A stretch of DNA of 64,000 nt from Flavobacteriaceae bacterium GF1 (GTDB taxonomy: Bacteria; Bacteroidota; Bacteroidia; Flavobacteriales; Flavobacteriaceae), in contig WNKP01000019.1 of NCBI GenBank assembly GCA_009797885.1, forward strand, positions 1 to 64,000, written 5' to 3'. The number at the start of each line of letters is the position of its first letter. Position 1 is the stretch's first letter. This document shows, one piece after another, positions 1-64,000 of this stretch. The translations under genes were made by a program, and so were the position numbers. The notes under the pieces were generated by a model that ran no database searches, was not told where the DNA came from, and saw only the letters and a program-made list of their open reading frames with translations.

Positions 1-881
1 TTCATTTCGCCCAATTGGAGGCCATTTTCTTCCACCTCGGTTGCTGAGGGAATGTTGATCAAATGGCCCTTTTCTCGGATATGTTGTTCCACTTCCGCTA
101 AACTGGGCAGATCATACCCTTCTTTAAGGACATAGTCCGGCCATCCCACCAAGTCTACCTTGACTTCCTTGGTATGGATGTTTCCGTTTACGGCCAGTTT
201 TGAATCTGGTGTGGTAGTGCCGATGCCGAGATTGCCGTTTGCAAGCATTGTCATTTTTTTTTCCGTGTAGCTTGTCCACACAAAAAGGGGCCTAGTTTGT
301 ATGGGGCCGTTACTTCTTCTGGCATCAAAGTTTATAAGGGCAATAGCGCCCGTATCATTCGCTTCCGAAGTAACTCCCGACATTTGCATGGAATATCTAT
401 TATCACTAACATGATAACCCCTTATGAGGGGTATAAACTGGTTCGGAGAGCCGGTGGCATTAACAATTTGCAGGTAATCATCGGGAGCATCTTTTACGCG
501 AAACCTCAAAAAAGATTCCGTTGGTTGATGTTCATTGATTACGTCAATATGGTGTCCGGGAGAAATGGTTCCAATACCCAATCTTCCGGCAACCAGCAAG
601 TCCGATGCTGCCGTTGGCCCCCAACCGACCAATACTTTGTGTCCGGTACTGTAATTTAGATACAGGCTGCCAATATTACTGTCGTTATGGTTCTTGCCAT
701 CAATATGGCGTACTCGTAAACGGTAATTGCCGTCTTCTCCAATATTGACATTACCCTTAACCGTTAGCTTGGAACTTGGCGTAGTGGTTCCAATACCCAC
801 ATTGCCATTGGGGTCTTCATATAGTTGCCCATTTCCAAAAAAGACGGCAAGTAAAATAATCGGTGTCAGTAATTTTTTCAT
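1..881 (-). CDS. tandem fibre-like secreted protein, copy A (3' end off window)
   Basis: This is the last visible member of the tandem array. It reads open from an ATG at 881 to the window edge, about 293 codons, so the C-terminal coiled coil is missing here. It starts with a signal peptide (MKKLLTPIILLAVFF). It carries three 'GIGT..P' repeats, near the N-terminus, in the middle and just before the conserved block. The block is the 'GWPDYVLKEGYDLP' subtype, shared only with copy E, ending at LQLGEM where the window stops. Its start directly abuts the stop of copy B at 882, so translational coupling is likely. The family is common in Bacteroidota and is often labelled hypothetical or, because of the coiled coil, 'bZIP'. 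The function is unknown; an extracellular fibre is inferred. Confidence 0.85.
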   Translation of the reverse strand, partial: MKKLLTPIILLAVFFGNGQLYEDPNGNVGIGTTTPSSKLTVKGNVNIGEDGNYRLRVRHIDGKNHNDSNIGSLYLNYSTGHKVLVGWGPTAASDLLVAGRLGIGTISPGHHIDVINEHQPTESFLRFRVKDAPDDYLQIVNATGSPNQFIPLIRGYHVSDNRYSMQMSGVTSEANDTGAIALINFDARRSNGPIQTRPLFVWTSYTEKKMTMLANGNLGIGTTTPDSKLAVNGNIHTKEVKVDLVGWPDYVLKEGYDLPSLAEVEQHIREKGHLINIPSATEVEENGLQLGEM

Positions 882-1652
882 TTACCTTGTATTTAAGAGT
901 TTCTCGATTTTTTTGAGACGTTTTTCCTGCTCCAAATGTTTTTCCTCCAATCCCATGATCTTTTTGTCTTTCTTGTCAAGTTCCTCTTCTTGTTGCAATA
1001 CATAAAGTGTCAACTCCTCGATTTTCTCCAACAGTTTCATGTTCATCCCTCCAAGCTCAATTCCATTTTCTTCCATCTCCTGGGCAGAAGGGATATTGGG
1101 CAAATGCCCGTGTTCTTTTATATAGTCCTGGACTTCTTGCAGGGATTTGAGGTCATAGCCTTCTTTAAACACATAATCCGGAGCAGGTACATTGAGATCT
1201 ACTTTGACCTCCTCGGCATGGATGTCGCCTTTTACGGTGAGTTTTGCATCCGGTGTGGTGGTGCCTATACCAAGATTTCCATTTTGTAGGATTCTCATTT
1301 TTTCAGTCGGTATGGCACTATCATAAGAGCCTTTAGTCTTAAAAACTAAATCTGCTCTTCCATAGCTTCCAACATTGTCTATACCAATCTCTGCATTTAA
1401 TCTAGTTCCACTGCTCGTTGAACTATTAAATCCATCCCTTCCAGACCACTTAATACTTGATTGCCAACCTCCGCCATTACTGCCGTCTCCGAAAAGAATC
1501 AGGTTTCCTCGTCCATCCCCTTGAGAGCCACTGGAATAGGCATTGTAATTAACATATACGTCATTTTCTACACTTACATTGGTATGGGTTTGGGAAATCA
1601 CATACAATGGTGCAAACAGAATACAAATAGGACAAAAAAGATTTCTTCTCAT
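882..1652 (-). CDS. tandem fibre-like secreted protein, copy B
   Basis: A 256-residue secreted protein with a signal peptide at residues 1-20. Its N-terminal part (about 20-130) is rich in Gly, Asn and Ser and matches none of its neighbours. It is followed by one 'LGIGTTTPDAKL' repeat, a conserved block of the 'NVPAPDYVFKEGYDLKS' subtype (HGHLPNIPSAQEME), and a C-terminal charged coiled coil (LQQEEELDKKDKK, ending LLNTR). The start overlaps the stop of copy C by 4 nt (ATGA). Function unknown; the layout of a variable head, conserved neck and coiled coil suggests a trimeric surface fibre. Confidence 0.85.
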   Translation of the reverse strand: MRRNLFCPICILFAPLYVISQTHTNVSVENDVYVNYNAYSSGSQGDGRGNLILFGDGSNGGGWQSSIKWSGRDGFNSSTSSGTRLNAEIGIDNVGSYGRADLVFKTKGSYDSAIPTEKMRILQNGNLGIGTTTPDAKLTVKGDIHAEEVKVDLNVPAPDYVFKEGYDLKSLQEVQDYIKEHGHLPNIPSAQEMEENGIELGGMNMKLLEKIEELTLYVLQQEEELDKKDKKIMGLEEKHLEQEKRLKKIEKLLNTR

Positions 1653-2437
1653 TTCTTATCTTTTTTCAGAAGGTTTATTTCTTTTTTTAGGTCAATAACA
1701 TAAAGCGTCAACTCCTCGATTTTCTCCAACAGTTTCATGTTCATCCGTCCAAGCTCAATCCCGTCTTCCTCCATCTCTTGGGCAGAAGGGATATTGGGCA
1801 AATGCCCGTGTTCTTTTATATAGTCCTGGATTTCTTGTAGGGATTTGAGGTCATAGCCTTCTTTAAAGACATAGTCGGGAGCAGGTACATTGAGATCTAC
1901 TTTGACTTCCTCGGCATGGATGTTCCCCTTTACGGTAAGTTTGGCATCTGGGCTGGTGGTTCCAATCCCCATTTTGCCATCTTTATGAAAAGTAACTATG
2001 GAACTATTATCGGAATGGCCTATGAAAAGTCGATCGGAATTGGTCTGTAAGTCGAAGCGCCAAAGTTTGCCCCCTCTTTCAAGACCTATGGCCGCACCCC
2101 CCAAAGGGTCTTTAATATGTAATTTATATAGTGGACTGCCCATACCCAACATGGTATTGCCATTTCTCACTATGAAATTTCCACCGGATTTGAATTGATA
2201 GTTTACTTCCCCATCTTGTTTTATCTTGAGTCCGTCACTTTCCAATTGAAAATGGTATACCTGGTCCGGATTGTAATGGGTATCCCTTAAGGTTAGGAGG
2301 CTGGGGCGCCATAGCGAGGTTTCAATTGTTAAATTGGCATCTTGGATTTTAGCATCCCCTGAAGGGGGGAAATCATTCTGTGCGTGCATACCCAGTAAAC
2401 ATCCCAGGGATAAGATTGTCATTCCTATTGTTTTCAT
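1649..2437 (-). CDS. tandem fibre-like secreted protein, copy C
   Basis: A 262-residue protein with a signal peptide ending around MHAQ at residue 20 and a unique N-terminal domain of about 140 residues. One 'MGIGTTSPDAKLTVKG' repeat leads into the conserved block, subtype 'NVPAPDYVFKEGYDLKS' as in B and D. The C-terminal coil is short (LKKEINLLKKDKK). It overlaps copy D by 4 nt upstream and copy B by 4 nt downstream. No catalytic motif, lipobox or type IX sorting domain is visible. Function unknown. Confidence 0.85.
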   Translation of the reverse strand: MKTIGMTILSLGCLLGMHAQNDFPPSGDAKIQDANLTIETSLWRPSLLTLRDTHYNPDQVYHFQLESDGLKIKQDGEVNYQFKSGGNFIVRNGNTMLGMGSPLYKLHIKDPLGGAAIGLERGGKLWRFDLQTNSDRLFIGHSDNSSIVTFHKDGKMGIGTTSPDAKLTVKGNIHAEEVKVDLNVPAPDYVFKEGYDLKSLQEIQDYIKEHGHLPNIPSAQEMEEDGIELGRMNMKLLEKIEELTLYVIDLKKEINLLKKDKK

Positions 2438-3294
2438 TGCATTTGTTTTTTTAACTGCTGGATTTCCTTTTCCTGTTTTCTGGTCTGTTGCAATACCATT
2501 TCCAGTATTGTCTGCTGTTGTAGGGTATAGAGTGTTAGCTCCTCAATCTTCTCCAACAGTTTCATGTTCATCCCTCCAAGCTCAATCCCGTCTTCCTCCA
2601 TTTCCTGGGCCGAAGGAATATTGGGCAAGTGCCCATGTTTTTGGATATAGCTTCGGACTTCTTCCAAAGACTTTAAATCATAACCCTCTTTAAACACATA
2701 ATCGGGAGCAGGTACATTGAGATCTACTTTAACCTCTTCGGCATGGATATCGCCTTTTACGGCCAGTTTGGCATCTGGAGTGGTGGTGCCGACACCTACG
2801 TTTCCGGAGACAACCGCGGTGTTCCCCATTTTGGGAACATCTTGATATATGCCGGGATCATTTACACGGACAATAGTGCTGGGAATATCAACAATTAAGA
2901 TGGCTTCCTTTGTGACAGAAAGCTCAATGGAGATATGACCATAGTAGCCCTGGGATCTTCCAAAAAGTTCATAGGTGGTATCGTTTATTTTTCTAAATGT
3001 GAGGTAATCCCCAATTTCAGTTCCTGAGATAGTATAGTTCCATTTGCCCGGATTGGCACTTCCCTCCCTCATAATTAATGTAGCATTTGCGGAGTATCCT
3101 TTTTCATTGGTCCTTACATAATTTATATGGGCATCGACAATAACCGAATTGTGACTTCCATTACCGGCCAAGTCAAAATGTGCCAACTTGCACCATCCTG
3201 ATGTGGCCCCATAACTAAACTTCCCTTGATAAGAATCCTGGGCCAACAGCGCGCCATGTAAAACCATAAATACTAACAGAAATCTATTTTTCAT
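2434..3294 (-). CDS. tandem fibre-like secreted protein, copy D
   Basis: A 286-residue protein with a signal peptide (MKNRFLLVFMVLHGALLAQ). The N-terminal 150 residues look like a beta-rich domain (many alternating hydrophobic, Thr and Ile residues) unlike those of its neighbours. Next come one 'VGVGTTTPDAKLAVKG' repeat, the 'NVPAPDYVFKEGYDLKSLEEV' block and a Gln/Lys-rich coiled coil. The gene overlaps copy E by 11 nt and copy C by 4 nt. Function unknown. Confidence 0.85.
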   Translation of the reverse strand: MKNRFLLVFMVLHGALLAQDSYQGKFSYGATSGWCKLAHFDLAGNGSHNSVIVDAHINYVRTNEKGYSANATLIMREGSANPGKWNYTISGTEIGDYLTFRKINDTTYELFGRSQGYYGHISIELSVTKEAILIVDIPSTIVRVNDPGIYQDVPKMGNTAVVSGNVGVGTTTPDAKLAVKGDIHAEEVKVDLNVPAPDYVFKEGYDLKSLEEVRSYIQKHGHLPNIPSAQEMEEDGIELGGMNMKLLEKIEELTLYTLQQQTILEMVLQQTRKQEKEIQQLKKQMQ

Positions 3295-4153
3295 TGTCCT
3301 TTTTTTCCAGTTCTTTAATTCTTTTCTCTTGTTGTAGAGTGTAAAGGGTCAACTCTTCAATCTTTTCCAACAACAGCTTGTTCATCTCCCCTAAATGGAC
3401 ACCATTTTCTTTAACCTTGGCTGCAGAGGGAATATTGATCAAATGGCCCTTTTCTCGGATATGTTGTTCCACTTCCTCTAAACCGGGCAGGTTATACCCT
3501 TCTTTAAGGACATAGTCCGGCCATCCCACCAAGTCCACCTTCACCTCTTGGGCATGGATATTTCCATTTACGGCCAATTTGTATGCCCCTGGATTTGCGG
3601 TGCCTATTCCTACATTTCCATTTGGTAAAAGTGACGGGAAATGATTGATCTGAGCAGCATCGAAATCGTAGTAAAAAGGTTGGGTGGAGAATGCCAAAAT
3701 ATCCGTTGGGGGTGTTGTTTGGCTGGTCAGTGGGGTAGTCCAATTGCCGTGACCCAACCCATCTATCATCCTATATTTTATGGTTCCCCATTTGGCCGTG
3801 GCGCGAATCCATACCTGGCTGTTCTTCACCAATACTTCCAGCATTCCAGGTTTACCACTCAAATAGTTCATGGAAACACCATCCAACCTATTGGAGGGAG
3901 TGGCTGAATGTCTGGATACAAAAATGGAGTTTCTGGAATGGTACATGTAGTTGTCATCTGCCAGAACCAAAACCTCGAATTCCGCGCTGATGTCCCCATT
4001 GAAGCCATTCATATCCATAAGGAGAAAATAATTATACGGATACGGGCTGGGATTGGAATATGTGGCCCCTAAAGAGACCCATGCTTGGCCGTTGGTTTGA
4101 ATTGCACAAAAAAATGCAATTACAAATCCAATCAAAAGCACCTTTTTTTTCAT
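3284..4153 (-). CDS. tandem fibre-like secreted protein, copy E (divergent neck subtype)
   Basis: A 289-residue protein with a signal peptide ending near TNGQ at residue 23. It has a unique N-terminal domain of about 150 residues and one 'VGIGTANPGAYKLAVNG' repeat. The conserved block is 'GWPDYVLKEGYNLPGLEEVEQHIREKGHLINIPSA', which it shares with copy A rather than with its immediate neighbours D and F. The C-terminal coil is LQQEKRIKELEKKDNEK. The start overlaps copy F by 4 nt. Its position between two blocks of the other subtype points to duplication of a mixed unit or to exchange of C-terminal cassettes. Confidence 0.85.
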   Translation of the reverse strand: MKKKVLLIGFVIAFFCAIQTNGQAWVSLGATYSNPSPYPYNYFLLMDMNGFNGDISAEFEVLVLADDNYMYHSRNSIFVSRHSATPSNRLDGVSMNYLSGKPGMLEVLVKNSQVWIRATAKWGTIKYRMIDGLGHGNWTTPLTSQTTPPTDILAFSTQPFYYDFDAAQINHFPSLLPNGNVGIGTANPGAYKLAVNGNIHAQEVKVDLVGWPDYVLKEGYNLPGLEEVEQHIREKGHLINIPSAAKVKENGVHLGEMNKLLLEKIEELTLYTLQQEKRIKELEKKDNEK

Positions 4154-4815
4154 TGTTTACTTTTTTTGAGTTCTTCTATCTCTTCTTGTTGCTGTTCATT
4201 TTGCTTTTTCAATTCAATGACATAAAGCGTCAACTCCTCGATCTTCTCCAACAGTTTCATGTTCAGCGCTCCAAGCTCAATTCCATTTTCTTCCAACTCC
4301 TTTGCAGAGGGCACATTGGGCAAGTGCCCATGTTTTTTTATGTAGTCCTGGACTTCTTGCAGGGACCTTAGATCATAGTCCTCCTTAAAAACATAATCCG
4401 GGGCAACCGCCCCATTAAGGTCCACCTTGACTTCCTGGGCATGGATATCCCCCTTTACGGCAAGTTTGGCGTCCGGGTTGGTGGTGCCTATTCCAACCCG
4501 GCCATTGCCATGAATCGACATTAACTCTTTATCTTGACTTGTTCCATTCCAATAATCAAAATAAAAACCTAACCTATCATTGGTGTCATCGCCAAAAGCA
4601 ATGATTGATCTTGAGCTATCATTTTCGACACCTAAATACATGCGATCGTTTCCATCGGAAATCCTTACACGTCCATCTCTGATTTCAAGCTTATCTATTG
4701 GGGATAATGTTCCTATACCAACATTGCCATCATCGGGGAAAATGTTGGTGAACTGGGCATTTGAGGGTAAAAAGGACAGGAAAGAAATTAACAAGGTAAA
4801 TTTTAATCCGTTCAT
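4150..4815 (-). CDS. tandem fibre-like secreted protein, copy F (shortest)
   Basis: At 221 residues this is the shortest member. It has a signal peptide (ending SNAQ) and two 'VGIGT..P' repeats, one directly after the signal peptide and one before the conserved block. Only about 60 residues of variable sequence lie between them. The block is of subtype 'NGAVAPDYVFKEDYDLRS', shared with G, H and I. The coil is rich in Gln, Glu and Lys. It starts 5 nt after the stop of copy G. It may represent the minimal working unit of the family. Function unknown. Confidence 0.85.
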   Translation of the reverse strand: MNGLKFTLLISFLSFLPSNAQFTNIFPDDGNVGIGTLSPIDKLEIRDGRVRISDGNDRMYLGVENDSSRSIIAFGDDTNDRLGFYFDYWNGTSQDKELMSIHGNGRVGIGTTNPDAKLAVKGDIHAQEVKVDLNGAVAPDYVFKEDYDLRSLQEVQDYIKKHGHLPNVPSAKELEENGIELGALNMKLLEKIEELTLYVIELKKQNEQQQEEIEELKKSKQ

Positions 4816-4820
4816 TTATT

Positions 4821-5894
4821 TTAATTTAGGAGTTCTTCAATTTTGGAGAGGCGGTCCTCCAACACAATAATTTTTTTGTTTTCTTTTTCAAGCTTTGCCA
4901 TTTTGGAATTTTGAGTTTTTAGCTCTTGAATTTCTTCTTCTTGCTTCAAAGTGTAAAGCGTCAACTCCTCAATCTTCTCCAATAGCCTTAGGTTCATTTG
5001 GCCCAAATCAATGCCGTTGGCCTCCATTTCCTGGGCCGAAGGGATATTGGGCAAATGCCCATGTTCTTTTATGTAGTCCTGGACTTCTTGCAGGGACCTT
5101 AGATTATAGTCCTCCTTAAAGACATAATCCGGGGCAACGGCCCCATTAAGGTCTACCTTAACTTCCTGGGCATGGATATTGCCCTTTACGGTTAGTTTGG
5201 CGTCCGGGTTGGTGGTGCCTATTCCAACCCGGCCACCTCCATGTGTCATATATACATCGGAAGTACTGTTATGACCAATCGACACATGATCATTGCTATA
5301 TCTGTTTAAGTGCAGCCAATGTGCATCGCCTTCGGTTTCTATGCCATGATAACCATTGATTTTTATTGAGGATCCATTTCCTGCATCATATAATGAATTC
5401 CCAACCAAATGAAAGGTTTCCGAGGGTTGGGTGGTACCAATCCCTACATTGCCTCCATTTAAATAGGAAGATCCATTGGTATGGATTAGGAATTTTTGCT
5501 CAATCGCATCGTTTCTTCCCGTGATATAGCCATTCCCTTGACCATTCATGGCTACCCGGTAACTTCCGTTCCTACTTACCGCTATGTAATTGGTCGCGTT
5601 AAAGTAACCCGCTATTTGAAAGTTTCCCTGTGTATTTAAGCCTGCAATCGGCACCAAACCATCAATTCCCCAGGTCCATCCCCTACTGGTATCCGAATTC
5701 ATGTTCATTTTAATACTGTAATCGGTAACAGGGCCGTATTGGTATTCGGAAGTATTGCCCATGTGTATCTTATAATTGTCACTGTTCCAAAAGCGCAAAC
5801 CATATCCATTGCCCGCCGTTACGGGATAATATTGTTGTTGGGCATACAGGCCTGTCCAAAGGACAAGGGCCAAAACCATTGCGATTCTTTTCAT
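4821..5894 (-). CDS. tandem fibre-like secreted protein, copy G (longest)
   Basis: A 357-residue protein, the longest complete member. It has a signal peptide (MKRIAMVLALVLWTGLYAQ) and a variable region of about 230 residues containing an internal 'VGIGTTQPSETFHL' repeat. A second 'VGIGTTNPDAKLTVKG' repeat precedes the 'NGAVAPDYVFKEDYNLRS' block, and the C-terminal coiled coil is long (KLEKENKKIIVLEDRLSKIE). The DNA of the conserved block is almost the same as in F, H and I. The gene overlaps copy H by 4 nt. Function unknown. Confidence 0.85.
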   Translation of the reverse strand: MKRIAMVLALVLWTGLYAQQQYYPVTAGNGYGLRFWNSDNYKIHMGNTSEYQYGPVTDYSIKMNMNSDTSRGWTWGIDGLVPIAGLNTQGNFQIAGYFNATNYIAVSRNGSYRVAMNGQGNGYITGRNDAIEQKFLIHTNGSSYLNGGNVGIGTTQPSETFHLVGNSLYDAGNGSSIKINGYHGIETEGDAHWLHLNRYSNDHVSIGHNSTSDVYMTHGGGRVGIGTTNPDAKLTVKGNIHAQEVKVDLNGAVAPDYVFKEDYNLRSLQEVQDYIKEHGHLPNIPSAQEMEANGIDLGQMNLRLLEKIEELTLYTLKQEEEIQELKTQNSKMAKLEKENKKIIVLEDRLSKIEELLN

Positions 5895-6823
5895 TTTGAT
5901 GTATTGATTTTTTGTTCCATTTTATTTAGGCGCTCTTCAATTGCCTGTATCTTTTTGTTCTTTTGTTCCAACGCAATGATATATAGCGTCAACTCCTCAA
6001 TCTTCTCCAATAGTTTTAGGTTCATTTGGCCCAAATCGATGCCATTGGCCTCCATTTCCTGGGCCGAAGGGATATTGGGCAAGTGCCCATGTTTTTTTAT
6101 GTAGTCCTGGACTTCTTGCAGGGACCTTAGATCATAGTCCTCCTTAAAAACATAATCCGGGGCAACCGCCCCATTAAGGTCCACTTTAACTTCCTGGGCA
6201 TGGATATCCCCCTTTACGGCAAGTTTGGCGTCCGGGTTGGTAGTACCGATGCCGACACGACCGCCACCATCTGATCGTATCACCATCCAATCTTTAAAAG
6301 CATTGTCTGTGGGAGTGTATCCACGGAACACAAAACCCCCATCGGTTCCTCCGTTGGTCAAATTGCCATCCCTCATTTCGAAAACGATGCCATCCCTCCA
6401 TTCTCCGAAGTAATTCACATCCCCAAAAACCCTGAACCCCTCACCGGCATCCATATAAAAATCACCCCTTAAATCCAGTTTGGCAGTGGGTGCCGGGGTT
6501 CCAATCCCAATATTACCGTTGGTCGTTATTTTAAAAAATGAGTTTGCAAAATCGTTTTTTCCAAAATCGAAACCTCCAGCATCGCTGACCCGAAGGCCAT
6601 AGGTGTTGGCCTCAGTATTGTTACCACCATGTTTGAGATGGAGGTAATCACCAACATCTGATGACCAACCTGTTCGAATGAGCGGTCTGTTGTGTTCCCC
6701 GTCACTTAGTGTAAACACGAAATCCGTGGCTATGCTTTGTATCCTTCCCGAAGGTGATGGTGTTACCTGACCAAGGCCACCTGCTGAAACCAGCACTAGC
6801 AAACAAATGGATAGGTTTCTCAT
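5891..6823 (-). CDS. tandem fibre-like secreted protein, copy H
   Basis: A 310-residue protein. I chose the ATG at 6823 because it gives a clean signal peptide (MRNLSICLLVLVSAGG) and leaves 1 nt after the stop of copy I; a start at 6856 would add 11 charged residues and overlap copy I. It has two 'GIGT' repeats, one of them variant (IGIGTPAPTAKLDLRG). The 'NGAVAPDYVFKEDYDLRS' block and a coil (EQKNKKIQAIEERLNKME) follow. Function unknown. Confidence 0.83.
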   Translation of the reverse strand: MRNLSICLLVLVSAGGLGQVTPSPSGRIQSIATDFVFTLSDGEHNRPLIRTGWSSDVGDYLHLKHGGNNTEANTYGLRVSDAGGFDFGKNDFANSFFKITTNGNIGIGTPAPTAKLDLRGDFYMDAGEGFRVFGDVNYFGEWRDGIVFEMRDGNLTNGGTDGGFVFRGYTPTDNAFKDWMVIRSDGGGRVGIGTTNPDAKLAVKGDIHAQEVKVDLNGAVAPDYVFKEDYDLRSLQEVQDYIKKHGHLPNIPSAQEMEANGIDLGQMNLKLLEKIEELTLYIIALEQKNKKIQAIEERLNKMEQKINTSK

Positions 6824-6824
6824 A

Positions 6825-7643
6825 TCAGTTTTTTTGTTGTTTTTTAATCGCATCAATACGCTTTTCCAGTTCTTGGAGCTTTTCGGTGATGTTTTCCAAC
6901 TGCTCGTTTTTTTGTTTTAGCTGTTCTTCTTGTGCAAGGGTGTATAAAGTCAACTCCTCAATCTTCTCCAACAGTTTTAGGTTCATTTGGCCCAAGTCAA
7001 TACCATTGGCCTCCATTTCCTGGGCCGAAGGGATATTGGGCAAGTGCCCATGTTCTTTTATGTAGTCCTGAACTTCTTGCAGGGACCTTAGATCATAGTC
7101 CTCCTTAAAAACATAATCCGGGGCAACCGCCCCATTAAGGTCCACCTTAATTTCTTGGGCATGGATATTGCCCTTTACGGCCAGTTTGGCATCTGGGTTT
7201 GAAGTTCCTATGCCCAAATTCCCCGAACTGGTCAATCGCATATACTCGGTCAATAGGTGCTGCCCATCAGAATCGTGGTTATTGTGGTTTCTGTATAACC
7301 ACCGGAAGCCATAGTTTGACCCTTCGAATACGCCTTTGCTGGTATAACGATTTGTTCCGTAGAAGTAATCCCTTGCATCTTCGTTGTCCCTATAGGCATT
7401 GAACCCAATATAGCCTGCCCATTTATAGGAATTACCGCCCCAATTGTGTTCGTTGGTCCAATCCAAGTGGAGTACACCCCATTTTCCCGTGGCTATTCTT
7501 CCCTCAACCTGTAATTTCGATGAAGGGGTTGTCGTCCCAATGCCTACATTGCCAGTTGTAGGAAAAGTGTTGGTCTGGCCAAAGGATACTAATGGGAGAT
7601 TGAACCAGAGGAGTACGGAAAGGTATTTTAATAGGTTGGCCAT
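6825..7643 (-). CDS. tandem fibre-like secreted protein, copy I (first gene of the array)
   Basis: A 272-residue protein and the 5'-most gene of the array, so the operon promoter should lie in 7644-8114. It has a signal peptide ending near SFGQ at residue 23, a 'VGIGTTTPSSKLQVEG' repeat and a variable region rich in Asn, Tyr and His. A second 'LGIGTSNPDAKL' repeat, the 'NGAVAPDYVFKEDYDLRS' block and a long coiled coil follow. It is transcribed away from the secretion-like operon starting at 8115. Function unknown. Confidence 0.85.
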   Translation of the reverse strand: MANLLKYLSVLLWFNLPLVSFGQTNTFPTTGNVGIGTTTPSSKLQVEGRIATGKWGVLHLDWTNEHNWGGNSYKWAGYIGFNAYRDNEDARDYFYGTNRYTSKGVFEGSNYGFRWLYRNHNNHDSDGQHLLTEYMRLTSSGNLGIGTSNPDAKLAVKGNIHAQEIKVDLNGAVAPDYVFKEDYDLRSLQEVQDYIKEHGHLPNIPSAQEMEANGIDLGQMNLKLLEKIEELTLYTLAQEEQLKQKNEQLENITEKLQELEKRIDAIKKQQKN

Positions 7644-8114
7644 GGCAAGCGGTTATGATGTACATTACGTTCGTTTGGAACACTATTGTAAAAACCATTA
7701 CCACGTATTTTTTCCTACGCCCAAAACAACATCACTTACTCCGGGCCATCATAAAATTCCGGAAGTCATATGCCCTGTTCCACCCCTTTTCCCTGGCTTC
7801 ATTGGAATGGAAAATTATGGGAAAAGACATATGCTTACTTTAAAAACTGATAAAAATTAATGATCTTGGTTGTTACTCAGCAGAAAAATTAGTGTATAAA
7901 AAAACTACTTTTTAACGTAATTTTTCTTACATCAAATGTGCGTATCAAATTAAAATTATAACATGATAATTATCATATGGATGGTTTTTTTTTCTGTATA
8001 TTATTACAGAATAGTTATATTAAGACCTTTATAGTTTTTATGGCATATATCGCTATGGAATTTGTTAAACCCACACAATCTTGCAGAATCAATAACCATT
8101 TAATTGAGTAAAGT
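7644..8114. promoter_or_regulatory. divergent intergenic region between fibre array and secretion operon
   Basis: This AT-rich stretch of 471 bp separates the array (minus) from the secretion-like operon (plus) and must hold both promoters. The half next to the array (7644-7850) is less AT-rich. The only strong signal is a perfect 14-bp palindrome, ATGATAATTATCAT at 7963-7976, placed about midway. No convincing gene or structural RNA was seen, and I could not assign -33/-7 boxes with confidence. Confidence 0.5.
7963..7976. promoter_or_regulatory. 14-bp perfect palindrome, candidate operator
   Basis: ATGATAATTATCAT reads the same on both strands and lies between the divergent fibre array and secretion operon, about 140 bp upstream of the pseudopilin start. 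It could be the binding site of a dimeric regulator serving either side. In such AT-rich sequence a chance origin cannot be excluded. Confidence 0.35.
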
Positions 8115-8537
8115 ATGTCATCCTTTGTCCGTCATTTTTTTAAAAAGAAGGTCCTGGCCATCAACCTTCAAGAGACCCTTATTGTATTAGCTATCATAGG
8201 CATCCTATTATTATTGGCATTACCTAACCTTATGCCCTTGATATCCAAAGCCAAAAGCGTGGAGGCCCAGGTACAGCTCAAAGCTATTTACAACGCCCAG
8301 ACCACTCACCGCTATATGAACAGCAAGTACACTGCGGATATCGCTGAACTGGATTTTGAACCTCCGAGGACCGTAAAGGAAAATGGAACGGCCAATTATG
8401 TGTACTCCTTGGTCAATGCGGACAACGCAAGCTTTACGGCCCGGGCCGAGGCGATTACCGATTTTGATGGGGACGGTGTATTCAATGTTTGGGAAATAGA
8501 CGAAAATGGCAATCCCAAACAAATTGTAAAGGATTGA
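8115..8537 (+). CDS. GspG-like type II secretion pseudopilin
   Basis: A 140-residue class III prepilin. The leader is short and basic, followed by the hydrophobic N-terminal helix with Glu20 at mature position 5 (INLQETLIVLAIIGIL). The residue before the predicted cleavage site is Ala15, not the usual Gly. Near the C-terminus D116-x-D-G-D-G-x-x-x-x-W-E resembles the calcium site of GspG. It is the first gene of the operon, and its stop overlaps the prepilin peptidase start (TGATG). Major pseudopilins assemble a short periplasmic pseudopilus that works with the secretin. GspG is the best fit; a minor type IV pilin is possible. Confidence 0.8.
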   Translation: MSSFVRHFFKKKVLAINLQETLIVLAIIGILLLLALPNLMPLISKAKSVEAQVQLKAIYNAQTTHRYMNSKYTADIAELDFEPPRTVKENGTANYVYSLVNADNASFTARAEAITDFDGDGVFNVWEIDENGNPKQIVKD

Positions 8538-9022
8538 TGGTTTTGCTAAAGATTCTGGCCATACTGGCCCTGAGCTTTATCGCTTTCCAGGATTTTAAGG
8601 AAAGAAGGGTCTTTTGGTTCCTGTTTCCCCTTTTGGCCCTACTATTGACCAGCATCCATTTTTTATACAGTCCCTTGACCACTATATATTTTTACCATAT
8701 CCTGTTGAACCTCTTGGCAGTACTATTGGTATTGACCCTTGTCTTCTTGTATACCCGATTGGTCCAAAAAAAGCGATTTGTTGACCATAGTCTTGGATTG
8801 GGGGATATTCTCCTGTTCATTGGTTTGGCAATGGCCTTTCCAACGGTCACATTTTTGATTTTGTTCACTAGCTCGCTCTTTTGTTCCTTGATCGCTTTTT
8901 TTGCACTTAAAGGGCGTTCCGCACACGCTACCATTCCCTTGGCAGGCCTTATGGGCCTATTTTTTAGTATGGCCATTGGATATTCCCTCTTTTTTGAACA
9001 TCCCTCCCTTTATATCTTCTAA
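8537..9022 (+). CDS. prepilin peptidase (A24 aspartic protease)
   Basis: A 161-residue inner-membrane protein of about six helices when started at the ATG overlapping the pseudopilin stop. A start at 8489 would add 16 polar residues and overlap the pseudopilin by 49 nt. Asp19 (AFQDFKERR) and Asp90 in GLGD are the two conserved aspartates of type IV prepilin peptidases. The N-terminal methyltransferase/zinc domain of full-length PilD is absent, as in the short archaeal-type forms. It would remove the leader of the upstream pseudopilin. Confidence 0.85.
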   Translation: MVLLKILAILALSFIAFQDFKERRVFWFLFPLLALLLTSIHFLYSPLTTIYFYHILLNLLAVLLVLTLVFLYTRLVQKKRFVDHSLGLGDILLFIGLAMAFPTVTFLILFTSSLFCSLIAFFALKGRSAHATIPLAGLMGLFFSMAIGYSLFFEHPSLYIF

Positions 9023-9024
9023 CT

Positions 9025-10434
9025 ATGATTGCGGACTATACCATTGCTTTGGATTTGGCACAACATATCAGTGCAGAACAGGCCTTTCATTATCGGATCG
9101 TTCCCAAAATCCGCAATAATGGCACATTGGTGCTCATGACGGATGCGGAAAGGCTACAGGAACTGGAATCGGAGCTACAAATTGTACTGGACATCCCCTT
9201 GGAGTTGGAGCATATCGATTCCGATACCTTGCAACATCTTTTGACGGCCAATTATCGAAAATCTCGAAAATCAGCCAGTGATGAACTGCGTTTCACCACC
9301 GATTTTTTGGAAAACCTATTGGTGACCGCCAAGGAGCTTGGCAGTAGCGATATCCATTTTGAGCCCTATGAAAACCATTGTAGGGTCCGTTTTCGATTGG
9401 ACGGAAAACTGGTGGAACAGTTCCATGTGGCCCTAGAGGAATATCCCACCATAGTGAACAAGATAAAGATAAGGGCAGGTCTGGACATTGCGGAAAAACG
9501 GTTGCCCCAAGACGGACGAATTACGGTAAAATCCACAGGGGCCGAATTTGATATTCGGGTTTCCTCCCTGCCTACCTTATTTGGGGAGAAAATCGTACTT
9601 CGGATTTTGAACAGGGATACTGAACAATTGAGCCTACAAGATTTGGGGCTCAATGATCTGCAATTGCGGCGTTATACCGAGGGTACTAAAAAACCCAATG
9701 GCATTGTCCTGATTTCGGGGCCCACCGGTTCCGGAAAAACCACCACGCTGTACGCGACCCTAAAACTATTGAACAATACCGAAACCAATATCCTGACCAT
9801 TGAGGACCCTATTGAATATACCTTGGGAGGCATCAACCAAGTACAGTTAAAGGAAAACATCGGTTTGGATTTCGCCAGTGCACTGCGCACTTTTTTGAGG
9901 CAGGATCCGGATATTATCATGGTTGGGGAGATTCGGGATGTAAAAACGGCCAATATGGCCATTCGAGCGGCACTTACCGGACATTTGGTCCTGTCCACCA
10001 TACATACCAACTCTGCATGGGCAACCGTATCCCGATTGATCGATATGGGCATTCCTCCCTTTTTGATAGCGAGTACCTTAAACCTGAGCGTGGCACAACG
10101 GTTGGTACGTAAACTCTGTCCTTTATGTAAGGAACAAAAACCGGTATCCCAGGAACTGTTCCCGGAAGGGTTCCAAATCCCAAAAAATTTGTCCCACCAT
10201 TATGAGGCCGTTGGGTGCCATGAATGTTTCCACACCGGATATTCCGGTAGGAAGGCCCTGTATGAAGTGATTCCCATCACCCAAGAATTAAGCGGACATA
10301 TTAAAAACAACGTCCTGGAAATCGACTCCTACATAAGGTACCATAGCATTACCACCTTACGGGAAAATGCCCTTGCCATGCTTTTGGAAGGGACGACGTC
10401 CATAGAAGAAATATATTCCCTCTTAACCAGTTGA
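9025..10434 (+). CDS. gspE: GspE/PilB-type secretion ATPase
   Basis: A 469-residue cytoplasmic hexameric ATPase that powers pseudopilus assembly. Visible motifs are Walker A GPTGSGKTT (232-240), an Asp box (TIEDPIEY, 258-265), Walker B with DPDIIMVGEIRD (around 294-305), a His box (STIHTNSA, 324-331) and a tetracysteine zinc site (C365, C368, C398, C401). The N-terminal N1E-like region is short. It starts 2 nt after the peptidase. The zinc site favours GspE/PilB (assembly) over PilT (retraction). Confidence 0.92.
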   Translation: MIADYTIALDLAQHISAEQAFHYRIVPKIRNNGTLVLMTDAERLQELESELQIVLDIPLELEHIDSDTLQHLLTANYRKSRKSASDELRFTTDFLENLLVTAKELGSSDIHFEPYENHCRVRFRLDGKLVEQFHVALEEYPTIVNKIKIRAGLDIAEKRLPQDGRITVKSTGAEFDIRVSSLPTLFGEKIVLRILNRDTEQLSLQDLGLNDLQLRRYTEGTKKPNGIVLISGPTGSGKTTTLYATLKLLNNTETNILTIEDPIEYTLGGINQVQLKENIGLDFASALRTFLRQDPDIIMVGEIRDVKTANMAIRAALTGHLVLSTIHTNSAWATVSRLIDMGIPPFLIASTLNLSVAQRLVRKLCPLCKEQKPVSQELFPEGFQIPKNLSHHYEAVGCHECFHTGYSGRKALYEVIPITQELSGHIKNNVLEIDSYIRYHSITTLRENALAMLLEGTTSIEEIYSLLTS

Positions 10435-10438
10435 CCGT

Positions 10439-12670
10439 ATGAAATACCCTATTTTGGCATTTTTGCTGTTTATCGGTCTCCATGGCTCAGCACAGGACGA
10501 GGGCCGTATTCTTGGGATCCAGAACAATCTGGAGGCCTTGGCCGTTGATAATAAGGGATTGACCGAGACCCTTAAATTGGACATCAATGTAAGCAGTGTT
10601 CCTTTGTCCAATTTTCTCCTGGCCGTTTCAGAGGTCCATCAAATCAATATTAACATTGACCCAAGCCTACAGGGCATCAACATTGTCAACAATTTTTCCA
10701 ATGTGGCCGTAGCCGATCTTTTGGTTTTTTTGTGCAAGGAATATGGGTTGGATATTGATTTTACAGGGAATATCCTATCCATTAAAAAATATGAGCCCCC
10801 ACCACCCATCATTCCGGAAAAGGAAATTCTGGTCTCATACGACCCCATAAACAATAGCTTGTCCACTGATTTGAGGAATGACCCTTTGGAAAAGACCTTT
10901 CGAAAGTTGATTGATGTTAGCGGCCAAAACCTATTGTTTGGAAATGGAATGGAAAACATACCGCTTACGCTGTACCTTAAGGACGTGCCTTTTGAAATTG
11001 CCATGGAGAAACTGGCAGGGACCAATGGTCTTAGTTTTTCCAAGTCGCGTGATGGTTTTTATTTGTTCGACCGGATAGACCCACCTGCTTCCAATACGGA
11101 AGGCACCTCTGCCACGAACCGCAGATCATACGGCCAGAACAGTAATTTCAACTATCAGGTCATAGATACCACGAAAAGGATTGTTTCCGTGGACTTTGAC
11201 AATGTCCCGCTTGCGGACATCATTAAATCCATGGCCCATGACTTGAACCTGGATATTTACATGGCCACTCCATTACAGGAGGCCGGTAATGTGAGCATCA
11301 AGGCCAAACAAATGTATTTTGATGAATTGTTGACCAAGATTTTTGAGAGCAAGGCCTCGACTTCCTTTTCGAACAATCGAGCTTTGAACGATCCCACCAA
11401 TGGTCCCACAAGGGGACAGCCCAGCAATTTTAATCCTGCACAGGCCCAAAACCGCGGAACGTCCTTTACCTTTAAAAAAGAAGATGACATTTATTATTTT
11501 GGGACCGCAGATCAATTGAGCGTACGTAGGTTCGAGGTGGTGCAGATGATGCACCGCTCGGTGGAACTGTTGGGAGACCCCATGCCTTCTTCCTCATTTA
11601 ACCGATCTGCGGGAAGGACCGTCACCGGGGGAGTCAACTATTTGGGGAATGGTTTTCAAAACGGTGGTGTTCCAGGAGGGGTTGGAGTAGGAGCGGGACT
11701 TGGAAATCGTGGACAGAATTTCAATAATCAAAGGCCCATTACCCCACAGAACAATCAATTTGGGAATTACAGCACTGCTGCCGAAGCGATTGTAAATATT
11801 CTTCCTGCCGAGGTTACGGCCGATTTGGACATCCAAGTGGATTTTGAATTGAACAGTTTTTTGGTCAGCGGCCCCGCAACCCACATTAATAGGTTTAAAA
11901 AATTCATCAAGGAAATTGATAAACCGGTTCCCGTAGTACTTATTGAGGTCATGTTGATTGAGGTACGCAGGAATGCTACCGTGGAAACAGGAATCAGTTG
12001 GGGCATTGGCGATGGTCCCGTGGACACCCAAGGGGCTATTTTTCCAGAAGCGAACCTAACATTGGGTGCCCAAACAGTGAACAAGATCATTGGCGGTTTT
12101 GATGGGTTCGGTTCCTTTAATATCGGTAAGGTAGTGCCCGAGTTTTTTGCCACGATCAAGGCCATGGAAGCCAATGGAAACATTAAAATTCGTTCCACCC
12201 CCAAATTATCCACCTTAAATGGGCACCGCGCCAATCTTTCCATAGGGGAAACCACCTATTACGTGGTGACCAGTCAGAATTTCTTTGGCGCACAGATTCC
12301 AACGGCCTCCGAAATCCGTAATTTTCTGCCCATAGACGCGCAATTGGCGGTGAGTATCAAACCCCTGGTTTCCGGAAACGGACAAGTGACCCTGGAAATC
12401 AATGTGATCCAATCCGATTTCAGCGGGGAGCGCATTGATGAGGACGCCCCTCCAGGGTTGACTTCAAGGGAATTTAGTTCCATTATCCGCATGCAGAACC
12501 AAGATTTGGCCATTTTGGGCGGCCTGGAGGAAAAAATCAAAACCGATACGGGCAGTGGGGTGCCCTTTTTAGCTCGAATACCGATAATAAAGTGGCTTTT
12601 TAGCCAACGGAGTAGGGAAGACTCCAAACAGAAGTTGACCATTCTAATTAAACCAACCGTTATCTACTAG
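10439..12670 (+). CDS. gspD: GspD-like outer-membrane secretin
   Basis: A 743-residue protein with a signal peptide (ending GSAQ). The periplasmic N0/N1-type domains span about residues 35-370 and are interrupted by Asn/Gln/Gly-rich linkers around 310-330 and 390-440. The C-terminal secretin domain includes 'VLIEVMLIEVRRNATVETGISWG', 'STPKLSTLNGHRANLSIG', 'SREFSSIIRMQNQDLAILGG' and 'VPFLARIPIIKWLF'. It forms the outer-membrane channel. The stop overlaps the GTG start of the next gene by one base. No pilotin gene is visible nearby. Confidence 0.9.
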   Translation: MKYPILAFLLFIGLHGSAQDEGRILGIQNNLEALAVDNKGLTETLKLDINVSSVPLSNFLLAVSEVHQININIDPSLQGINIVNNFSNVAVADLLVFLCKEYGLDIDFTGNILSIKKYEPPPPIIPEKEILVSYDPINNSLSTDLRNDPLEKTFRKLIDVSGQNLLFGNGMENIPLTLYLKDVPFEIAMEKLAGTNGLSFSKSRDGFYLFDRIDPPASNTEGTSATNRRSYGQNSNFNYQVIDTTKRIVSVDFDNVPLADIIKSMAHDLNLDIYMATPLQEAGNVSIKAKQMYFDELLTKIFESKASTSFSNNRALNDPTNGPTRGQPSNFNPAQAQNRGTSFTFKKEDDIYYFGTADQLSVRRFEVVQMMHRSVELLGDPMPSSSFNRSAGRTVTGGVNYLGNGFQNGGVPGGVGVGAGLGNRGQNFNNQRPITPQNNQFGNYSTAAEAIVNILPAEVTADLDIQVDFELNSFLVSGPATHINRFKKFIKEIDKPVPVVLIEVMLIEVRRNATVETGISWGIGDGPVDTQGAIFPEANLTLGAQTVNKIIGGFDGFGSFNIGKVVPEFFATIKAMEANGNIKIRSTPKLSTLNGHRANLSIGETTYYVVTSQNFFGAQIPTASEIRNFLPIDAQLAVSIKPLVSGNGQVTLEINVIQSDFSGERIDEDAPPGLTSREFSSIIRMQNQDLAILGGLEEKIKTDTGSGVPFLARIPIIKWLFSQRSREDSKQKLTILIKPTVIY

Positions 12671-13881
12671 TGTTCGGCAACTTTCTTAAATACATACAAA
12701 CGGGTTCCTCTTTTCAGGGATTGGAAGTGTTTTCAACATCAGATCGTTCCCACCACTATGCCTTGATCTTGATAAGGAAAAAGAAGAATGAACTCGTTAT
12801 GGAACAGCAAATGGTCTATGAAGACTGGGATACCATGGTCCGTTCATTGAAATCCAACTTGCCCCTATGCATTGCCTTTTCCTTGGAGGAGATCATCACC
12901 AAAAAAACCGATGCCGAAAAAAGGGTGGAAGGGGAAGCCTTGGTCAACCATATGTTTCCCAACATTAACTTCGACACCATTTTTTTTGAGACCTACCCCT
13001 TGCTTGAGGATACCCATATCTCCATCTCCAAAAAGAAAAGTGTACTGGAGTACCTGGAGCAACTGGAAAAGGTGAACATAAAACCCGTTTCCCTGTTTTT
13101 AGGTTGTAGTGCCCTAGCTGCCATAATTCCTTATATTACCAATTCCACGATCGGTACCAATACCTTTTCCTTAGGGATCGATCGGAGCACTAAAAAAATT
13201 ACATCCTTACACGCATCCGATTCCTCTCTGGATCTGGTGTATGAACTAAACGGTCTGGCCATAAAATCCCAATTCTTGATGGCTTTTGGAGCTATTTTGG
13301 GCTATCTATCCCCAGTTGCAAAAAACTCCAATCTTTCTGGATTACTGAATTTGCTACAGACGGATTTCACCAACAAAAGACTGTTTTCCCTTTTAGTGCG
13401 ATTTTCCCTATTCCTTATCCTGGGAGTCCTTATGGCCAATTTTCTGGTATTCAACCATTATTTCAAAAAGGTTCAGAAATTGCAAGAACTGACCAGTATC
13501 ACGGAAAACAACCGGGAAATCTACCAAGGGCTTTTGGGAAAGGTAACCGCAAAAGAAGAACGCTTAAAAACCATTGTGTCCCATTCCAGCTCCAAGGTTT
13601 CGTATTATCTGGATGAATTGGCCTCCCGGATTCCCGGCACCATAAGATTGGAGCAACTGATTTACCAACCTTTGGCCACTCCGGTGCGTGAGACCAAACC
13701 CATAGTATTGGAAAAGAATAAAATCAAGGTTATTGGAACTACACAGGACCATGTTTCCTTTTCCGGCTGGATTGAGGCTTTAGAGGAATTACCTTGGATC
13801 CATTCCATACAAACCGTTGATTTTGATTATGAGAAATCGAATCGGACCCGTTTTGGAATCGAAATTAGCTGCGATGAATAG
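12670..13881 (+). CDS. PilM/PilN (GspL)-like assembly-platform protein, GTG start
   Basis: A 403-residue protein. Residues 1-230 resemble the actin-like cytoplasmic domain of GspL/PilM, although sequence support is weak. A transmembrane helix lies at about 238-260, followed by a periplasmic coiled coil and a ferredoxin-like domain like PilN/GspL. It appears to be a fused PilM-PilN arrangement that links the ATPase to the inner-membrane platform. The start is GTG overlapping the secretin stop (TAGTG), which indicates tight coupling. The assignment rests on topology and operon position more than on motifs. Confidence 0.65.
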   Translation: MFGNFLKYIQTGSSFQGLEVFSTSDRSHHYALILIRKKKNELVMEQQMVYEDWDTMVRSLKSNLPLCIAFSLEEIITKKTDAEKRVEGEALVNHMFPNINFDTIFFETYPLLEDTHISISKKKSVLEYLEQLEKVNIKPVSLFLGCSALAAIIPYITNSTIGTNTFSLGIDRSTKKITSLHASDSSLDLVYELNGLAIKSQFLMAFGAILGYLSPVAKNSNLSGLLNLLQTDFTNKRLFSLLVRFSLFLILGVLMANFLVFNHYFKKVQKLQELTSITENNREIYQGLLGKVTAKEERLKTIVSHSSSKVSYYLDELASRIPGTIRLEQLIYQPLATPVRETKPIVLEKNKIKVIGTTQDHVSFSGWIEALEELPWIHSIQTVDFDYEKSNRTRFGIEISCDE

Positions 13882-14386
13882 AAAAAAACGTTTAATGGTA
13901 GCCCTGTTTGGCGTTATAATGGCCTTGTTCCTTTGTTATAAATTGGCCATCTCCAGGACAATGGAACTCTATGGGGAATTCAAAACACTCCAGGAAGAAG
14001 CCGTGTTGGCCGATGAAATCCCCCAAAGGTTGGCGCGATTGGCCCAGAAGGAACAACAACTGGATTCCGCATTTGATCAAATGAATTTGGGAAATACTTC
14101 TGTGGAAAACAACCTCTTAAAGACCATTTCTTCCGAATCCAACAATCAATCTGTCCGTATTTCCGATTTTGAGGCCAAACATTCCATTGTAGCGAACAAT
14201 TTGGCCATAGATACCTACCGATTTACCCTCGAGGGACCTTTTACGGATATTCTCAAGGTTTTGTATGTATTGGAACAGAAAGGTGGATTTGGAAAAACAG
14301 TACATGTGGACTTTTTTAAGGAAAGGAATTTCCGCACTAAAAAGGAAAGTCTTAAAGGCACGGTTTTTTTGCAACAGTTTAATTGA
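13829..14386 (+). CDS. PilO/GspM-like inner-membrane protein
   Basis: About 185 residues: a short cytoplasmic segment (LESKLAAMNRKKR), one membrane helix (about residues 24-42) and a periplasmic coiled coil plus small domain. This is the usual topology of GspM/PilO, which pairs with GspL/PilN. In-frame starts exist at 13817, 13829 and 13874. I favour 13829 because the amphipathic segment before the helix is typical of the family, although 13874 would reduce the overlap with the upstream gene to 8 nt. It is the last gene of the operon. Confidence 0.65.
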   Translation: MRNRIGPVLESKLAAMNRKKRLMVALFGVIMALFLCYKLAISRTMELYGEFKTLQEEAVLADEIPQRLARLAQKEQQLDSAFDQMNLGNTSVENNLLKTISSESNNQSVRISDFEAKHSIVANNLAIDTYRFTLEGPFTDILKVLYVLEQKGGFGKTVHVDFFKERNFRTKKESLKGTVFLQQFN

Positions 14387-14774
14387 ACTATTGAAAAGTA
14401 CTTCATTCAATCCCGTACGCTTTTTCTTTTTGAATTGATTGTACAAATACTCCTTCCGTAATTGTTTTGTCCCATCCCGAACATGGTGCTGTGATCCCGA
14501 GGTAACGACATCTGGGGTTAACTCCCTATAATGGGCTTCCAAACACAGACCGCATACAAGAAGCCCCGGGATTATAAATTCCAATGCAATAGGGGATAAA
14601 AACAGTAATTGCCGGTCATGTGGTTTTGCGACCGGCAATTACAAACTAACTAACTAAACTAATGGTTGTAAAATCTAAAATCCCCAGGTAACCCACTCCA
14701 ATGGTTTTCCAAATTACAATGGGCTTCACCCAATCAATACTTGAATAACTTCCCGTTTGTAATGCCAGAAATCC
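14387..14774. other. intergenic region between convergent genes
   Basis: A non-coding stretch of 388 bp between the end of the secretion operon (plus) and the end of the GH3 remnant (minus). It holds the strong hairpin at 14605-14642 described separately. I recognise no gene or RNA in the rest; short open frames on the minus strand have no recognisable product. Confidence 0.5.
14605..14642 (-). terminator. Rho-independent terminator, 13-bp perfect stem
   Basis: GTAATTGCCGGTC at 14605-14617 pairs perfectly with 14630-14642, with a 12-nt loop. Read on the minus strand the stem is followed by TGTTTTTAT, a usable T-run, so it fits termination of the epimerase/GH3-remnant transcript. The stem may also stop plus-strand readthrough from the secretion operon. 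Confidence 0.75.
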
Positions 14775-15257
14775 CTAAATCGCCGTAATCCTTCCCGTAA
14801 GGGTTAGTTTTTCGATCAGTACGGAACCTTGCTTTGCCCTACTTTCGGATGGTTGTGCCCCACCTACTGAAATTTGGTACGCTCCAGGCCGTACCACTTT
14901 TTGCCCTTTGCCATTTACTACACTTAGTTGTTCTTTACTGATTTTAAAGGTTACTATTTTCCTTTCCCCAGATTCAAATGATACCCTTTCAAAAGCGGCC
15001 AAGGTCCTGTGTGGATTCAACATATCCGCATTGGGATTTTGAATGTACAATTGAACGACTTCTTCGCCTTTGAGGGCCCCTGTATTTTCAATAGCACCCT
15101 CCACAGTGAAGTCCTGACCTGCTTCTACAGTTTCCGGTACTTCAAAGTCACTGTATGTAAAGGTGGTATAACTTAAACCATAGCCAAATTCATATAAGGG
15201 GACGCCCTTAAAATACCGATAGGTCTTACCACCCGGTACTTTTGGCGAGGGGCATGG
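14775..15257 (-). pseudogene. C-terminal remnant of a GH3 beta-glucosidase
   Basis: An open stretch of 161 codons ending in TAG that matches the last part of GH3 enzymes: 'GKTYRYFKGVPLYEFGYGLSYTTF' followed by the fibronectin-III-like domain (EEVVQLYIQNP, LAAFERVSFESGE). Upstream the frame meets TGA at 15258-15260, and 27 bp further the intact epimerase ends. The catalytic TIM-barrel and alpha/beta sandwich domains (roughly 600 residues) are missing. I read it as a deletion remnant whose 5' part was lost next to the epimerase gene. No plausible start with a signal peptide exists, so it is probably not a functional protein. Confidence 0.8.
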
Positions 15258-15286
15258 TCATCTAATATCATTGGCTAGCTTGTAGG

Positions 15287-16276
15287 CTATAGTGCAGGCT
15301 TTGAACTGAAATCGAAAACGGTCTCATTTAAATATCGCTTTCCTGGCAACAGTATACTTGAAGGAAAATGGGGTTTATTCGGGGCATCGGGAAAGTTTTG
15401 GGTTTCAAAACATATGGCCGGATAGCTATCATATGATGCCCCCTGGGCAAAATTCAAATCAGGAAATTGCGGAGGTGTATATACGACCATAGCGGGTTGA
15501 TTCGTGAAGATTTTCATATATATTCCACTTTCCCTTGACCACATTGATGCAGCCAGTAGTGTCTTGGAGCGTACAAAGGTATCATCAAGTCCGGCAAACT
15601 CCGGCTTCCCAATTTTTGACATAGTTCTATAGTCATACCGGGTGCCTTTTACAGGTGCTATTTTTCCCGTGGGCAATAGGGAAGAATCGACAATCAGATA
15701 CTTTTCGCTATGAATCCGTAAGAGTTGGTTCAATACGGAACCATGACCATCCAAATTAAAATAGGAATGATGGGTCAAATTCAGTACCGTAGGCCTGTCC
15801 GTGGTTGCGGAATAGGTAATTTTTACGGCATTCGTTTCCAACAATTGGTATTTCACCTCAACATTTACCTCCCCCGGATAATGCTCTTCCATATGTTTGC
15901 TGTGGTAGCTAAGTATGGCAAAGGGATTTGCCCTATGGTTGACCTTTTCAAAAACCCATGTCCTCTTGTCAAAACCTTTTTTGCCGCCATGCAAATGCAC
16001 TCCATCCTTTTCATACAACTGATAAACATGGTCTTCCAGGGTAAAGGTCCCGTTTGAAATTCTCCCCGCATACCTTCCTATGGAAGCTCCCAAAAATAGA
16101 TTGTACCTTTGGTAGCTTTCCTGGGCATATGCATCGGGGGATTGTAGTCCTGCGACCACGTTTACCTGCCGGTTTTCAAGGGTTGGAACTTTTAGGGATA
16201 CAAGGGTTGCTCCATAATTGGAGATTTCCATCTCCATTCCTTTTTTGTTTTTCAGTTTAACGAATTCAACCCCCAT
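15287..16276 (-). CDS. galM: aldose 1-epimerase
   Basis: A 329-residue enzyme that interconverts alpha and beta anomers of hexoses. It has the family motifs GRYAGRI (68-74), HLHGGKKGFDKRTW with His95/His97, NLTHHSYFNL with His169/His170, and the C-terminal catalytic Glu291 in CFETQNFPDAPNKPHFP. Unlike many Bacteroidota GalM proteins it has no signal peptide, so it is probably cytoplasmic. It sits upstream of the GH3 remnant, which suggests the pair once belonged to a glucan-use operon. Confidence 0.9.
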   Translation of the reverse strand: MGVEFVKLKNKKGMEMEISNYGATLVSLKVPTLENRQVNVVAGLQSPDAYAQESYQRYNLFLGASIGRYAGRISNGTFTLEDHVYQLYEKDGVHLHGGKKGFDKRTWVFEKVNHRANPFAILSYHSKHMEEHYPGEVNVEVKYQLLETNAVKITYSATTDRPTVLNLTHHSYFNLDGHGSVLNQLLRIHSEKYLIVDSSLLPTGKIAPVKGTRYDYRTMSKIGKPEFAGLDDTFVRSKTLLAASMWSRESGIYMKIFTNQPAMVVYTPPQFPDLNFAQGASYDSYPAICFETQNFPDAPNKPHFPSSILLPGKRYLNETVFDFSSKPAL

Positions 16277-16513
16277 TTTTAGTGATGTGAAATTTTATCA
16301 AAAAGGTCGGATAAAGAATACATACCACCAAAATTTAGGGCATTCTGCACCCCTTTTTTTTGAGATTGCATCATTCCATATTATTTGTAGTGCATTTACC
16401 GGGACCAACGTTCCAAAAATCTTTTCCTTGCGCTACGATCCGGAGATATGCTTAAATTACCGAAAAACCGGTAGTAAGTTGCATCATTCCTAAAAAATGA
16501 CGTCTACAACTTA

Positions 16514-16673
16514 GAGCCTGTTTGGGAATTTGTCAATTGTTTTCTTATGCCCCTTTTTGCACGGCACATTGTTAAAATTTTAGTCCATAACTATGGCTAT
16601 GCACAAAAATTTTGCCTCGTTCCGCACAAAAATGGCCTATAACAATTCCAATCACAAATTCCCAAACAGGCTC
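16514..16673. repeat. MITE-like element with 20-bp terminal inverted repeats
   Basis: GAGCCTGTTTGGGAATTTGT at 16514-16533 is repeated in perfect inverted orientation at 16654-16673; the match extends a few more bases with one mismatch. The interior is also imperfectly self-complementary (LTLT-like palindromic halves around 'CATAACTATGG'), so the whole 160 bp could fold as one long hairpin. There is no coding capacity. It is probably a non-autonomous mobile element or a dispersed intergenic repeat. Confidence 0.65.
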
Positions 16674-16759
16674 TTAGACTGGGTTTGTTTTATTGTAACG
16701 TCGGTTCGATATGGGAAATCATGTAAGCTATGATGTCAATAGCTATATGTACTGTTACT

Positions 16760-16816
16760 TCGAGCGCAGTCGAGAAGCCTTGTTGAGTACTTTGATGAGG
16801 TCTCGACTGCGCTCGA
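16760..16816. repeat. inverted repeat TCGAGCGCAGTCGAGA
   Basis: TCGAGCGCAGTCGAGA at 16760-16775 pairs perfectly with 16801-16816 across a 25-nt loop. A close relative of one arm (TCTCGACTCCGCTCGATGTGAC) occurs at 44010-44031 in another intergenic region of this window, which shows that the unit is dispersed. It may act as a hairpin terminator or be a short intergenic repeat. Confidence 0.65.
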
Positions 16817-16895
16817 CCTGACAAAAAAGCAAATTGTTGAAAATTAAAACTAAAACTAAATTGTTACTTCGAACTCACGTTAATTAACCGATGAT

Positions 16896-17426
16896 ATGCG
16901 TAATGAAATCAACAAATTATATGGTCCGTTATTGGGATATGTCAAGAAAAGGGTAGATAGCATTATGGATGCCGAAGACCTGACCCAGGAGATTTTCCTG
17001 AAACTTTCCAGGAGCGATTGGGAAACCGTGGAGAATTTAAAAAGTTGGATGTACCGAATAGCAAAGAATACCATTGTCGATTACTACCGCGCCAAGAAAA
17101 GGAAGCTTGAGGTCTTGGAAAATGATTTCTCGAATGAGTCTCTGGATGACGAAAATGTAATTGAAGAACTTAGCCAATGTATAGTGCCTTTTGTAGAGCG
17201 GCTCCCAGAGGAATACAGAATACTGTTGAAGTTGTCGGAATTGGAAAACGTCCCTCAGAAAAAAATTTCGGAGCAAATGAACATGAACTATGTCACGGTT
17301 CGTTCCAAGATACAACGTGGAAGAAAAAAGCTCAGGCAGATGTTCGCGGAATGCTGCCATATCTCATCGGCAGGTAGGGGGACCATTATTTGCCATCAAA
17401 AACCCAATGATTGTTGTGGGGATTAG
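16896..17426 (+). CDS. sigZ: SigZ-like ECF RNA polymerase sigma factor
   Basis: A 176-residue sigma-70 family protein. Region 2 contains 'DAEDLTQEIFLKL' and 'SWMYRIAKNTIVDYYR'; region 4 contains the helix-turn-helix 'QKKISEQMNMNYVTVRSKIQRGRKKL'. The tail has an unusual ECCH plus CCGD cysteine-rich end, as in SigZ-type factors. No anti-sigma gene is adjacent: the next gene is on the opposite strand. The Cys/His tail could sense metal or redox state, but that is inference. Confidence 0.85.
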   Translation: MRNEINKLYGPLLGYVKKRVDSIMDAEDLTQEIFLKLSRSDWETVENLKSWMYRIAKNTIVDYYRAKKRKLEVLENDFSNESLDDENVIEELSQCIVPFVERLPEEYRILLKLSELENVPQKKISEQMNMNYVTVRSKIQRGRKKLRQMFAECCHISSAGRGTIICHQKPNDCCGD

Positions 17427-17494
17427 CTAGTGGTCATCTTTAGCAAGATTCCATTTTTCACTTGCTTTTTTCTATGGAATGACCAAAAAACGTA

Positions 17495-18550
17495 TTACTC
17501 AGCCCTAAACGTTTTCACTATAATCCGCTCCACGATTTTTTTGGCGGTGGTCAGCCTTTTCAGATTTGGATAAATGGATCCCGTTTGACCGGAATGGTGA
17601 CCATGGCCCAGCAAGTCCATCAGATAGTAGGTTCTTTCAGGATTGCCTAAATCGATTACAGCTTCATAGATTACGGAAGGTTGCCCTAGTTGCCCCGTTC
17701 CGTTGTGATAAATTTCATCTTCGGGAAAATCGAATTCGGAGTAGAATTCATTGTCATCAAATGCCACGTTGATCTCCAAGCGCAAACGCACCCTGTTTGA
17801 GGCACCCCCAAATGATGTCCTTAGACGGAAACTACTTGATATTGTAGCGCCTGAAACGGCATCTGGCAATGGGTTTTCGGAACTGGGTGCATAGAGGCCA
17901 TCCGCCTGTTGCACACCTCGCCCATGTGACCACACAGGGAGTGCATCAACCCTTCTAAACTCTTGTGATTTGCGTTGTTGGGTGTCAAAACTTTTAAAGT
18001 TCTCCTTTGTTCGTCCACCAAAGAAGGTTCCCTTGGCGGTAGCATGCGTCACATACAGGGAAGTGAGGTATTCGCCCTCCAGGGTCTCCAACCAAATGGC
18101 CATTTGGGGATGCCAATAATGTTCCCCAGCGACCAATTCAATTTCCAATTGGTTGGGACTTCCCACGTTCCTTTCTATGGCAATGAAGCTATTGTTTTCC
18201 ACGTCCTTTTTCTGGTTTGCCCTTAGGCTTGTTCCAAAATCCATGAGACTTGAGACGGGTTCGGAATCGGTAATTGCCAAGGTCAATAGGAGTAGAAACA
18301 TAAACCCTGGAAAAACAAAGTGGGAATTCAATCCCTTTTTTAAGAAATAGCTTCTTAGACTATTCCAATTGGTTTTCATATGGAAAAAAGCACCCACGAG
18401 AAAAAGAAAACCAAATAGGGTATGGGTAGCTGCTATTCCCCTTTTGTAATCATAGAAATAGGACAAAACCCCAGTAATGGAAAGCACTGCGAAACAAATG
18501 GCCAGGCTTGTACTGATCAATTTCCTTTTCATGATGGAAATGGGTTTCAC
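17495..18550 (-). CDS. membrane protein with DUF4405-like N-terminus and extracytoplasmic domain
   Basis: 351 residues. Three hydrophobic helices (about 12-32, 38-58 and 77-95) contain histidines in 'ATHTLFGFLF' and 'AFFHMKTNW', as in DUF4405 proteins of the cytochrome-b-like type. A soluble domain of about 250 residues follows, with 'EHYWHPQMAIWLET' and a His-rich 'GHGHHSGQTG' near the end; the middle recalls DUF2271 proteins. The second Met at 18532 is an equally good start. It lies 15 bp after the small secreted gene upstream, so the two probably form an operon. Its role is unknown; involvement in periplasmic electron transfer is only a guess. Confidence 0.6.
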   Translation of the reverse strand: MKPISIMKRKLISTSLAICFAVLSITGVLSYFYDYKRGIAATHTLFGFLFLVGAFFHMKTNWNSLRSYFLKKGLNSHFVFPGFMFLLLLTLAITDSEPVSSLMDFGTSLRANQKKDVENNSFIAIERNVGSPNQLEIELVAGEHYWHPQMAIWLETLEGEYLTSLYVTHATAKGTFFGGRTKENFKSFDTQQRKSQEFRRVDALPVWSHGRGVQQADGLYAPSSENPLPDAVSGATISSSFRLRTSFGGASNRVRLRLEINVAFDDNEFYSEFDFPEDEIYHNGTGQLGQPSVIYEAVIDLGNPERTYYLMDLLGHGHHSGQTGSIYPNLKRLTTAKKIVERIIVKTFRAE

Positions 18551-18565
18551 TAGAACAAAAGAACC

Positions 18566-19045
18566 TTACAAAGCCTTCCCTAAAATTGAAAGTTTTGCCC
18601 TTAGGGCCGCGACCTGTTTTGCTTTGTTCGTGGGGAATTCGTTGTCCGGAAATTGTACGTTCAATTTTTGTATCAGTTCCTTTTCAATGATTTCAATCTC
18701 ATTTTTAATGATCAGTAGGCTTTGGTCGTCCGTTTCTCCAACAATTCCATGAATGTCATACGATCTTGGGTTAAAATTGATGGTGTCATGCTTCTCCATT
18801 TTTGATTTTAAGGCGATCAGGCTAAGTCTTAGATCGGAAATGACCTTTGCTTCGCCAAACTTGGTTTTTGCTCCCCGGCATGCCGAGGGCGTACAGCCGG
18901 AGTTGACACTTGTATCCAAATCGCGCTTGCCTTTAACAGCCTGGCCCACTTCTTCCTTTGCCGTTGCTTCACAGGATTGGGCGAATGTATCTTGAATTCC
19001 CAGAAATAACGCGATAACCCCCATAATGATAAAATGATGCTTCAT
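18566..19045 (-). CDS. small secreted protein of unknown function
   Basis: 159 residues when started at the ATG at 19045, which gives a signal peptide (MKHHFIIMGVIALFLG, ending AQS). The longer frame to 19180 only adds a non-signal, mixed extension. Two cysteines lie in 'NSGCTPSACRG', and the rest is helical with charged stretches (KNEIEIIEKELIQKL). I do not recognise the family. It is co-oriented with and close to the DUF4405-like gene downstream, and divergent from the TetR gene. Confidence 0.6.
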   Translation of the reverse strand: MKHHFIIMGVIALFLGIQDTFAQSCEATAKEEVGQAVKGKRDLDTSVNSGCTPSACRGAKTKFGEAKVISDLRLSLIALKSKMEKHDTINFNPRSYDIHGIVGETDDQSLLIIKNEIEIIEKELIQKLNVQFPDNEFPTNKAKQVAALRAKLSILGKAL

Positions 19046-19195
19046 GATATGAATTTTAGATTTCGCTTTTGAGGACGCGGAGTTATACAAAATGATGCAC
19101 TTTAGGAAAAAGAAAAGGAGGTGGTTCCCAATCCATTTTGACCTGTTGCAATAGCGTTCAACCGATAATGATCCAGGCAAAAGTTGACCAAAAGT

Positions 19196-19211
19196 TTAAC
19201 CACCTGGTCAA
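19196..19211. promoter_or_regulatory. TetR operator O1 (upstream of regulator gene)
   Basis: TTAACCACCTGGTCAA differs in one arm position from the TTAACCA-NN-TGGTTAA palindrome found twice upstream of tolC. It lies about 60 bp before the TetR start, fitting autoregulation and possibly control of the divergent gene at 19045. Confidence 0.6.
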
Positions 19212-19268
19212 AATAGTTACGTGCCTCAAATTTATTTTTCATTTTTGCATACCAGGAACTTAAGTACT

Positions 19269-19880
19269 ATGGACAGCAGAAAAAATACGGAAATGGAAAT
19301 CCTAAGGGCGGCTAAGAAGATTTTCATTCAACATGGATATGCCGGGGCGCGGATGCAGGCCATTGCCGATGAGGCAAAAATCAACAAGGCCATGTTGCAT
19401 TATTATTACCGTAGCAAGGATGCACTTTTTGAAAAGATCATGGATGGGGCGGTGGACCTGATGTCGAAACAACTCCTGAATGCCCTTTCGGGAGATGCTT
19501 CGGTCATGGAAAAAGTGGAAAAAATGGTTTCAAACTACACCGACACCATTATCAAAAATCCGTACATCCCAATTTTTATTTTGAACGAGATAGCACGGAA
19601 CCAAATGAATTTCCAAAACAAGCTGCAGCAAAAGCTGGAACAAAACAACGTATTTCAAAATTTCCTCCTCCAGGTATTGGAAGAACAGCAGAAAGGAATC
19701 CTACGACCCATTTCGGTGCCCCATTTTATGATCACCATCATGTCGTTGATCGTCTTTCCCCATATTGCCAAGCCGGTATTCCTTAAGATTTTTGAAATGA
19801 CCGATACAGCGTACATGCATATGATGGAGGAACGCAAACAGCTTGTCATGGATTTCCTTGGAAAGAGCTTGGTGCTATAA
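19269..19880 (+). CDS. TetR/AcrR-family repressor of the exporter operon
   Basis: 203 residues when started at the ATG at 19269; the longer frame from 19221 adds 16 residues and would cover upstream regulatory DNA. The N-terminal helix-turn-helix (about 28-48, 'MQAIADEAKINKAMLHYYYRSKDALFEKI') is typical of TetR. The C-terminal ligand domain resembles CecR/YbiH-type regulators. It sits directly before a YbhGFSR-like exporter, the arrangement known from E. coli cecR. Three operator-like palindromes flank it. Confidence 0.92.
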   Translation: MDSRKNTEMEILRAAKKIFIQHGYAGARMQAIADEAKINKAMLHYYYRSKDALFEKIMDGAVDLMSKQLLNALSGDASVMEKVEKMVSNYTDTIIKNPYIPIFILNEIARNQMNFQNKLQQKLEQNNVFQNFLLQVLEEQQKGILRPISVPHFMITIMSLIVFPHIAKPVFLKIFEMTDTAYMHMMEERKQLVMDFLGKSLVL

Positions 19881-19894
19881 TTTTTTGTTAATTA

Positions 19895-19910
19895 TTAACC
19901 AAATGGTTAA
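19895..19910. promoter_or_regulatory. TetR operator O2
   Basis: TTAACCAAATGGTTAA: 7-bp perfect arms around an AA centre. It is repeated exactly at 19950-19965, 55 bp downstream (about five helical turns), with the predicted tolC promoter between the two copies. Confidence 0.75.
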
Positions 19911-19914
19911 AATG

Positions 19915-19947
19915 TTTGGTTGATTCCGGGATAAGTTCGTACACTTG
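19915..19947 (+). promoter_or_regulatory. Bacteroidota-type promoter of the exporter operon
   Basis: TTTG at 19915-19918 and TACACTTG at 19940-19947 (consensus TAnnTTTG), separated by 21 bp, match the flavobacterial sigma-A promoter pattern. The promoter is framed by two identical TetR operators; the downstream one would cover the transcription start, so binding should block initiation. Confidence 0.6.
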
Positions 19948-19949
19948 CA

Positions 19950-19965
19950 TTAACCAAATGGTTAA
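19950..19965. promoter_or_regulatory. TetR operator O3
   Basis: An exact copy of O2 (TTAACCAAATGGTTAA), ending 12 bp before the tolC start codon. The near-identical third copy at 19196 supports a real regulator binding site rather than chance. Confidence 0.75.
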
Positions 19966-19977
19966 CCACAAACATCC

Positions 19978-21240
19978 ATGAAGAAGTTAACCCTCCTATT
20001 CCCAATCCTCTTTTTTAGTGGTCTTCATGCCCAGATTACCCCTTCAACCATAGCATTGGAAGAATTGTACAAGGCGGCCCATTCCAATTATCCATTGGTA
20101 AAGGATGCCACCCTTATTGACAAAATTGAAGCGGTTGGTTTGGCGGTAATCTCCAAAAATGCATTGCCTAAAATCAGTATAGAGGGAAGGGGACAGGTCC
20201 AAAGCGAGAACATTGAACTCAATTTTGGAACCACGGCCATTCAGGCTCCCTTGGAAACCTGGAATACTGCCTTGAATATCGATTACAATCTCTATGATGG
20301 TGGAACGACCAAGGCCCAAAAAAAGATTGAAACCGCTTCCGCCAGTGTGAATAGAAATTCTTTGGAAGTCCAGTTGCGCACCTTAAAAGATCAGGTCAAC
20401 ACCCTGCTATTTGCCATATTACTCTCCAGAAAACAACAATTGATCTTTGAAAACTCAAAAGAGGATTTGGAATCCAATATTGCAACAATGCAGGTGGCCT
20501 ATGACAATGGCACTGCACTGGAAAGTGAGGTCGCCAAACTTAAGGTGCGCCAACTTGAGCTTGTTTCGGACATCGTTTCCATCGATAGGGACATGGCAAC
20601 TTATTTTTTATTACTGGAACAGTTAACTGGCAAGACGTTTCCTAGGGATGTGCAATTTGAAGTCCCCGGTTTGTTTACACCCGATACCCGTACTGTGGAC
20701 AGGCCAGAAAACCAGTTGTTTGACAGTCAAAAATCTTTTTATGCCGCCCAGGAAGCGTCCATTGCCGCCAGTACCCTTCCCAAGATTTCCCTTTTTGCCC
20801 AAGGAGGTATTGGCAATCCCAATCCCTTGAATTTTTCCGATTTGAACACCACCACCTACGCTTTGGGCGGTGTTAAACTCAACTGGAGTTTTATCGATTT
20901 TGGCAAGGGAAAAAAGGAACGACAGCGCCTACAACTCCAACAAGAACAAATTGAAGTGGACCGTGAACTGTTTCTCTTTGATATTGAAAGTAAATCCAAG
21001 GAGTATCAGGAAAGGATAAAGGCCACCCAACAGCAAATCTCCAACAATAGCGGTATTGTGGACCTCCAAAGAAACATCCTCGCACAAACCAGGGTCCAAC
21101 TGGATAATGGGGTCATCAATGCCACGGACTATGTTACCCAGTTGAATGCCACCCTTAACTCGGAACAAGAGTTGGAATTCAATAAAACACAGCTCCAACA
21201 ACTGCAAATTGAGTATTTAACCCTTTTAGGTCAACTATAA
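19978..21240 (+). CDS. TolC-family outer-membrane efflux protein
   Basis: A 420-residue protein with a signal peptide ending near LHAQ at residue 18. It has two long helical repeats typical of the OEP family, with 'AHSNYPLVKDA', 'NIDYNLYDGGTTKAQ' and the paired 'LNWSFIDFGKGKKERQRLQLQQEQIEVDRELF'. It would form the trimeric outer-membrane duct for the HlyD and ABC components that follow at 1-bp spacing. It is the first structural gene after the TetR operators. Confidence 0.92.
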   Translation: MKKLTLLFPILFFSGLHAQITPSTIALEELYKAAHSNYPLVKDATLIDKIEAVGLAVISKNALPKISIEGRGQVQSENIELNFGTTAIQAPLETWNTALNIDYNLYDGGTTKAQKKIETASASVNRNSLEVQLRTLKDQVNTLLFAILLSRKQQLIFENSKEDLESNIATMQVAYDNGTALESEVAKLKVRQLELVSDIVSIDRDMATYFLLLEQLTGKTFPRDVQFEVPGLFTPDTRTVDRPENQLFDSQKSFYAAQEASIAASTLPKISLFAQGGIGNPNPLNFSDLNTTTYALGGVKLNWSFIDFGKGKKERQRLQLQQEQIEVDRELFLFDIESKSKEYQERIKATQQQISNNSGIVDLQRNILAQTRVQLDNGVINATDYVTQLNATLNSEQELEFNKTQLQQLQIEYLTLLGQL

Positions 21241-21241
21241 C

Positions 21242-22156
21242 ATGAAATTTATGAAACCATACTTCCCTATCGCATTACTTCTGCTGGGTTTGCTGTCCTG
21301 TAATGACAATGGCAAGGCCGATGCTTACGGAAATTTTGAGGCGACCAGCGTAATGGTGAGTGCCAAAGGCAGTGGGGAACTCCTTAAGTTTGATATAAAG
21401 GAAGGCCAGCAAGTAGCGGCTTCGGCCGTCGTGGGACTCATAGATACCATTCAGCTTCATTTGGAGCGCTTAAAGCTCAAGGCCCAATTGAATGCATTGG
21501 ACCTAAAGGTACAGGAAGCAGCACCCGAAGTAGCGGTCCTTTTGGAGGACAGAAGCAATCTAATCAGGGAAAGGGACCGAACCCTGCGATTGTTTGAACA
21601 GAAAGCGGCTACCCAACAACAACTTGACGATTACAATGGAAGGGTAGATTTGGTCGATCAACGTATTAGAACCACCCAACGCAACATCGGCATTGCCAAC
21701 AGGGCCATCCTGTCCGAACGAAAACCGCTGGAAGCACAAATTGCATTGATCGATCAACAAATTAGGGACCATACCGTTAGTAATCCCATTTCGGGGACAA
21801 TCCTCACAAAATTTGCCGAAGAACATGAACTGGTGGCCCATGGCACACCACTTTTTAAAGTAGCCAATCTCGATACCATAAAATTGAAAGCCTACACCAG
21901 TGCAACACTACTTCAGAACGTGATTCTGGGGGATGAGGTAAGGGTTCGTATCGACAAAGGTGAGGATGATTACAGGGAATTGATCGGTTCGGTCACCTGG
22001 ATAGCGGATGAAGCAGAATTTACCCCCAAGACCATAGAGACCAAAGAGGAACGGGTGAACCTGGTGTATGGGCTGGAAGTAACAGTGGTCAATGACGGTA
22101 CCCTAAAAATTGGAATGCCGGGAGAAGTACTCTTTAATCCAGCCCCTGAAGAATGA
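21242..22156 (+). CDS. HlyD/YbhG-type periplasmic adaptor lipoprotein
   Basis: 304 residues. A lipobox (LLGLLSC, Cys20) predicts a lipid-anchored adaptor. A biotinyl-lipoyl half-motif 'VSAKGSGELLKFDIKEGQQV' is followed by a coiled-coil hairpin (about 75-175), the second lipoyl half 'SNPISGTILTKFAEEHELV' and a beta-barrel domain. It connects the ABC transporter to TolC and matches YbhG in the E. coli ybhGFSR system. Its stop overlaps the ATPase start (ATGA). Confidence 0.92.
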   Translation: MKFMKPYFPIALLLLGLLSCNDNGKADAYGNFEATSVMVSAKGSGELLKFDIKEGQQVAASAVVGLIDTIQLHLERLKLKAQLNALDLKVQEAAPEVAVLLEDRSNLIRERDRTLRLFEQKAATQQQLDDYNGRVDLVDQRIRTTQRNIGIANRAILSERKPLEAQIALIDQQIRDHTVSNPISGTILTKFAEEHELVAHGTPLFKVANLDTIKLKAYTSATLLQNVILGDEVRVRIDKGEDDYRELIGSVTWIADEAEFTPKTIETKEERVNLVYGLEVTVVNDGTLKIGMPGEVLFNPAPEE

Positions 22157-23073
22157 AAGCCATAAGTATCCAAAATATCAGTAAAAGTTACAAGGACACC
22201 AAGGCTTTGGATTGTGTAAGCCTGGAGGTTGGGCGTGGGCAGCTTTTTGGACTTATTGGCCCCGATGGGGCGGGTAAATCCACCCTTTTCCGTATCCTCA
22301 CCACCCTTCTTTTGGCCGATGAAGGAGAAGCTTTTGTAGATGGGCTCCATATTGAAAAGGACTATCGGGAAATTCGAAAAAGGGTGGGCTATATGCCCGG
22401 ACGATTTTCATTGTATCAAGATTTGAGCGTTGAAGAGAACCTGTCCTTCTTTGCCACCATATTTGGCACAACAATCGATGAAAACTATGACCTGATCAAA
22501 GACATCTACGTCCAGATAGAACCCTTTAAAAAAAGGCTTGCCGGAAAACTGTCCGGAGGGATGAAACAAAAACTGGCACTGTCCTGTGCATTGATCCATA
22601 AACCCTCGGTCCTTTTCCTGGATGAACCCACTACCGGGGTGGACGCCGTTAGCCGAAAAGAGTTTTGGGATATGCTCAAAAGTCTGAAAGAAAAGAACAT
22701 TGCCATTTTGGTAAGCACGCCCTATATGGACGAAGCTACCTTATGTGACAAAATTGCGCTTATTCAAGAGGGCAAAATCCTTAAGATAGATGAGCCTGAA
22801 GCAATGATGGCGCAATTTGAGCGGCCTTTGTTTGCAGTAAAGACCAATAGTACCTATCAGTTGCTCAACCATTTACGGTTACAGTCCTTTACCCATAGCG
22901 TATTGCCTTTTGGGGAATGCCTGCATCTCGTTACCACAGAAACCTTATCTCCCGAAAGCATTCAGGAACAACTAAGATTACAGGGATTTATCGATGTGGT
23001 CGTCTCGAAAATTAGGGCGGGCATTGAAGATGTTTTTCTGGACCTATCCCATAAAGCAGGAAACCATGCGTAA
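22153..23073 (+). CDS. ABC exporter ATPase, YbhF N-half-like
   Basis: 306 residues with a complete ATPase set: Walker A GPDGAGKST (36-44), signature LSGGMKQ (133-139), Walker B VLFLDEP (153-159) and a downstream switch His replaced by 'STPYMDEA'. The C-terminal 80 residues form an accessory region like that after the first ATPase domain of YbhF. With the next gene it makes up the two nucleotide-binding sites that are fused in E. coli YbhF. Confidence 0.93.
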   Translation: MKAISIQNISKSYKDTKALDCVSLEVGRGQLFGLIGPDGAGKSTLFRILTTLLLADEGEAFVDGLHIEKDYREIRKRVGYMPGRFSLYQDLSVEENLSFFATIFGTTIDENYDLIKDIYVQIEPFKKRLAGKLSGGMKQKLALSCALIHKPSVLFLDEPTTGVDAVSRKEFWDMLKSLKEKNIAILVSTPYMDEATLCDKIALIQEGKILKIDEPEAMMAQFERPLFAVKTNSTYQLLNHLRLQSFTHSVLPFGECLHLVTTETLSPESIQEQLRLQGFIDVVVSKIRAGIEDVFLDLSHKAGNHA

Positions 23074-23749
23074 TACCCAGGTCATACAGGTGGAGGGGCT
23101 CACCAAAAAATTTGGGGATTTCGTGGCTGTTGACCATATTTCCTTTGAGGTGGAAAAAGGGGAAATCTTTGGGTTTTTGGGCGCCAATGGGGCAGGAAAG
23201 ACCACGGCAATGCGAATGCTGACAGGGCTTAGCAAACCTTCTTCAGGGAAAGGAAAAGTAGCGGGGTTCGATGTTTTAAAAGAGTCGGAACGCATTAAAG
23301 AACGCATAGGGTATATGTCCCAAAAGTTCAGCTTGTACGAAGATTTGACGGTAAAGGAGAACATCCGCTTTTATGGGGGCATCTATGGCCTTTCCAAGAA
23401 TCAAATCAGAACCAAGACGTCACAAATCCTGGAGGAGTTACAGCTCAGCGAAGTAGGGGCCAAACCGGTAAGGTCGTTGCCTTTAGGTTGGAAACAACGA
23501 TTGGCGTTCGCAGTTTCCATGGTGCATGAGCCCGAAATTGTCTTTTTGGACGAACCCACGGGCGGTGTGGATCCCAATGTAAGAAGGCAGTTTTGGGAAG
23601 CCATTTACCAGGCATCGGAATTGGGCAGAACCATCTTTGTGACCACCCATTATATGGATGAGGCGGAATACTGTGATCGCATATCCATTATGGTTTCCGG
23701 CATGATTAAAGCGTTGGATTCACCGGACAACCTTAAAAAACAATTTTAG
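23066..23749 (+). CDS. ABC exporter ATPase, YbhF C-half-like, ends at in-frame amber
   Basis: 227 residues from the ATG at 23066, which overlaps the previous stop by 8 nt; a start at 22994 would translate 24 residues out of the neighbour's coding sequence. Walker A is GANGAGKTT, Walker B VFLDEPTGGVDP, followed by the switch 'TTHYMDEAEYCD'. The signature is altered to LPLGWKQ, as in second YbhF domains. The frame stops at TAG (23747-23749) after LKKQF but then continues in frame with ASSMDEVFLKLAR and TAA at 23789-23791. This is the usual C-terminus of the family, so the protein is cut by 13 residues unless the codon is read through. Confidence 0.9.
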   Translation: MRNTQVIQVEGLTKKFGDFVAVDHISFEVEKGEIFGFLGANGAGKTTAMRMLTGLSKPSSGKGKVAGFDVLKESERIKERIGYMSQKFSLYEDLTVKENIRFYGGIYGLSKNQIRTKTSQILEELQLSEVGAKPVRSLPLGWKQRLAFAVSMVHEPEIVFLDEPTGGVDPNVRRQFWEAIYQASELGRTIFVTTHYMDEAEYCDRISIMVSGMIKALDSPDNLKKQF

Positions 23750-23809
23750 GCCAGTTCCATGGACGAAGTATTCCTAAAGCTGGCCCGTTAACCTTAATCG
23801 TACTATATC

Positions 23810-24247
23810 ATGAAAAAAATTGCTTTTATTTTAGTTGTGGCCGCGCTCATGGGTTTTGAATCCGGGAACAAAAGCGTGGAATCCAAAGGAAATCTTACGG
23901 TTACCGTTACCGGAATCAAAGCATCAAAGGGACAGATTGTCTTTATGCTTTTTAATAGGGCCGATGGGTTTCCCAAAGAAGTGGACAAGGCGTTCAAAAA
24001 GGCCTATGTCAAAACATTTGATGACACGGCCACGGCTACCTTTCCCCAGCTGCCTTTTGGAGAATATGCCGTTTCCGTGTTCCATGACCAAAACATGGAC
24101 GGGGAAATCAAGACCAATTTTATGGGTATGCCCAAAGAACCCGTGGGCGCTTCCAATCTTACCAAAATGGGAAAGCCCAGCTTTAAAAAATGTGTTTTTA
24201 AGATCAATGAAGGAGAGGTCGCACTTCAACTGAAATTCATTCTTTAA
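23810..24247 (+). CDS. DUF2141 secreted protein
   Basis: A 145-residue protein with a signal peptide (MKKIAFILVVAALMGFESG). The DUF2141 domain is recognisable from 'GNLTVTVTGIKASKGQIVFMLF', 'FPQLPFGEYAVSVFHDQNMDGEI' and 'GMPKEPVGASN'. The molecular function of the family is unknown. It is placed between the ATPases and permeases of an exporter, only 7 bp before the first permease, which suggests a role with that system, perhaps at the outer face of the membrane. Confidence 0.85.
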   Translation: MKKIAFILVVAALMGFESGNKSVESKGNLTVTVTGIKASKGQIVFMLFNRADGFPKEVDKAFKKAYVKTFDDTATATFPQLPFGEYAVSVFHDQNMDGEIKTNFMGMPKEPVGASNLTKMGKPSFKKCVFKINEGEVALQLKFIL

Positions 24248-24254
24248 AAAGCGG

Positions 24255-25367
24255 ATGATGTTTAAGGTGTTCATGGCATTTGTTCGGAAGGAGTTCTATC
24301 ACATTTTACGTGATAAACGTACGCTGTTGATCCTTTTTGGGATGCCATTGGCCCAGGTCCTCATTTTTGGCTATGCCGTTACCAATGAGTTCAAAGATGC
24401 CAGGATTGATGTCTTGGACTATGCCAAGGATGAAACCAGTGAACAGTACATCAACCATTTACAAAGTTCGGGCAACTTTATTGTGCGAAAGGTACTGGCC
24501 TCCCAAAAGGACATGGAGGCCGGTATGAAGTCGGGCAAAACAAAACTTGTGGTATCCATCCCAGAAAATTTTTCCGAGGATTTTTATTCCGGAAGCCCCA
24601 CACAGATTCAGGTCATTACCGATGGGTCGGATCCTAATAACGCCAATACGTTGGTGCAGTATCTTACGGAAATGACCAGGAGTTTTCAGCGGACTAAGCG
24701 AAACGAATCCCCCAACCCTTATTCCATTCATGTGGCCAGTCGTATGCTGTATAACCCCCAACTGGCAAGTGCCTATAATTTTGTGCCGGGAACCATTGCC
24801 TTGATTCTTTTGATCATATGTGCCATGCTTACTTCGTTGACCATCGCCAAGGAGAAGGAAATAGGGACCATGGAAATCTTGTTGGTCTCGCCACTTTCCC
24901 CTTTATTGATCATCCTGGGAAAGGTGGCCCCTTATGCCTTGTTGTCCTTTGGCAATGCGGTTATCGTTATTCTTATCGGCTTTTTTGTATTTGACGTTCC
25001 TGTTCTGGGAAGCACAGTATTGCTTTTGGGCATGTGTTTCCTGTATGTGTTTACGGCTTTGAGTCTGGGCATCTTTATTTCGACCACGGTCAAAACCCAA
25101 CAGGAAGCCATGATGAAGTCCTTGATGGGATTGATGATGCCTTCCATGCTACTTTCAGGATTTATTTTTCCCTTGGCCAGCATGCCCACGGTGCTTGAAT
25201 ACATTGGGAAACTAATTCCGGCTACCTATTTCATTCGGATTTTGAAAGGGGTAATGCTTCGGGGTGTGGGCCTTAATTTCATCCTTTTTGAGGTAGGCGT
25301 ACTCTTGATGATGACCTTGGGCTTTCTCTTGTTGTCCTGGCGGAATTTTAAAATTAGGCTCGAGTAA
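24255..25367 (+). CDS. ABC-2 type permease, YbhS-like
   Basis: 370 residues: an N-terminal helix (about 22-42), a large periplasmic domain (about 45-170) and five C-terminal helices with 'IAKEKEIGTMEILLVSPLSPLLIILGK' and 'LMMPSMLLSGFIFPLASMPTVLEYIGKLIPATYFI'. This is the topology of drug/lipid exporters of the ABC-2 class. It pairs with the next permease as YbhS with YbhR. The second Met is an alternative start. Confidence 0.92.
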   Translation: MMFKVFMAFVRKEFYHILRDKRTLLILFGMPLAQVLIFGYAVTNEFKDARIDVLDYAKDETSEQYINHLQSSGNFIVRKVLASQKDMEAGMKSGKTKLVVSIPENFSEDFYSGSPTQIQVITDGSDPNNANTLVQYLTEMTRSFQRTKRNESPNPYSIHVASRMLYNPQLASAYNFVPGTIALILLIICAMLTSLTIAKEKEIGTMEILLVSPLSPLLIILGKVAPYALLSFGNAVIVILIGFFVFDVPVLGSTVLLLGMCFLYVFTALSLGIFISTTVKTQQEAMMKSLMGLMMPSMLLSGFIFPLASMPTVLEYIGKLIPATYFIRILKGVMLRGVGLNFILFEVGVLLMMTLGFLLLSWRNFKIRLE

Positions 25368-25382
25368 ATAAACCTGGGAAGC

Positions 25383-26507
25383 ATGAGACGATTACGATTT
25401 CTGATACAGAAGGAATTCATCCAAATTTTTAGGAACAAGGCGTTGTTACCAATGATGACCTTATTGCCCATCATTCAGCTTATTATTTTGTCCAATGCGG
25501 CATCCAACGAAGTCAAGGACGTTCGGATTGCGGTGGTTGACCATGACCAAAGTGAAATTTCAAGGGCGCTGTCCAATAAAATTATGGCCAATGATAGGTT
25601 TTCATTACTAGCGGCCCCTTTCAACAAAAAGGAGGCTTTGGACCTTATGCAGTTGGACGAGGTGGATATTGTACTTGAGGTACCCCCCGATTTTGAAAAA
25701 CAACTCTATCGTGGGGAAGCACCACAATTGCAGACCCTGGTAAACGCCATCAATGGACAGCAGGCCACTGTGGGGTCCGGGTACCTGAACGGTATTATAG
25801 CTACGCTAAATAAGGAAATAAGACGCAATGAACCATTGTTTTTTTCAGGTCTTCCCAAGCACAATGAACCTGTAGTGGTTACTTCAAACAACTGGTACAA
25901 TCCAGAACTGGACTATCCCCATTTTATGGCACCCGGAATTTTGGCGGAACTCACGGCACTGCTGACCATTGTCCTAACTGCAATGAACACGGTTCGTGAA
26001 CGGGAGATCGGTACTATTGAACAGATCAATGTGACCCCCATCAAAAAATGGGAATTTATTTTAGGGAAATTGGTTCCCTTTCTATGTCTCGGACTCGTTC
26101 TTTTAACGGTGGGCCTAATTGCCAGCAAACTCATTTTTGATATTCCCATACGGGGGAATATTGGACTTATTTTTGCTTATGCCGTGGTCAATCTTATCTG
26201 TGTATTGGGTTTTGGACTGTTGATTTCCAATTTCGCCGAAACCCAACAACAAGCCATATTTGTTGCCTTTTTTTTCGTTTTGATCTTTGTGCTCATGTGT
26301 GGTCTTTTCACACCAATAGATAGTATGCCCAAATGGGCGCAATATGCTACCATTCCGAACCCATTGGCACATTTCATTTCCGTTTCCCGAAAAGTTTTGT
26401 TGAAAGGAAGTGGGTTGGCCGATATTAAAATGGAGTTTGTGTATACCTTTATTTTGGCATTACTCTTTAATGCAGCGGCCGTATGGAGCTACAAAAAGCA
26501 GGAATAG
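25383..26507 (+). CDS. ABC-2 type permease, YbhR-like
   Basis: 374 residues with the same topology as the upstream permease and the motif 'NTVREREIGTIEQINVTPIKKWEFILGK' before the membrane domain, plus 'LFTPIDSMPKWAQYATIPNPLAHFI' near the end. It forms a heterodimer with its neighbour. Its last 25 nt are shared with the start of the phospholipase gene. Confidence 0.92.
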   Translation: MRRLRFLIQKEFIQIFRNKALLPMMTLLPIIQLIILSNAASNEVKDVRIAVVDHDQSEISRALSNKIMANDRFSLLAAPFNKKEALDLMQLDEVDIVLEVPPDFEKQLYRGEAPQLQTLVNAINGQQATVGSGYLNGIIATLNKEIRRNEPLFFSGLPKHNEPVVVTSNNWYNPELDYPHFMAPGILAELTALLTIVLTAMNTVREREIGTIEQINVTPIKKWEFILGKLVPFLCLGLVLLTVGLIASKLIFDIPIRGNIGLIFAYAVVNLICVLGFGLLISNFAETQQQAIFVAFFFVLIFVLMCGLFTPIDSMPKWAQYATIPNPLAHFISVSRKVLLKGSGLADIKMEFVYTFILALLFNAAAVWSYKKQE

Positions 26508-27331
26508 TCCTTGGGCTTGTATTGCCGTTCATTGCCGTACTTCCCACCAAGGCCCAAAATGAGGGGGTTGCTTTGGACAGTTCCAACTACAAAACATACA
26601 TTCGAAGTTTACCGGCATTCACCATGTATGGGGATAATTACTTTGTGACCGGTACTTCGATCAATGAAAAGGTCTCTTCACAGACCAGTGATGCAAAGTT
26701 TGAAATAGGATTTAAACAACGTCTGACCAATGTGGATTTACCTTGGGCCGTTTTTCCCTTCATCACCTATCGCCAAAAATCGTTTTGGGATATTTATCTG
26801 GAATCCTTTCCTTTTCGGGAAACCAATTACAATCCTACACTTGGGGTAGCCAAGCTTTTTGTTGATGATAAAGGCATCAAATCCGGTCTTTGGTTTGCCT
26901 TTGAGCACGAGTCCAATGGCCGTGATGGGGAGAACTCCCGCAGTTGGAACTTTTTTTCACTCCAATATTTCAAGCCCCTTGGTCCGTATTGGCAATTTCG
27001 TACAAAGGCATGGATACCTGTCGGGGATTTAAGTGGTAATGAAGACATTACCTCCTTTCGGGGCTTTTTTAGTTTTGGGGTCACCTATAATCCAACAACA
27101 AACCTTTTTTTGGACATCGACATACAGCCTGCATATGACGATACACTCACCGGTTTCGTAAAAGCCGGTTTAAGTTTTAAGATTTCAAAAAACAGCAATC
27201 AATTTATATACCTGCAATATTTTGGGGGATACTCAGAAGACTTAATTGATTACAACCGATATGTGAGCAATTTGCGAATCGGGATTGCCTTTAAGGATTT
27301 ACTAATGAACTTTAGGAACCAATACAAATGA
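26483..27331 (+). CDS. outer-membrane phospholipase A-like protein (OMPLA)
   Basis: A 282-residue outer-membrane barrel with a signal peptide ending near TKAQ. The active-site motif 'FEHESNGRDGENSRSWN' places His142, Ser144 and Asn156 with the same spacing as the His-Ser-Asn triad of OMPLA. The C-terminus alternates hydrophobic residues as in beta-strands. It hydrolyses acyl chains of phospholipids in the outer leaflet. It overlaps the permease gene by 25 nt and so belongs to the exporter operon, which links the exporter to envelope-lipid maintenance. Confidence 0.88.
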   Translation: MELQKAGIVLGLVLPFIAVLPTKAQNEGVALDSSNYKTYIRSLPAFTMYGDNYFVTGTSINEKVSSQTSDAKFEIGFKQRLTNVDLPWAVFPFITYRQKSFWDIYLESFPFRETNYNPTLGVAKLFVDDKGIKSGLWFAFEHESNGRDGENSRSWNFFSLQYFKPLGPYWQFRTKAWIPVGDLSGNEDITSFRGFFSFGVTYNPTTNLFLDIDIQPAYDDTLTGFVKAGLSFKISKNSNQFIYLQYFGGYSEDLIDYNRYVSNLRIGIAFKDLLMNFRNQYK

Positions 27332-28150
27332 GTATCGGGAAAAGAATTGGATTCCGGCGAGGTTCTGCCAACACTATGTCACACGAAAAAAAGGTAACGG
27401 TTTTTTTGGATTGCGAACCATGGGATAATCGAATATAGCGCATGATATGGATTATATTTGTGCTGGGTTGCAAGACCAAAAGCAATACCCCTACGTGCTG
27501 TTCCATACCACGATAAAGAGTTTTTCTATAATCGTATTTCGACCACTTATTTTTTCTATAACCCACTTGTGCATTCGTCTTTGTTCTTCTTTAGGCCTTC
27601 CATTAGTTTTGGGCCGTTCAGTCTTAGGAATGCCACATTCTTTTAAGCGTTTACATTTTCATTTTCAGGTTGTTCTACTATTGGTTCTACAATTGCGGAA
27701 CAAATTTTCCAGATTGAACCGTAGAGTTAGTTAGTGGAGGGTTCGTGCACCGTTGGCCAATACAATGGTCGGGACCCTCCTATTACTAAATTCATTCGCT
27801 ACAAATGACCTACACGTATCTTTTCAACAAACCGTTTTTGTCTTGGTCTTTGCACCGCTACCGACCCCACGTTTAGTTTGTAGTTCCAGTTTCAGGATCA
27901 TTGGGATCCTGACTGGAACACGCTAAACCAAGAAGGATTGGAAAGTGGGGTAAAACCGAGGGTAAGCCACCTTTATGGCTCCACTTATTACTTTTTGAGG
28001 TCCATTTATTACCGTTCTTTTTTTTTGGAGTTCAGATTTGTCCATCTTATTATATTGTAAACCAGTATATTTTGTAGTGCCAAGAATGGCAAAAACAACT
28101 GAAAACTGCAACGGGACCCATACAGGGCACTGTTGGTAATACGTATAAAA
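27332..28150. other. long intergenic region without recognisable gene
   Basis: About 820 bp after the exporter operon. Short open frames on both strands look random and match no family I know. Two imperfect hairpins stand out: a 9-bp stem at 27736-27780 (GGAGGGTTC with GGGACCCTCC, wide loop) and a near-perfect one at 27883-27919 around CAGGATC/GGATCCTG. Either may terminate the exporter transcript. It could be a decayed gene region. Confidence 0.4.
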
Positions 28151-29203
28151 ATGAAAACAATCTATAGCTACTTATGGGTAAGTATGGTTTTTGCGTTACT
28201 GATTGTTGGATGTAAAAACGATGCCGCCCAAAAAGGAAAGGCAGTAACAACAACCGATTTTCAGGTATTGGTCGTTGAACAAGGGGGGAACCAAGTAAAA
28301 CTATTCCATAGTGATGGCCGTTTACTTGACAGCATTCAAGTAGGTTTCAATCCCCATGAAATTGAACTTGACAGTACTACCCAAAGGGTATATGTCAGCA
28401 ATTTTGGGGTGGAGGATTATGATACTACCATCGGAATTCCCGGTACCACCCTGTCCGTATTCAACTTAAAAGATCTATCCAGTGTCCAATACTGGCCTAC
28501 CTATCGTACCCATGGAAAGGTGCTGGATACCTGCAAGGCCCCCCATGGCCTTAAATTGAGGCCCCCAACAAAAAAGGAGTTGTTCGTCAATCTGGAATAT
28601 GGGGATTCCATGATGGTCTATGATGCCCAAAAGGGTGGGATAAAACGTAGCTTTCCCTTAGCCAAAGGGGTCCACAATTTTGAGTTTTCTTCCTCCGGAG
28701 ATCGCATATGGTCGTTGGCCGGGGCAAATGGCGTTTATATATATGATGCGGTTACCGGCGAGGAATTGGATCACTTTCCTACGACAACACCGGTTCGGGG
28801 AATGACCTTTACTTCAGATCGACAACAGTTGATCTTGAGTTGCCTGAATGAAATTTATGTAATCCGTACCACGGATCTGAGCATCCAAAAACATTTCACG
28901 GATTTAGGGGTCAAACAAATCATTTATTCCTGTTTGAGTCCGGATGAACGGCTTTTATTGGCGCCATGCCCTTATGATGGCCTGGTTTTGGCGCTAGATT
29001 TGGAAACGGGTGAAATCCTGGAACGGATAGCCACCGGCAAAGCACCCATCTATGTCCGGATTGCCCCCAATGGTACCCAAGCCTTTGTATCGAATGCCCT
29101 GGACAACCATATGAGCATCATTGACCTATCGGATTTCAGTGTTCGCCCATTTGGGAAGGTGTATAAACCTAATGGGTTTTTGTTTTTAGAACTGTCCGAC
29201 TGA
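28151..29203 (+). CDS. YncE-like beta-propeller lipoprotein
   Basis: 350 residues from the ATG at 28151, chosen because it gives a lipoprotein signal with lipobox LIVGC (Cys21). The body has repeated propeller blades of the YVTN/YncE type ('QVLVVEQGGNQVKLFHSDG', 'GFNPHEIELDSTTQRVYVSN', 'GKAPIYVRIAPNGTQAFVSN'). It is probably a periplasmic or surface binding protein. A function is not predictable; lactonase activity lacks support. Confidence 0.8.
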   Translation: MKTIYSYLWVSMVFALLIVGCKNDAAQKGKAVTTTDFQVLVVEQGGNQVKLFHSDGRLLDSIQVGFNPHEIELDSTTQRVYVSNFGVEDYDTTIGIPGTTLSVFNLKDLSSVQYWPTYRTHGKVLDTCKAPHGLKLRPPTKKELFVNLEYGDSMMVYDAQKGGIKRSFPLAKGVHNFEFSSSGDRIWSLAGANGVYIYDAVTGEELDHFPTTTPVRGMTFTSDRQQLILSCLNEIYVIRTTDLSIQKHFTDLGVKQIIYSCLSPDERLLLAPCPYDGLVLALDLETGEILERIATGKAPIYVRIAPNGTQAFVSNALDNHMSIIDLSDFSVRPFGKVYKPNGFLFLELSD

Positions 29204-29292
29204 CCAACCGTGTTTTGTCAAATACAATGGCAATAGGATTTCACGACCATACATAATTCTACACAACGGCAGGGAATACAGCATAAACACCA

Positions 29293-30273
29293 ATGGATAC
29301 CATGAAAATAGCAATTATAGGAACGGGGGGAGTAGGGGGATACTTTGGGGCCAAGTTGGCCCAGGCCGGATATGACGTGACATTTGTGGCACGGGGAGCG
29401 CACTTAAAAGCGATGCAAAACAAGGGACTGTACATTAAAAGTATACAGGGCGATTTTCGTTTGGAAACCGTTCAGGCCACGGACAACATAACCCATTTGG
29501 ACAAACCTGACCTTATACTGATTGGTGTTAAATCCTGGCAGATCAGGGAAATCCGGCAGGATATCAGCAAAATCCTGAAAAAGGACAGTATGATCATTCC
29601 CTTGCAAAATGGGGTGTTTATAGCGGAGGAGTTGTCTGAAAAAATTGATAGAGGGAACATTCTGGGGGGATTATGTCGGATAATTAGTGAAATCGAATCC
29701 CCGGGAGTGATCCGTCATTCGGGCGTTACGCCAATACTTGTATTTGGGGAACTCGATAACGCCAAAACGGACCGGGTTTTTAGGGTACAGGAAATCTTTG
29801 AAACGGCTGGGATGGCCTCGGAAATAGCTGAAGATATCGAAGCCGATCTCTGGAAAAAATTCATCACCATCTGTTTAAGCGGATTATTGGTCGTATCCAA
29901 CTCCACTTACGGAGAATTAAGGGAGCTAAGGGGAACTCGAAAGCTTATGGTCGATTTGCTCACGGAGATATTCCTGTTGTCCCAAAAATTGGGGGTTAAC
30001 ATTGAAGCGGATTTTGTGGACAAAACGGTGGCTTTTGTGGATACCTATCCTTATGATGCCACATCCTCATTAACCCGGGATGTTTGGGACAAAAAACCGT
30101 CGGAGATTGAATACCAAAATGGGACTGTGGTCCGGTTGGGCAGGAAATACGGCATTTCAACACCGGTCAATGCCTTTGTATACCATTGTATTTTGCCCAG
30201 CGAACTAAGGGCAAGGGGAAAACGATATGAGGCTTTTATACCCAATGATGAAACCATATTTCCCATGAGTTGA
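29293..30273 (+). CDS. panE: 2-dehydropantoate 2-reductase family protein (PanE/ApbA)
   Basis: 326 residues. N-terminal Rossmann motif 'IAIIGTGGVGGYFG' followed by 'VTFVARGAHLKAMQNKGL', then 'DLILIGVKSWQ' and 'IPLQNGV'. The helical C-terminal ApbA domain contains 'LWKKFITICLSGLLVVSNSTYGELR' with the conserved Lys. It reduces ketopantoate to pantoate with NADPH in coenzyme A synthesis, though Bacteroidota often hold several paralogues. The start could also be the Met at 29302. It stands alone between unrelated genes. Confidence 0.85.
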   Translation: MDTMKIAIIGTGGVGGYFGAKLAQAGYDVTFVARGAHLKAMQNKGLYIKSIQGDFRLETVQATDNITHLDKPDLILIGVKSWQIREIRQDISKILKKDSMIIPLQNGVFIAEELSEKIDRGNILGGLCRIISEIESPGVIRHSGVTPILVFGELDNAKTDRVFRVQEIFETAGMASEIAEDIEADLWKKFITICLSGLLVVSNSTYGELRELRGTRKLMVDLLTEIFLLSQKLGVNIEADFVDKTVAFVDTYPYDATSSLTRDVWDKKPSEIEYQNGTVVRLGRKYGISTPVNAFVYHCILPSELRARGKRYEAFIPNDETIFPMS

Positions 30274-30387
30274 AACCTGGCCCTGAACACTGGACCCTAT
30301 CCAAAATTTTATATAGAAAAATCCCCAAGCCTGTAGTGATGTTTGGGGAGTTTAAAATGATGGAAAGAATGGCTTATTGACGCTTTG

Positions 30388-30438
30388 ATAACGGGGAACA
30401 TGACACTTTAATTCCAACAAAATGTTGTTCCCCGTTAT
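30388..30438. terminator. hairpin between convergent genes, likely bidirectional terminator
   Basis: ATAACGGGGAACA (30388-30400) pairs perfectly with TGTTCCCCGTTAT (30426-30438); the loop is 25 nt. It lies between the 3' ends of the PanE-like gene (plus) and the small secreted gene (minus). There is no long T-run on either side, so efficiency is uncertain. A weaker 7-bp hairpin precedes it at 30322-30349. Confidence 0.5.
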
Positions 30439-30459
30439 AAAAGACTTTGGCGATAAAAA

Positions 30460-30816
30460 TTATTGCTTTTTTGCCGGCTGTGAGCTATGAACGGTGATTA
30501 CCCATGGCTTTTGGTGTCCAGGAAGCTTAGGCCCTTTCCCATAATCCGGTTTTTCGTAATAGACCAATTTTCCATTTTTTATGATCCAATTACTGCTGCT
30601 TTGGCATCTGCTCCAGCCCAGGTCATAGGCTTGCTTGTAGGCACTGCTTTGGGCAGAACTGTACATAACGCTGTTGTAGGTATTCACGTTACCATTGCTG
30701 CGACGATAATCCGTACAGCCATTCCGGAGTCCCATGTCATTGGTTGGTACCGTCTTTTGGGAGTATCCCCATGAAGCAACAAAGGCCAATACAAAAAGCA
30801 TGACTAATTTTTTCAT
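30460..30816 (-). CDS. small secreted protein of unknown function
   Basis: 118 residues from the ATG at 30816, which gives a clear signal peptide (MKKLVMLFVLAFVASWGYSQ). The longer frame to 30930 adds 38 non-signal residues and is unlikely. The mature part is rich in Ser, Tyr and Asn, with two Cys (NGCTDY, SRCQSS) that could form a disulfide, and ends in a Lys/Pro-rich segment. Family not recognised. It appears monocistronic. Confidence 0.65.
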   Translation of the reverse strand: MKKLVMLFVLAFVASWGYSQKTVPTNDMGLRNGCTDYRRSNGNVNTYNSVMYSSAQSSAYKQAYDLGWSRCQSSSNWIIKNGKLVYYEKPDYGKGPKLPGHQKPWVITVHSSQPAKKQ

Positions 30817-31251
30817 TGAATTGCTAAGTTTTGATTTGTGGTTGCCTACTCTATTTATGGCTTTTCGGCTTCCGCGCATTTTAACTGCAAAAGGGATTGT
30901 CCCTTGATGTAGTTTTGCACAATCACACACTTTTACGGGATAAATACTAATCCTTATGTTATGGTTGATTGAACATAATGTAACAAACGGGCCATATAAC
31001 CAATAAATGAAAAAGTACGTAGTGCCATTCCGTTGCCCTGAAGTAGACCATCATGAAAGTTGAACCAGCTTTTGGCAAAATTTCCTTGCCTTATTTGGAA
31101 CAACGGTAATGCCGTACCTTCCAAATTGCTCAAAATTGGATATGCCCATCCTGATCAAACAGCAAAGCGCAACCCTTTGGTTGCGCCCTTCTGCTAACTA
31201 AATAAACGTAAACTGCATTATGAAAACGAACTACGTATCCTTATATATCGT
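30817..31251. other. intergenic region
   Basis: 435 bp between two minus-strand genes. It contains the terminator at 31167-31186 and the presumed promoter of the small secreted gene. No other gene or RNA was recognised. Confidence 0.5.
31167..31186 (-). terminator. terminator of the GDPD/SusCD operon
   Basis: GCGCAACC-CTTT-GGTTGCGC: a perfect 8-bp stem with a 4-nt loop, about 65 bp after the last GDPD gene. On the minus strand it is followed by TTTGCTGTTT, a broken T-rich tail. Confidence 0.65.
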
Positions 31252-32187
31252 TCACGGGTTTCGAAGCCCCTTTTGTTTCAAATAGATCAATAATTCCTCC
31301 GGGCGGTCCGTCATAATGCCGTTGGCCCCACGTTCCACCAACCAGCCCCAGGAGGCATCCGGGCCTTCCAATAAGCTCATTTCATCCGTATGCCCGGCCA
31401 CCAAATCATCCCACAGCGCAATGTTCAAGACAAAAATGCCTTCTTCCCTTAGTTTTGAAATCTGTTTGAAATTTTCCGAATCCTCGGAGTCAAAAGTTAC
31501 CTCATAAGCCAAGGGGGAGAGGTCCGCATTGTAGTCCTGCACAAATTGTGCTGGATTTTTGGTGTTGTCGATTAAAATGGGCATGTAGATTATGGAATCC
31601 ATAAGGTCACCATATTTTTTGCGCATCGCCTGCACGGTTTCCCTACCCTTAAAAATGGCTTGCTTTACCGTTCCCGTTTTTTTGAGGATCTCATAGGCTT
31701 CCCGTACGGTTTCCCCTTCTACCTTATCCAGATTTACCATGATCCTATCTTTTGTCAACTCCATTATTTCTTCCAAAGTAGGGACCGGGATTCTGGAACC
31801 CCGTACCCCACAGGCATTTTTAAGACGAAATGCCCTGATTTCGTCCAAGGTAAGTTCACGCACCTTTCCTTTTCCATCGGTCGTCCGATCCAGGGTTTTG
31901 TCATGCATGGCCACTAAATGTCCGTCTTTGGTCAATCGCACATCAATCTCGACGATATCCACCCCTAAATCAATACATCTTTGAATTGCTGGCAGGCTGT
32001 TTTCCGGGGCATGGCGCCAATCCCCCCTATGGGAGACGGCCAAAATGTAATCCCCTGATGGATTTTTTAGCTGCTCCAGTATCATGGCCGCCCTGTTTTC
32101 CTTTGGATTTATATCAGCTTGCCCATAAAGTACCGATCCCATGACCAAAGTGGCCAGTAAAAAGGTGCATTTTAGATACTTTTCCAT
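31252..32187 (-). CDS. secreted glycerophosphodiester phosphodiesterase 1
   Basis: 311 residues with a signal peptide ending near LYGQ. The GDPD TIM barrel is clear: 'SHRGDWRHAPENS' (His53), 'VDIVEIDVRLTKDG' (Glu80, Asp82, metal ligands) and 'AMHDKTLDRTTDGKG' (His95). It ends with 'GIMTDRPEELLIYL'. It cleaves glycerophosphodiesters to glycerol-3-phosphate and an alcohol, here outside the cytoplasm. It lies 21 bp after its paralogue, which in turn follows a SusCD pair. Confidence 0.93.
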   Translation of the reverse strand: MEKYLKCTFLLATLVMGSVLYGQADINPKENRAAMILEQLKNPSGDYILAVSHRGDWRHAPENSLPAIQRCIDLGVDIVEIDVRLTKDGHLVAMHDKTLDRTTDGKGKVRELTLDEIRAFRLKNACGVRGSRIPVPTLEEIMELTKDRIMVNLDKVEGETVREAYEILKKTGTVKQAIFKGRETVQAMRKKYGDLMDSIIYMPILIDNTKNPAQFVQDYNADLSPLAYEVTFDSEDSENFKQISKLREEGIFVLNIALWDDLVAGHTDEMSLLEGPDASWGWLVERGANGIMTDRPEELLIYLKQKGLRNP

Positions 32188-32208
32188 TTTTAGGTGTTTT
32201 TGTTGTAC

Positions 32209-33174
32209 TTACTTGTGCCTGTTTTTGTCCCTTAAATACTCCAAAAGCAGTTTTGGCCGATCGGTCTGTATCATATCGATATGGTTGTCGAGGAACCAAT
32301 CGTACACCGTGGGATCCATGGCCGCTTTTTCATCATCATGCCCCCCATTATGCCTGGGCCACAGTGCGTTTACCCAAACGGAGGAACCCCTTGCACGGAT
32401 ATCATCGAAGTATTCGATCATTTTTAGGGTATCCTGGGGTACGGTAAATTCAAAGGCCACAGGTTGTAAACTATCGAGATAGGTATCAACGATGTCCTTC
32501 GCATGGGGCTCGTGAAGCCTTATTATGGGCATAAAAAAGACCTTGTCCAAATAGGGGCCAAATTCTTCTTTGACCCGATCGTAGGGAATGGCCCCTTTGA
32601 TCACCACTTGTTCCTGTGTTCCCGTTTCTTCGATTACGTTAAAACATTTGTCAAAAATGGGATAGCTTTTATCCAGATTGACCAAAATGTTGCCCTTGCA
32701 CAGTTGTAAAGCTTCTTTTAAGGTGGGGATTTGATGTGGGGTCTTATGTCCAATTCCATCACGTAGATACAGGGTCTGCAGGTAGGCCCATGTGAGATCG
32801 GCCACCTTTCCGGTTCCCGTGGTGGTCCTATCCACGGTTTCGTCGTGCATTAAAATCAATTGTCCATCCTTGGTCTCCCTAATATCAATTTCCACCATAT
32901 CAACGCCCATTGTAATACAGTTTTCAATGGCCTGTAATGAGTTTTCCGGCGCATTGCGCCAATCTCCTCGGTGGGCGACCACGATTATCTCCTTGTTCCG
33001 CGAATCCTTAAGATTGGCTATCAGATCGGTAATGGAAGTGGATTCCCCGGCACTTTCCCCAACAAAAGGTGTCTCCTCCGTTTGGCCAGGGGTACCGACC
33101 TCTTGCCTACAGGCACCCAAAGTTCCCATAAACAGTATAAGGCCAACATAAATACATAATCTCATGATAGTCAT
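32209..33174 (-). CDS. glycerophosphodiester phosphodiesterase 2, lipoprotein
   Basis: 321 residues with a lipobox (GTLGAC, Cys22) followed by a Thr/Glu/Ser-rich linker, so it is membrane-anchored and perhaps surface-exposed. Catalytic motifs: 'VAHRGDWRNAPENS' (His68), 'VDMVEIDIRETKDG' (Glu95, Asp97), 'LMHDETVDRTTTG' (His110). It is a paralogue of the next gene but differs in anchoring, which suggests one enzyme acts at the surface and the other in the periplasm. It starts 40 bp after SusD. Confidence 0.93.
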   Translation of the reverse strand: MTIMRLCIYVGLILFMGTLGACRQEVGTPGQTEETPFVGESAGESTSITDLIANLKDSRNKEIIVVAHRGDWRNAPENSLQAIENCITMGVDMVEIDIRETKDGQLILMHDETVDRTTTGTGKVADLTWAYLQTLYLRDGIGHKTPHQIPTLKEALQLCKGNILVNLDKSYPIFDKCFNVIEETGTQEQVVIKGAIPYDRVKEEFGPYLDKVFFMPIIRLHEPHAKDIVDTYLDSLQPVAFEFTVPQDTLKMIEYFDDIRARGSSVWVNALWPRHNGGHDDEKAAMDPTVYDWFLDNHIDMIQTDRPKLLLEYLRDKNRHK

Positions 33175-33214
33175 GGCTATAAAGGGAGGCCAAAAAGCCC
33201 CCCTTATTTGATTG

Positions 33215-34642
33215 TTAATATCCTGGATTTTGCGTGATTACCCCTGGATCCGTATCGAGTTGGCTCTGTGGAATGGGCAATACCAGGTTGTTTTCCGTGA
33301 TTCGTGTGGTGGCTCCCGTACTTTCAAAAAAGGCATTCATGACCTCAACGGCATTACCGTATCGTTTTAAATCAAACCAGCGATGCCCCTCACCAAACAA
33401 TTCAAAACGACGCTCCAAACGAATGGCATCCCGAATATCGTCTTGGGAAGAAGCTGTTGTTCCAGCCAATCCGGCCCTGGTACGTATCCGGTTCAATTGT
33501 GTGATGGCTTCGGCGGTCTGGCCATTTTCGTTCAACATCTCTGCATATCTCAACACCACATCGGAATAACGAATGATAAGATGATCACTGCCCCCATCAT
33601 TCACTCCGGTAGCGGAAACTTCATACTTTGTGGTAAAATAGAAGGGATTGGCATCTGGGTCTACGGCCACATAATCAATGAGCCGGGTATCTCCCGCTTC
33701 ATGGGAATCAATAAATGCCTGTGTGGGCAAATTATGCCCTTTGGCATTTGCTGTTGTACCGGAAGGTCTAAACTGCGATGCTGCGGGGCTTCCCTCAAAG
33801 CTTCCATCTACATTAAAACCGCTTGCGAACTGAACTTCAAAAAGGATTTCGGCATTTCCTTCGTTGGCGACCCCAAATATCTCTGCAGTTGTGGGCATCA
33901 GGTCATATATCCCAGAGTTTACTACAGCTTCCAAATTGGTCAGGGCTCCCGAAAAATCGCCTTGGGTCATTTGGACATTGGCCAGTAAGGCACGGGCGGC
34001 ACCTTGAGCGGGCCTTGCAGGGGACTTTTCCAGCGGGAGCTCTTGAATGGCATCCAAAAGGTCCGCTTCAATTTGGGCATAGACCTGATCGGAGGGGGTG
34101 CGGCCCTGCCCAAAGAAATCAAAAGGGCTTTCCGTTTCTTCAACCACCAAAGGAACGTCGCCATACAAACGCACTAAATTGAAATACAGCAGGGCACGCA
34201 CAAATTTCATTTCCCCAATTCTATTGGTCTTTAGGGCGGGGTCTTCAAATTCAATATCCGTAATCCGGTTCAGGACCACATTTACGCGTTGAATGCCCCG
34301 ATAGGATTCCCTCCAAATGTCACCGACCAAATCGTTGCCGGGATTGGTGGAAAAGTCATCCAATTGTCCAAAACGACCACCATCGTTGGCGGCAATTTCC
34401 TCAAAGGAGTCCTCACCGGAGATCTCACCGACCCCAATGAGGTCAAGACCATACAGTCCCCCATCCTGTAGCTGCCCGTAGGCACCAGCAATGGCACTTT
34501 CAATCTCTGCCTCATTGGAAAAGAAGCTATTGGCCGATTTTTCCGTTATGGGAAGAATATCCAATTCGTCTTCACAGGAGGTTAAACCCAGGGAGACCAT
34601 GATCATTAAAAATAGGTAACTATAAAATTTCATTTTATCCAT
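33215..34642 (-). CDS. SusD/RagB outer-membrane lipoprotein (GDPD locus)
   Basis: 475 residues. Lipobox 'MVSLGLTSC' (Cys23), SusD_RagB TPR fold and the characteristic C-terminal region 'RRFELFGEGHRWFDLKRYG' with a final 'NLVLPIPQSQLDTDPGVITQNPGY'. It acts as the substrate-binding lid on the SusC barrel. It is 8 bp after SusC. Its ligand is unknown; the flanking phosphodiesterases suggest a glycerophosphodiester-containing compound. Confidence 0.95.
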   Translation of the reverse strand: MDKMKFYSYLFLMIMVSLGLTSCEDELDILPITEKSANSFFSNEAEIESAIAGAYGQLQDGGLYGLDLIGVGEISGEDSFEEIAANDGGRFGQLDDFSTNPGNDLVGDIWRESYRGIQRVNVVLNRITDIEFEDPALKTNRIGEMKFVRALLYFNLVRLYGDVPLVVEETESPFDFFGQGRTPSDQVYAQIEADLLDAIQELPLEKSPARPAQGAARALLANVQMTQGDFSGALTNLEAVVNSGIYDLMPTTAEIFGVANEGNAEILFEVQFASGFNVDGSFEGSPAASQFRPSGTTANAKGHNLPTQAFIDSHEAGDTRLIDYVAVDPDANPFYFTTKYEVSATGVNDGGSDHLIIRYSDVVLRYAEMLNENGQTAEAITQLNRIRTRAGLAGTTASSQDDIRDAIRLERRFELFGEGHRWFDLKRYGNAVEVMNAFFESTGATTRITENNLVLPIPQSQLDTDPGVITQNPGY

Positions 34643-34650
34643 TTTTTGAT

Positions 34651-37600
34651 TTAAAATTTCACGTTTAGTCCAAGGGCCATAAATCGGGTCAAAGGACTGG
34701 TTGAATTGATGAAACCCCTGGTCAGGGTTTGCGCTTCGTTACTTGTGGCGGTAATACCATCGGAATTATAGCCCCTAAAGTCCGTTATATTAAAAATGTT
34801 GTTTCCTGTGACATACAGTCTAAGGGAATTGATGCCCAAATACTCCGTAATCGAAGGTTGGAAACTATAACCAATTTGGATGCTGCGCAGCCTAAAGTAG
34901 TCGGCATCGTAAACGGAGAGGCTGGACGCCCTGGTAAGTCTACCTGCCGAGGAAAAACTGGAGAAATCGGGTCTTCTAAAGAATCCGTCCGGGTTTCTAT
35001 CGCTAAAATAATTGTCGACATAATACTGGGTAGGGACAAAGAAACCTTCTCCGCTTTCCGCATCGTAGAGCATATTATCGGTTACCTTTCTGCCCTCAAT
35101 ACCCGTAAACTGGGCGTTAAGGTCAAAACCCTTATAATTTAGGCTGATTCCAAAACCATAGGTGAATTCCGGATTGTATTGCCCTAATGTGGTTCTGTCA
35201 TCCGGAGTGATCTGACCGTCCCCATTTACATCCCTAACCACATAATCGCCTACCTCGGTCCCTGCCAAAGGGGTAACGGTCTCGGCATCCAATTGGGCCT
35301 GTGATCGGTACACACCGATGATATCGTACGCATAGAATTCGGCAATACTTTGACCTACCTTGGTCAGAAAACCCATGCCCCCTCTGGTCTCAATAAACTG
35401 GTCCTGGTCACCGTAGAGGGCTAACACTTCATTTTCATTGGTGGTAAGGTTGGCGTTAAATCCAATACGCAATTCCCCAAGCTGAAAGTTGTTTCCCCGG
35501 ATTTCAAATTCAAACCCTCGGTTCTCCAACTCCCCAATGTTTTGCAAAGAGTTTTCAAAACCGGATTGTTGGGGTACGGGAACCTCCAATAAAAGGTCTT
35601 CTGTTTTGGAATTGTAATACTCCGCGGTCAAAAACAGCTTATTGTTCAGGAATCCGAAATCGACCCCTAAATTCAACGCCGTATTGGTTTCCCAGGACAA
35701 ATCCGGATTGGGGGAGGTCCTTATAAACGATCCCGGAGTCAGTTGGTTGTCAATGACATAGTTGTCCGGCTCAACCAATGCAATAGAGGCGAAATCCCCA
35801 ATTTGATTGTTCCCGGTCTGCCCCCAGCTTGCCCTTAATTTGGCAAAGCTGACCAGACCATCCTCTGGAAAGAAGGTTTCATTGCTCAATACCCAGCCCG
35901 CCGATAGGGAGGCAAAATTACCAAACTTGGTATTGGCCCCAAATCTTGAGGAACCGTCCCTTCTAAACGAACCGGACAGGGAGTACCTGCCATCAAAATC
36001 GTATTGCAATCGGCTGAAATACGAAGTTAAGGCCCATTTGCTTCGTTCCGGGACGGAGGATGGATTTGTGGCCCCGGCAATATTACGGAGGTTGTCATCC
36101 GCAAAGTTGTTACTCTCCAATCGCGTTCTAAAAAAGCTCTCTTGTTGGTAACTAAAACCCAATAAGGCATCGAACGTATGTTTACCAAAGGTTTTATTGT
36201 AGGTCAATAGGTTTTCCGTGATATAGTTTTCCCTCCTGTCATTGTTCTCAAAGGCCACGGCCAAATTATTGGCCACCGGGGTCCGATAATTTCCAATGTC
36301 CGAGGGGGCAAAGAATTCACTGAAGATGGTGTTGTAATCCCCGCCAAAAGAGGTCTTGAATCGTAACCCATCATAAAGGTCAATTTCCAGGTAGGTATTT
36401 CCAAAAACTCGAAGGCGGCGCTCGAAGAAGTCGGTCAATTCCGCTTTTGCCACAACATTTTCGGAGATGGGACCATCCCAATTGTCATTATTATCATCAA
36501 TCTGATTGGCAATGGCAAAAGAACCGTCTGCGTTGAAGATAGGATAATAGGGATGCATCAATACGATGGCATAGGCGGGATCCGGTTGTCTGTTTCGACC
36601 CGCATCATGGGACGACCAACCTCGTTCCCCGGTTGGGTTTGAGTTGACCAAGGAGATATTGGACGTAATACCAAAACGCACACGGTCGCTTACTTGTGAG
36701 TTCAATTGAAAATTGGTGGTGTACCGCTTATAATCGGAACTGATGATGATATTTTCCTGATCCAAATACCCAAAGGATACCGAGTAATCCGTTTTTTCCG
36801 TTCCGCCGCTTAAATTCACAAAGTGATTTTGCTGGCGTGCCGTTCGGAATACCGCATCGGTCCAATTGGTATTGGTCAATCCCGGTTGTCCATCCAAATA
36901 GCCCTGTAAAAAGGGTTGGACCCTACTGCGCTTACCTCCGCCATTGGCATCCCTGGTGGCATTGTCATCATCGATACTTCTTCCAGGTCCGCCGGACACA
37001 TAACCAAAATTACGTGCATCAAAATCGAAAAGTGCGGTATCATAGGCATCTGCCAGTTGAAAATTATCAATACGGTCCTGAAATCCGTAATAGGTGTCAT
37101 AGGTCACCTTTAAATCCCCTTGCTTTCCCTTTTTTGTGGTTATCAGGATAACCCCGTTGGATGCCCTAGATCCATAAATTGCAGCAGAGGCCGCATCTTT
37201 AAGGATGTTAATGGATGCGATGTCCTGGTTATTGATGGAACTGAAGGAAGAACCTTCGGAAAGTGGGTTTCCATCAACAACGATCAAGGGATTGGTTCCA
37301 GCGGTCAATGTATTCAATCCACGAATCTGGATCACGGAATTCTCGCCTGGGTTTTTTCCATTCCCAATGATCTGGACCCCCGATACATTACCTGCCAGGG
37401 CCTGTTCAAAATTTGCGGAGGAAAAGGTGTTCAATTTTTCCGTTTCCACTTTTGAAACGGCACCGTTGAATTTTTCTTTGGTCCCCGTTCCATATCCATA
37501 GACAATAACTTCCTGAAGTTGATCTACATTTTCATTTAAGGTTACCCTGAGTTCACTTTGATCCGTAATGGAAACCTCGGTTGTCGTAAATCCCAGATAG

Positions 37601-38094
37601 GAGAACACCAAAATATCACCAGAGGAAACCTCAATGGTAAAATTACCGTCAAAATCGGTGACCACTCCGGTTAGACTGCCCTTTACAAGAACGTTCACCC
37701 CTGGAATGGGAGTCCCCACATCATCGACTACGGTTCCCCTAAGGCTTCGTTTTTGCAAAGATTTCCGAACGGAAATGTTATCACCGGAAATTTTATAGAC
37801 AAGACCTGCCTTATTGCTGATATCATCAAGGATGGTCTTTACGGTTTCATCCTGATAGGATAATGAGAATTTTCGTTCATCGTTCAAGATGTCCTCGGAA
37901 TACCGAAACAAGTATGAGGTCTTATTTTCAATCTGTTTGAATATCCCGTCTATCGTTTCACTTTCCGCTTCCAGGCTTATTTTAATATTTTCAATATGGG
38001 AAGCCTGGGCGCAAAGGGAGATGCTAAAAAGTAGCATTGTTATACAGAACTTATAAATGGCCAGTTGTTGCTTGCCATAATAGGTGGTTTTCAT
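34651..38094 (-). CDS. SusC-type TonB-dependent receptor with STN signalling domain
   Basis: 1147 residues: signal peptide (about 1-32), STN (secretin/TonB N-terminal) domain about 33-105, carboxypeptidase-like regulatory domain about 117-200 (LRGTVVDDVGTPIPGVNVLVKG), plug with 'VIVYGYGTGTKEKFNGAVSKV', then the barrel ending 'TRFMALGLNVKF'. The STN domain is the part that contacts a FecR-type anti-sigma factor. FecR and an ECF sigma lie just upstream, so ligand binding probably induces this operon through trans-envelope signalling. Confidence 0.95.
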   Translation of the reverse strand: MKTTYYGKQQLAIYKFCITMLLFSISLCAQASHIENIKISLEAESETIDGIFKQIENKTSYLFRYSEDILNDERKFSLSYQDETVKTILDDISNKAGLVYKISGDNISVRKSLQKRSLRGTVVDDVGTPIPGVNVLVKGSLTGVVTDFDGNFTIEVSSGDILVFSYLGFTTTEVSITDQSELRVTLNENVDQLQEVIVYGYGTGTKEKFNGAVSKVETEKLNTFSSANFEQALAGNVSGVQIIGNGKNPGENSVIQIRGLNTLTAGTNPLIVVDGNPLSEGSSFSSINNQDIASINILKDAASAAIYGSRASNGVILITTKKGKQGDLKVTYDTYYGFQDRIDNFQLADAYDTALFDFDARNFGYVSGGPGRSIDDDNATRDANGGGKRSRVQPFLQGYLDGQPGLTNTNWTDAVFRTARQQNHFVNLSGGTEKTDYSVSFGYLDQENIIISSDYKRYTTNFQLNSQVSDRVRFGITSNISLVNSNPTGERGWSSHDAGRNRQPDPAYAIVLMHPYYPIFNADGSFAIANQIDDNNDNWDGPISENVVAKAELTDFFERRLRVFGNTYLEIDLYDGLRFKTSFGGDYNTIFSEFFAPSDIGNYRTPVANNLAVAFENNDRRENYITENLLTYNKTFGKHTFDALLGFSYQQESFFRTRLESNNFADDNLRNIAGATNPSSVPERSKWALTSYFSRLQYDFDGRYSLSGSFRRDGSSRFGANTKFGNFASLSAGWVLSNETFFPEDGLVSFAKLRASWGQTGNNQIGDFASIALVEPDNYVIDNQLTPGSFIRTSPNPDLSWETNTALNLGVDFGFLNNKLFLTAEYYNSKTEDLLLEVPVPQQSGFENSLQNIGELENRGFEFEIRGNNFQLGELRIGFNANLTTNENEVLALYGDQDQFIETRGGMGFLTKVGQSIAEFYAYDIIGVYRSQAQLDAETVTPLAGTEVGDYVVRDVNGDGQITPDDRTTLGQYNPEFTYGFGISLNYKGFDLNAQFTGIEGRKVTDNMLYDAESGEGFFVPTQYYVDNYFSDRNPDGFFRRPDFSSFSSAGRLTRASSLSVYDADYFRLRSIQIGYSFQPSITEYLGINSLRLYVTGNNIFNITDFRGYNSDGITATSNEAQTLTRGFINSTSPLTRFMALGLNVKF

Positions 38095-38143
38095 ATGTTT
38101 GTAATTAGAGAGATTTAATCGCTTAAGTAAATTTCTTTGTTCT

Positions 38144-38174
38144 GGGTTGGGACCATTGCACTTGGTCCCGACCC
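38144..38174. promoter_or_regulatory. strong hairpin between FecR and SusC genes
   Basis: GGGTTGGGACCA (38144-38155) pairs with TGGTCCCGACCC (38163-38174) with one G-U pair and a 7-nt loop. It lies in the 96-bp gap before SusC. The T-run (TTCTTTTTT) follows on the plus strand only, so on the coding strand it is more likely a 5'-UTR or intercistronic structure separating FecR from SusC expression than a classical terminator. Confidence 0.5.
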
Positions 38175-38190
38175 TTCTTTTTTGGTTGGG

Positions 38191-39165
38191 CTATTCTATT
38201 TTTTCATAGGGATTGGGTTTTAGTGTTATCTCGTTGGTTTTTTCGTTTTTGCTGTAGGCAAAGTTGGTCATGAAGGCCAGATCGCTTAGGACGGTATCCA
38301 AGGGTTCATTTTTGTAACGCGCGCGTATCCTACTTTTCAATAAAAGGGTATCGGGACAATTGATCTTGACACCGTATTTGCGTTCCACATTTTTGAGTAC
38401 CTGCCCCAACTCCATATTTTCAAATTGCAGTACGTTATTCCGCCAGGCAATGCCCATCCCCGAATCCATTTTTACTTTTTGAAAGGTACCCGATTCCGGG
38501 TCCAATACGGATCGTTCATTTTTAATCAGCTGGATTTTGGCACTGGACCTGGGATGTGATACTTCTACCTTTCCCGTTTGTACGGTTACGCTGGAGGGTT
38601 CATCAGCATAGCAGTACACATCAAAAGAGGTCCCCAGCACCTTAACGTTAAGTTTTCCGGTTTCAATGATAAAAGGTTTTGAGGGGTCCCTGACCACATC
38701 AAAAAAGGCATTGCCCACCAGTTGCAATCTTCTGGATTCAGGTGAAAAATCCTTTGGATATGAAATTGAGGAGCCGTGGTTTATCCATACCTTGGAACCA
38801 TCGGGCAGTACCACCTGTTCTATCGTTTTTCCGGAGGCCACTTCAATCGTAATGATCGTGTCCCTGTTCCTTAAATAAAGAAAAAGCGACAGCCCAATTA
38901 AAATCAGCACACTTGCCGCAATTCGATACCCTTGAAATGCCCTTTTTCGCTTTTGGGGCAACCCAAGCTCTTCCAACAACCGTTTTTTGGCGTGTTGTAT
39001 CTCATCGGGGCCGGTCTTAAAATCTTTGGAAGCACCCCAATCCGCATTAAAAATGCGGTCCAATTCGGCATCCTTGTTGTCAATGGCCTTGATCAGTTCT
39101 TGCTTATCCTTACTAGTGGCTTTGCCACTTTGGTATCGTCTCCAAATTTCCTTTATGGATGCCAT
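38191..39165 (-). CDS. FecR-family anti-sigma factor
   Basis: 324 residues. Cytoplasmic N-terminal segment (about 1-80) that binds sigma, one membrane helix (about 84-102, 'ASVLILIGLSLFLYL'), a periplasmic FecR domain ('VVLPDGSKVWINHGSSISYPKDF') and a C-terminal DUF4974 ('FENMELGQVLKNVERKYGVKI'). It would hold the neighbouring ECF factor until the STN domain of the SusC receptor signals ligand capture. Confidence 0.95.
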   Translation of the reverse strand: MASIKEIWRRYQSGKATSKDKQELIKAIDNKDAELDRIFNADWGASKDFKTGPDEIQHAKKRLLEELGLPQKRKRAFQGYRIAASVLILIGLSLFLYLRNRDTIITIEVASGKTIEQVVLPDGSKVWINHGSSISYPKDFSPESRRLQLVGNAFFDVVRDPSKPFIIETGKLNVKVLGTSFDVYCYADEPSSVTVQTGKVEVSHPRSSAKIQLIKNERSVLDPESGTFQKVKMDSGMGIAWRNNVLQFENMELGQVLKNVERKYGVKINCPDTLLLKSRIRARYKNEPLDTVLSDLAFMTNFAYSKNEKTNEITLKPNPYEKIE

Positions 39166-39262
39166 AGGTAATTATATCTTGTATTGGGTATAGCCTTAAA
39201 AACCAGGGAGCACCCTAAAAAAGGGTATTAACATAATGTTAAGAAAATGTTTTATAAGGGCA

Positions 39263-39814
39263 TCAGAACAATGGGAACAACAGGAGCCAGGCAAAATCCT
39301 TCAAATCCTTTCGTAGGGCCGTTAAGGCCTTATTCATGTAGTTTTCAACGGTTTTGGGAGAGATATCCAATTCCAGGGCCACTTCTTTGGTGGACATTCC
39401 CTGCTGGCGTTTTAACGTAAAAACGGCCTTGGGCTGTGGGGGTAGTTTATTTACGGAAGATTGTATCCTTTTTTCGTAGTACCGTAGATCGATAAAATCC
39501 CCTGGTGCCAGGGACGGATCCTGTATATCGGCATTATTGGCATCAATTTCGTCACTAAGTTGTTTTCTTAAGGCTTTTAGCGCGTAATTTTTGGCAATGG
39601 TAAGGACATAGGCATCAAAGGACCTGGTAAGGTCAATGGCCTCCCTTTTGTTCCATAAGGTGATAAACGTCTCTTGAATGACGTCATCGACGCCAGCCCC
39701 TAAATTTTTTGAACGCAAAAAAGCCTTGATTTTTGGTTGATAAAGCTCGAAGAGCTTACTAAAAGCCCGAACATTTGAGTTTTTCAATCCAATTACCAAT
39801 AGCTTTGTATTCAT
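39263..39814 (-). CDS. FecI-type ECF sigma factor
   Basis: 183 residues of the Bacteroidota RpoE/FecI subfamily. Region 2 includes 'DDVIQETFITLWNKREAI' and 'DAYVLTIAKNYALKALRKQ'; region 4 includes 'MSTKEVALELDISPKTVENYMNKALTALRKDL'. It is the first gene of the sigma - anti-sigma - SusC - SusD - GDPD set and presumably directs transcription from a promoter before SusC. Confidence 0.95.
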   Translation of the reverse strand: MNTKLLVIGLKNSNVRAFSKLFELYQPKIKAFLRSKNLGAGVDDVIQETFITLWNKREAIDLTRSFDAYVLTIAKNYALKALRKQLSDEIDANNADIQDPSLAPGDFIDLRYYEKRIQSSVNKLPPQPKAVFTLKRQQGMSTKEVALELDISPKTVENYMNKALTALRKDLKDFAWLLLFPLF

Positions 39815-39919
39815 TGTAAGAAGCGTAGTGCCAAGTAATTATTCGGAATGAAAATTAATAAAAAAGGGCATTGGCGCTTCGCCCATAAAAAAACATAACT
39901 TTTAATTAATCCATTTGCG

Positions 39920-39933
39920 GGTTATGCATAACC
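39920..39933. promoter_or_regulatory. palindrome upstream of the ECF sigma gene
   Basis: GGTTATGCATAACC is a perfect 14-bp palindrome flanked by further matching arms (CCATTT at 39911-39916, AAATGG at 39934-39939). It lies about 105-125 bp before the sigma-factor start and after the LacI operon terminator. It could be an operator for the sigma gene; no regulator can be named. Confidence 0.4.
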
Positions 39934-40029
39934 AAATGGCTCATTGGGCGCAAACCGAAGAAAAGGGGTTCCGGTCAAATTAAGTATTGCTGAATTCTAC
40001 AAATACGGGTGTATCCGAGTTGTAAAAAA

Positions 40030-40056
40030 AAGCCCATCAGTGCAGAAGGACGGCTT
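40030..40056 (-). terminator. probable terminator of the xylose/LacI operon
   Basis: AAGCC...GGCTT arms (40030-40034 and 40052-40056) followed on the minus strand by eight T residues, directly after the LacI stop codon. The stem is short but the T-run is strong. Confidence 0.5.
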
Positions 40057-40058
40057 GC

Positions 40059-41084
40059 CTATTCCAGCTTTAAGGTGGAATCGCGGACCACAAGGCTTGT
40101 TCGTATGGTTTTGGTCTCAAATGGGTCGTTGGAGTCTTTATGTTCTATTCGATCGATCAATATCTTGGCTACCGTTTCTCCAATATATCGGCCATGTTGA
40201 CTCACCATGGTTATGGCGGGCGTAACGTATTTGGAAAGTTCGCCATTGGTAAATCCTATGATGGAGATGTCATTGGGCACATGGTATCCCCTGGATTTTA
40301 CAATGCTCATCACCTTGACTGCCGTAATTTCATCAAGGGCCATAATACCATCGATTTTTTTATAGTTCAGTAAAAGGGACAATGTCAATTCCAGATCTTC
40401 CGAGGAATCCGTGGCCTCCACCAGTTTGTCATCAAAAGGGATATTGTTCTCGGCCAATGCTTTTTTGTATCCCTCGATCCGCAACCTGCTTATAACGGAA
40501 TCCACAATAGGGGTGACGATCGCAATGGTACTGCAACCCGTTTGGATAAAAAATTTCGTCGCCTTATAGCCCGCTTCAAAATCATCCACGATGACCTTGT
40601 CGCAAGCAATTAAATTGGTGACCCGATCAAACATGACCAGGGGAATTTGATTTTCTGATAATTCCCTCAAATGTTCGGCGTGGTGGGGCAATTCATTCTC
40701 TTCGGCCGCAGAGGAAATGATCACACCGTCCACGGAACCATTGCTCAATAGCTCCAACGTTTTGGTTTCCTTTTCCAAAGATTGGTTGGTAATACAAGTG
40801 ATGATGCTATATCCTTTCTCATCGGTTACTTTTTCAATGCCGTATATGACCTGGACAAAAAAATAATTGAGAATATTCGGGATGACCACCCCAATGGTTT
40901 TTGTATTTCTATTGATAAGGTTCAGCGCAACTTTATTGGGTCTGTAGTGATGTGCCTTGGCATATTCCCGAATTTCACCTTTGAGCTTTTCACTTATTTC
41001 ATAACTGTCGTTGATCGCTTTTGAAACCGTGGATACGGAAACCTTAAAATGTTTTGCGATGTCTTTAAGTGTAAGCTTGGACAT
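40059..41084 (-). CDS. LacI-family transcriptional regulator
   Basis: 341 residues. The N-terminal HTH and hinge 'LTLKDIAKHFKVSVSTVSKAINDSYEISEKLK' are followed by a periplasmic-binding-like sugar domain ('TIGVVIPNILNYFFVQVIYGIEK', 'DGIMALDEITAVKVMSIVKSRG'). It is the last gene of a run containing GH26, PhyH and Gfo/Idh genes, 18 bp after the latter. It probably senses a xylose-derived sugar and controls the neighbouring hydrolase and xylose genes. A candidate operator lies upstream of susC at 58061-58101. Confidence 0.95.
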   Translation of the reverse strand: MSKLTLKDIAKHFKVSVSTVSKAINDSYEISEKLKGEIREYAKAHHYRPNKVALNLINRNTKTIGVVIPNILNYFFVQVIYGIEKVTDEKGYSIITCITNQSLEKETKTLELLSNGSVDGVIISSAAEENELPHHAEHLRELSENQIPLVMFDRVTNLIACDKVIVDDFEAGYKATKFFIQTGCSTIAIVTPIVDSVISRLRIEGYKKALAENNIPFDDKLVEATDSSEDLELTLSLLLNYKKIDGIMALDEITAVKVMSIVKSRGYHVPNDISIIGFTNGELSKYVTPAITMVSQHGRYIGETVAKILIDRIEHKDSNDPFETKTIRTSLVVRDSTLKLE

Positions 41085-41102
41085 AATGGATATAAATGGG
41101 TT

Positions 41103-42086
41103 CTAAACCTCGAACGGGAATGTAATCCCCGAATTTAACCGAATCCGATCGACTATCCCGATGAGGCCGAGGGAATTTTGATGGCTCCATTTTGCGCTTT
41201 CCAGCTTTTTGTTCCGTATACATTCATGGACTTCCGCTACCTCATGGGTAAATCCCTTGCCCTTTGTAGGGAACTCATGGAATTGGCCGGTACCCTTGGT
41301 TACCAGCTTAAACCCCTGTGTTTCATGCCAAATGGGTGCGATATAGATTTCGCCTTTTTCACCACATATTTTTGCCTTCATATCCGTATTGTTGGCAAAG
41401 CCACTATATAAAACCGACTGTGCATTTTCATATTGAAACAGCATCGAGGTCTGAATTTCCGCCCCGTTGCCATGGAACTGGGATCTTGCCAATATCTCCC
41501 GTGGTTTTCCGAGCAGGAAATAGCTCAAAAAAACAGGATACACACCCATGTCCAAAAGGGAGCCTCCCGCCAGGTCTAAATTCAATAATCGGGATTGTGG
41601 GTCGTCGTCCAATTTATAGAAGGTGAATTCGGCATTAATGTACCGTAGCTTCCCTATTATTCCTTCGGAAACGAGTTCTTTGATCTTCATGATGGACGGG
41701 TTGAACCGACTCCAAAAGGCTTCCATAAAGAAGACCTTGTTCCTTTGGGAAGCGTCCACCATTTGCCTGGCCTCAGTGGTATTGATGGCAATTGGCTTTT
41801 CACATAACACGTGCTTTTTATGGTTCATAGCCGCAATGCTAAACTGACAATGGGTATGGTGTAGCGTGGCAACATACACCACATCCACATTGGCATCGTT
41901 GAATAGTTCTTGGTATGAGCCATAGGCTTGGGGATTGCCAAATTCCCGGGCAAAGCTTTTTGCCCTTTCCCTATTGGTGGATGCAACGGCCACCAATTCT
42001 GCGTCGTGAACAAGTCTTAAATCCTCGGCAAACAACTTTGCGATTTTGCCCAGGCCAACAATGCCCCATTTTATTTTTCTGTCCAT
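41103..42086 (-). CDS. Gfo/Idh/MocA-family sugar oxidoreductase
   Basis: 327 residues. Rossmann motif 'KWGIVGLGKIAKLFAEDL', the signature 'KHVLCEKPIAINTTEARQMV' with the catalytic Lys of EKP, and a C-terminal alpha/beta domain. It is an NAD(P)-dependent dehydrogenase acting on sugars or cyclitols. The context with xylose genes makes a pentose-related substrate (xylose dehydrogenase type) possible but unproven. It is 17 bp from PhyH. Confidence 0.9.
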   Translation of the reverse strand: MDRKIKWGIVGLGKIAKLFAEDLRLVHDAELVAVASTNRERAKSFAREFGNPQAYGSYQELFNDANVDVVYVATLHHTHCQFSIAAMNHKKHVLCEKPIAINTTEARQMVDASQRNKVFFMEAFWSRFNPSIMKIKELVSEGIIGKLRYINAEFTFYKLDDDPQSRLLNLDLAGGSLLDMGVYPVFLSYFLLGKPREILARSQFHGNGAEIQTSMLFQYENAQSVLYSGFANNTDMKAKICGEKGEIYIAPIWHETQGFKLVTKGTGQFHEFPTKGKGFTHEVAEVHECIRNKKLESAKWSHQNSLGLIGIVDRIRLNSGITFPFEV

Positions 42087-42103
42087 GTTTTGAATCCACC
42101 TAT

Positions 42104-42805
42104 TTATTCCCGTTCCTCGATGATTTCCGAGGTTGAAAAACGATACCTCATATTTCGGTATACACAGATATCGGTAATCGTTTCGGGGGTACCCATGGGT
42201 ACTGCCCTAAAATTAGTGGAAATTCTATCTTTTTTCACGGGCATTACGCCATGAAAACAATGCCCATGCAAGAAAATAACGGTTCCCTTCTTGGGTTGAA
42301 GGACCAATTGTCCGTCCAGAGCTTCGTGAGGGTCGCCCACAGGAAGTACTCCTGCTTTATGTGTTTTGGGCATAATCACGATTTCGCCTCCGGTCTCGTT
42401 GGTGATATCCTGGGTATACACCAAACGATTGAGGTTGTATTTAAAGGGGTCTTCCGGCGGACAATCCTGGTGCCATGCCTGACCTTTGCTTCCCGCTTTT
42501 GAAAACATCATCATACAGTAAAGGTTGTTCCATCCATTTTTAAGGATGGCATCCGTAATTTGATTAAAAACGATATCCTTATCTATGCCATCAAAACCGC
42601 CTGTACCATCCCGATAAGGAAACCAGGGAATGACCTCTACCGAGGATTTCGAGATAAACTCCTCCGTATGTTCCCAACTGGGGTCCGTCCCGTAATGGAA
42701 CGCTATTTTTTCATGGTAGGCATCCATTAAAGCATCGTCAAAAAACTTTTCAAAGATGACATACCCCTGGTCCCAAAAGGTGTCATGGATTTTTTTAAGG
42801 TCCAT
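42104..42805 (-). CDS. phytanoyl-CoA dioxygenase (PhyH)-family oxygenase
   Basis: A 233-residue Fe(II)/2-oxoglutarate oxygenase. Metal ligands are visible as His112-x-Asp114 (AWHQDCPPED) and a distal His185 (GHCFHGVMPV). An Arg that could bind 2-oxoglutarate lies in 'DRISTNFRAVPMG'. Its substrate is unknown. Members of the family often sit in carbohydrate loci of Bacteroidota, and here it lies between a hydrolase and an oxidoreductase, which suggests modification of a decorated sugar (for example O-demethylation), an inference only. Confidence 0.88.
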   Translation of the reverse strand: MDLKKIHDTFWDQGYVIFEKFFDDALMDAYHEKIAFHYGTDPSWEHTEEFISKSSVEVIPWFPYRDGTGGFDGIDKDIVFNQITDAILKNGWNNLYCMMMFSKAGSKGQAWHQDCPPEDPFKYNLNRLVYTQDITNETGGEIVIMPKTHKAGVLPVGDPHEALDGQLVLQPKKGTVIFLHGHCFHGVMPVKKDRISTNFRAVPMGTPETITDICVYRNMRYRFSTSEIIEERE

Positions 42806-42815
42806 TTTTTCGGTT

Positions 42816-43943
42816 TTAGTGATTGTTGTAAAGGCGGTCGTATAAATCCTCCGAAGACAGGATAAATGGTGCTTTTGACGTCCGTTCGATCCACCGTTTG
42901 CTGATGGAATCGTTTATATGCAAGCGGGCATCTATCCCTTTAAAAGTGGGGTTTTCCACCCACATGGGATGGGAATCCCAATGGCAATTGATATAGTGTA
43001 CGGCTTTGACCACATCGGCATTTTCCGCAATGGCATTGAAGAAGGGCAAGAACCATTTTTGCCAGGCTTCCTCCGCCTGTTCCGGATTGCCCAATTGGGT
43101 CTCTTTGGTCAATCCGTACAATTTGCCCCCATAATCCGAAATGGTAGGGGTGGCTTCCGCAATAAAAACGGGCTTTCCCTTTTTCCGGGCAAACTCAAAC
43201 ATCTCAATTTCCTTCCAACGGTTAAAAAAGGACACTCCGCACCAATCCACATAATCGTCACCGGGGTACCAACCTTCCAAATGTTCCTGGCCCGAAATGA
43301 ATCCCGTGGATTGCCAAACATAGGCGGTATTGGTAACCCCTTTGGCACGCAATCGGTCCACTATCCTTTTATAGGCAACAATGGTGGTTTCCCGGTCATA
43401 ATGATTCCAGGGATCCCCATCAAATTCATAGGCTATCCGCAAAAAAACGGGACGCTTTCCCAAGGATAATAAAAAATCCCCGAGCCTATCGATATAGGCA
43501 TCATGTGTACCATCGGCCACTTTCTCCTCATTATTGACAAACTGGAGTCCTATGGCCATGGCCATATTTGAATAATCCGGATCCTCATGTTGTAAGGTGG
43601 CATTGTAATCGCTGTCCCCCCAATCATGGGTATCAAATAGTCCGTCCAGTCCCTCCTGAACACGTCCAAAGGAGTTTCCTCCGGGATTGATATTGGTGTA
43701 CGTGGTCCATCCGGCGGGTTTGGTGAAATGATCAAGATAGCCGTCATTGTAGTTTTCAAGACCTCCAACAGCTTCCAATTCCTGCCCCACGAATAGCAGT
43801 ACCCCTTCTTTGGGTTCAAATTTCGCCAGTTGCCTTTGTACGTTTTCTTCTTCCGTAGGGATGGTATCGCTTTTTTCCTGTTTCCTTTCCGTACAGGAAA
43901 GTAAAAGGGCAAGACCAAAAAAAATGAATCCTTGTTTTTTCAT
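42816..43943 (-). CDS. GH26-type glycoside hydrolase lipoprotein, candidate beta-1,3-xylanase
   Basis: 375 residues with lipobox LALLLSC (Cys17). A clan GH-A TIM barrel: acid/base Glu173 in 'RPVFLRIAYEFDGDPWNHY' and nucleophile Glu263 in 'KPVFIAEATP'. Other features ('LLFVGQELEAVGGLENYNDGYLDHF', 'GVTNTAYVWQSTGF', 'WYPGDDYVDW') recall, from memory, GH26 beta-1,3-xylanases of marine bacteria more than beta-mannanases. Co-location with a GH43 xylosidase and xylA/xylB fits a xylan substrate. It is surface- or periplasm-anchored. A beta-mannanase remains possible. Confidence 0.75.
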   Translation of the reverse strand: MKKQGFIFFGLALLLSCTERKQEKSDTIPTEEENVQRQLAKFEPKEGVLLFVGQELEAVGGLENYNDGYLDHFTKPAGWTTYTNINPGGNSFGRVQEGLDGLFDTHDWGDSDYNATLQHEDPDYSNMAMAIGLQFVNNEEKVADGTHDAYIDRLGDFLLSLGKRPVFLRIAYEFDGDPWNHYDRETTIVAYKRIVDRLRAKGVTNTAYVWQSTGFISGQEHLEGWYPGDDYVDWCGVSFFNRWKEIEMFEFARKKGKPVFIAEATPTISDYGGKLYGLTKETQLGNPEQAEEAWQKWFLPFFNAIAENADVVKAVHYINCHWDSHPMWVENPTFKGIDARLHINDSISKRWIERTSKAPFILSSEDLYDRLYNNH

Positions 43944-44009
43944 GATGGCTACTTTTTAGTTTTTTGATTCCACGTGTGTTCCATTATTTAAGTTTTGTCA
44001 GCAAAAGCA

Positions 44010-44031
44010 TCTCGACTCCGCTCGATGTGAC
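44010..44031. repeat. single arm of dispersed repeat TCTCGACTnCGCTCGA
   Basis: TCTCGACTCCGCTCGATGTGAC is a close variant of the repeat arms at 16760-16816. Here it stands as a single copy in the gap upstream of the GH26 gene. Confidence 0.5.
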
Positions 44032-44130
44032 AGGAAAATCAATTACTGACACAATCAAGGATATGCATTTAGCTTTCTTTTAGTAGGATGAAACCCAGGA
44101 TGACCCCATACGAACGAAATGGTTTTCCCT

Positions 44131-44143
44131 GGTCTGCCAGACC
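44131..44143. promoter_or_regulatory. 13-bp palindrome between GH43 and GH26 genes
   Basis: GGTCTGCCAGACC has 6-bp perfect arms around one base. It lies just after the GH43 stop in the 230-bp gap that also contains the presumed promoter of the GH26 operon. A regulator site is possible; no matching copy was seen elsewhere. Confidence 0.3.
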
Positions 44144-44173
44144 GATATTTTGGATTAAAACCTGGCTTCATAC

Positions 44174-45772
44174 CTACTGATTATTGATTTCTTTATATGC
44201 AAACCATTTAAAATCCGCATGGTGGGCATTCATTTCCAAATCCTGGCAGCACATTCCAACAAAGCTCCCCGTGAATGCCGGTCGATAGCGACTTCTGCCA
44301 TTCCTCACATGATCATCGGACAATATGCTGGCATCCAGTACCTGCCCCATGGGCCTAAAATCCATCCCATCCGTACTGTAATGGAATTGCAATTGATCGC
44401 GATTCATCTCTCCGCGCAGCACAATCGTCCCGTAAGCGGTAATGTCCTCCAACTCGTCCTGAAAGCTCATTTTATAATTATCGGAAGAGATGACGCTCAA
44501 AAACTTTTTGGAACCATCGGAATTGGAGGTTACACAGGCGTAATGGTAATGCCCGGCATTGTAATAAAATACCAGACCGGCCATATGATGGATGTTGGTT
44601 GGATGGAATTCAAGTTCCGTGGAAACCACTACATGAAAATCCTGGATTCTCCTGGCCAAAAGGCTTTGGTTGTGCAAGGAGGTCAGGGATTCCTTGCCAT
44701 AGAGCCTCAGAAAGCCCTTTCTTGACGTAAGGTCGCACCAGTCCGGCGAAACAGGAATCCGCAAGGATTGAAAATCAATGGGAATGCTGCCATTGTTGAA
44801 TTCCACCTTTTCCTTCGGATCATCGAATAGGTGTTCCGTGAGCTTGGGCATGGGAATCCTTTCCCTTGGAATACGTCCCCCACATTTTAGCCACGGCCAC
44901 CCCGCTCTCCATACCACCTCCTCAATGGCAGTTTCCCGACCCAAGGTGCAGTTCCCGTGCGTTGTAAGGGGCCTGCCCACCAAAAAAACGGTATACCAAT
45001 CCCCGTTTTGGGTCTCCACCAAATCACCATGACCGGCTTTTTGAAGTACGTTGTTTTTAGCTTCGGCCGCAGAGATAAAAGGATTTTCGGGATGGAACTC
45101 ATAAGGCCCAAATATGGAGGTGCTCCTTCCAATACTCATGGCATGCCCATACTCCGTGCCGCCCTCTGCCAAGACAATATAATAATATGCACCCCTTTTG
45201 TACAGATGTGGCCCTTCGGTCAGCCCTAAATCGGTCCCCTTGGTAATATAGTGCACCTTACCTATCAATCTTTTTTGGATAGGGTCATATTCCTGCATTT
45301 CAATCCCACCAAAGAACTTACCGTTTCGATGGTCGACGAGCATGCTTACATACCATTTTTTTCCATCCGGATCATGAAAAAGGGAACCATCAAAACCTCT
45401 GGAAGATAAATAAATGGGCTCGCTCCATTCCCCTAAGATATCGGTTGTGGTGACCATGTAATTTGGGGTGTCCTTCCATACGCCATCAAAGGATTTTACG
45501 TTGGTATAGACCAGATAAAACACGCCTTTGTCATAGGTCAAACACGGTGCCCAAACCCCACAGGAATCGGGGATGCCCTTCATATTCAATTGTGAAATCC
45601 GGTTAAGGGGCCTTGCGACCAGTTTCCAATTTTTAAGGTCTTTGGAATGGTGGATCTGTACTCCAGGGAACCATTCAAAAGTCGATGTAGCGATGTAATA
45701 GTCATCGCCAACCCGGCAAATAGATGGATCTGGATTAAACCCTTTTAATATTGGATTTTGTATCGTACTCAT
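44174..45772 (-). CDS. GH43 beta-xylosidase
   Basis: 532 residues without a signal peptide, so cytoplasmic. The five-bladed propeller begins with 'NPILKGFNPDPSICRVGDDYY' (Asp15, general base). 'DGSLFHDPDGKKW' holds the pKa-modulating Asp, and 'LTEGPHLYKRGAYYY' the catalytic Glu. A C-terminal beta-sandwich domain (about 330-530) is usual for xylosidases of this size. It releases xylose from imported xylooligosaccharides. Its start shares one base with the stop of the sugar porter, consistent with co-translation. Confidence 0.93.
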   Translation of the reverse strand: MSTIQNPILKGFNPDPSICRVGDDYYIATSTFEWFPGVQIHHSKDLKNWKLVARPLNRISQLNMKGIPDSCGVWAPCLTYDKGVFYLVYTNVKSFDGVWKDTPNYMVTTTDILGEWSEPIYLSSRGFDGSLFHDPDGKKWYVSMLVDHRNGKFFGGIEMQEYDPIQKRLIGKVHYITKGTDLGLTEGPHLYKRGAYYYIVLAEGGTEYGHAMSIGRSTSIFGPYEFHPENPFISAAEAKNNVLQKAGHGDLVETQNGDWYTVFLVGRPLTTHGNCTLGRETAIEEVVWRAGWPWLKCGGRIPRERIPMPKLTEHLFDDPKEKVEFNNGSIPIDFQSLRIPVSPDWCDLTSRKGFLRLYGKESLTSLHNQSLLARRIQDFHVVVSTELEFHPTNIHHMAGLVFYYNAGHYHYACVTSNSDGSKKFLSVISSDNYKMSFQDELEDITAYGTIVLRGEMNRDQLQFHYSTDGMDFRPMGQVLDASILSDDHVRNGRSRYRPAFTGSFVGMCCQDLEMNAHHADFKWFAYKEINNQ

Positions 45773-47343
45773 TATCGTATCAATTCAGCTTCAAGTTCTT
45801 CCAAGGACTTTCCTTTGGTCTCCGGCAATATTTTCATCAGGATGAAAAAACCGATAAGTGCGGTTACTCCAAAAATCATAAAGGTCTTCGCGTTACCAAG
45901 ATTGGCCAGTTCCCAAGGAAAAATTTGTGTGACCAACCAACTTGAAAAACCATTTAAAAATCCAATACACCCAATGAGGAGCCCGCGATAGCGATTGGGA
46001 AACAATTCTGACAGCATTACCCACATAACGGGGCCCAATGAAAAAGCAAAACAAGCAACAAAGCCCAAAATCCCAATCAATATCAGGATTGGATTCATGT
46101 TGGTGGCGACTTCAAGAAGGACGCTCTCATTTTTTGCATAGACCTCCGTCCCAAGGGCTTGCTGCATCTCATTTTTAAAATCAATATCCTTATCGTATAC
46201 CTTGTCCATATAAACCTCCAGTTTTTGTTGAAGGGAACTATCCAACACAGCTATCTTTTCACTGCTTAACTGGTAAGTTGCTTTACTAAAACCGTATCCA
46301 CACAACAACATGCTTACGGCAATACCGGCCAGTCCAATGAGGAACAAAGGGCGCCTACCCAATCTATCAATAAGAAAAAGTGCAACTATGGTAAAGGCCA
46401 CGGTGGTAAAGCTTAACAACACCCCGGATAAAAAGGCTGCATTGGTGCCAATACCCGTTTGTTGGAAGATGGATGTAGCGTAGTAGTATACCGCATTGAT
46501 TCCCGTAATCTGCTGGATGATCCCGATAACTATTCCTACCGTAAGGACATACCTTAATGACTTATGGAACAAGTCCTTTATACTGATTTTGTCCTGACTT
46601 TTTCTGGATGCCTCCAGACTTTCCAAAATGGATTTGGCCTCGTCCTTTCCCTGTTGATTGCCATGTAGGGAAATCAGAACCCCACGGGCTTCCTCGTCCT
46701 TTTTTGTTATAAAGAGCCAACGCGGGCTCCTGGGCACAAAAAGCAATAGCACGAAGTATGAAATTGCGGGAATACACTCGACACCCAACATCCACCGCCA
46801 AACATTTTCTTTGGTCAAAAAGGAACTCATTCCAGACGTATAGGCCTCGTTGAAATAATAGTTGCTCAAAAAAGCCGCAAAAAAGCCCAGGACAATGTTC
46901 AATTGCTGGATGGAAACCAATTTGCCCCTTGACTTGGCCGTGGAAACTTCGGCGATATACACCGGGGCAATAATGAGCGCGGCTCCAAATGCCACACCAC
47001 CGATCATTCGTGCAATCCAAAGCATTTGATAGTCGATGGCATAGGCAGACATAAAAGCTGAAAACGCATATAAAAATGCAACGATCAATAACATTTTCTT
47101 CCGCCCAACCACGTCGCTTATCCTTCCGGAAATGAGCATGGCAAACATGGCCGCAAACAAAGGCGAACTGGGAACCCAACCCTGCTGCGTGGTGTTGAGG
47201 TTGAACTCAGGGGTCACAAAGTTCATTACCCCTGAAATAATGGCCGCATCAAACCCATAAAGGAATCCGCCCAAGGAAACCACCAATGCCAAAAACCAAG
47301 TTTTTTTAGAAGCGTTTTTCATGTGTTTAAAATTTTTAATCAC
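45772..47343 (-). CDS. xylE: xylose:H+ symporter, MFS sugar-porter family
   Basis: 523 residues, 12 helices. Signatures: 'GGFLYGFDAAIISG', 'GRISDVVGRKKML', 'PRSPRWLF', 'QQITGINAVYYYATSIF', 'DRLGRRPLFLIG', 'WVMLSELFPNRYRG' and 'PETKGKSLEELE'. An insert of about 60 residues between helices 9 and 10 makes it longer than E. coli XylE, as in other Bacteroidota porters. The Met at 47322 is an equally likely start. It carries xylose into the cell for the isomerase upstream. Confidence 0.9.
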   Translation of the reverse strand: MIKNFKHMKNASKKTWFLALVVSLGGFLYGFDAAIISGVMNFVTPEFNLNTTQQGWVPSSPLFAAMFAMLISGRISDVVGRKKMLLIVAFLYAFSAFMSAYAIDYQMLWIARMIGGVAFGAALIIAPVYIAEVSTAKSRGKLVSIQQLNIVLGFFAAFLSNYYFNEAYTSGMSSFLTKENVWRWMLGVECIPAISYFVLLLFVPRSPRWLFITKKDEEARGVLISLHGNQQGKDEAKSILESLEASRKSQDKISIKDLFHKSLRYVLTVGIVIGIIQQITGINAVYYYATSIFQQTGIGTNAAFLSGVLLSFTTVAFTIVALFLIDRLGRRPLFLIGLAGIAVSMLLCGYGFSKATYQLSSEKIAVLDSSLQQKLEVYMDKVYDKDIDFKNEMQQALGTEVYAKNESVLLEVATNMNPILILIGILGFVACFAFSLGPVMWVMLSELFPNRYRGLLIGCIGFLNGFSSWLVTQIFPWELANLGNAKTFMIFGVTALIGFFILMKILPETKGKSLEELEAELIR

Positions 47344-47390
47344 TTATAAATAAGATATTTAAAAATTCATGTTTGTTTCATAGTTGGAAT

Positions 47391-47403
47391 GTTATCGGAT
47401 AAC
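47391..47403. promoter_or_regulatory. palindrome GTTATCGGATAAC before the sugar porter gene
   Basis: A perfect 13-bp palindrome with a central G in the 174-bp gap between xylA and the porter. It could be an operator controlling the porter-GH43 transcript. It does not match the susC-proximal site at 58061-58101. Confidence 0.35.
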
Positions 47404-47517
47404 GTATGCCAATAATCCCGCTATCCATTGTGGACGGGCTTTGGCAGCTCCTTGCGTCCAAATGGTCACCCAAGACCCACCTATTTGCTGTTTCCCAATT
47501 GGATTCCATGAATTGTC

Positions 47518-48843
47518 CTAGCAATATTGATTTAAAATATTTTCAAACAACTCCTGCTTTCCACTGATTTGTTCCGGCGCTCCCGCCACTTTAGTATACT
47601 CATATAAATCGTTCAAGGACAGGGCATCGCGCACAAAATCCAATCCTTTGCCCGAGGTAAACGAGGCATAACGTTTCTCCAGCAATACTTCGTAGTTCGA
47701 TTTTTTGATTAAGGCATCGGCAATTAATAGTCCCCTGGCGAAAGTGTCCGCCCCGCCAATATGTGCTAGAAAGATATCCTCCAAATCGGTGGAATTTCTA
47801 CGGGTCTTTGCATCAAAATTGATTCCTCCCCCTTGTAGGCCACCCGCTTTTAAGAACACGAGCATGGCCTCGGCCGTTTCCATGAAATTGTTCGGAAACT
47901 GGTCCGTATCCCATCCATTCTGGTAATCACCGCGGTTCGCGTCTATGCTGCCCAGCATACCCGCATTCGCAGCAACCTGCAGTTCATGCTGAAAGGTGTG
48001 TTGCGCCAGGGTGGCATGATTTACCTCGATGTTCAATTTAAAATCATTTTCCAGGCCGTATTCACGAATCGAATTTATGGAGGTCGCCGCATCAAAATCA
48101 TATTGGTGCTTTGTGGGTTCCATGGGTTTGGGTTCAATAAAGAAGGTCCCCTTAAAACCTTGGCTCCTGGCATAGTCCTTTGCCATGTTCAAAAAGCGGC
48201 CAATATTTTCCTGTTCCAATTTCATATTCGTGTTCAAAAGGGACATATAACCTTCACGGCCGCCCCAGAACACATAGTTTTCACCATTGAGGGCTATGGT
48301 GGCATCCAAGGCAATTTTGACCTGTGCCCCGGCGTGGGCCACTACATTAAAATCGGGATTTGACGCCGCCCCGTTCATATACCGCGGGTTGGAAAAGCAA
48401 TTGGCGGTTCCCCAAAGCAGTTTTACCCCGGAAGCAGCTTGTTTTTGCTTAAGATAATCGACAATCTTGTGGATTCGTTTCTCGGATTCCGCCAAGGTCC
48501 CGGCTTCATCCACCAAATCAAAGTCATGAAAACAATAATAACCAAAACCCATTTTAGTGGCGAATTCAAAAGCGGCATCGGCCTTGTCCCTGGCCGCTTC
48601 CATCGGGTCTGATGAGGTGGCCCAGGGAAATTGCTTTGTCCCCGGACCAAAGGGATCGGCTCCCGTTCCACAGAGGGTATGCCAATAGGCCATGGCAAAT
48701 TTAAAATGCTCCCTCATGGTCTTACCCGCCACTTTTTGTTCCGGATTGTAAAACTTAAAGGCCATTGGATTGTCCGAATCCCTGCCTTCATAGGTGATCT
48801 TACCGATTCCCTTAAAAAATTCCTTTTCTCCTAAAAGTACCAT
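47518..48843 (-). CDS. xylA: xylose isomerase
   Basis: 441 residues, the class II length. Motifs include '[16 protein letters not shown]' (catalytic His), '[22 protein letters not shown]' (metal-binding Glu), '[19 protein letters not shown]' and '[20 protein letters not shown]' (metal Asp/Glu set). It converts D-xylose to D-xylulose in the cytoplasm. It lies 9 bp after xylB. Confidence 0.97.
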
Positions 48844-48852
48844 CTTTAAATA

Positions 48853-50334
48853 CTAGTTATCTATGATTAATTCGAGTTCTTTTTTCCAGTTTTCATATGC
48901 GCTTTGATAGGGAGTTTTGTCCTTAAAGGGCATAAAGGTCATGACATGGTCGTTTTTCATGTACGATTCAAATTCCGAATGATTTCCATTGGCCAGGATA
49001 CACGCCCTGGCCGCTCCCACGGCACCCGTGGTATTGTAGATTTCGATTTCTTTCCCGATTAAGGTAGCTATGGTGTTCGCAAAAATTTCGGAACGGAACA
49101 GATTGTCGTTTCCAGCACGAATGCACTTGGTGGCAATGCCATCCCTTTTCATGATCTCAATACCGTAGACGAACGAAAAGGCAATGCCCTCCAACGCTGC
49201 CCTGCACAGCTGTGCCTTGGAATGCCTGTTGAGGTCCACATTCACAAGGCGTGTTCCCACATCTTTGTTCCCCAACATTCGTTCGGCACCATTTCCGAGG
49301 GGAATCAGGCAAACCCCGTCCGATCCCACCTCCACTTCAGCGGCCAATTGGTTCATTTCTTCATAGGACGCTACCGAAAGATTGTTCATCAACCAACGGT
49401 ATTGAATACCGGCACCATTGATGCAGAGGAGTTTTCCGATGTTGTGCACACCGTCTTTTTTATAGTTCACATGTGCAAAATTGTTCACCCTTTCGTACTC
49501 CTTAACCGCAAGATTGTCGGTCACTGCGTAAACTACCCCGGAGGTTCCCCCGGTAGCGGCCACTTCACCGGGATGGAAAACATTGAGTGAAAGTGCGTTG
49601 TTGGGTTGATCCCCGGCCCGGTATAGTATTGGGGTCCCTTCCCGTAGTCCGCTTTCCAGGGCACCTTCTTTGGAGACCGTGGACTGCTGTGAAAAGGTTT
49701 CCACGACTTCGGGGAGGAGCGCCCGGTCAATTTGGAAGTACTCCAACACTTGGGAGGAGACTTTTTTGGCCTTAAAATCCCATAGGATCGCTTCGGAAAG
49801 ACCTGGGACGGTGGTGTTCATGGTTCCCGACAGGCAATAGGCAATATAATCCCCCGGTAACATGAATTTATGGATCTTGGCGAAGGTTTCAGGTTCGTTT
49901 TCCTGGACCCACTTGAGTTTGGACAGGGTAAAATTTGCTGGGGAATTCAAGAGATGATTTTTGCAATAGTCTTCCCCTATTCCCTGGAATGCCCTATTTC
50001 CAATGTCCACTGCCCTGCTATCGCACCAAATAATGGATTTACGCAAAGGTTCGCCCTGGGTATCCACGACCACCAATCCGTGCATTTGATAAGAGATTCC
50101 AATACCGACAATATCGTTTTTGGAAATGGTGTGGGCCTTTTTAATTTTTTTGATGCCCCGGCAGACACAGGCCCACCAATCCTGTGGTTTTTGTTCCGCC
50201 CAGCCCTTTTGGGGGGCATACATGGACATTTCCTCCTCGGGTTCAAGAACCACTCCAATGCATTTTCCCGTATCCTGCTCCACAAGGGCTACCTTGACCG
50301 ACGAACTGCCTATGTCCAATCCTATAAAATACAT
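48853..50334 (-). CDS. xylB: xylulokinase
   Basis: 493-residue FGGY kinase. N-terminal 'FIGLDIGSSSVKVALVEQDTGK', substrate-side 'ISYQMHGLVVVD' and 'WCDSRAVD', ATP-binding 'ATGGTSGVVYAV' and 'CIRAGNDNLFRSEIFANTIATLIG'. It phosphorylates D-xylulose to xylulose-5-phosphate for the pentose phosphate pathway. It is paired with xylA in one transcript. Confidence 0.96.
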   Translation of the reverse strand: MYFIGLDIGSSSVKVALVEQDTGKCIGVVLEPEEEMSMYAPQKGWAEQKPQDWWACVCRGIKKIKKAHTISKNDIVGIGISYQMHGLVVVDTQGEPLRKSIIWCDSRAVDIGNRAFQGIGEDYCKNHLLNSPANFTLSKLKWVQENEPETFAKIHKFMLPGDYIAYCLSGTMNTTVPGLSEAILWDFKAKKVSSQVLEYFQIDRALLPEVVETFSQQSTVSKEGALESGLREGTPILYRAGDQPNNALSLNVFHPGEVAATGGTSGVVYAVTDNLAVKEYERVNNFAHVNYKKDGVHNIGKLLCINGAGIQYRWLMNNLSVASYEEMNQLAAEVEVGSDGVCLIPLGNGAERMLGNKDVGTRLVNVDLNRHSKAQLCRAALEGIAFSFVYGIEIMKRDGIATKCIRAGNDNLFRSEIFANTIATLIGKEIEIYNTTGAVGAARACILANGNHSEFESYMKNDHVMTFMPFKDKTPYQSAYENWKKELELIIDN

Positions 50335-50468
50335 TCCTATGGGTTATCTGTTTTGGATCGGCAGCTATTATCCCAGCCAATCCTATTACTCATTTTCAAT
50401 CCTTTTTTTAGGCCTTTGTCAATTATATTGGTTGCTCCGACCCATTTAGTAATGTCCATTCCCTTTTC

Positions 50469-51443
50469 TTAATCCTTTTGAAAAACCCTGACATAGTCTA
50501 TGATCAACGAATCGGGAAAATCAGCAGGGGAGGGGGATGCACTGGGCAAATTACCTCCCACGGACAGGGCAAAAACAAAATAGAACGCATCATTAAATGG
50601 ATAGGGCTGCCCATTGCCCGCTGTTGTTTCGGGCGATAGGGAATGATAAGCAATATCATTGACCAACCAGGTGATACGATCTTCCTCCCATACAATGGAA
50701 AAAACATAGTATGCCTCATCAAAGGCAACCCCATTCAACGAGGAAAAGTCAACGGAATCAAAATAATGGTTTGCTGGAAAATCCGTCCCATAGTGTGCCG
50801 TTCCCAAAATGTTATTGGCGTCTTCCCCCAGGTACTCCATAATGTCAATTTCCCCACCACTGGGCCAGTAGGCATCGGGATTTGTAATCGTATACTCCTT
50901 GTTAAGCATAAAAAGCGCTACCCAAGTCCCAGGCGCCGAAGGCATACTCGCTCGAATATCCACCCGTCCAAACTGAAATTCAAAGGAATCATCCGTATGT
51001 ATTCTGGATGAGGTATAGTTTTTTCCCGAGGCGAATTGATCGATCGCCGTAATGATAAGATTTCCCTGTTCCAAATGGATGTTATCGGAAGTATTGGTGA
51101 AATACTGCTCTTCATTGTTTCCCCAGTTGCATAAACCAGGACATCCATCGCCCAAATGAAAGTCCCACTTGGCCGTATCCAGTCCATTTCCATCAAATTC
51201 ATCGGACCATATCAATGTATGACCGGAGTATTCCATAGGTGTCGAATATCCTGTGGTCGGAATCCCAACGGGTTCCAGGGGTTCACATGCCTGGGAACAG
51301 CTTCCCCCACAGTCCACACCGGTCTCATCGCCATTCTGGACGTTATCAAAACAGGAAGCCTCCAGAACTATCGGTTCCGTGGACCCATTGGATGAACACT
51401 GTACGAATACAAGCCAGATAAAAAAATAGGTCAACCTGTTCAA
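50469..51443 (-). CDS. GH16 family lipoprotein, laminarinase-like
   Basis: 324 residues with a lipobox (LVFVQC, Cys16) and a Cys-rich segment 'CFDNVQNGDETGVDCGGSCSQAC' (31-53) like those in the neighbouring surface lipoprotein. The GH16 jelly roll contains Glu198-x-Asp200-x-x-Glu203 in 'WPSGGEIDIMEYLG', the pattern of beta-1,3-glucanases. It is a predicted surface endo-enzyme for laminarin-like or mixed beta-1,3 glycans. It follows a terminator-like hairpin after the SusCD-SGBP genes. Confidence 0.93.
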   Translation of the reverse strand: MNRLTYFFIWLVFVQCSSNGSTEPIVLEASCFDNVQNGDETGVDCGGSCSQACEPLEPVGIPTTGYSTPMEYSGHTLIWSDEFDGNGLDTAKWDFHLGDGCPGLCNWGNNEEQYFTNTSDNIHLEQGNLIITAIDQFASGKNYTSSRIHTDDSFEFQFGRVDIRASMPSAPGTWVALFMLNKEYTITNPDAYWPSGGEIDIMEYLGEDANNILGTAHYGTDFPANHYFDSVDFSSLNGVAFDEAYYVFSIVWEEDRITWLVNDIAYHSLSPETTAGNGQPYPFNDAFYFVFALSVGGNLPSASPSPADFPDSLIIDYVRVFQKD

Positions 51444-51502
51444 ATTATAGGTTTTTTATGATTTATAGGAATTGCCATCTTCCCGTGGAATACGTTTTCA
51501 AA

Positions 51503-51543
51503 AATTAAGGAGAAGCATATCAAAAGGTGTCTTCTCCTTAATT
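51503..51543 (-). terminator. intrinsic terminator between surface lipoprotein and GH16
   Basis: AATTAAGGAGAAG (51503-51515) pairs perfectly with CTTCTCCTTAATT (51531-51543), loop 15 nt. On the minus strand the stem is followed by TTTTT. It would reduce transcription from the SusCD block into GH16 and the xylose genes. Confidence 0.75.
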
Positions 51544-51646
51544 CCAAAGAAAAATTAACTAACTTAAAACTACATTGTCCTATCCAGTTTTTCCTGTGGG
51601 CGATTACTGGATTATTTTGTTCTTTACAAAGGCCTGCCACAATCCC

Positions 51647-53098
51647 CTAGTCCATTATTGGTACAAAGTCCCGGATGTAAAACTCGCCTTGCTCCACATG
51701 GCCAAAACCACCAAGCCGTAAGGTGTAATTGTCATAGGTATCGTTATCGGGGAGCAGTGTGGTGCCGTCCGCAGCTGATAATGCCGTGGTACCATCAAAT
51801 TCTACGGTTACCCAGCTATCAAAATCCGAAGGGTCTATCGTGACCGCAATAATGGTCCATCGCTGAAAGAAATTACCATCGACATTATCATGTAAGATCA
51901 ATTCTACCAAAGGTTCCAGGTTTCCGGAAAAATCGTTGGTCGAAGGAATGTACACATCCAACCTGAATTTATGGTACACGGAAAAGTCGATGGTTTCCGG
52001 TTGCCGTTGGAACTTAAAGTCCTCAAAGCCGCCGAAGGGTCCATTTTCCGGCCTAAGGATACGGGTCACGGCATCGGTACTTCCCGCGGGATCGGAAACC
52101 CGATAGGTGGGAACCACGCCTTGTTGTTCGGTTGGACGCGGTAACAGATGAAGCCCGGAGTCGGCATCGCCGGTCTCAAAGGTATAGAAGAAAGGCAGTC
52201 CCGAACCGGACAGTGCATCCGCCCTGGGTGTTCCCTCGGCAATAAAGGAGGTGACGGCCTGCAGATCACGAACAAAAAATTCCCCGGCTTCCGTATGGCC
52301 GCTACCCCCAAAGCGCAAGGTGATATTATCGTAGGTGGCGTTATCACTTAAAGGAGTACCGTCATTGGCCGAAACGGAATTGGTCCCATCGAACCGCAGG
52401 GTAACCCAGGAATCGAAATCGGATTCCTCTACGGTCAGGGGTAAAATCGTCCACCGTTGAAAAAAGTTCCCATCGATATTATCGTGAAGGATAACTTCAA
52501 CCAGGGGCTCCAGGTTTCCTGAAAAATCATTGCTGGAAGGAATGTATACCTCCATGGTAAACTTGTTGTAGGAAGAAAAATCGATAGGGCCCGGTTGTGG
52601 TTGGAACTTAAAGTCCTCAAAGCCACCAAAGGGGCCGTTTTCCGGTCTTAGGATCTGTCCTACCAATCCGTCCCCTCCGGCTGGATCCGCAGCTCCCAAA
52701 TTGAAGGTAACGCCTTGAGCATCCTGGGGCAAGGGAAGCAGGTTCCTGCCCGACGAAGCGTCGTTTGCTTCAAACGTAAAAAAATACGGCGAGGTGGTGT
52801 TTTGCAATTCGTCGGCCCTGGGCGTGGGAATACAAGCCTCGCAAGGGCCACCACAATCAATCCCTTCTTCCCCTTGATTTTGTATACCATCGCTACATGA
52901 AGGACAGGCCACCCCTGAGCCCCCACCACAATCAATCCCTTCTTCGTCCAGGTTTTGAATGCCGTCGACATAGGATGGTAAAACGTTGTCCAAATCGTCA
53001 AAAAACTTTTCTTCCTCACAAGAAATGAAGGTAATGAGGGTCAAAATTGCCAATAGCCAGCCCTGCAGTGTCCGTATGGTGTTCGTATTTGTTTTCAT
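51647..53098 (-). CDS. two-repeat surface glycan-binding lipoprotein (SusE/F position)
   Basis: 483 residues, lipobox TFISC (Cys27). Two Cys-rich motifs 'DGIQN..EEGIDCGG' (45-60 and 70-84) lead to two homologous domains of about 190 residues (about 93-293 and 294-483), sharing 'ILRPENGPFGGFEDFKF', 'SGNLEPLVE', 'DGNFFQRWTI' and 'SDFDSWVT'. They look like beta-sandwich carbohydrate-binding modules. It follows SusD, the usual place of the surface glycan-binding protein. No catalytic motif is visible. The specificity is unknown. Confidence 0.75.
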   Translation of the reverse strand: MKTNTNTIRTLQGWLLAILTLITFISCEEEKFFDDLDNVLPSYVDGIQNLDEEGIDCGGGSGVACPSCSDGIQNQGEEGIDCGGPCEACIPTPRADELQNTTSPYFFTFEANDASSGRNLLPLPQDAQGVTFNLGAADPAGGDGLVGQILRPENGPFGGFEDFKFQPQPGPIDFSSYNKFTMEVYIPSSNDFSGNLEPLVEVILHDNIDGNFFQRWTILPLTVEESDFDSWVTLRFDGTNSVSANDGTPLSDNATYDNITLRFGGSGHTEAGEFFVRDLQAVTSFIAEGTPRADALSGSGLPFFYTFETGDADSGLHLLPRPTEQQGVVPTYRVSDPAGSTDAVTRILRPENGPFGGFEDFKFQRQPETIDFSVYHKFRLDVYIPSTNDFSGNLEPLVELILHDNVDGNFFQRWTIIAVTIDPSDFDSWVTVEFDGTTALSAADGTTLLPDNDTYDNYTLRLGGFGHVEQGEFYIRDFVPIMD

Positions 53099-53217
53099 CT
53101 GTTACTATTTATTGTTTCTTAACGGTCAGATGGAATTCGCGAGTTAACATTCCGTTGCGTATCAATGTCATCGCAATGGCTCGTTTCATGTATCCTTTCC
53201 TGTTTTTGGTCCTCATA

Positions 53218-54762
53218 TCAATAGCCCGGATTTTGTTCCAGCAGCCCTTCTGGATAGATATCTATTTCCTGTTGCGGAATGGGCAACAGTAAATCACGGG
53301 GCGATGAAAAATCGGTTTTTCCTATGGCCTGGAGTGCAGGCCCGATAACACCGCCCCCATCCAAAATCTCCCAACGGACCAAATCCGTAAAACGGTTCCA
53401 TCCTTCTGTGGTCAGTTCCCTGCGGCGTTCATCACGAACCCCTTGAAGGGTATAGCTGGGGGCTGCCGGATTACCCGATCCATAGGCCCGATCAATAACT
53501 TGCTGGAATGAGGCCTGACCATTACCACCTCCCCCCATTAGGGAGGCTTCTGCGTGCATCAACAATACCTCTGCGTACCGCAATATCTTTTCGTTGAGGG
53601 GAGATCCCTCGACATTCAATAGTTCCTGTACTTCTTCAAAAGTCAAAAAGTATTTTTTTGCTCCAGTGTTCACCCCTATGGCGTACCCAAAATTGTCCGG
53701 GACCGGGTCAAATCCCAATGTGGCCAATCCCGGTGAGTTCAACACTTGGCCAGGTAACAAAAAGGTGGCTTCCTTTCGTTGATCGCTATCGTCAAAAAAG
53801 TCGACCAAGTCTTGTCGAGGAATAAAATTGTTGAATGAAGGATAGGTTCCCGAAAGAAAGGGGAACGACCATCGCCACATGGCTGAACCTTCCTGTTGTT
53901 GATTGGTATTGACGAATCCTCCGGCAAAAAGACCGTCTTGATAGTTGATTTCGAACAGCGATTCCGGTCCAAATTCCGTCGTCTGTAAAAAATTGTTCCT
54001 AAAATCCTCTTCCAAGCGGTACACTCCTTGATTGATGACCTGTTCCGCGCTCGCCACGGCTTCGGGCCATTTCTGTTGATACAAATAGACCTTTGTCAAA
54101 AGTCCCAACGCAGCTCCCGAAGTAGCGGAGCCCTGCACCCGTTCCGCACCCTTTTCAGGGAGCAGGTCGGCTGCTGCTTGTAGATCCGCTTCGATAAAGG
54201 CATACACTTCCGCTGCTGTGGAACGCGCTTTAAAAATCTCCTGTTCGGAAGAGGTAATGGGCTCTTCGAACAAGGGAACACCTCCCCATAGCCGTACCAG
54301 TTCAAAATAGTACAGGCCTCTTAAAAATCGGGCTTCCCCGATTATCTGTTGCTGTAGCCCATCGGTAGTATAGTTGTCAAAATTCCCAGCGAGTTCTATG
54401 GTAAAGTTTGCCCTGCCAACCGCGCGATACCATTTACTCCAAAGGGCGGCCACGGACGGCAAGGAAGGAACTATGGTGCTAAACTGATCCCATTGTGCCC
54501 CAATGGCCCAAAAACTGGCAGATTGGGAATGAAGGTCGTCTGCCCTTACCCCTTGCGATAGTAAGGGAAAGGTATTCTGCCCAAGCACCGATTGCCACTG
54601 CAAAGGATCATAGGCGGCGTTTAGACTGGCCACCACATTCTCTTCGGTAGTAAAGGCGGTATCCGCATTGATCTCGGTTACGGGTTCCAAATCATCTATT
54701 TCCGCACAGGAAGCGAACATAACTACGACGCCTATAAGAATTAATCTGTTTATATACATCAC
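53218..54762 (-). CDS. SusD/RagB outer-membrane lipoprotein (glycan locus)
   Basis: 514 residues with lipobox VVMFASC (Cys19), a TPR-rich SusD fold and the C-terminal 'RDERRRELTTEGWNRFTDLVRW' followed by 'LLLPIPQQEIDIYPEGLLEQNPGY'. It binds glycan at the mouth of the SusC channel. It is 23 bp after SusC. The sequence is distant from the SusD of the GDPD locus. Confidence 0.95.
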   Translation of the reverse strand: MMYINRLILIGVVVMFASCAEIDDLEPVTEINADTAFTTEENVVASLNAAYDPLQWQSVLGQNTFPLLSQGVRADDLHSQSASFWAIGAQWDQFSTIVPSLPSVAALWSKWYRAVGRANFTIELAGNFDNYTTDGLQQQIIGEARFLRGLYYFELVRLWGGVPLFEEPITSSEQEIFKARSTAAEVYAFIEADLQAAADLLPEKGAERVQGSATSGAALGLLTKVYLYQQKWPEAVASAEQVINQGVYRLEEDFRNNFLQTTEFGPESLFEINYQDGLFAGGFVNTNQQQEGSAMWRWSFPFLSGTYPSFNNFIPRQDLVDFFDDSDQRKEATFLLPGQVLNSPGLATLGFDPVPDNFGYAIGVNTGAKKYFLTFEEVQELLNVEGSPLNEKILRYAEVLLMHAEASLMGGGGNGQASFQQVIDRAYGSGNPAAPSYTLQGVRDERRRELTTEGWNRFTDLVRWEILDGGGVIGPALQAIGKTDFSSPRDLLLPIPQQEIDIYPEGLLEQNPGY

Positions 54763-54785
54763 GATTATTTTTTGAGTTAGGAGGA

Positions 54786-57700
54786 TTAAAAATCAATGTT
54801 AAGACCAAGGATAAACTGCCTGGCTTGTGGGAAAAAGCCCTGATCGATACCAATGTTCAATGGCGACCCGGTATTGTTTTGGCCAATCTCTGGATCGATG
54901 CCATTATAACCTGTCAAGACAAAGAGGTTCTGACCGGAAACATAGAGCCGCAATCGCCGCAATCCAATCTGTTCGATAACATCGTCGGGCAGGCTATACC
55001 CCAGGGATACGTTTTTCATTTTTAGGAAACTGCCATCCTGAACGTGAAAGTCCGAAATCAACTGTTCCCCGTTCGGGGCGGTACTGACCACAATGTTTCT
55101 AGGGGCTCCCGGTTCCGTAACGTAAGCAGCAGGCCTGTTGGTGCCCAATGCATCATATCGAATAGTGGCATCAAAGATATCGTTGCCCAAAGTCCCCGAC
55201 ATAAAAGCAGAAAAATCAAAACCCTTATAGTTCATTCCCAGTGTGAAACCAACGGTGGCATCCGGATTAGGGTCCCCTATAATGGTCTTGTCACCTTCGT
55301 CCGGGGTCAATTGATTGTTTCCACTGTTGTCCAGATCGGCAAAAATCAAGTTCCCCTGCGCATCCACGCCTTCTACCACAAAGCCATAAAAACTGGCTAT
55401 GGGATCCCCCACCTGTGTCCTTGTGGCAAAATCGTTGAACAGTGGGGTCAATTGGGCCCCTGGAATGAAAGAGGTTTCCCCAAGATCGGTAACTTCGTTT
55501 TTGTTGAAACCCAAATTGGCACCGATGTTCCATCCGAATCCGCTTTCGTAATTTTCGCGATAGGTGACCAGGACTTCAAATCCGCGGTTCTCCACCGAAC
55601 CTGTGTTTTCAATCGCTGGATTCAATCCGGAGGTCAATGGCGTGGTCGCTCCCAATAAAATATCGGAGGTCTCCTTAATATAATAGTCCAGTGTAATGCC
55701 CAGCTTGTTCTCCAAGGCGTTGATGTCCAGACCAACATTGAACTGTGTCAATTCCTCCCATCCCAATACGGGGTTGGAAAGACTGGTAAGGGCGATGCCC
55801 GGCTGTCCCGCATATCCGGCCTGTGTATTGACCGTTGCCGCGTAAGCGAATGGAGAGGAGGATTGGTCATTACCGCTTATTCCCCAGGCTCCCCTTAACT
55901 TCAATAAGGTAATGGCCCTTGAATTCCGCAAAAAATCCTCTTCCGAGATTACCCATCCCGCTGATACTGCCGGAAACCAACCTACCCTGTTGTCCGGACC
56001 AAAACTGGAGGATTTGTCCCTTCGCAATACCGCACTGAACAGATATTTCTCTTTAAAATTGTAATCTATTTTTCCGAAAAAGGATTCAATATTTCTGGGA
56101 AATGTGGTACCGGGTACCACGGTGGCATCCGTAATATCCTCGGAAAGGGCAAAATTGACCTTGTCAAAATCATTGGTGAGAAAAGATCCGGTGTCGTTGA
56201 TAATATCACCGCCAATAAAGGTAGTTTCCACGGCTTCATATCCCAGAAGCAGATTTAGGTTATGGTCGTCCTTCAGGAACTTACCAAAATCGTATTCCAT
56301 GGAACCACCCCATTGCCTGTTTTCCTGACGACTTTTTATCTCGGTATAATTGACAAAGGGTGAGGTATCGAACTGTTGTTCGGATTGCACCAACAAAGGG
56401 GTAAAGCTTCGGTTAAGGATAAAGTTGTTAAAAGAACCATACCACCCCCTAAATTTTAGGTTTTCCGTTAGTTGGTATTTTAGGGAAAGGTTGAGATTGG
56501 TGGCATCCTGAATGGCTTCGTTGTTACTGATCGCAATGGAGAACAAGGGATTGGCAACGGCACCCAAACTGTTTATGGGAACCCCATTGGCAACTGGGGT
56601 ACTCCCATTTATAAAGGGATTGAAAAAGTTACCCTCCTCATCAAATGCGGGATAAATGGGGGGTAGGCCATTGATAAAACTACTGATGCCAACACCGGCA
56701 CCACCCGTATTCTGGGGAATGGTAAAACGATTGGAAAACTGATATTGCGCGGAAGCATCCAATGTTATTTTATCGGTCAGATCGATACTGATCGAACCCC
56801 TGATGTTCCTTCTTTTAAATTCGGACTTTCCTTCACCGCCCAAAATACCTTCTTGGTCAAAAAAGCCTCCGGACAGGGAATAGGAAAGGTTTTCGGTCCC
56901 ACCGACTACCGAGCCATAGGCATTTTGTACCGGGGCATCATCAAAAACAACATCATACCAGTCCGTATCGGGTAATAGGGCTCTTTCCGCATCGGTAAAT
57001 GCGCCCCTAAATCCTGGGGCCGTGTTTCCATTTACTGCGGCGACCCCTTGATTGTAGTATTGTAAGTATTGATCTCTGTTCATTAAATTGGGTTGATTGA
57101 ACAAGCTCTGGATACCGTAAAAAGTACTGATGGATACCTGCGGTTTCATCGCCCTTTTTTGTCCGCGCAATGTTTCGACGAGAATTACGCCATTACCTCC
57201 CCTGGAACCGTAGATCGCTGTGGAAGCGGCATCCTTTAATACGGTTTGGGATACAATATCGTTGGGGTTCAGGAAACTCAGATCGGGCACTTGGATACCG
57301 TCCACGATAAAGAGCGGATTGGAATTGTTAGGTGTGCCGACCCCCCTTACCCTTACCGTTTGGGGCGATCCGGGAGATCCGGAGTTTTGCTGGACGACCA
57401 CCCCGGGAATCGTTCCCTGTAGGGCGGCTTCCGCCTGGGATATGGGCAGTTGTTTAATGGTTTGGGATTTTACCGTTGCCACGGCCGTGGTGACCAATCG
57501 TTTGTTCTGTGTCTGGCCATAACCAACAATAACAACCTCATCCAGGCTTTGGGCATCCTCTGCCAAAACGATGTTCAGTTCATTGCTCCCGTTCAATGGA
57601 ATTTCCTGTGGAGCATATCCAATATAGCTTACTACCAGGATGGCATTGGCATCCGACACCTCCAGAATAAAGTTACCGTCGAAATCCGTTTGGGTTCCAT

Positions 57701-57839
57701 TTTGGGTTCCCTTCTCCAAAACCGTTGCCCCCGGCAGCGGCCCACTTACATCCCTGACATTTCCGGTAATGGTTTGGGCTTTTAGGCTCCATACCGTGGT
57801 TAAGAGCAGGATGGCAAGGCCAAAATGTTTTGTGCTCAT
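54786..57839 (-). CDS. SusC-type TonB-dependent receptor (glycan locus)
   Basis: 1017 residues from the ATG at 57839, chosen because it starts a signal peptide (MSTKHFGLAILLLTTVWSLKAQ); a start at 57902 adds 21 residues before it. A carboxypeptidase-like domain (about 23-100), a plug with 'VVIVGYGQTQNKRLVTTAVATV' and a barrel ending 'QFILGLNIDF' follow. It has no STN domain, unlike the receptor of the GDPD locus, so control is by a cytoplasmic regulator rather than an ECF/FecR pair. It imports oligosaccharides. Confidence 0.95.
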   Translation of the reverse strand: MSTKHFGLAILLLTTVWSLKAQTITGNVRDVSGPLPGATVLEKGTQNGTQTDFDGNFILEVSDANAILVVSYIGYAPQEIPLNGSNELNIVLAEDAQSLDEVVIVGYGQTQNKRLVTTAVATVKSQTIKQLPISQAEAALQGTIPGVVVQQNSGSPGSPQTVRVRGVGTPNNSNPLFIVDGIQVPDLSFLNPNDIVSQTVLKDAASTAIYGSRGGNGVILVETLRGQKRAMKPQVSISTFYGIQSLFNQPNLMNRDQYLQYYNQGVAAVNGNTAPGFRGAFTDAERALLPDTDWYDVVFDDAPVQNAYGSVVGGTENLSYSLSGGFFDQEGILGGEGKSEFKRRNIRGSISIDLTDKITLDASAQYQFSNRFTIPQNTGGAGVGISSFINGLPPIYPAFDEEGNFFNPFINGSTPVANGVPINSLGAVANPLFSIAISNNEAIQDATNLNLSLKYQLTENLKFRGWYGSFNNFILNRSFTPLLVQSEQQFDTSPFVNYTEIKSRQENRQWGGSMEYDFGKFLKDDHNLNLLLGYEAVETTFIGGDIINDTGSFLTNDFDKVNFALSEDITDATVVPGTTFPRNIESFFGKIDYNFKEKYLFSAVLRRDKSSSFGPDNRVGWFPAVSAGWVISEEDFLRNSRAITLLKLRGAWGISGNDQSSSPFAYAATVNTQAGYAGQPGIALTSLSNPVLGWEELTQFNVGLDINALENKLGITLDYYIKETSDILLGATTPLTSGLNPAIENTGSVENRGFEVLVTYRENYESGFGWNIGANLGFNKNEVTDLGETSFIPGAQLTPLFNDFATRTQVGDPIASFYGFVVEGVDAQGNLIFADLDNSGNNQLTPDEGDKTIIGDPNPDATVGFTLGMNYKGFDFSAFMSGTLGNDIFDATIRYDALGTNRPAAYVTEPGAPRNIVVSTAPNGEQLISDFHVQDGSFLKMKNVSLGYSLPDDVIEQIGLRRLRLYVSGQNLFVLTGYNGIDPEIGQNNTGSPLNIGIDQGFFPQARQFILGLNIDF

Positions 57840-58060
57840 ACTACTTAAGGTTATTTGATTATTTACACGTTTGAGTTGTTCGCAAAAGGAGGTGTTGGTC
57901 ACTCCTATTTAGCCCTCTAAAAGTATTTGATAGGGAGTCCCTTTTAAGACATTTTAACAGTTTGGGGCGCCTCCAAGCGGTGGTGTCCCGTTGAGGTTGA
58001 GCTCCACTAAATTCATTTTAAGATTTTGAATATCAGATAGTTAAATACTGCTGTTGTTAT

Positions 58061-58101
58061 TTACGAAAATTGTACGAAAACGATTTCGTAAGTTTTCGTG
58101 A
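58061..58101. promoter_or_regulatory. four-half-site palindromic operator upstream of susC
   Basis: Two direct TACGAAAA half-sites (starting 58062 and 58073, 11 bp apart) face two inverted ones (TTTCGTA ending 58090, TTTTCGTG ending 58100, 10 bp apart). The core TACGAAAACGATTTCGTA has a central CG as in LacI-family operators. It is the most structured regulatory site in the window and probably binds the LacI-type regulator at the end of this locus. Confidence 0.6.
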
Positions 58102-58227
58102 AATTGACTGGCTTTTTGATGAAATCGCAATAATTAGGTCAAAAAAATATGCTTTTTTGATTCCTCTGGAGAAGAAAAATGAATTTGATAATTTGAGGTG
58201 AGTTCGATAGAAGAAAATTACATTATT

Positions 58228-58356
58228 TTGAGTGTTTTTGCGGTAGCAAAAAGGTATCGAAAAACCTACCTTACCGGTCAGGCAGGCAAGTGATTTTCTT
58301 GCAAAATCCTAATTTCGATACAATTTTTCTTCATTTCATTACGAAAAACCACTCAA
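58228..58356. repeat. nested inverted-repeat element
   Basis: Outer arms TTGAGTG (58228-58234) and CACTCAA (58350-58356) and inner arms GTATCGAAA (58254-58262) and TTTCGATAC (58313-58321) form a nested, imperfect palindrome of about 130 bp. The centre holds CCGGTCAGGCAGGC. It may be a small non-coding repeat. Confidence 0.4.
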
Positions 58357-58562
58357 TTTGACGGATTTTGGCTGATAAGAAATTATATCGTACTCGCGCT
58401 AATTATATGGTCTATGGATTCTTTTTCTGAACTGAGGTTTTAGGGTAGGCGGGGAGGCCCATAAGGGTACTCCAAAGTTGCGGTTTTGGAGGGCTCTTAC
58501 CCCCAAGAAAGCGGTCGAATTACGCCCGAAATTTGACGTTCTTCCAAAAATACTGGATCAAA

Positions 58563-61448
58563 TCATTGCATCGTTTCCCATTCCAATTGCAATTGCTTGA
58601 ACCTTTCAAAAGCATCTCGGCCTAAAGGTTGTTGCTCCTCGGAACACATTTCCATGAGGTATTTCACATGGTCCAACAGCATGGGCTTATCATATCGCTT
58701 AGGGCCCTTTTTCAAAAGGGTCAGGCGCTTTCGTAGTCCTTCTTTTCTCTTTTTGTTTGTTGTCCCTTCCAATTGTTCTTCGAGCATTTTTATCTTGCGG
58801 TCAATTGACAAGTATAATTGGGTAACCTTCATGGAAAGCTTTTCCTGTTCCTGCAGGTCTTTTAGGGTTACACCGCTTTCCTTTAATTCCGGATGTAGTC
58901 CATAATGGATTGTTGTATGAACACTGTCCTGCCCGAAAAAAATCTTCAGATCGTAATCTCCAGGAGATACCCTGGGCCCTGGAAAATCTTTTTCCCCTTT
59001 TCTTTTGAAGTACCATCTAAAATCCCATTCTGTTCTTCGTATGCCCAATTCATCTTTGGGAAGCTTCGTCACTTTTAGGTCTTTGCTATGCACCGGTTGC
59101 CCATCTTTGGAAAATTGAAATTTCACCACGGTATCGGTTACTTTTTCCGGTAAGGTAAAATAGATGTTTTGCTTGGATTCGTGATTTGGTGTCGGTTGAA
59201 ACACATGAAGTTTTGGCCTTTTCTCCGGACTATGGTGATGCAAAGGGCCAATATCCTCCAAAACCCAAAACGACCTGCCTAAAGTGGATAAAACCAGGTT
59301 ATTACGAAAGACCTGTATATCGGTAACAGGAACCACGGGCAAATTACGTTGAAAAGACTGCCAATGTGCACCGTCATCAAAGGAAAGGTATAGGCCAAAC
59401 TCTGTTCCTGCATATAGTAGCCCTTCCCTATCGGGGTCTTCACGGAGTACCCTGGCGACATGGCCCTTGGAAATACCCTGGTCAATGCGCTGCCAGGTGT
59501 TCCCATAATCTTCGGTTTTAAGAAAATACGTTTGCTCGTCCCCAAGGTAATCCCTGTTGATTGCGGCATAACACTTGGCAGGGTCGTGGGGGGATGCTTC
59601 CAGATGTTGAACACGGCCTCCACTTGGAATACCAGGGGTTACATTGGCCCAGGTTGCACCACCATCTTTGGTAACATGGATCAGCCCATCGTTGGAACCG
59701 GTCCAAATCAACCCTTTTTTTAAGGGGGATTCCTGTATGGCGTAAAGCACGGCATAATATTCCTCCCCGGAAATGTCTTCATCTATAGGGCTACCGCTCC
59801 GCATTCGATATTCGGGCTTGTTTTCGGTCAAATCCCCGGATATCCTTTCCCAGTTTTTGCCCCCATCGGTCGTTTTGTGCAGGTATTGGGAGCCGTAATA
59901 GACCACGTTGGGGTCATGTGGGGACACTTCCATGGGCGTCACCCGTTGAAAGCGATACGTGATATCCTCAGGATGGTTGCCATAAAGGCTTTCCCCACCA
60001 ATATAATACAGGTGTTCCGTACCCAATTTATGGTTGTACACCGAAAACTGACCTTTGCAATTGCTGTAAACAATGTTGGGGTCACCAGGTTTGGGGATGG
60101 CAGGTCCCGTTTCACATCCTCCGACCCTATCCCAAAAAACCAGATTTTCCATGCCATGTCCGTCATTACTGTTCAGTACATTTTGTGCAGGTAAACGGCT
60201 TGGAACACGAATGGTAGTGTTATCCTGCTGCCCGGAATAGAGATAAAAGGGATATTGGTCATCGATATTACAGGAATAGAGTTCCGCTGTAGGTTGGTTG
60301 AACTGGGTAGACCAATTTTTGCCCCCATCAATTGAAATGGCCCCACCGCCATCGTTCCCAGCAATCATGAAAAGGGTATCCCTGGGATTGATCCATAAAT
60401 CGTGATGATCGGAATGTGGGGGAATGATTTCCTTCCACTTTTTACCCCCATTGTAGGAGGTCCATAACTTTTTGGTTCCGGCCCAAATGTTATCCGCATT
60501 TTGCGGATTTGCGTCAATATTGGTAAAGTAAAACGGTCGGTACATTACGGATTTATGGACTTTAGCGGGCATTTCCACCTTTTCCCAGGATTCGCCATAA
60601 TCGTCCGACTTATAAATCCCTTCCTGCCCTTCCGCTGCCTGGATCTGCGCCCAAACACGCGAAGGCATGGCCTGACTTACCGCTAAATCCACTTTTCCGG
60701 TCAAGGCGTTGGGGAGCCCCTTTTTCAACCGGTTCCAGTTTTTTCCACCATCCACGGATTTATAGATACCATCGGTTGCCCCACCACTGATAATGGTCCA
60801 GGGCTTACGCCGGGCACGCCACATGGTGGCATAGACAATTTCTGGTCGGTTTGGTGCCAGTTCAATATCCACTGCTCCCACGGAATCTGAATGAAAAAGC
60901 ACGTTGTTCCAATGTTTGCCGCCATCCATGGTCTTAAAGACACCCCGTTCTTTGGACTTTCCAAACGGTTGCCCCACCACGGCCGCATAAGCTATTTTTG
61001 GATTGTTGGGATGTACCTCCAATCCCCCGATCTGCCCTGCATTCCGCAATCCGGAAAATTCCCATGTTTTCCCGGCATCAATCGATTTATATATTCCCCT
61101 GCCCACAATAACATTGCTGCGGATACCATCCGAACCTGTACCCACATAAAGGATATTTGGATTTTTCTGGAATATGGCAATGGCCCCGATGGAAGGACTT
61201 TCGAAATATCCGTCCGAAATGTTCTTCCAGTGATTGCCATGATCGATGGTTTTCCAAAGCCCGCCCCCTGTGCTACCCATGTAGTAGACATTTGTACTAT
61301 CGACAACACCTTTTACTGCGGTTACCCTGCCCCCGCGTGATGGCCCCACATTTTTGAATTCAAAGGCCCTTTCCCGTTTTTCTTCGGGCTGTTGGGCAAA
61401 ACAGGAGCATCCTGCCATTGCCAGGGTCAGTACTATGCATTTCTTCAT
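58563..61448 (-). CDS. secreted VPS10/BNR-repeat propeller protein
   Basis: 961 residues from the ATG at 61448, where a signal peptide begins (MKKCIVLTLAMAGCSCFAQ); 61463 is an alternative. The first 700 residues carry many sialidase-like BNR/sortilin blades ('GGLWKTIDHGNHWKNI', 'GVFKTMDGGKHWNNV', 'GIYKSVDGGKNWNRL', 'LHKTTDGGKNWERI'). A domain with charged helices ends the protein. The role is unknown: such 'glycosyl hydrolase' labelled proteins lack known catalytic residues. It is downstream of the S41-like peptidase in the same direction. Confidence 0.8.
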   Translation of the reverse strand: MKKCIVLTLAMAGCSCFAQQPEEKRERAFEFKNVGPSRGGRVTAVKGVVDSTNVYYMGSTGGGLWKTIDHGNHWKNISDGYFESPSIGAIAIFQKNPNILYVGTGSDGIRSNVIVGRGIYKSIDAGKTWEFSGLRNAGQIGGLEVHPNNPKIAYAAVVGQPFGKSKERGVFKTMDGGKHWNNVLFHSDSVGAVDIELAPNRPEIVYATMWRARRKPWTIISGGATDGIYKSVDGGKNWNRLKKGLPNALTGKVDLAVSQAMPSRVWAQIQAAEGQEGIYKSDDYGESWEKVEMPAKVHKSVMYRPFYFTNIDANPQNADNIWAGTKKLWTSYNGGKKWKEIIPPHSDHHDLWINPRDTLFMIAGNDGGGAISIDGGKNWSTQFNQPTAELYSCNIDDQYPFYLYSGQQDNTTIRVPSRLPAQNVLNSNDGHGMENLVFWDRVGGCETGPAIPKPGDPNIVYSNCKGQFSVYNHKLGTEHLYYIGGESLYGNHPEDITYRFQRVTPMEVSPHDPNVVYYGSQYLHKTTDGGKNWERISGDLTENKPEYRMRSGSPIDEDISGEEYYAVLYAIQESPLKKGLIWTGSNDGLIHVTKDGGATWANVTPGIPSGGRVQHLEASPHDPAKCYAAINRDYLGDEQTYFLKTEDYGNTWQRIDQGISKGHVARVLREDPDREGLLYAGTEFGLYLSFDDGAHWQSFQRNLPVVPVTDIQVFRNNLVLSTLGRSFWVLEDIGPLHHHSPEKRPKLHVFQPTPNHESKQNIYFTLPEKVTDTVVKFQFSKDGQPVHSKDLKVTKLPKDELGIRRTEWDFRWYFKRKGEKDFPGPRVSPGDYDLKIFFGQDSVHTTIHYGLHPELKESGVTLKDLQEQEKLSMKVTQLYLSIDRKIKMLEEQLEGTTNKKRKEGLRKRLTLLKKGPKRYDKPMLLDHVKYLMEMCSEEQQPLGRDAFERFKQLQLEWETMQ

Positions 61449-61607
61449 TTTGGGTAGTATCATATTGTAAAAAACAGGTCGATGCTGTTAATACCAAGGT
61501 GCCAATCCACCGATCGAATCACATGGAACATCCTTTACTCGATATTTAACTATTCCGACACCTGCGTCGAAAGGATCGTATCGATTTCCTTGCTGCCCCT
61601 GGGCAGT

Positions 61608-63164
61608 TCACTCCAGCCATTCCAAAGCTTTACGGAGCAAAATATTTTTGTAATCCAGGTAGTTCTCCCTGGTTACGGGAATAAAATCATCCACCTGGGC
61701 CGGGTTTCCTTCAAGTACTTGTCCGTTTGGGCGAATGGTATGGCCAATGTTCCACATAAACCTGACCACCGGTAGGGTGCTGTTGGGAAAATACACCTCT
61801 TCTTCCCATTCCCAGGTGTTGCTATATCCGCCAGAGGGCATTCCCAGGGTATGGCCCAGCCCATTGTCATTGACCATGGCGGAAAACTGATCCATATGGG
61901 ATCCTCCCCAGGGTCCTGAAAAGAGTACCAATTTCCCCCTGAAATGTTTTTTTGCCGGTTGCATGATCCAATCCGAGTAGTACGGGAGGTGGGCACATTT
62001 AAAAGGGACATTGTTACTGTAGGTTTGACCACGTTCCAGTCCTTTTAAAACCGGTCCATGCAACCACTCCATCATCCAGGACCCATCATCTTCGGTTTCG
62101 GGGGAACTACCGTCCATCAATTGTTTGTTTGCCAAATAGTTTTTGGTTCGACGCGCAATAAAATCATGGGTGATGTCACTAAGTCTGAGATTTCCCCCCG
62201 TGGTTTTGAAGGGTTGGGATGAAAATCGTGCCAATGCGTAAGCTCCCTGGCTTCCACCCCTGCTGTTGACCGCATCGATGATAAGATGGTGGTCCAACAA
62301 ATTATGGGTTTCCGCATAGGCAACCAACTCGTCCACCGCCTCCCTTAAATCCTTCCTAAATCCATACCACCATAATAAAATCGTTTTTGAACTTTTGTCA
62401 TTGGGTAAATACACCGAAAAGGATTCTTTTTCCCATGCCAGGCCATAACCTTCGTAATTGCGTAAAAACCGCCCATATTGCCAATCAACCTTCTTCAAAT
62501 AGGGTAGTTTGAGGGCATAGGGCCTTCCCTTTTTTGGTTTGAGGACGATACTAAAACTATCCTTGAAAACTGTGCTGGGCCATTGGGCACTTCTTTTGGA
62601 TAGGGCGTCCGCCGTCCTGATCTTAAAATTGCTTTCGTTGGAATAGGCGATAAAGGGCCGCACTTGCTCCACAAAATCGGTCAGGGCAAGGCCATTGACC
62701 TCAAGGAGTTCATCGCCAATTTTCGGTGTCCTTTTCCCCCCGTAATCCGCAATGGATTTCGCCAGGTCCGAAACAAAAAACGATAGCTTTTCAGCGGAAA
62801 AATCGGGATGGAATCGAATAGGTGCGCGGCCTTCTTTGACGGATGGGATGGTCAGGCCATTTTCTATTGGCCCAATGGACAGGTGTTTATCATGCCGCGC
62901 CGCACTCAATTTCACCAGGGCAAACCAAAGATCGTCATTGGTTTCTGCATCGATAAATTCCTGCCGCAACTTTTCCATGTTCCGGATGGGATCAAAGTTG
63001 AGCGCTTTGTTCTTGAAATGGGAGAACGCCTCCCGTTGTTTGGTCATGGCCAATAGGGTATCAAAAAGTGCTTCCCTGTTTTCCTTGGTGCCCGCTCCGG
63101 ACTGTGCGGCCAATTGCAGTGCAAAAAACAAAGCCGTAAAAAAGTAAATTCCCTTGGTTTTCAT
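61608..63164 (-). CDS. secreted S41-like serine peptidase
   Basis: 518 residues with a signal peptide (ending LQLAAQ). A PDZ-like loop 'PKIGDELLEVNGLALTDFV' (about 147-165) precedes the S41-type fold: 'LIIDAVNSRGGSQGAYALARF' and 'LVLFSGPWGGSHMDQFSAMVNDNG' with candidate nucleophile Ser428, then 'LGMPSGGYSNT'. This is the order seen in tail-specific/C-terminal processing peptidases, but the catalytic Lys is not evident. It starts 3 bp after the symporter stop. Confidence 0.75.
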   Translation of the reverse strand: MKTKGIYFFTALFFALQLAAQSGAGTKENREALFDTLLAMTKQREAFSHFKNKALNFDPIRNMEKLRQEFIDAETNDDLWFALVKLSAARHDKHLSIGPIENGLTIPSVKEGRAPIRFHPDFSAEKLSFFVSDLAKSIADYGGKRTPKIGDELLEVNGLALTDFVEQVRPFIAYSNESNFKIRTADALSKRSAQWPSTVFKDSFSIVLKPKKGRPYALKLPYLKKVDWQYGRFLRNYEGYGLAWEKESFSVYLPNDKSSKTILLWWYGFRKDLREAVDELVAYAETHNLLDHHLIIDAVNSRGGSQGAYALARFSSQPFKTTGGNLRLSDITHDFIARRTKNYLANKQLMDGSSPETEDDGSWMMEWLHGPVLKGLERGQTYSNNVPFKCAHLPYYSDWIMQPAKKHFRGKLVLFSGPWGGSHMDQFSAMVNDNGLGHTLGMPSGGYSNTWEWEEEVYFPNSTLPVVRFMWNIGHTIRPNGQVLEGNPAQVDDFIPVTRENYLDYKNILLRKALEWLE

Positions 63165-63167
63165 ACT

Positions 63168-64000
63168 TTATTGGTATTTTGATGGTGCGTAAGATGGTTT
63201 CCATTGCGTCTCGAATTTGGACACTATTGTTGTTGCCACCATATCCCCCATACAGTTGACGGTGGTATTTCCCATATCGATCAAGCGGTAAATGCCCCCT
63301 ACAATGGCCACAATCTCAATGGGCAAATTGAACGCTTCGGCAAATAGCATGGCGACCACCAGTCCCCCTCCAGGAATGCCGGATGAACCCTCAACCACCA
63401 ACAGTCCGATCAATACAACTTGAACCAGTTCTTGAAGGCTAAAATCCAATCCCGCGGCCTGCGCGGTGAAAATGAGGATTCCCGAAAGCATTATGGAAGT
63501 GCCATCCTTGTTGAACTGTGCTCCCATGGGCAAGGTGAAGGAGTATACCTTTTTGGGAAGCTTCATTTTTGTTTCGGCAATGTCAAGTGCCACAGCCAGA
63601 CTGGCCAAACTGCTGCAGGTAGCGATTGTGGTGGCATAGAGCTCCTTGGTCTTTTTAAAAAACCAAGGGATGGAAACCTTTCCAACAGTGGTCAGCAGTA
63701 GCATATATACCACAATCATCAACACCTGTCCCACATAAATTGTGGCGATGAACTTGCCCAGGGCCCCTGCAATATTCGATCCAAATTCGCCGAAGGTAGC
63801 CGCCATCAAGGCACCGAGACACAGTGGGGACAATAGCAATATGTATTCCACCAATTTACGCATCAGACCGGCCAAAAGGTCATATCCCTTTTCCAAAGGT
63901 TCCCGCGCCTTCGGGGGGAGCTTTAGGGTGACTATTCCTAAAAGGACGGCAAAAACCACTATTTGAATGAGGTTTCCCTCAGCAAAGGATTTAAAAATAT
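63168..64000 (-). CDS. dicarboxylate/amino acid:cation symporter (5' end off window)
   Basis: The last 277 codons are visible; the frame is open to the window edge (…FAEGNLIQIVVFAVLLGIVT), so the N-terminus is missing. DAACS motifs: 'ATCSSLASLAVALDIAE', 'PMGAQFNKDGTSIM' (NMDGT-like), 'VEGSSGIPGGGLVV' and 'DMGNTTVNCMGDMVATT'. It is a Na+- or H+-coupled importer of C4-dicarboxylates or acidic or neutral amino acids. With the downstream peptidase it may form a peptide-degradation and amino-acid uptake unit. Confidence 0.92.
   Translation of the reverse strand, partial: IFKSFAEGNLIQIVVFAVLLGIVTLKLPPKAREPLEKGYDLLAGLMRKLVEYILLLSPLCLGALMAATFGEFGSNIAGALGKFIATIYVGQVLMIVVYMLLLTTVGKVSIPWFFKKTKELYATTIATCSSLASLAVALDIAETKMKLPKKVYSFTLPMGAQFNKDGTSIMLSGILIFTAQAAGLDFSLQELVQVVLIGLLVVEGSSGIPGGGLVVAMLFAEAFNLPIEIVAIVGGIYRLIDMGNTTVNCMGDMVATTIVSKFETQWKPSYAPSKYQ

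What the first reader, a model, noticed from the sequence alone, without database searches (positions are those of the whole stretch)
1..7643. Nine-gene tandem array of secreted proteins with variable heads and a constant coiled-coil tail
Nine consecutive minus-strand genes each have a signal peptide, a different N-terminal region of about 60-230 residues, one to three 'VGIGT..P' repeats and a nearly constant block (PDYVFKE.Y.L.SLQEV..YI..HGHLPNIPSA.E...NGI.LG.MN.KLLEKIEELTLY) that runs into a coiled coil. Junctions are 4-nt ATGA overlaps, an 11-nt overlap or 0-5 nt gaps, so all nine should be translated as one coupled unit. A stacked set of interchangeable heads on one tail resembles a fibre or adhesin diversification locus. 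The function of the family is unknown.
Basis: partly seen in the sequence, partly recalled or inferred. Interest (0 to 1): 0.8.

Follow-up and report, generated by a model that had tools for sequence, protein, structure and literature searches.

The report
Fibre gene array beside Rhs genes
A flavobacterium carries a row of genes for short, probably secreted proteins resembling phage tail fibres, with different heads and a shared tail, between a protein-secretion machine and giant Rhs (toxin-like) genes, so it may make a set of recognition fibres for contact with other cells or surfaces.

Summary
Nine minus-strand genes with signal-peptide-like starts, unlike heads, 1-3 VGIGT repeats and one conserved C-terminal block lie at 1-7643. 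Position 1 is a contig start: gene 1 is cut, and the array probably continues on contig C59 to 11 genes. They are phage-fibre-type proteins: a 75-fibre profile and the model of gene 6 find Bdellovibrio MAT fibres, the head of gene 4 resembles phage tailspikes. Polarity is reversed against MAT: variable N-terminus, constant C-terminus. The constant block also ends fibre-like proteins on viral contigs. Of 22 complete fibres, 7 have full, 7 partial and 8 no head orthologue in two close relatives; shared heads are constrained (omega 0.00-0.16), while the tails of such pairs have other histories. Best reading: T2SS-exported recognition fibres acting with Rhs toxins. Export, target, trimerisation and joint action are inferred.

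The parts
3..881 (-). fibre gene 1, cut at the contig start (3 VGIGT repeats); rest probably at the end of contig C59
882..1652 (-). fibre gene 2
   Evidence: head match of 84% identity to a fibre of Allomuricauda nanhaiensis (about half of the longer head covered) while that pair's tails are 62% identical
1649..2437 (-). fibre gene 3
   Evidence: its head is 96-97% identical to part (0.62) of longer heads in G002 and G007
2434..3294 (-). fibre gene 4; predicted head is beta-rich and resembles phage tailspike domains
   Evidence: head 86% but tail core 73% identical to its G007 head-orthologue
3284..4153 (-). fibre gene 5
4150..4815 (-). fibre gene 6; modelled: residues 53-126 match Bdellovibrio MAT fibres, tail helices 152-162, 171-177, 181-220
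4821..5894 (-). fibre gene 7
5891..6856 (-). fibre gene 8 (listed from TTG; in-frame ATGs at codons 2 and 12)
6825..7643 (-). fibre gene 9, first gene of the run
8115..8537 (+). type IV pilin/GspG-like protein, divergent from the fibres
   Evidence: Pfam pilin models E 4e-5 to 2e-4, below their cut-offs
8489..9022 (+). probable prepilin peptidase
   Evidence: PF01478 E 1e-4, 23.1 bits, below cut-off 26.5
9025..10434 (+). GspE-type secretion ATPase
   Evidence: PF00437 E 2.4e-129
10439..12670 (+). secretin (GspD), the only secretin match in the genome
   Evidence: PF00263 E 1.4e-35; one match in G000
12670..13881 (+). PilN/GspL-like protein (weak)
   Evidence: PF05137 E 0.004, below cut-off

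Best explanation
The array encodes a repertoire of short secreted fibres built from phage-tail-fibre parts. Each has an N-terminal receptor-binding head, one to three VGIGT beta-units of the kind found in the trimeric shaft of Bdellovibrio MAT fibres, and a shared C-terminal module (short helices running into a long coiled-coil helix) that also ends fibre-like proteins on viral contigs and most likely nucleates and registers trimers and docks all fibres to one common partner. The fibres are the first genes of a long run that continues with an OmpH/Skp-like periplasmic chaperone, a lipoprotein-like gene and two giant Rhs-type proteins, next to the genome's only type II secretion machine. Proposed working: Sec exports the chains; they trimerise in the periplasm with help from the OmpH-like protein; the T2SS exports folded fibres and Rhs shells; several fibres shown at once let the cell recognise several surfaces (probably glycans of competing or prey cells), and the Rhs protein carries an exchangeable toxic C-terminus. 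The head repertoire turns over by gain, loss and recombination at the VGIGT/tail borders, while heads that are kept are under purifying selection. Shown computationally: fibre relationship, recurrent fibre-Rhs and fibre-T2SS linkage, dissimilar Rhs ends, different histories of heads and tails. Inferred: trimerisation, export by the T2SS, glycan binding, toxin activity, joint action of fibres and Rhs.
Against: Monomer models only; no trimer predicted. 5 of 13 strong-tail genomes (G005, G022, G031, G038, G039) have no secretin match, so the T2SS cannot be the only route; in G005 the fibre-Rhs run instead holds a small protein with a T9SS sorting domain. 16 of 33 Rhs loci have no fibre upstream, and 35 of 52 fibre clusters have no Rhs downstream (the 35 include the C10 part of the window's own array, cut by the contig end, and three small arrays and a singleton of this genome). 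G048 has a secretin and no fibre match. No toxin domain was named; two Rhs proteins have no PDB sequence match at E 0.01. The breakpoint test is partly trivial, because the VGIGT motif is the border of constant and variable DNA. The dS pairs were chosen by head similarity and overlap, so they show different histories of head and tail, not which part moved; best tail matches in the two relatives, whatever their heads, also have dS of 0.35 or more in 21 of 22 cases, so tails may simply diverge faster at silent sites. The gene 4 model matched tailspikes, not MAT fibres.
Confidence: 0.5

Rival explanations
1. Secreted adhesins for attachment to algae, particles or biofilm matrix; the Rhs neighbours are large surface proteins (teneurin-like shells) without toxic action, and the locus is a surface-attachment island.
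For: The named relatives are mostly flavobacteria of genera that I recall as marine and surface-associated (names; habitat recalled); fibres include fn3, Big_2 and a CBM60-like match; 35 of 52 fibre clusters lie without Rhs genes downstream.
Against: Nine Rhs proteins share the core but not the C-terminus, the pattern of polymorphic toxins; arrays of four or more genes are mostly Rhs-linked (16 of 18 evaluable; 5 of 6, or 6 of 6 if C10 and C59 are one array).
Confidence: 0.27
2. Domesticated phage tail-fibre locus: receptor-binding fibres of a prophage, tailocin or contractile injection system.
For: Tail module and VGIGT repeats are shared with phage-like fibres; an IMG/VR contig (L119) has a fibre, a T9SS-signal protein and a giant Rhs-like gene beside phage-like genes (phage-like by eye).
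Against: Fibres have Sec-type N-termini, not needed for tails assembled in the cytoplasm; I saw no sheath, tube or baseplate gene among the neighbours printed (by eye, most not Pfam-scanned); the gene 2 tail has no tblastn match at E 1e-3 in 50,697 phage records.
Confidence: 0.08
3. Tip adhesins or minor subunits of a type IV pilus-like filament made by the neighbouring pilin/GspE/GspD/GspF genes.
For: T2SS and type IV pili share these parts and I did not tell them apart; a fibre gene lies between GspE and GspD in G029 (L150 8091-8969), and one lies 17 nt before GspD in Parapedobacter koreensis (L108).
Against: Fibres have signal-peptide-like starts, not prepilin leaders (by eye); the linkage to Rhs genes is at least as frequent as that to T2SS genes.
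Confidence: 0.12

Closest known systems
Mosaic adhesive trimer (MAT) fibres of Bdellovibrio bacteriovorus (Caulton et al. 2024, PMC10769870; abstract, passages and Discussion seen)
   Same: Secreted, many copies, VGIGT..P-type beta-units, mosaic exchange of one end; best match by sequence profile and by the gene 6 model.
   Different: MATs keep a constant N-terminal domain and vary the C-terminal tip and are typically ~1000 aa (paper); here the N-terminus varies, the C-terminus is constant, the complete window proteins are 221-357 aa, and genes form overlapping arrays linked to Rhs and T2SS genes.
Phage tail fibres with a C-terminal S74 intramolecular chaperone
   Same: VGIGT-like units followed by a C-terminal helical module; several named viral Foldseek hits are S74/intramolecular-chaperone proteins.
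   Different: No PF13884 match in the window proteins or the genome; without the VGIGT part, profile similarity to S74 is weak (18.9%, best of 30 column shuffles 11%, reversed 3%).
Rhs polymorphic toxin operons
   Same: DUF6443 or SpvB with RHS repeats, Rhs core, dissimilar C-termini.
   Different: Here preceded by a fibre array, often an OmpH-like and a lipoprotein-like gene, and often beside T2SS genes; no such layout is in the paper listings that I searched.
TANFOR polymorphic toxins of Bacteroidetes (PMC7073777, passages seen)
   Same: Giant Sec-exported polymorphic toxins of Bacteroidetes tied to a two-step secretion route.
   Different: TANFOR and T9SS, not Rhs and T2SS; the words fiber and fibre do not occur in its main text.

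Membership tests
MAT fibres | beta-helix units with the capping-loop motif (VGIGT..P...L type) | tested here: met
   (gene 6 model and fibre profiles; the gene 4 model did not list MAT shafts)
MAT fibres | conserved ~130-aa N-terminal domain after the signal peptide | tested here: not met
   N-termini are unlike within the array
MAT fibres | variable C-terminal tip or S74 | tested here: not met
   the C-terminal module is the constant part
MAT fibres | trimeric and surface-displayed | not testable with these tools
   monomer models only
S74 intramolecular-chaperone fibres | PF13884 domain | tested here: not met
   no PF13884 match in the window proteins or in the genome
S74 intramolecular-chaperone fibres | homologous helical fold | tested here: inconclusive
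   hhalign 92.5% with and 18.9% without the VGIGT part; viral Foldseek hits include S74 proteins
Rhs polymorphic toxins (downstream genes) | RHS repeats and Rhs core followed by a variable C-terminus | tested here: met
   (3 of 5 F2 proteins pass the TIGR03696 cut-off; the C59 1765-aa protein has no Pfam or NCBIfam match and is called Rhs-type by position and by eye)
Rhs polymorphic toxins (downstream genes) | toxic C-terminal domain with immunity gene | not tested
   small ORFs follow some Rhs genes; none analysed
Type II secretion system | GspD, GspE, GspF, pseudopilins, prepilin peptidase | tested here: met
   prepilin peptidase and the GspG-like pilin only below cut-off; not told apart from a type IV pilus

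The most novel reading that the evidence does not exclude
A so far undescribed fibre-guided weapon of Bacteroidota: a T2SS exports a set of phage-derived, head-diverse trimeric fibres together with split Rhs shells carrying exchangeable toxic tips, several fibre specificities being displayed at once and joined to one common tail module by recombination at the VGIGT borders.
Probability: 0.3. Interest if true: 0.85.

Novelty: new variant of a known kind. Interest (0 to 1): 0.66.

Why it matters
It puts MAT-like fibres into Bacteroidota with reversed architecture and ties them to Rhs genes and to a T2SS. That makes three questions testable: what the T2SS of flavobacteria exports, how giant Rhs proteins outside T6SS and Tc systems leave the cell and find targets, and how a bacterium keeps many recognition heads on one tail. 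It also qualifies the reading of such arrays as hypervariable: the set of heads turns over, but shared heads are constrained.

Tried and rejected
S74 membership: suggestive with the VGIGT part (92.5%), weak without it, so not claimed. In one search the tail profile's Bd2133 match lies in the VGIGT part only; its next rows (picornavirus 3A proteins, E 0.006-0.014) I take for chance. Head clustering depends on the method: single linkage puts 178 of 271 heads into one group of 53 (probably chained by repeats), a greedy 50% rule gives 177 groups; the 75 fibres of A5 are a choice from those 177. PADLOC scan of 4 Rhs and 2 fibre proteins: nothing. Promoter scan: no excess (19 against 18.0); terminator-like hits exceed shuffles (16 against 9.2), but many sit in the repeated coding DNA of the tails, so I draw nothing from them. 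Of six proteins from viral contigs given to PHROGs, only the L124 fibre matched tail-fibre families; the L127 fibre matched other families, four matched none. Of the 13 IMG/VR loci, L119-L122 look bacterial (signal-peptide-like starts), so they are no evidence for phages. Literature: no paper holds the tail motifs or DUF6443; one search was badly formed (a stem with whole-word matching) and counts for nothing. The dS pairs overlap, so the Wilcoxon p 9e-5 is optimistic. The E<=1e-30 border for 'strong' tails was set after seeing the table; without it tail x secretin gives p 0.001 and tail x DUF6443 p 0.002; relatedness of the genomes is not corrected for. In one search, 2 of 39 rows compare one genome with itself (L044/L151, both G056); without them it is 34 of 66. 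In one search, 'evaluable' keeps clusters with an Rhs gene seen even if little DNA is held and drops 14 of 79 without one, which favours the link; hence I also give 43 of 79. In one search three match rows that are pieces of a counted gene were left out.
Full report
Observation. The nine genes are there as described. In the eight complete genes the tail cores share 63-90% DNA identity, while only 2 of 28 pairs of heads give a BLAST match at E 1e-3. The window begins at base 1 of contig C10, so the array is cut. The last 44 nt of contig C59 equal the first 44 nt of the window; C59 carries two more complete fibre genes and then, on the same strand with overlaps or gaps of at most 11 nt, an OmpH-like gene, a 207-aa lipoprotein-like gene (by eye), a 1765-aa gene and an Rhs gene. 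The genome holds 23 tail-bearing fibre genes plus one remnant on C61; the other 2 of its 26 match rows are pieces of gene 1. Of 60 genomes searched, own included, 25 have matches, with 1 to 28 rows each.

The constant block. It has no Pfam or NCBIfam match above cut-off. Of 13 IMG/VR loci, L119-L122 look bacterial; the others are fibre-like proteins without VGIGT in most, ending in the block, for example 1811 aa (L124, ten VGIGT repeats, PHROG tail fibre E 1e-32), 1700 aa (L127), 1777 aa (L130) and 786 aa (L128). Sheath- and terminase-like neighbours (L124, L130) were recognised by eye; L128 and L130 have no PHROG match. Its resemblance to the S74 chaperone is not established. I infer a trimerisation and registration module.

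Context. In other arrays of this and related genomes fibres are followed by Rhs-type genes: F4 plus F2 (L132, L140, L144) or OmpH, lipoprotein-like, F5, F2 (L133, L139, L150/L149, L179, L180), or F2 alone (L142). Pfam: DUF6443 and RHS repeats, SpvB in some, OmpH; F5 itself has no match. In 73 loci of named genomes (six from G007) there are 79 fibre clusters: 43 have an Rhs gene within 8 kb downstream on the same strand, 28 of them within 500 nt, 9 more with the OmpH-like gene within 250 nt, 6 further off (0.9-7.5 kb). Of 65 clusters counted as evaluable it is 16 of 18 with four or more genes, 19 of 22 with two or three, 8 of 25 singletons. In eight whole genomes 17 of 52 clusters have one, 0.31 expected; with C10 and C59 taken as one array, all six arrays of four or more genes do. 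Conversely 17 of 33 Rhs loci have a fibre upstream, 16 do not. Of 28 F2-type ORFs, the nine that are complete and show a core motif share the core but not the 223-342-aa C-terminus.

Secretion genes. The divergent genes at 8115-13881 are pilin-like, prepilin-peptidase-like, GspE, secretin and PilN-like; GspF, a pilin-like gene with an N-methylation motif and further small genes lie on C59 beyond the Rhs genes (L184). Of nine genomes tested, seven have exactly one secretin, within about 10 kb of fibres, and one two-domain GspF gene; two (G004, G006) have neither, nor fibres. Among 60 genomes the secretin occurs in 8 of 13 with strong tails and 2 of 47 others, one of which (G048) has no tail match at all. 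T2SS genes near fibres recur in at least 14 of 73 loci, also in Shiella (Cytophagales) and Parapedobacter (Sphingobacteriales). Five strong-tail genomes lack a secretin match; in one (G005) a protein with a T9SS signal stands between fibre and Rhs.

Evolution. At this locus G000 and G007 have collinear flanks, but inside the array order and content differ and similarity breaks inside genes. Over 21 loci 35 of 60 distinct breaks lie within 45 nt of a VGIGT motif (random 11.6); 17 of the other 25 lie 252-292 nt away, as expected for the end of the tail core (direction not checked). Of 22 complete G000 fibres, 7 have a full-length head orthologue among the G002 and G007 fibres held, 7 a partial one and 8 none (not all fibres of those genomes were in the set). 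In 15 head-orthologue pairs chosen for head identity, heads have omega 0.00-0.16 and median dS 0.21, near that of GspE and GspD (0.20-0.28), while tail cores have median dS 0.50 and exceed the head in 14 of 15; the exception is a singleton in G000 (L021). But the closest tail in the two relatives also has dS of 0.35 or more in 21 of 22 fibres, and for 5 of the 7 full orthologues it sits on the same gene. So heads and tails have partly separate histories and shared heads are constrained; which part moves, and how much of the tail dS is exchange, is open.

Literature seen: PMC10769870 (abstract, passages, Discussion), PMC7073777 and PMC12487129 (passages); others as search listings only (lists capped). 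None listed describes a fibre-Rhs-T2SS locus in Bacteroidota. Subscription journals, preprints and the supplements of the MAT paper were not searched, and that paper says that other bacteria may use further such domains.

Noticed in passing
L164 7130-7645, L167 8210-8725, L170 7928-8497, L169 9287-9661, L138 5714-6229: Short ORFs with a partial, weak tail match stand upstream of Rhs-type genes; they look like decayed or reduced fibre genes.
   Followed up: partly
L119 (IMGVR_UViG_2728369500_000003) 5536-12362: A contig classed as viral carries a fibre with a signal-peptide-like start, a protein with a below-cut-off T9SS signal match and a giant Rhs-like gene (by eye) beside phage-like genes: possible carriage of the cassette at a prophage border.
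   Followed up: no
L184 6468-13841: 2457-aa protein with PKD and CHU_C (T9SS signal) domains between the Rhs genes and the GspF end of the island.
   Followed up: no
window 7134-7119, 6173-6158, 5145-5130, 4414-4399: Nearly the same G+C-rich inverted repeat recurs in the coding sequence of four tails at the NGAVAPDYV codons; possibly only codon choice.
   Followed up: no
G000:C3:109553-110855, C4:50187-51496, C11:53909-56289: Small fibre arrays with no Rhs or T2SS gene seen beside them; on C3 next to a run of small paralogous membrane-like genes.
   Followed up: no
G004 (same genus): Genome with no tail, secretin or DUF6443 match but with three S74-domain genes close together: the two C-terminal modules may replace each other.
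   Followed up: no
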